Shown here: piece after piece, positions 1 to 8,112 of the stretch
Layout of the letters: the number at the start of each line of letters is the position of its first letter
Numbering within the stretch: position 1 is the first letter of the stretch
Assembly: GCA_002712305.1 (NCBI GenBank)
Contig: PATE01000018.1
Span: forward strand, 1 to 8,112
Direction of reading: 5' to 3'
Length of the DNA stretch: 8,112 bases
DNA from: Gemmatimonadota bacterium
Lineage (GTDB): Bacteria > Latescibacterota > UBA2968 > UBA8231
Made by a program: the position numbers and the translations under genes
Notes under the pieces: model-generated
Told to the model about the DNA's origin: nothing
Database searches by the model: none
What the model saw: the letters and a program-made list of their open reading frames with translations, nothing else

Positions 1-1428
1 TGGCCAGTTTTCGGGGGGCAAATGGAAAATGAACCAATAACATGCCCCCACCCGATAGCGAGGCGCTCGCATGCGATAGGTTTCGTCGATTCGCCGCACA
101 TGTTCCGTCGCCAGATCTCTTCCATTCAGGGCAAAGCTGATAACGTCATCCTCCGTCACGGACTCGAGGCGGAAACGCAGCAGAACCTGATGGACACGAC
201 CCGCCTCACGCCAACGGGGCAGGTCGTCGGACGTACGCCATTGGGCCTCGAAGGGCTCATCGAGAGCCAGTTCAGCAGGCAATTGAAGGGCCTTACCAAT
301 ATCGGAGTCTGGATTCGCGAAACGCCCAGTCGTCGTGGGCACGTAGTACTGCTTGTCCTTCGGCGCCATCACTTCCGGATCTACGATTTCGCGCAGCTTC
401 TCGTAGAAGTCGGCCTCGTAGGGCCAATTGCCGAACCAATGTGCCAGGTAAAGCCCATCGACGCCCTGGGACCACAGGTTGCAGGCGGCAGCACGAATCG
501 TCTCGATGGGGCCCTGATACTGTCGATCTGAATCGACGAGACTCTGTACACACCCCATCACCTTCACGTCACGGCCCGAGGCCGCTTCGACAAATCCGCT
601 CACGTCGGCGTTCACGTCGATCAGTTCCGGGCCACCGAAGGTCTGTGCGACGACGACATCGACGAGACTCTCATCGATCCAGGCTCGCACATCGAGACCG
701 GCGGCATGACAGGCCTCCAGATCGCCCGGGACACGAACCACCAGGTGCCGATCGGCGCCGCTGCGGGTCAGCAAAGTGCGCACCTGCCGAATCCACTCAG
801 TCATCACCAAACGCCCTGCCTCGAGTTCGGTGGGATCGAAATACTGACAGAAGTAGTTCAGCTGTAGTTCGAATCCGTCGATATCGTAGCGATCGATGAC
901 CTCGTCGATCAGAGCAGATCGCTCCTGGCGGACCTCGTCGTGCATGAAATCGAGACAGGTATGCGCCGGTGAGGCCGGATCGACATTCCCTTTGGCGCCG
1001 ATCTCCAGGTGAGGGTGATCGAAACGAAACTCCGAACAACGAACGTCCTGCTCTCGCGGTCCCCTTCCCTGCTGCACCAGCAGGGTGGGATAGATGGCCA
1101 ACCCTTTGGCTCGAGCGCGGTCGATGATAAGCCGCAGCGGATCGTTACCCGACTCGATCGCCAGTCGGGCGTTGTGATGAGCGCGGCGGAACACGAGGTG
1201 GGGCCAGGTGGTGACATTGTGGCCCCAGAGTTCACCCACTTCAGACTCGTGCAGGACCGTACGACCGTCCCCGAGACAAAGCATCAGGGTGTCCACGGGC
1301 GTGCCCACCAGTTCGTCGACGGCCGCCTCGTATTGCTCGCGCGACATGGGGGTCTCGTACATGTAGATCAGCGGATGACGGCCATCGTGGTAGAACGCGA
1401 GGCGTGGTTTCGGATTGGGCGAGGGCAT
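1..1428 (-). CDS. Putative TIM-barrel glycoside-hydrolase-like protein (partial, C-terminus beyond window)
   Basis: An uninterrupted minus-strand frame opens with ATG at 1428 and stays open to base 1, giving 476 residues without a stop, so the C-terminus lies outside the window. I do not recognise a named family with certainty. The layout resembles a (beta/alpha)8 barrel of the glycosyl-hydrolase-like type: an N-terminal strand with YHDGRH (about residues 13-18), a segment AKGLAIYPTLLVQ (107-119), an acidic YDIDGFELQLNYF (181-193) like the strand-4 end of GH barrels, and GVDGLYLAHWFGNW (322-335) like a late barrel strand. From about residue 380 the sequence changes to beta-rich stretches ending in an LNGRDL turn, which would fit an added beta-sandwich domain. 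No signal peptide is evident, so it is probably cytoplasmic. It starts 8 bases after the Gfo/Idh/MocA gene and has no clear Shine-Dalgarno, so it is probably translationally coupled as the last visible gene of that operon. The catalytic residues and substrate are unknown. The existence of the gene is secure; the fold assignment is an inference. Confidence 0.72.
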   Translation of the reverse strand, partial: MPSPNPKPRLAFYHDGRHPLIYMYETPMSREQYEAAVDELVGTPVDTLMLCLGDGRTVLHESEVGELWGHNVTTWPHLVFRRAHHNARLAIESGNDPLRLIIDRARAKGLAIYPTLLVQQGRGPREQDVRCSEFRFDHPHLEIGAKGNVDPASPAHTCLDFMHDEVRQERSALIDEVIDRYDIDGFELQLNYFCQYFDPTELEAGRLVMTEWIRQVRTLLTRSGADRHLVVRVPGDLEACHAAGLDVRAWIDESLVDVVVAQTFGGPELIDVNADVSGFVEAASGRDVKVMGCVQSLVDSDRQYQGPIETIRAAACNLWSQGVDGLYLAHWFGNWPYEADFYEKLREIVDPEVMAPKDKQYYVPTTTGRFANPDSDIGKALQLPAELALDEPFEAQWRTSDDLPRWREAGRVHQVLLRFRLESVTEDDVISFALNGRDLATEHVRRIDETYRMRAPRYRVGACYWFIFHLPPENWP

Positions 1429-1436
1429 GGGCGATT

Positions 1437-2555
1437 TCAAGTCCAGTTCCTCGGGTCAGGTACGGTCACCCAGCTCGACCCCGTCGCCAGAGATTGCTGG
1501 CTGGCGAGCCCGGGAAGGGTCATATCCATGGCCTGATCGATACCGATGGCAAGCTCGGACTCTTCGTTTATGCTGCGTACGAAATCCTCCACTTCCCAGT
1601 AGTCGCCTCCCCCGTGGCCGGCGGCCAACGCTTCGGGCGGCGGATTCTTCCAGAAATCGGGGAGAAACTCATCCTCGAGTTCGCTGAGAGGCTCCCACTG
1701 GGGCTCCGCCTGGCGCGACCTGAGCCAGACCTTTGGTACGGCTTGAAAACCATCTCCTGACTCGTAGGCCCCCTCGGTGCCCTGCAGTGCATAGTGCGTC
1801 ATGTGGTGGGGCCGATTCGACAACATGTCCACGCGGATCTGGACCAATCCGCCTGATGCCATTCGGCACATCATCGTCACCGAGTCTTCCATCTCGTAGT
1901 GATCACCGCGGGGATCGGTGTAGTGGTGTCCGCTGCCGACGGCTGACACGGCAACGACCCGATCGCCGCGAAGACGGGTTTCGCTGAACCACTGCAACAC
2001 CGGGCCGAGAGAATGAGTCGGGTAGGTGCATCCATTCACGCCCGTCTGCCAACGGCGGCGCCAGGGCGTGCCTTCGTTCAATGCCTTGAGTTCGTGGACA
2101 TACGCGCCCTCACCATAGTAGACCTCGCCAAACAGTCCGGCGCGGGCCAACTCGCGTACGAGCACGTTCGATTTCATATACGTGAAATTCTCCGCCATCA
2201 TGTAGCGTCCGCCGCTCGAGCGTGCGGCACGCACCAGATCGCGACATTCCTCGATCGATACACCCGCCGTCACTTCGCTCAGCACATGAAGGTCATGAGC
2301 CAGGGCGCCGATCGCCTGCGGCGCGTGAAAGTGCATCGGCGTACCGATGACGACGGCATCGATCTGCCCCGAATCGAACATCGCCTCCGCATCGGTGAAA
2401 ACGTGATCGATGCCCAGCTCTGCCGCGTTGGCAGCGACCGCGTCGGCTCGAATATCACACAAGGCCGTCAACTGTGCCGCCGGATTTGCACGGATGGCGC
2501 GGACGAAACTGTTGCCCCGCCCTGCGGCGCCGATGATTCCGAATCGAATGGTCAT
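1437..2555 (-). CDS. Gfo/Idh/MocA-family NAD(P)-dependent oxidoreductase
   Basis: This 372-residue protein belongs to the family of sugar, inositol and amino-sugar dehydrogenases or NAD-dependent hydrolases. The N-terminal Rossmann fold shows GIIGAAGRG (6-14) for dinucleotide binding, an acidic CDIR (33-36) after strand 2 and VVIGTPMHFHAP (68-79) after strand 4. At the place of the usual EKP motif it has LSEVTAG (92-98), so the common lysine is absent; related subfamilies carry SEVP there. YMMAENFTYM (118-127) and TYPTHSLGPVLQWF (177-190) are typical of the substrate-side helix and C-terminal alpha/beta domain, with H181 the likely active-site histidine. I chose ATG at 2555 rather than GTG at 2567: the ATG overlaps the preceding gene's stop (ATGA) and follows a GGGAGG Shine-Dalgarno, while the GTG would lie within that signal's codons. 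It lies between the Ldh_2-like gene and the barrel protein, so it probably works on the same compound. The substrate is unknown. Confidence 0.93.
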   Translation of the reverse strand: MTIRFGIIGAAGRGNSFVRAIRANPAAQLTALCDIRADAVAANAAELGIDHVFTDAEAMFDSGQIDAVVIGTPMHFHAPQAIGALAHDLHVLSEVTAGVSIEECRDLVRAARSSGGRYMMAENFTYMKSNVLVRELARAGLFGEVYYGEGAYVHELKALNEGTPWRRRWQTGVNGCTYPTHSLGPVLQWFSETRLRGDRVVAVSAVGSGHHYTDPRGDHYEMEDSVTMMCRMASGGLVQIRVDMLSNRPHHMTHYALQGTEGAYESGDGFQAVPKVWLRSRQAEPQWEPLSELEDEFLPDFWKNPPPEALAAGHGGGDYWEVEDFVRSINEESELAIGIDQAMDMTLPGLASQQSLATGSSWVTVPDPRNWT

Positions 2556-3556
2556 GGAACCTCCCACGGCACGTTCACCGAGAGTCGTCGGCAGACGTTG
2601 TTTACGGCCTCTTGCTCCATCTTCCCGAAGGGCACCCCTTCGATTCGATGGTGCTCCATCCGTTCCGCCTCGATCGCTCCAGGAAGCAAAGCGCGGTCAT
2701 GGCCGGGAAAGGGTTCGTAGGTCTCGGCCACATCCCGAACCATCCGGTCTACGTCGGCGTGAAATGCGTCGAGATCGAGAGCGGCATCGATGCCGATCGC
2801 CAGGATCATGCCTCCTGAGTGCGCTCGAGGCCAACGGGCCAGCGTCTGTTCGTCGATGACGCTGACACCTGCCAGACTGCCACCCAGAAGCGCGGCGACT
2901 GCGGTGTAGCCAACGCTCTTGAAGAAGGCAGCGGGAATCTTTGGGATCAGTTCTTCGAATTCGGGTCCCACCTGATAGTCGGCCAGGATTCGGGTCGCCG
3001 CATCGAGCACGACACCTGGACTGTTCTTGCCGGGGATGGCGAAACAGATCGGCGGATTCCCAAAGAAAGCCAACTGTGGCTTTTTCTCTGCCTGAGACCT
3101 GCCACGATGTCTCCCGCCCTGAACCGAAAAGCCGACGCAGTCGGCTTCCATACACATGCGGCAGTAGTGGCCTGCTGACCCGTAGTGACCGATGGAACGC
3201 ACCGTAGCCATGCCCAGACCAAACTTCTGAGCCCGTTCGATGGCAGTCTCGGTTGCGCGCACCATCGGCAAATAGCCCAGGGAGCCGTCACCATCCAGGG
3301 CAACGACAGCGCCTTGGTCACTGATGATCTCGATTTTCGGATCTGGATTCAGGTTCCCATCTTCGAACGATTGGCAGTACCCATCGACCTGACGCGTTCC
3401 ATGGCTTCGGACGCCACGCAGGTCGGAGTTCACCAGCAAGCGCGTGATGAGTTGCGCGTGCTCGACCGGAACCCCTGCCGCCTCAAAACACTCGCGGGAG
3501 AATCGCAGGAGTTCCTGTTCGGGGACGGTGACAAATTCTTCGGGTGGTTGATTCAT
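2552..3556 (-). CDS. Ldh_2-family (malate/L-lactate/ureidoglycolate dehydrogenase-like) oxidoreductase
   Basis: This 334-residue protein matches the non-Rossmann Ldh_2 family, NAD(P)-dependent dehydrogenases of 2-hydroxy acids such as malate, L-lactate, ureidoglycolate or 2,3-diketogulonate. The signatures are LRGVRSHGTRQVDGY (46-60), with the catalytic-type histidine H52, then SIGHYGSAGHY (121-131), FGNPPICFAIPG (165-176) in place of the usual FGTNP segment, VVLDAATR (182-189) and a late LPGAIEAER (291-299). The stretch between D185 and K213 (in FFKSVGYT) is short and lacks the usual GW.D..G.PT.DP segment, so this is a divergent subfamily; members are often near 350 residues. ATG at 3556 follows GGAG with 5-base spacing. 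The stop overlaps the next gene by 4 bases. It is the first gene of the minus-strand operon and diverges from the M20 gene. Which 2-hydroxy or 2-oxo acid it uses cannot be read from the sequence. Confidence 0.9.
   Translation of the reverse strand: MNQPPEEFVTVPEQELLRFSRECFEAAGVPVEHAQLITRLLVNSDLRGVRSHGTRQVDGYCQSFEDGNLNPDPKIEIISDQGAVVALDGDGSLGYLPMVRATETAIERAQKFGLGMATVRSIGHYGSAGHYCRMCMEADCVGFSVQGGRHRGRSQAEKKPQLAFFGNPPICFAIPGKNSPGVVLDAATRILADYQVGPEFEELIPKIPAAFFKSVGYTAVAALLGGSLAGVSVIDEQTLARWPRAHSGGMILAIGIDAALDLDAFHADVDRMVRDVAETYEPFPGHDRALLPGAIEAERMEHHRIEGVPFGKMEQEAVNNVCRRLSVNVPWEVP
2560..2565 (-). promoter_or_regulatory. Shine-Dalgarno deciding the start of the Gfo/Idh/MocA gene
   Basis: On the minus strand GGGAGG lies 4 bases before ATG at 2555, inside the last codons of the Ldh_2-like gene. 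It supports the ATGA-overlap start over the GTG codon at 2567 and indicates translational coupling of the two genes. Confidence 0.7.
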
Positions 3557-3561
3557 TCCCT

Positions 3562-3565
3562 CTCC
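3562..3565 (-). promoter_or_regulatory. Ribosome binding site of the Ldh_2-like gene
   Basis: GGAG on the minus strand lies 5 bases before the ATG at 3556, in a purine run (GGAGAGGGA). It supports this start for the first gene of the three-gene operon. Confidence 0.6.
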
Positions 3566-3653
3566 AATGGCTCCTCTACATCGTCTTGCTCACCTGAGGA
3601 CACGGGGTTACCTTGCCGCCCGTCCATCCACTGAGCAGTCCATTTCAGGCAGC

Positions 3654-3722
3654 CGATGGCTGACATCGATGGCCAGACGATTGGCCGCAGCGATTGCCTA
3701 ACAACGATTCCTACAACGATTG
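3654..3722 (+). repeat. Six degenerate 11-14 base repeats, each starting CGAT(T/G)
   Basis: CGAT occurs at 3654, 3667, 3678, 3691, 3705 and 3717, giving spacings of 13, 11, 13, 14 and 12 bases. The last two copies share the exact 9-mer ACAACGATT (3701-3709 and 3713-3721). The run ends 8 bases before the M20 start codon. The spacing is close to one helical turn or slightly more, which would put the copies on roughly one side of the DNA. It could be an operator array or a decayed tandem repeat. CGAT is common in this genome, so part of the pattern may be chance. Confidence 0.45.
3671..3686. promoter_or_regulatory. Possible operator: inverted repeat GGCCA-N6-TGGCC
   Basis: A perfect 5-base inverted repeat, GGCCA at 3671-3675 and TGGCC at 3682-3686, is separated by GACGAT, which holds one of the CGAT motifs. 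A 16-base dyad between divergent genes is a reasonable size for a dimeric repressor site. Arms of 5 bases can arise by chance, so this is weak evidence alone. Confidence 0.25.
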
Positions 3723-3730
3723 AATGACTG

Positions 3731-4876
3731 ATGAAATTCGACGTCGTCAAGCTGACGAAAGATCTCGTAAGCTACAACTCCGAAAGTCTGAGAACCAACG
3801 TGCCTGTCACCGAACATGTGGCCTCGGTGATGAAGAAGATCGGTTTTCAGGTCGAACAGCTCGCCTATGATGATGTGAACGGCGTGCCCAAACTGTGCCT
3901 GGTGGGCAAACTGGGGAAGGGACGCGGCGGCCTCACCCTGATGAGTCACGACGACGTGGTGCCGGCAAAGAAGGAAGAGGGCTGGGTCGGCGACCCCTAT
4001 ACCGTCCGCACGTCGAAAGGAAAACTCTACGGCCGCGGCGTCTGTGACATGAAGGGCCCCCTGGCCGCCACGCTTTGCGCGGCAGCCAGGTACAAGGCGA
4101 AAGACCTCTCGTCGGCTCCGCTGTTCATCATCGTCACCGCAGACGAAGAGATTCAGGCTCGGGGCGCCTGGGAAGTGACCAAGCGCTCGCGGCTATTCGA
4201 GGAGGCAGCGGGGGGATACGGTCTGATCTGTGAGCCGACACTGCTCAAGGTCGTCTATGCCCACAAAGGGTCTCTGGGGCTGCGTGTGACCTCCAAAGGG
4301 CGTGCCGCCCATACAAGCACGCTAAAGGGAACCAACGCGAATCTCGCGATGATCCCCTTTCTCGCGGAAATGTCCAAGATCAACGATCTGGTGCTGTCCT
4401 CGAAACGGTATCGCAACGAGGAATTCAACCCACCCCATTCGGAGTGGAGTATCGGCATCAACGACAACAATGTGGCGACCAATATCTCGCCCGTCACCAG
4501 CGTATGCACGGTCAATCACCGGCCCATGCCGGGAATCGACGTGAACCCGCTCATTGAACGTGCCCGTGCAAAAGCGAAAGCTCAGGGCCTGAAAATCGAA
4601 ATCTTCAAGCCAGGCAATGGCCTCTATACGTCTCCGGATGCCTCCATCGTCCAGACCGCTCTCAAGATGACGGGAACCCGCAAAGCAGGGACGGTCGCCT
4701 ACGGGACCGATGGCCTGGCGTTCTCAACGAAGATGAAGAGTCTCGTCGTACTCGGACCCGGCAACATCGCCCAGGCTCACACGGTCGACGAGTGGGTTGA
4801 GATCGATCAACTGAAAAAGGGCGTGGATCTCTACGCCCGATTCATCGACCATGTCTGTGTAAAGGGTCAGGCCTAG
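3731..4876 (+). CDS. M20-family metallopeptidase/deacylase (ArgE/DapE/CPG2 superfamily)
   Basis: This 381-residue protein is a two-zinc amidohydrolase of the M20 family, which removes acyl groups from amino acids or cleaves peptides in the cytoplasm. All expected ligands are visible: MSHDDVVPA (71-79) gives H73 and D75, GRGVCDMKGPLAA (101-113) gives bridging D106, TADEE (136-140) gives catalytic E139 and ligand E140, CEPT (167-170) gives E168, and AQAHTVDEWVEI (348-359) gives H350. VTSKGRAAHTS (186-196) with H194 marks the lid/dimerisation domain. The length fits ArgE or DapE (about 375-390). The motifs look more like ArgE/CPG2 than classical DapE, but the substrate cannot be fixed. An in-frame TGA at 3725-3727 makes ATG 3731 the earliest possible ATG start; no strong Shine-Dalgarno precedes it. 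It is the only plus-strand gene here, and its stop overlaps that of asd. Lysine content is about 8.7%, against 1-2.5% in the other genes, which may mark a different origin. Confidence 0.9.
   Translation: MKFDVVKLTKDLVSYNSESLRTNVPVTEHVASVMKKIGFQVEQLAYDDVNGVPKLCLVGKLGKGRGGLTLMSHDDVVPAKKEEGWVGDPYTVRTSKGKLYGRGVCDMKGPLAATLCAAARYKAKDLSSAPLFIIVTADEEIQARGAWEVTKRSRLFEEAAGGYGLICEPTLLKVVYAHKGSLGLRVTSKGRAAHTSTLKGTNANLAMIPFLAEMSKINDLVLSSKRYRNEEFNPPHSEWSIGINDNNVATNISPVTSVCTVNHRPMPGIDVNPLIERARAKAKAQGLKIEIFKPGNGLYTSPDASIVQTALKMTGTRKAGTVAYGTDGLAFSTKMKSLVVLGPGNIAQAHTVDEWVEIDQLKKGVDLYARFIDHVCVKGQA
4873..4876. other. Convergent stop codons overlapping in a CTAG palindrome
   Basis: The plus-strand M20 gene ends in TAG at 4874-4876, and the minus-strand asd gene ends in TAG read from 4875-4873, sharing CTAG. 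There is therefore no intergenic space for a terminator, and each transcript must end inside the other gene or run antisense through it. Confidence 0.9.
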
Positions 4877-5922
4877 CCGACGGCAGCAACTTCGCGCTTA
4901 AGAAGGCCGCGCTCGATCAGCGTCTCGGCGATCTGGACGGCATTGAGTGCCGCCCCCTTGCGCAGCTGATCTCCGCACAGAAACAGGTCGATCCCCCGAC
5001 CATCTGGCTGCGACAGGTCTCGACGGATCCGCCCAACGAAGACGTCATCTTCGCCGGAAGCTTCCAGGGGCATGGGGAAGTGATTCGCCTCTCGGTTGTC
5101 GACGAGGGTGACACCCGGTGCACTGCTGAGGATTTCGCGCACCCGCTCTTCGTCCATGGGTTCGGCGAATTCGATGTTCAACGTCTCCGAATGCGTTCGC
5201 GGCACGGGAACGCGAATACAGGACGGCGTGATGCGCAGGTCGTCGTCGTGAAACATCTTGCGTGTCTCACGGATCATCTTCTCTTCTTCTTCGCAGTACC
5301 CATCGGGACCGATCGCCGAATTGTGAGAGAAGAGATTGAAGGCGATGGGATGGGGCAGTTCTTTGGGCGCCGCCGCCTTGCCGGCCAGCACGTCTCGGGT
5401 CTGCTGTTCCAGTTCGGCCATCGCTGCAGCACCTGCACCGCTGATCGCTTGATAGGTCGAAACGACGACACGCCTGATTCGGATCTGCTCGTACAGGGGC
5501 CACAAGACAACGACCATGATAATGGTCGAGCAGTTTGGATTGGCCACAATTCCCTGATGATCGTCGAGGTCTGCGGAGTTGACTTCGGGCACCACGAGCG
5601 GAACCTGCGGATCCATGCGAAAAGCGGACGTGTTGTCCACGACCACGGCCCCAGCCTCGACGGCGGCGGGCACGAATTCACGACTCAGAGATCCGTTGGC
5701 TGAAGAGAGCACCAGATCGATTCCCTCGAAGGAGTCCTTCGACAACTCCTGAATCGTCAGCGTATCCCCACGAAAGTCGACGGTCTTACCCGCAGAGCGA
5801 CTCGAAGCGAGAAGACGTAACTCACCGACGGGAAAGTTTCGTTGCTGAAGGATTTCAAGGAAAACCTGCCCCACTGCGCCTGTAGCGCCCATGATGGCGA
5901 CGTTGTAGTTGCCTGACATCAT
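4873..5922 (-). CDS. asd: Aspartate-semialdehyde dehydrogenase
   Basis: It converts 4-phospho-L-aspartate and NADPH to L-aspartate 4-semialdehyde, the branch point to lysine/diaminopimelate, threonine and methionine. The 349-residue length is normal for bacterial Asd. The N-terminal Rossmann fold has GATGAVG (12-18). SANGSLSREFVP (74-85) and DNTSAFRMD (96-104) follow. The catalytic cysteine is C131 in NPNCST, Q159 lies in YQAISGAG, and the EEEEKMIRETRK run (211-222) carries substrate-binding residues. IRVPVPRTHSETLNIEF (236-252) contains the catalytic histidine H244, and GDQLRKGAALNAVQIAE (317-333) is the typical C-terminal signature. Two ATG codons stand in tandem (5922 and 5919); only a weak GAG lies upstream, so the start is uncertain by one codon. 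It is third in the order hom, ApgM-like, asd, separated from the ApgM-like gene by 54 bases. Its product feeds hom, so the cluster is one pathway. Assignment is secure. Confidence 0.96.
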   Translation of the reverse strand: MMSGNYNVAIMGATGAVGQVFLEILQQRNFPVGELRLLASSRSAGKTVDFRGDTLTIQELSKDSFEGIDLVLSSANGSLSREFVPAAVEAGAVVVDNTSAFRMDPQVPLVVPEVNSADLDDHQGIVANPNCSTIIMVVVLWPLYEQIRIRRVVVSTYQAISGAGAAAMAELEQQTRDVLAGKAAAPKELPHPIAFNLFSHNSAIGPDGYCEEEEKMIRETRKMFHDDDLRITPSCIRVPVPRTHSETLNIEFAEPMDEERVREILSSAPGVTLVDNREANHFPMPLEASGEDDVFVGRIRRDLSQPDGRGIDLFLCGDQLRKGAALNAVQIAETLIERGLLKREVAAVG

Positions 5923-5976
5923 TTGAGCTCGTGTTAGAGTGGTAGTAGATCGGATGCGACGATTTTCTGCAACTGA
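5923..5976 (-). other. 54-base gap between ApgM-like gene and asd
   Basis: The gap is short enough for co-transcription. I see no hairpin followed by a T-run, so no intrinsic terminator is called. The only structure is a 10-base direct repeat straddling the upstream stop codon. A weak promoter for asd cannot be excluded, but no -35/-10 pair stands out. Confidence 0.4.
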
Positions 5977-5989
5977 CTATTTCTGCAAC
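5964..5989. repeat. 10-base direct repeat around the ApgM-like stop codon
   Basis: TTTCTGCAAC occurs at 5964-5973 and again at 5980-5989, offset by 16 bases. On the minus strand one copy encodes the last Leu-Gln-Lys codons and the other follows just after the TAG stop. It looks like a small local duplication; no function is evident. Confidence 0.6.
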
Positions 5990-7176
5990 AACGTGGCCAT
6001 CAAACGGTGCCCGTGTTCCACCTGTTGGCTGCCCAGTTCGGCACCCACCTCATCATAGGTACTCATGTCATCGGCATCGATGCCCTCACCCCACAGCACA
6101 AAGGGGACGGGCTCGCGGGTGTGCGTCCGATTCGGGATGGGCGTGCGATGATCGGGGGTCATCAGTCCTCGTACGGGCACGCCGTCGTCGTCAAGGCCCT
6201 TCAGCAAGGGTGCCACGACGCGACCATCGAAGTCTTCGAGCGCCTGAACCTTCGCTGCGGCGTCACCATTGTGCCCCGCCTCGTCCGGTGCTTCCACATG
6301 GACGTAGAGCAGATCGGTTCCAGCCCGGAACGCATCGAGAGCGTATTGGGCCTTGCCCTCGTAGTTCGTATCGAGGTAACCCGTAATCCCCGGAACGTCG
6401 ATGACCTCGTATCCGGCGCAGGAGCCGATCCCGCGAACCAGATCAACCGCTGAGATCACACCTGCTTTGACACCGTATCTTTCACCCACACTTGGCAGAA
6501 TCAGAGGTCGCCCTTCACCCCACAGCCAGATCCCGTTGGCGGGACGTTCGCCGCGTGCCGTGCGTTCGGCGTTGGTCTTGGCTTCTGCCAGAATCGGGGC
6601 CGCCTTCTCCATCAAGGCGTGGATGGTCTCGACCCCTTCGCCCTGCGGCAGATGTTCGCGCCCAGATTGGCCCATGATGTCGTGCGGCGGGTACGAGGTC
6701 AGCCCCTCGGGGCCCTGGTCGTAGAGGACGATGTGCCGATATCCCACACCAGGAAAAAAACGTATCGTCTCGGTCCCCAGGCGCGCGCCGAGTTCCTCGA
6801 CCAAGGCACGTCCTTCCTCGGTCTCGATGTGTCCGGCGCTGTAGTCGACGAGGGTGTCGCCTTCGTTATACACGAGATTGCACCGAAACGCGATATCGTC
6901 GGGGCCCATCTCCAGACCCATACTTGCCGCCTCGAGAGGTGCCCGGCCCGTGTAGTGGACGGTGCTGTCGTAGCCGAAGATTTCCAGATTGCCCACATCG
7001 CTGCCCGGGTGCCGACTGGGCGGAATCATCTGGACCATACCGCCTTGCCCCTGAAGCGCAAGTCTATCCATGTTCGGCGTCTTGGCCGCCTGCAGCGGCG
7101 TGCACCCATCTAGCTCGTCCAAGGCGTAGTCGGCCGCCCCATCGGGTACGAGCACCAGATAACGCAGATCTGCCAA
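5977..7176 (-). CDS. ApgM-family phosphoglycerate-mutase-like protein; proposed homoserine kinase
   Basis: This 399-residue protein belongs to the alkaline-phosphatase superfamily branch of archaeal-type cofactor-independent phosphoglycerate mutase. Seen in sequence: VLVPDGAAD (8-16) with metal ligand D12, PGSDVGNLEIFGYD (57-70) with S59 the probable phospho-acceptor serine, EAPDEAGHNGD (295-305) with D298 and H302, MTPDHRTP (339-346) with D342 and H343, and RTHTREPVPF (350-359) with H352. NGIWLWGEGRP (214-224) and VPGITGYLDTNYEGK (261-275) resemble the subgroup (TIGR02535) proposed as homoserine kinase from its co-occurrence with threonine genes. It starts 1 base after hom and asd follows, so by context it would phosphorylate homoserine, an inference. 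A glycolytic mutase role remains the alternative. The start is TTG at 7176, chosen because GGAGG lies 9 bases upstream, within the last codons of hom. Confidence 0.88.
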   Translation of the reverse strand: MADLRYLVLVPDGAADYALDELDGCTPLQAAKTPNMDRLALQGQGGMVQMIPPSRHPGSDVGNLEIFGYDSTVHYTGRAPLEAASMGLEMGPDDIAFRCNLVYNEGDTLVDYSAGHIETEEGRALVEELGARLGTETIRFFPGVGYRHIVLYDQGPEGLTSYPPHDIMGQSGREHLPQGEGVETIHALMEKAAPILAEAKTNAERTARGERPANGIWLWGEGRPLILPSVGERYGVKAGVISAVDLVRGIGSCAGYEVIDVPGITGYLDTNYEGKAQYALDAFRAGTDLLYVHVEAPDEAGHNGDAAAKVQALEDFDGRVVAPLLKGLDDDGVPVRGLMTPDHRTPIPNRTHTREPVPFVLWGEGIDADDMSTYDEVGAELGSQQVEHGHRLMATLLQK

Positions 7177-7177
7177 T

Positions 7178-8112
7178 TTACAGATCCTCCATGCGGATCA
7201 GCCGGGTCGCCCCCTCGGTGAAGTCGAGAGCATCGATCGCCGCCACCGCTTGGCGCATGGACCGCTCACGGGCCTCATGGGTGACGATGATCAAGGTCAC
7301 CGTGCCCCCTTCCAGATCACGCTCCTTCTGAATCACAGAGGCAATGCTGATCTCTTCCCGTGCCAGAAGCTGCGTGATCTGCGACAACACGCCGGGGCGA
7401 TCGGCGACACGCATGCGCAGGAAGTAACGAATGACACTGTCCTCGATGTCGGCGAAGGATACCGCCTCGTCATCGAGGATCATATCGCCAATCGCCGTCG
7501 TCGCACCCATTCGCTTGCGCTCGGCCAACTCGACCAGATCGGAGACCACGGCAGACGCCGTTGGCATCTGCCCGGCGCCAGCCCCGTAGAACACCTGATT
7601 GCCCACGGCGCTGCCGACGATCTCGATCGCGTTGAACTCGTCGTGAATGTTGGCCAGCAGCGACTCACTCGGTACCATGGCGGGATGCACTCGGGCCTCA
7701 ACACGTCCGTCGGCGGTGTGTTTGGCAATGGCGAGCAACTTGATGGTATAGCCAAGTTCAGCGGCGGTCTCGATGTCGCTGGATTCGACGTGCTCGATGC
7801 CCTCGCAGTAGAGATCCTGCGCCGTGCCCGTCGCGTGAAATGCGATACGTCCGAGGATAGCCAGCTTCTGCGCCGCATCCATGCCCGATACATCCATCGT
7901 CGGATCCGGTTCGGCATAACCCTTTTCCTGCGCTTCGGCGAGGATTTCATCGTAGTCGCCTTCCCCGCGGGTCATGCGAGTCATCATGTAGTTCGTCGTC
8001 CCATTGAGGATCCCATAGAGAGACTCGACTCGGTTGGCCACCAGACCACTTCGCAACGAGCGAATGATGGGGATGCCGGCGGCGACGCTTGCCTCGAACA
8101 GCAGATCGACGC
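7178..8112 (-). CDS. hom: Homoserine dehydrogenase with C-terminal ACT domain (N-terminus beyond window)
   Basis: It reduces L-aspartate 4-semialdehyde to L-homoserine with NAD(P)H, the first committed step to threonine and methionine. The frame is open to the right edge, so the 310 residues seen are the catalytic and regulatory parts, and the N-terminal Rossmann domain lies outside. Numbering from the window edge, FEASVAAGIPII (5-16), GILNGTTNY (33-41), AEPDPTMDVSGMDAAQKLAI (66-85) and YGAGAGQMPTASAVVSDL (175-192) are the hallmark substrate- and cofactor-site motifs of the family. From about 229 to 308 an ACT domain follows, opening with YFLRMRVADRPGVLSQI, which in this enzyme class senses end products, usually threonine. 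The protein ends in TAA at 7180-7178, and the ApgM-like gene starts after a single base. TTG at 8056 is an internal leucine, not a start. It appears to be a monofunctional hom; no aspartokinase part is visible, although the N-terminus is unseen. Confidence 0.95.
   Translation of the reverse strand, partial: VDLLFEASVAAGIPIIRSLRSGLVANRVESLYGILNGTTNYMMTRMTRGEGDYDEILAEAQEKGYAEPDPTMDVSGMDAAQKLAILGRIAFHATGTAQDLYCEGIEHVESSDIETAAELGYTIKLLAIAKHTADGRVEARVHPAMVPSESLLANIHDEFNAIEIVGSAVGNQVFYGAGAGQMPTASAVVSDLVELAERKRMGATTAIGDMILDDEAVSFADIEDSVIRYFLRMRVADRPGVLSQITQLLAREEISIASVIQKERDLEGGTVTLIIVTHEARERSMRQAVAAIDALDFTEGATRLIRMEDL
7186..7190 (-). promoter_or_regulatory. Shine-Dalgarno fixing the TTG start of the ApgM-like gene
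   Basis: GGAGG on the minus strand lies within the final Met-Glu-Asp-Leu codons of hom, 9 bases before TTG at 7176. This supports the rare TTG start and translational coupling to hom. Confidence 0.7.

Follow-up and report, generated by a model that had tools for sequence, protein, structure and literature searches.

The locus raises the question of what an enzyme with the fold of the ApgM-type phosphoglycerate mutases does between two genes of the aspartate family pathway, and whether it could be the homoserine kinase of its host. The window, that is the whole stretch of 8,112 nucleotides that was analysed, is located at the end of a contig of 37 kb, which belongs to a MAG of 4.77 Mb with a completeness of 90.9%. 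On the minus strand, hom (stop codon at 7180-7178) is followed after 1 base by the ApgM-type gene and, after a further 54 bases, by asd (start at 5922; Table 1); open reading frames and coordinates agree with the earlier note, which had described the gene between hom and asd and the 1-base junction to hom. A GGAGG motif is located nine bases upstream of the TTG. The complete hom gene is found at G000:C39:7181-8479, and the product of the part inside the window matched NF004976 with 368.5 bits (cut-off 205) as well as the Homoserine_dh and ACT domains. Elsewhere in the window, a gene for a protein with a GHL10 glycosyl-hydrolase-like domain (1-1440, minus strand) adjoins genes for a GFO/IDH/MocA oxidoreductase (1437-2567, minus strand) and an Ldh_2 dehydrogenase (2552-3556, minus strand), and an M20 peptidase of the acetylornithine deacetylase type, with a score below the curated ArgE cut-off (232.2 versus 297.7), is encoded at 3731-4876 on the plus strand.

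Table 1. Positions of the three genes and of selected motifs of the ApgM-type protein in the window
Feature	Position	Strand	Remarks
ApgM-type gene, TIGR02535 'proposed homoserine kinase'	5977..7176	-	399 aa, TTG start at 7176
hom, homoserine dehydrogenase with C-terminal ACT domain	7178..8112	-	extends beyond the window edge
asd, aspartate-semialdehyde dehydrogenase	4873..5922	-	NF011456 466.7 bits (cut-off 223), TIGR01296 435.8 (cut-off 324.2)
Ser59 codon, putative phosphate acceptor	7000..7002	-	invariant in 65/65 relatives; also in solved archaeal mutases
NGIWLWGEGRP, residues 214-224	6505..6537	-	W217 and W219 subgroup-specific
HVEAPDEAGH, residues 293-302	6271..6300	-	metal ligands D298 and H302 amid subgroup-specific E295, P297 and E299

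The ApgM-type protein matched TIGR02535 with 486.6 bits over residues 5-398 (cut-off 446.3), and it also passed NF003242, which is named 'cofactor-independent phosphoglycerate mutase' (501.3 bits, cut-off 426), and TIGR00306. Its profile matches were confined to ApgM-type families, PhpG and phosphopentomutases, and the model of the GHMP homoserine kinases, TIGR00191, was not matched in the profile search. In a profile comparison with GpmI, the alignment was confined to the C-terminal metal region. The AlphaFold model (pLDDT 96.6) was most similar to the P. horikoshii structure 2zkt (TM 0.85), followed by 3kd8 from T. acidophilum, the Foldseek alignments showing 28% and 27% identity, respectively. 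The protein belongs to the ApgM type of the alkaline phosphatase superfamily, with D12, D298, H302, D342, H343 and H352 as metal ligands and S59 as the acceptor, all of them invariant in the 65 aligned relatives, and the retention of metal ligands and putative acceptor serine noticed earlier thus extends to every relative in the alignment.

The fold, the two-metal site and the acceptor serine are shared with the ApgM mutases of known structure (2zkt and 3kd8), but 12 positions have been swapped. In the window protein, positions 63, 112, 113, 116, 165, 166, 217, 219, 245, 295, 297 and 299 read NYSHHDWWDEPE, a combination found in 51 of the 65 aligned relatives; a variant with C113 and D116 occurs in four of the 65, including L064, L083 and L054. 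In contrast, the two solved archaeal mutases, for which the rows of the comparison were rebuilt from the HMMER alignment, and the C66 type described below have HRRR at positions 63, 112, 113 and 116, R219 and K295. The mutase residues DRRAGR, Arg219 and Lys295 are replaced by DYSAGH, W219 and E295 in the window protein, and they are absent from every one of the aligned relatives. In comparison with true mutases, arginine and lysine have been lost and acidic and aromatic residues have been gained, consistently across the relatives. The motif NGIWLWGEGRP had been associated in the earlier note with the subgroup annotated as proposed homoserine kinase, and the motif is present in a protein that passes TIGR02535. 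W217 and W219 are invariant within the subgroup, and the mutases used for comparison have Arg at position 219. In mutases, DRRAGR, Arg219 and Lys295 would bind phosphoglycerate, and their loss, together with the gain of D166, D245, E295 and E299, would make the site more favourable for a substrate carrying an amino group than for phosphoglycerate. The calcium-site Glu41 of 2zkt is reported not to be conserved in BT2402, the homologue from B. thetaiotaomicron (PMC9765024), and the same applies to the window protein, which has Leu.

The same genome encodes a paralogue, C66, that passes the phosphoglycerate mutase model NF003160 (477.2 bits, cut-off 468), and neither gpmI nor gpmA was found over cut-off. 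A C66-type mutase is present in 19 of 20 genomes of the host's family. The remaining genome, G003, encodes a GpmI that scores over cut-off and has kept the ApgM-type gene, which adjoins lysC in that genome, and G011 is devoid of the ApgM-type gene and retains the C66-type mutase. Therefore, the mutase role is linked to C66 or GpmI and not to the window gene. As a separate observation, C66-type mutases (L002:1134-2252 and four others) have Glu instead of the metal-ligand His (H302) of the other ApgM proteins, and their positions 16 and 60 are occupied by Gly.

A threonine synthase gene, thrC, was found over cut-off at G000:C86, and a second threonine synthase is encoded at C82 (NF006050, 575.8 bits, cut-off 303). 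The absence of a GHMP-type ThrB from the window had already been pointed out, and it holds for the genome: TIGR00191 yielded no match over cut-off in the 90.9% complete MAG, and the best match was IspE. The earlier note had recommended a search for thrC and for another mutase, both of which were thus found, and had named a canonical thrB without any other mutase as a result that would count against it; the genome has the ApgM paralogue C66 and no thrB over cut-off. The GHMP kinase at C72 was considered as a hidden ThrB and rejected, as it is IspE (TIGR00154 over cut-off), and its gene adjoins genes resembling those for ribosomal protein L25 and pth. The alternative model thrB_alt (TIGR00938) had no match in this genome and none over cut-off in the host's family. 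G001, from the same genus, and G019, which consists of one contig, are likewise without GHMP thrB over cut-off.

Two other types of homoserine kinase are instructive for comparison. GHMP ThrB (TIGR00191) makes the product that is predicted for the window protein and acts at the same step, but it is an ATP-dependent GHMP kinase of unrelated fold. The shikimate-kinase-related homoserine kinase DvMF_0971 of Desulfovibrio fills the same missing step non-orthologously, and its role has been confirmed by complementation (PMC5764234); however, it has another fold, and no good counterpart was found in the present genome. A shikimate-kinase-like homoserine kinase was rejected here, because the sole strong shikimate kinase, AroK, adjoins aroB and aroE, and of the remaining matches, one resembles gluconokinase and the other is a divergent protein in which the Walker lysine is missing. 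The counterparts inspected in G001, G006 and G019 are also devoid of this lysine, and L244:629-1228, L250, L251 and L254 represent this divergent shikimate-kinase-like family in the present genome, G019, G006 and G001.

The distribution of the two genes in the host's family is patchy. An ApgM-type gene over cut-off is present in 16 of the 20 genomes and GHMP thrB in 12 (10 over cut-off and two fragments cut at contig edges): eight genomes have only the ApgM-type gene, including the one-contig G019, eight have both (the cut thrB genes belong to two of these), four have only GHMP thrB, and none has neither. In 20 genomes from other families of the class, GHMP thrB over cut-off was found in all and the ApgM-type gene over cut-off in none. 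Across the class, GHMP thrB is missing from 8/16 genomes with the ApgM-type gene and from 0/24 without it (Fisher p 1.7e-4, kinship being ignored), and within the family alone the association has a p value of 0.12. One genome, G011, represents a clean deletion, in which hom and asd are immediate neighbours, the ApgM-type gene is absent over cut-off there and elsewhere, and GHMP thrB is present. The other genomes without the gene are little informative, G010 because hom is cut by the contig end, and G017 and G018 because hom and asd are missing as well; in the latter two, a search at E 1e-20 yielded no hom or asd similar to those of the window, and an ApgM-type gene over cut-off was likewise not found. 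Matches to GHMP thrB and threonine synthase are present in G017 and G018, and the absence of hom and asd is either a true loss or reflects missing assembly. In L135, L178 (G014), L130, L133 and L188, all from genomes of the family, the gene that comes after GHMP thrB resembles those for NAD-dependent epimerases and is neither hom nor thrC.

In other lineages, 50 genomes that carry close relatives of the gene were compared, and 48 of them have no GHMP thrB over cut-off, a number that overstates the independent events, because the genomes share ancestry. In the two exceptions, L064 and L083, GHMP thrB is present and the ApgM-type gene is not located beside hom. Gene context was analysed for 67 relatives, eight of them from the host's family, for which 1 kb or more of upstream sequence was available. 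In 48/67, hom is encoded on the same strand at a distance of no more than 400 bp, and the number rises to 54/67 when asd, lysC and thrC are counted as well. The gene order is thus not due to chance. Omnitrophota members have the order hom-thrC-gene, and a Heliobacteriaceae member has gene-hom-thrC-lysC.

Taken together, the presence of thrC, the lack of thrB over cut-off, the separate mutase, the operon context and the residue swaps give good support to a role in the threonine pathway, and the ApgM-type protein is probably the enzyme that phosphorylates homoserine, acting between Hom and ThrC. The non-orthologous replacement of homoserine kinase proposed in the earlier note is therefore upheld as a pathway role, but it is not strict throughout the family, in which eight of the 16 gene-bearing genomes also have GHMP thrB. 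This coexistence counts against a homoserine kinase role, as do the 90.9% completeness of the MAG and a complementation result for BT2402. Mutants of BT2402 require threonine in minimal medium (PMC7311316), which supports the role, and yet BT2402 did not rescue a thrB mutant of E. coli (cited as a personal communication in PMC7311316). These two results, like the half of the gene-bearing family genomes that also carry GHMP thrB, would fit a partner or activator of the threonine pathway, or a guarding phosphatase, the kinase being another, unrecognized protein. However, no GHMP kinase over cut-off is available for that part in eight family genomes and in 48/50 others, the family has no thrB_alt over cut-off, and the additional shikimate-kinase-like proteins inspected in this genome, G001, G006 and G019 are without the Walker lysine or gluconokinase-like, so that a mere accessory function is unlikely.

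Another possibility is that the enzyme is a broader amino-acid-alcohol phosphotransferase, with L-threonine as its main substrate in some genomes, for cobalamin synthesis, and homoserine also being served. At L096:4452-7224 (Desulfobulbaceae), cobI/cbiL and cobM/cbiF are immediately followed by a TIGR02535 gene whose product has the full signature, GHMP thrB over cut-off being absent from this genome, and Dehre_1608, a TIGR02535-type member in a cobalamin operon, has been proposed to be an L-threonine kinase (PMC4285132). Nevertheless, the neighbours here and in most relatives are hom, asd, lysC or thrC, which makes this explanation quite unlikely for the present locus. An ordinary phosphoglycerate mutase that sits by chance in an aspartate-family operon, as the name of NF003242 and the fold in common with the archaeal mutases might suggest, is very unlikely in view of the separate named mutase, the gene content of G003 and G011, the missing mutase residues and the frequent adjacency to hom.

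Enzymes with the ApgM-type fold work through a phosphoserine. For a homoserine-phosphorylating enzyme of this fold, two bound metal ions would activate Ser59, which would take the phosphoryl group from a small phosphorylated donor; by analogy with the established chemistry of the fold, phospho-Ser59 would then pass it to the hydroxyl group of homoserine, yielding O-phosphohomoserine for ThrC. The idea that ATP is the donor, also contained in the earlier note, was not supported: no nucleotide-binding motif was noticed in the protein, the fold is of the phosphoserine type, and the TIGRFam curators, who proposed the homoserine kinase role, suggested a donor such as phosphoenolpyruvate (PMC7311316). 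A phosphate ester or an enol phosphate seems somewhat more likely than ATP. An enzyme assay of any TIGR02535 member, including identification of the phosphate donor, was not found in the open-licence literature searched.

It should be noted that the idea is not new at the level of the family, as the earlier note had stated, because it has been put forward in PMC7311316, for gut genomes in PMC9026213, and, with threonine as substrate, in PMC4285132. In a GapMind analysis, ThrB was a low-confidence step in 29 of 148 organisms, 15 of which carry TIGR02535 (PMC7311316). Like the TIGR02535 (hyp_Hser_kinase) members of Bacteroidetes and Firmicutes represented by BT2402 ('ThrB2'), the window protein scores over cut-off, has a hom/asd/thrC/lysC context and the metal ligands, and is not accompanied by GHMP thrB; it differs in the Latescibacterota-type host lineage, the operon hom-gene-asd with separate Hom and Asd, and the co-occurrence with GHMP thrB in some but not all genomes of one family. 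What this case adds is the host lineage, the operon of G011, the separate mutase and the 12-position signature, and the genome comparisons strengthen the earlier proposal of a homoserine kinase. A missing homoserine kinase is among the commonest gaps in the prediction of amino-acid pathways, and if TIGR02535 is the kinase, many presumed threonine auxotrophs would in fact be prototrophs, and the family would be a case of a mutase fold adapted to the transfer of phosphate between molecules. More tentatively, and with somewhat less than even confidence, the whole of TIGR02535 may comprise phosphoserine-based amino-acid-alcohol phosphotransferases that use phosphoenolpyruvate or phosphoglycerate and not ATP as the donor, the substrate being homoserine for members in threonine operons and, perhaps, L-threonine for those in cobalamin operons.

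In a more distant ApgM-like protein from Ruminococcaceae (L110:6001-7113, 26% identity), which looks inactive, both Trp residues have been kept, but the acceptor Ser and most of the metal ligands have been lost.
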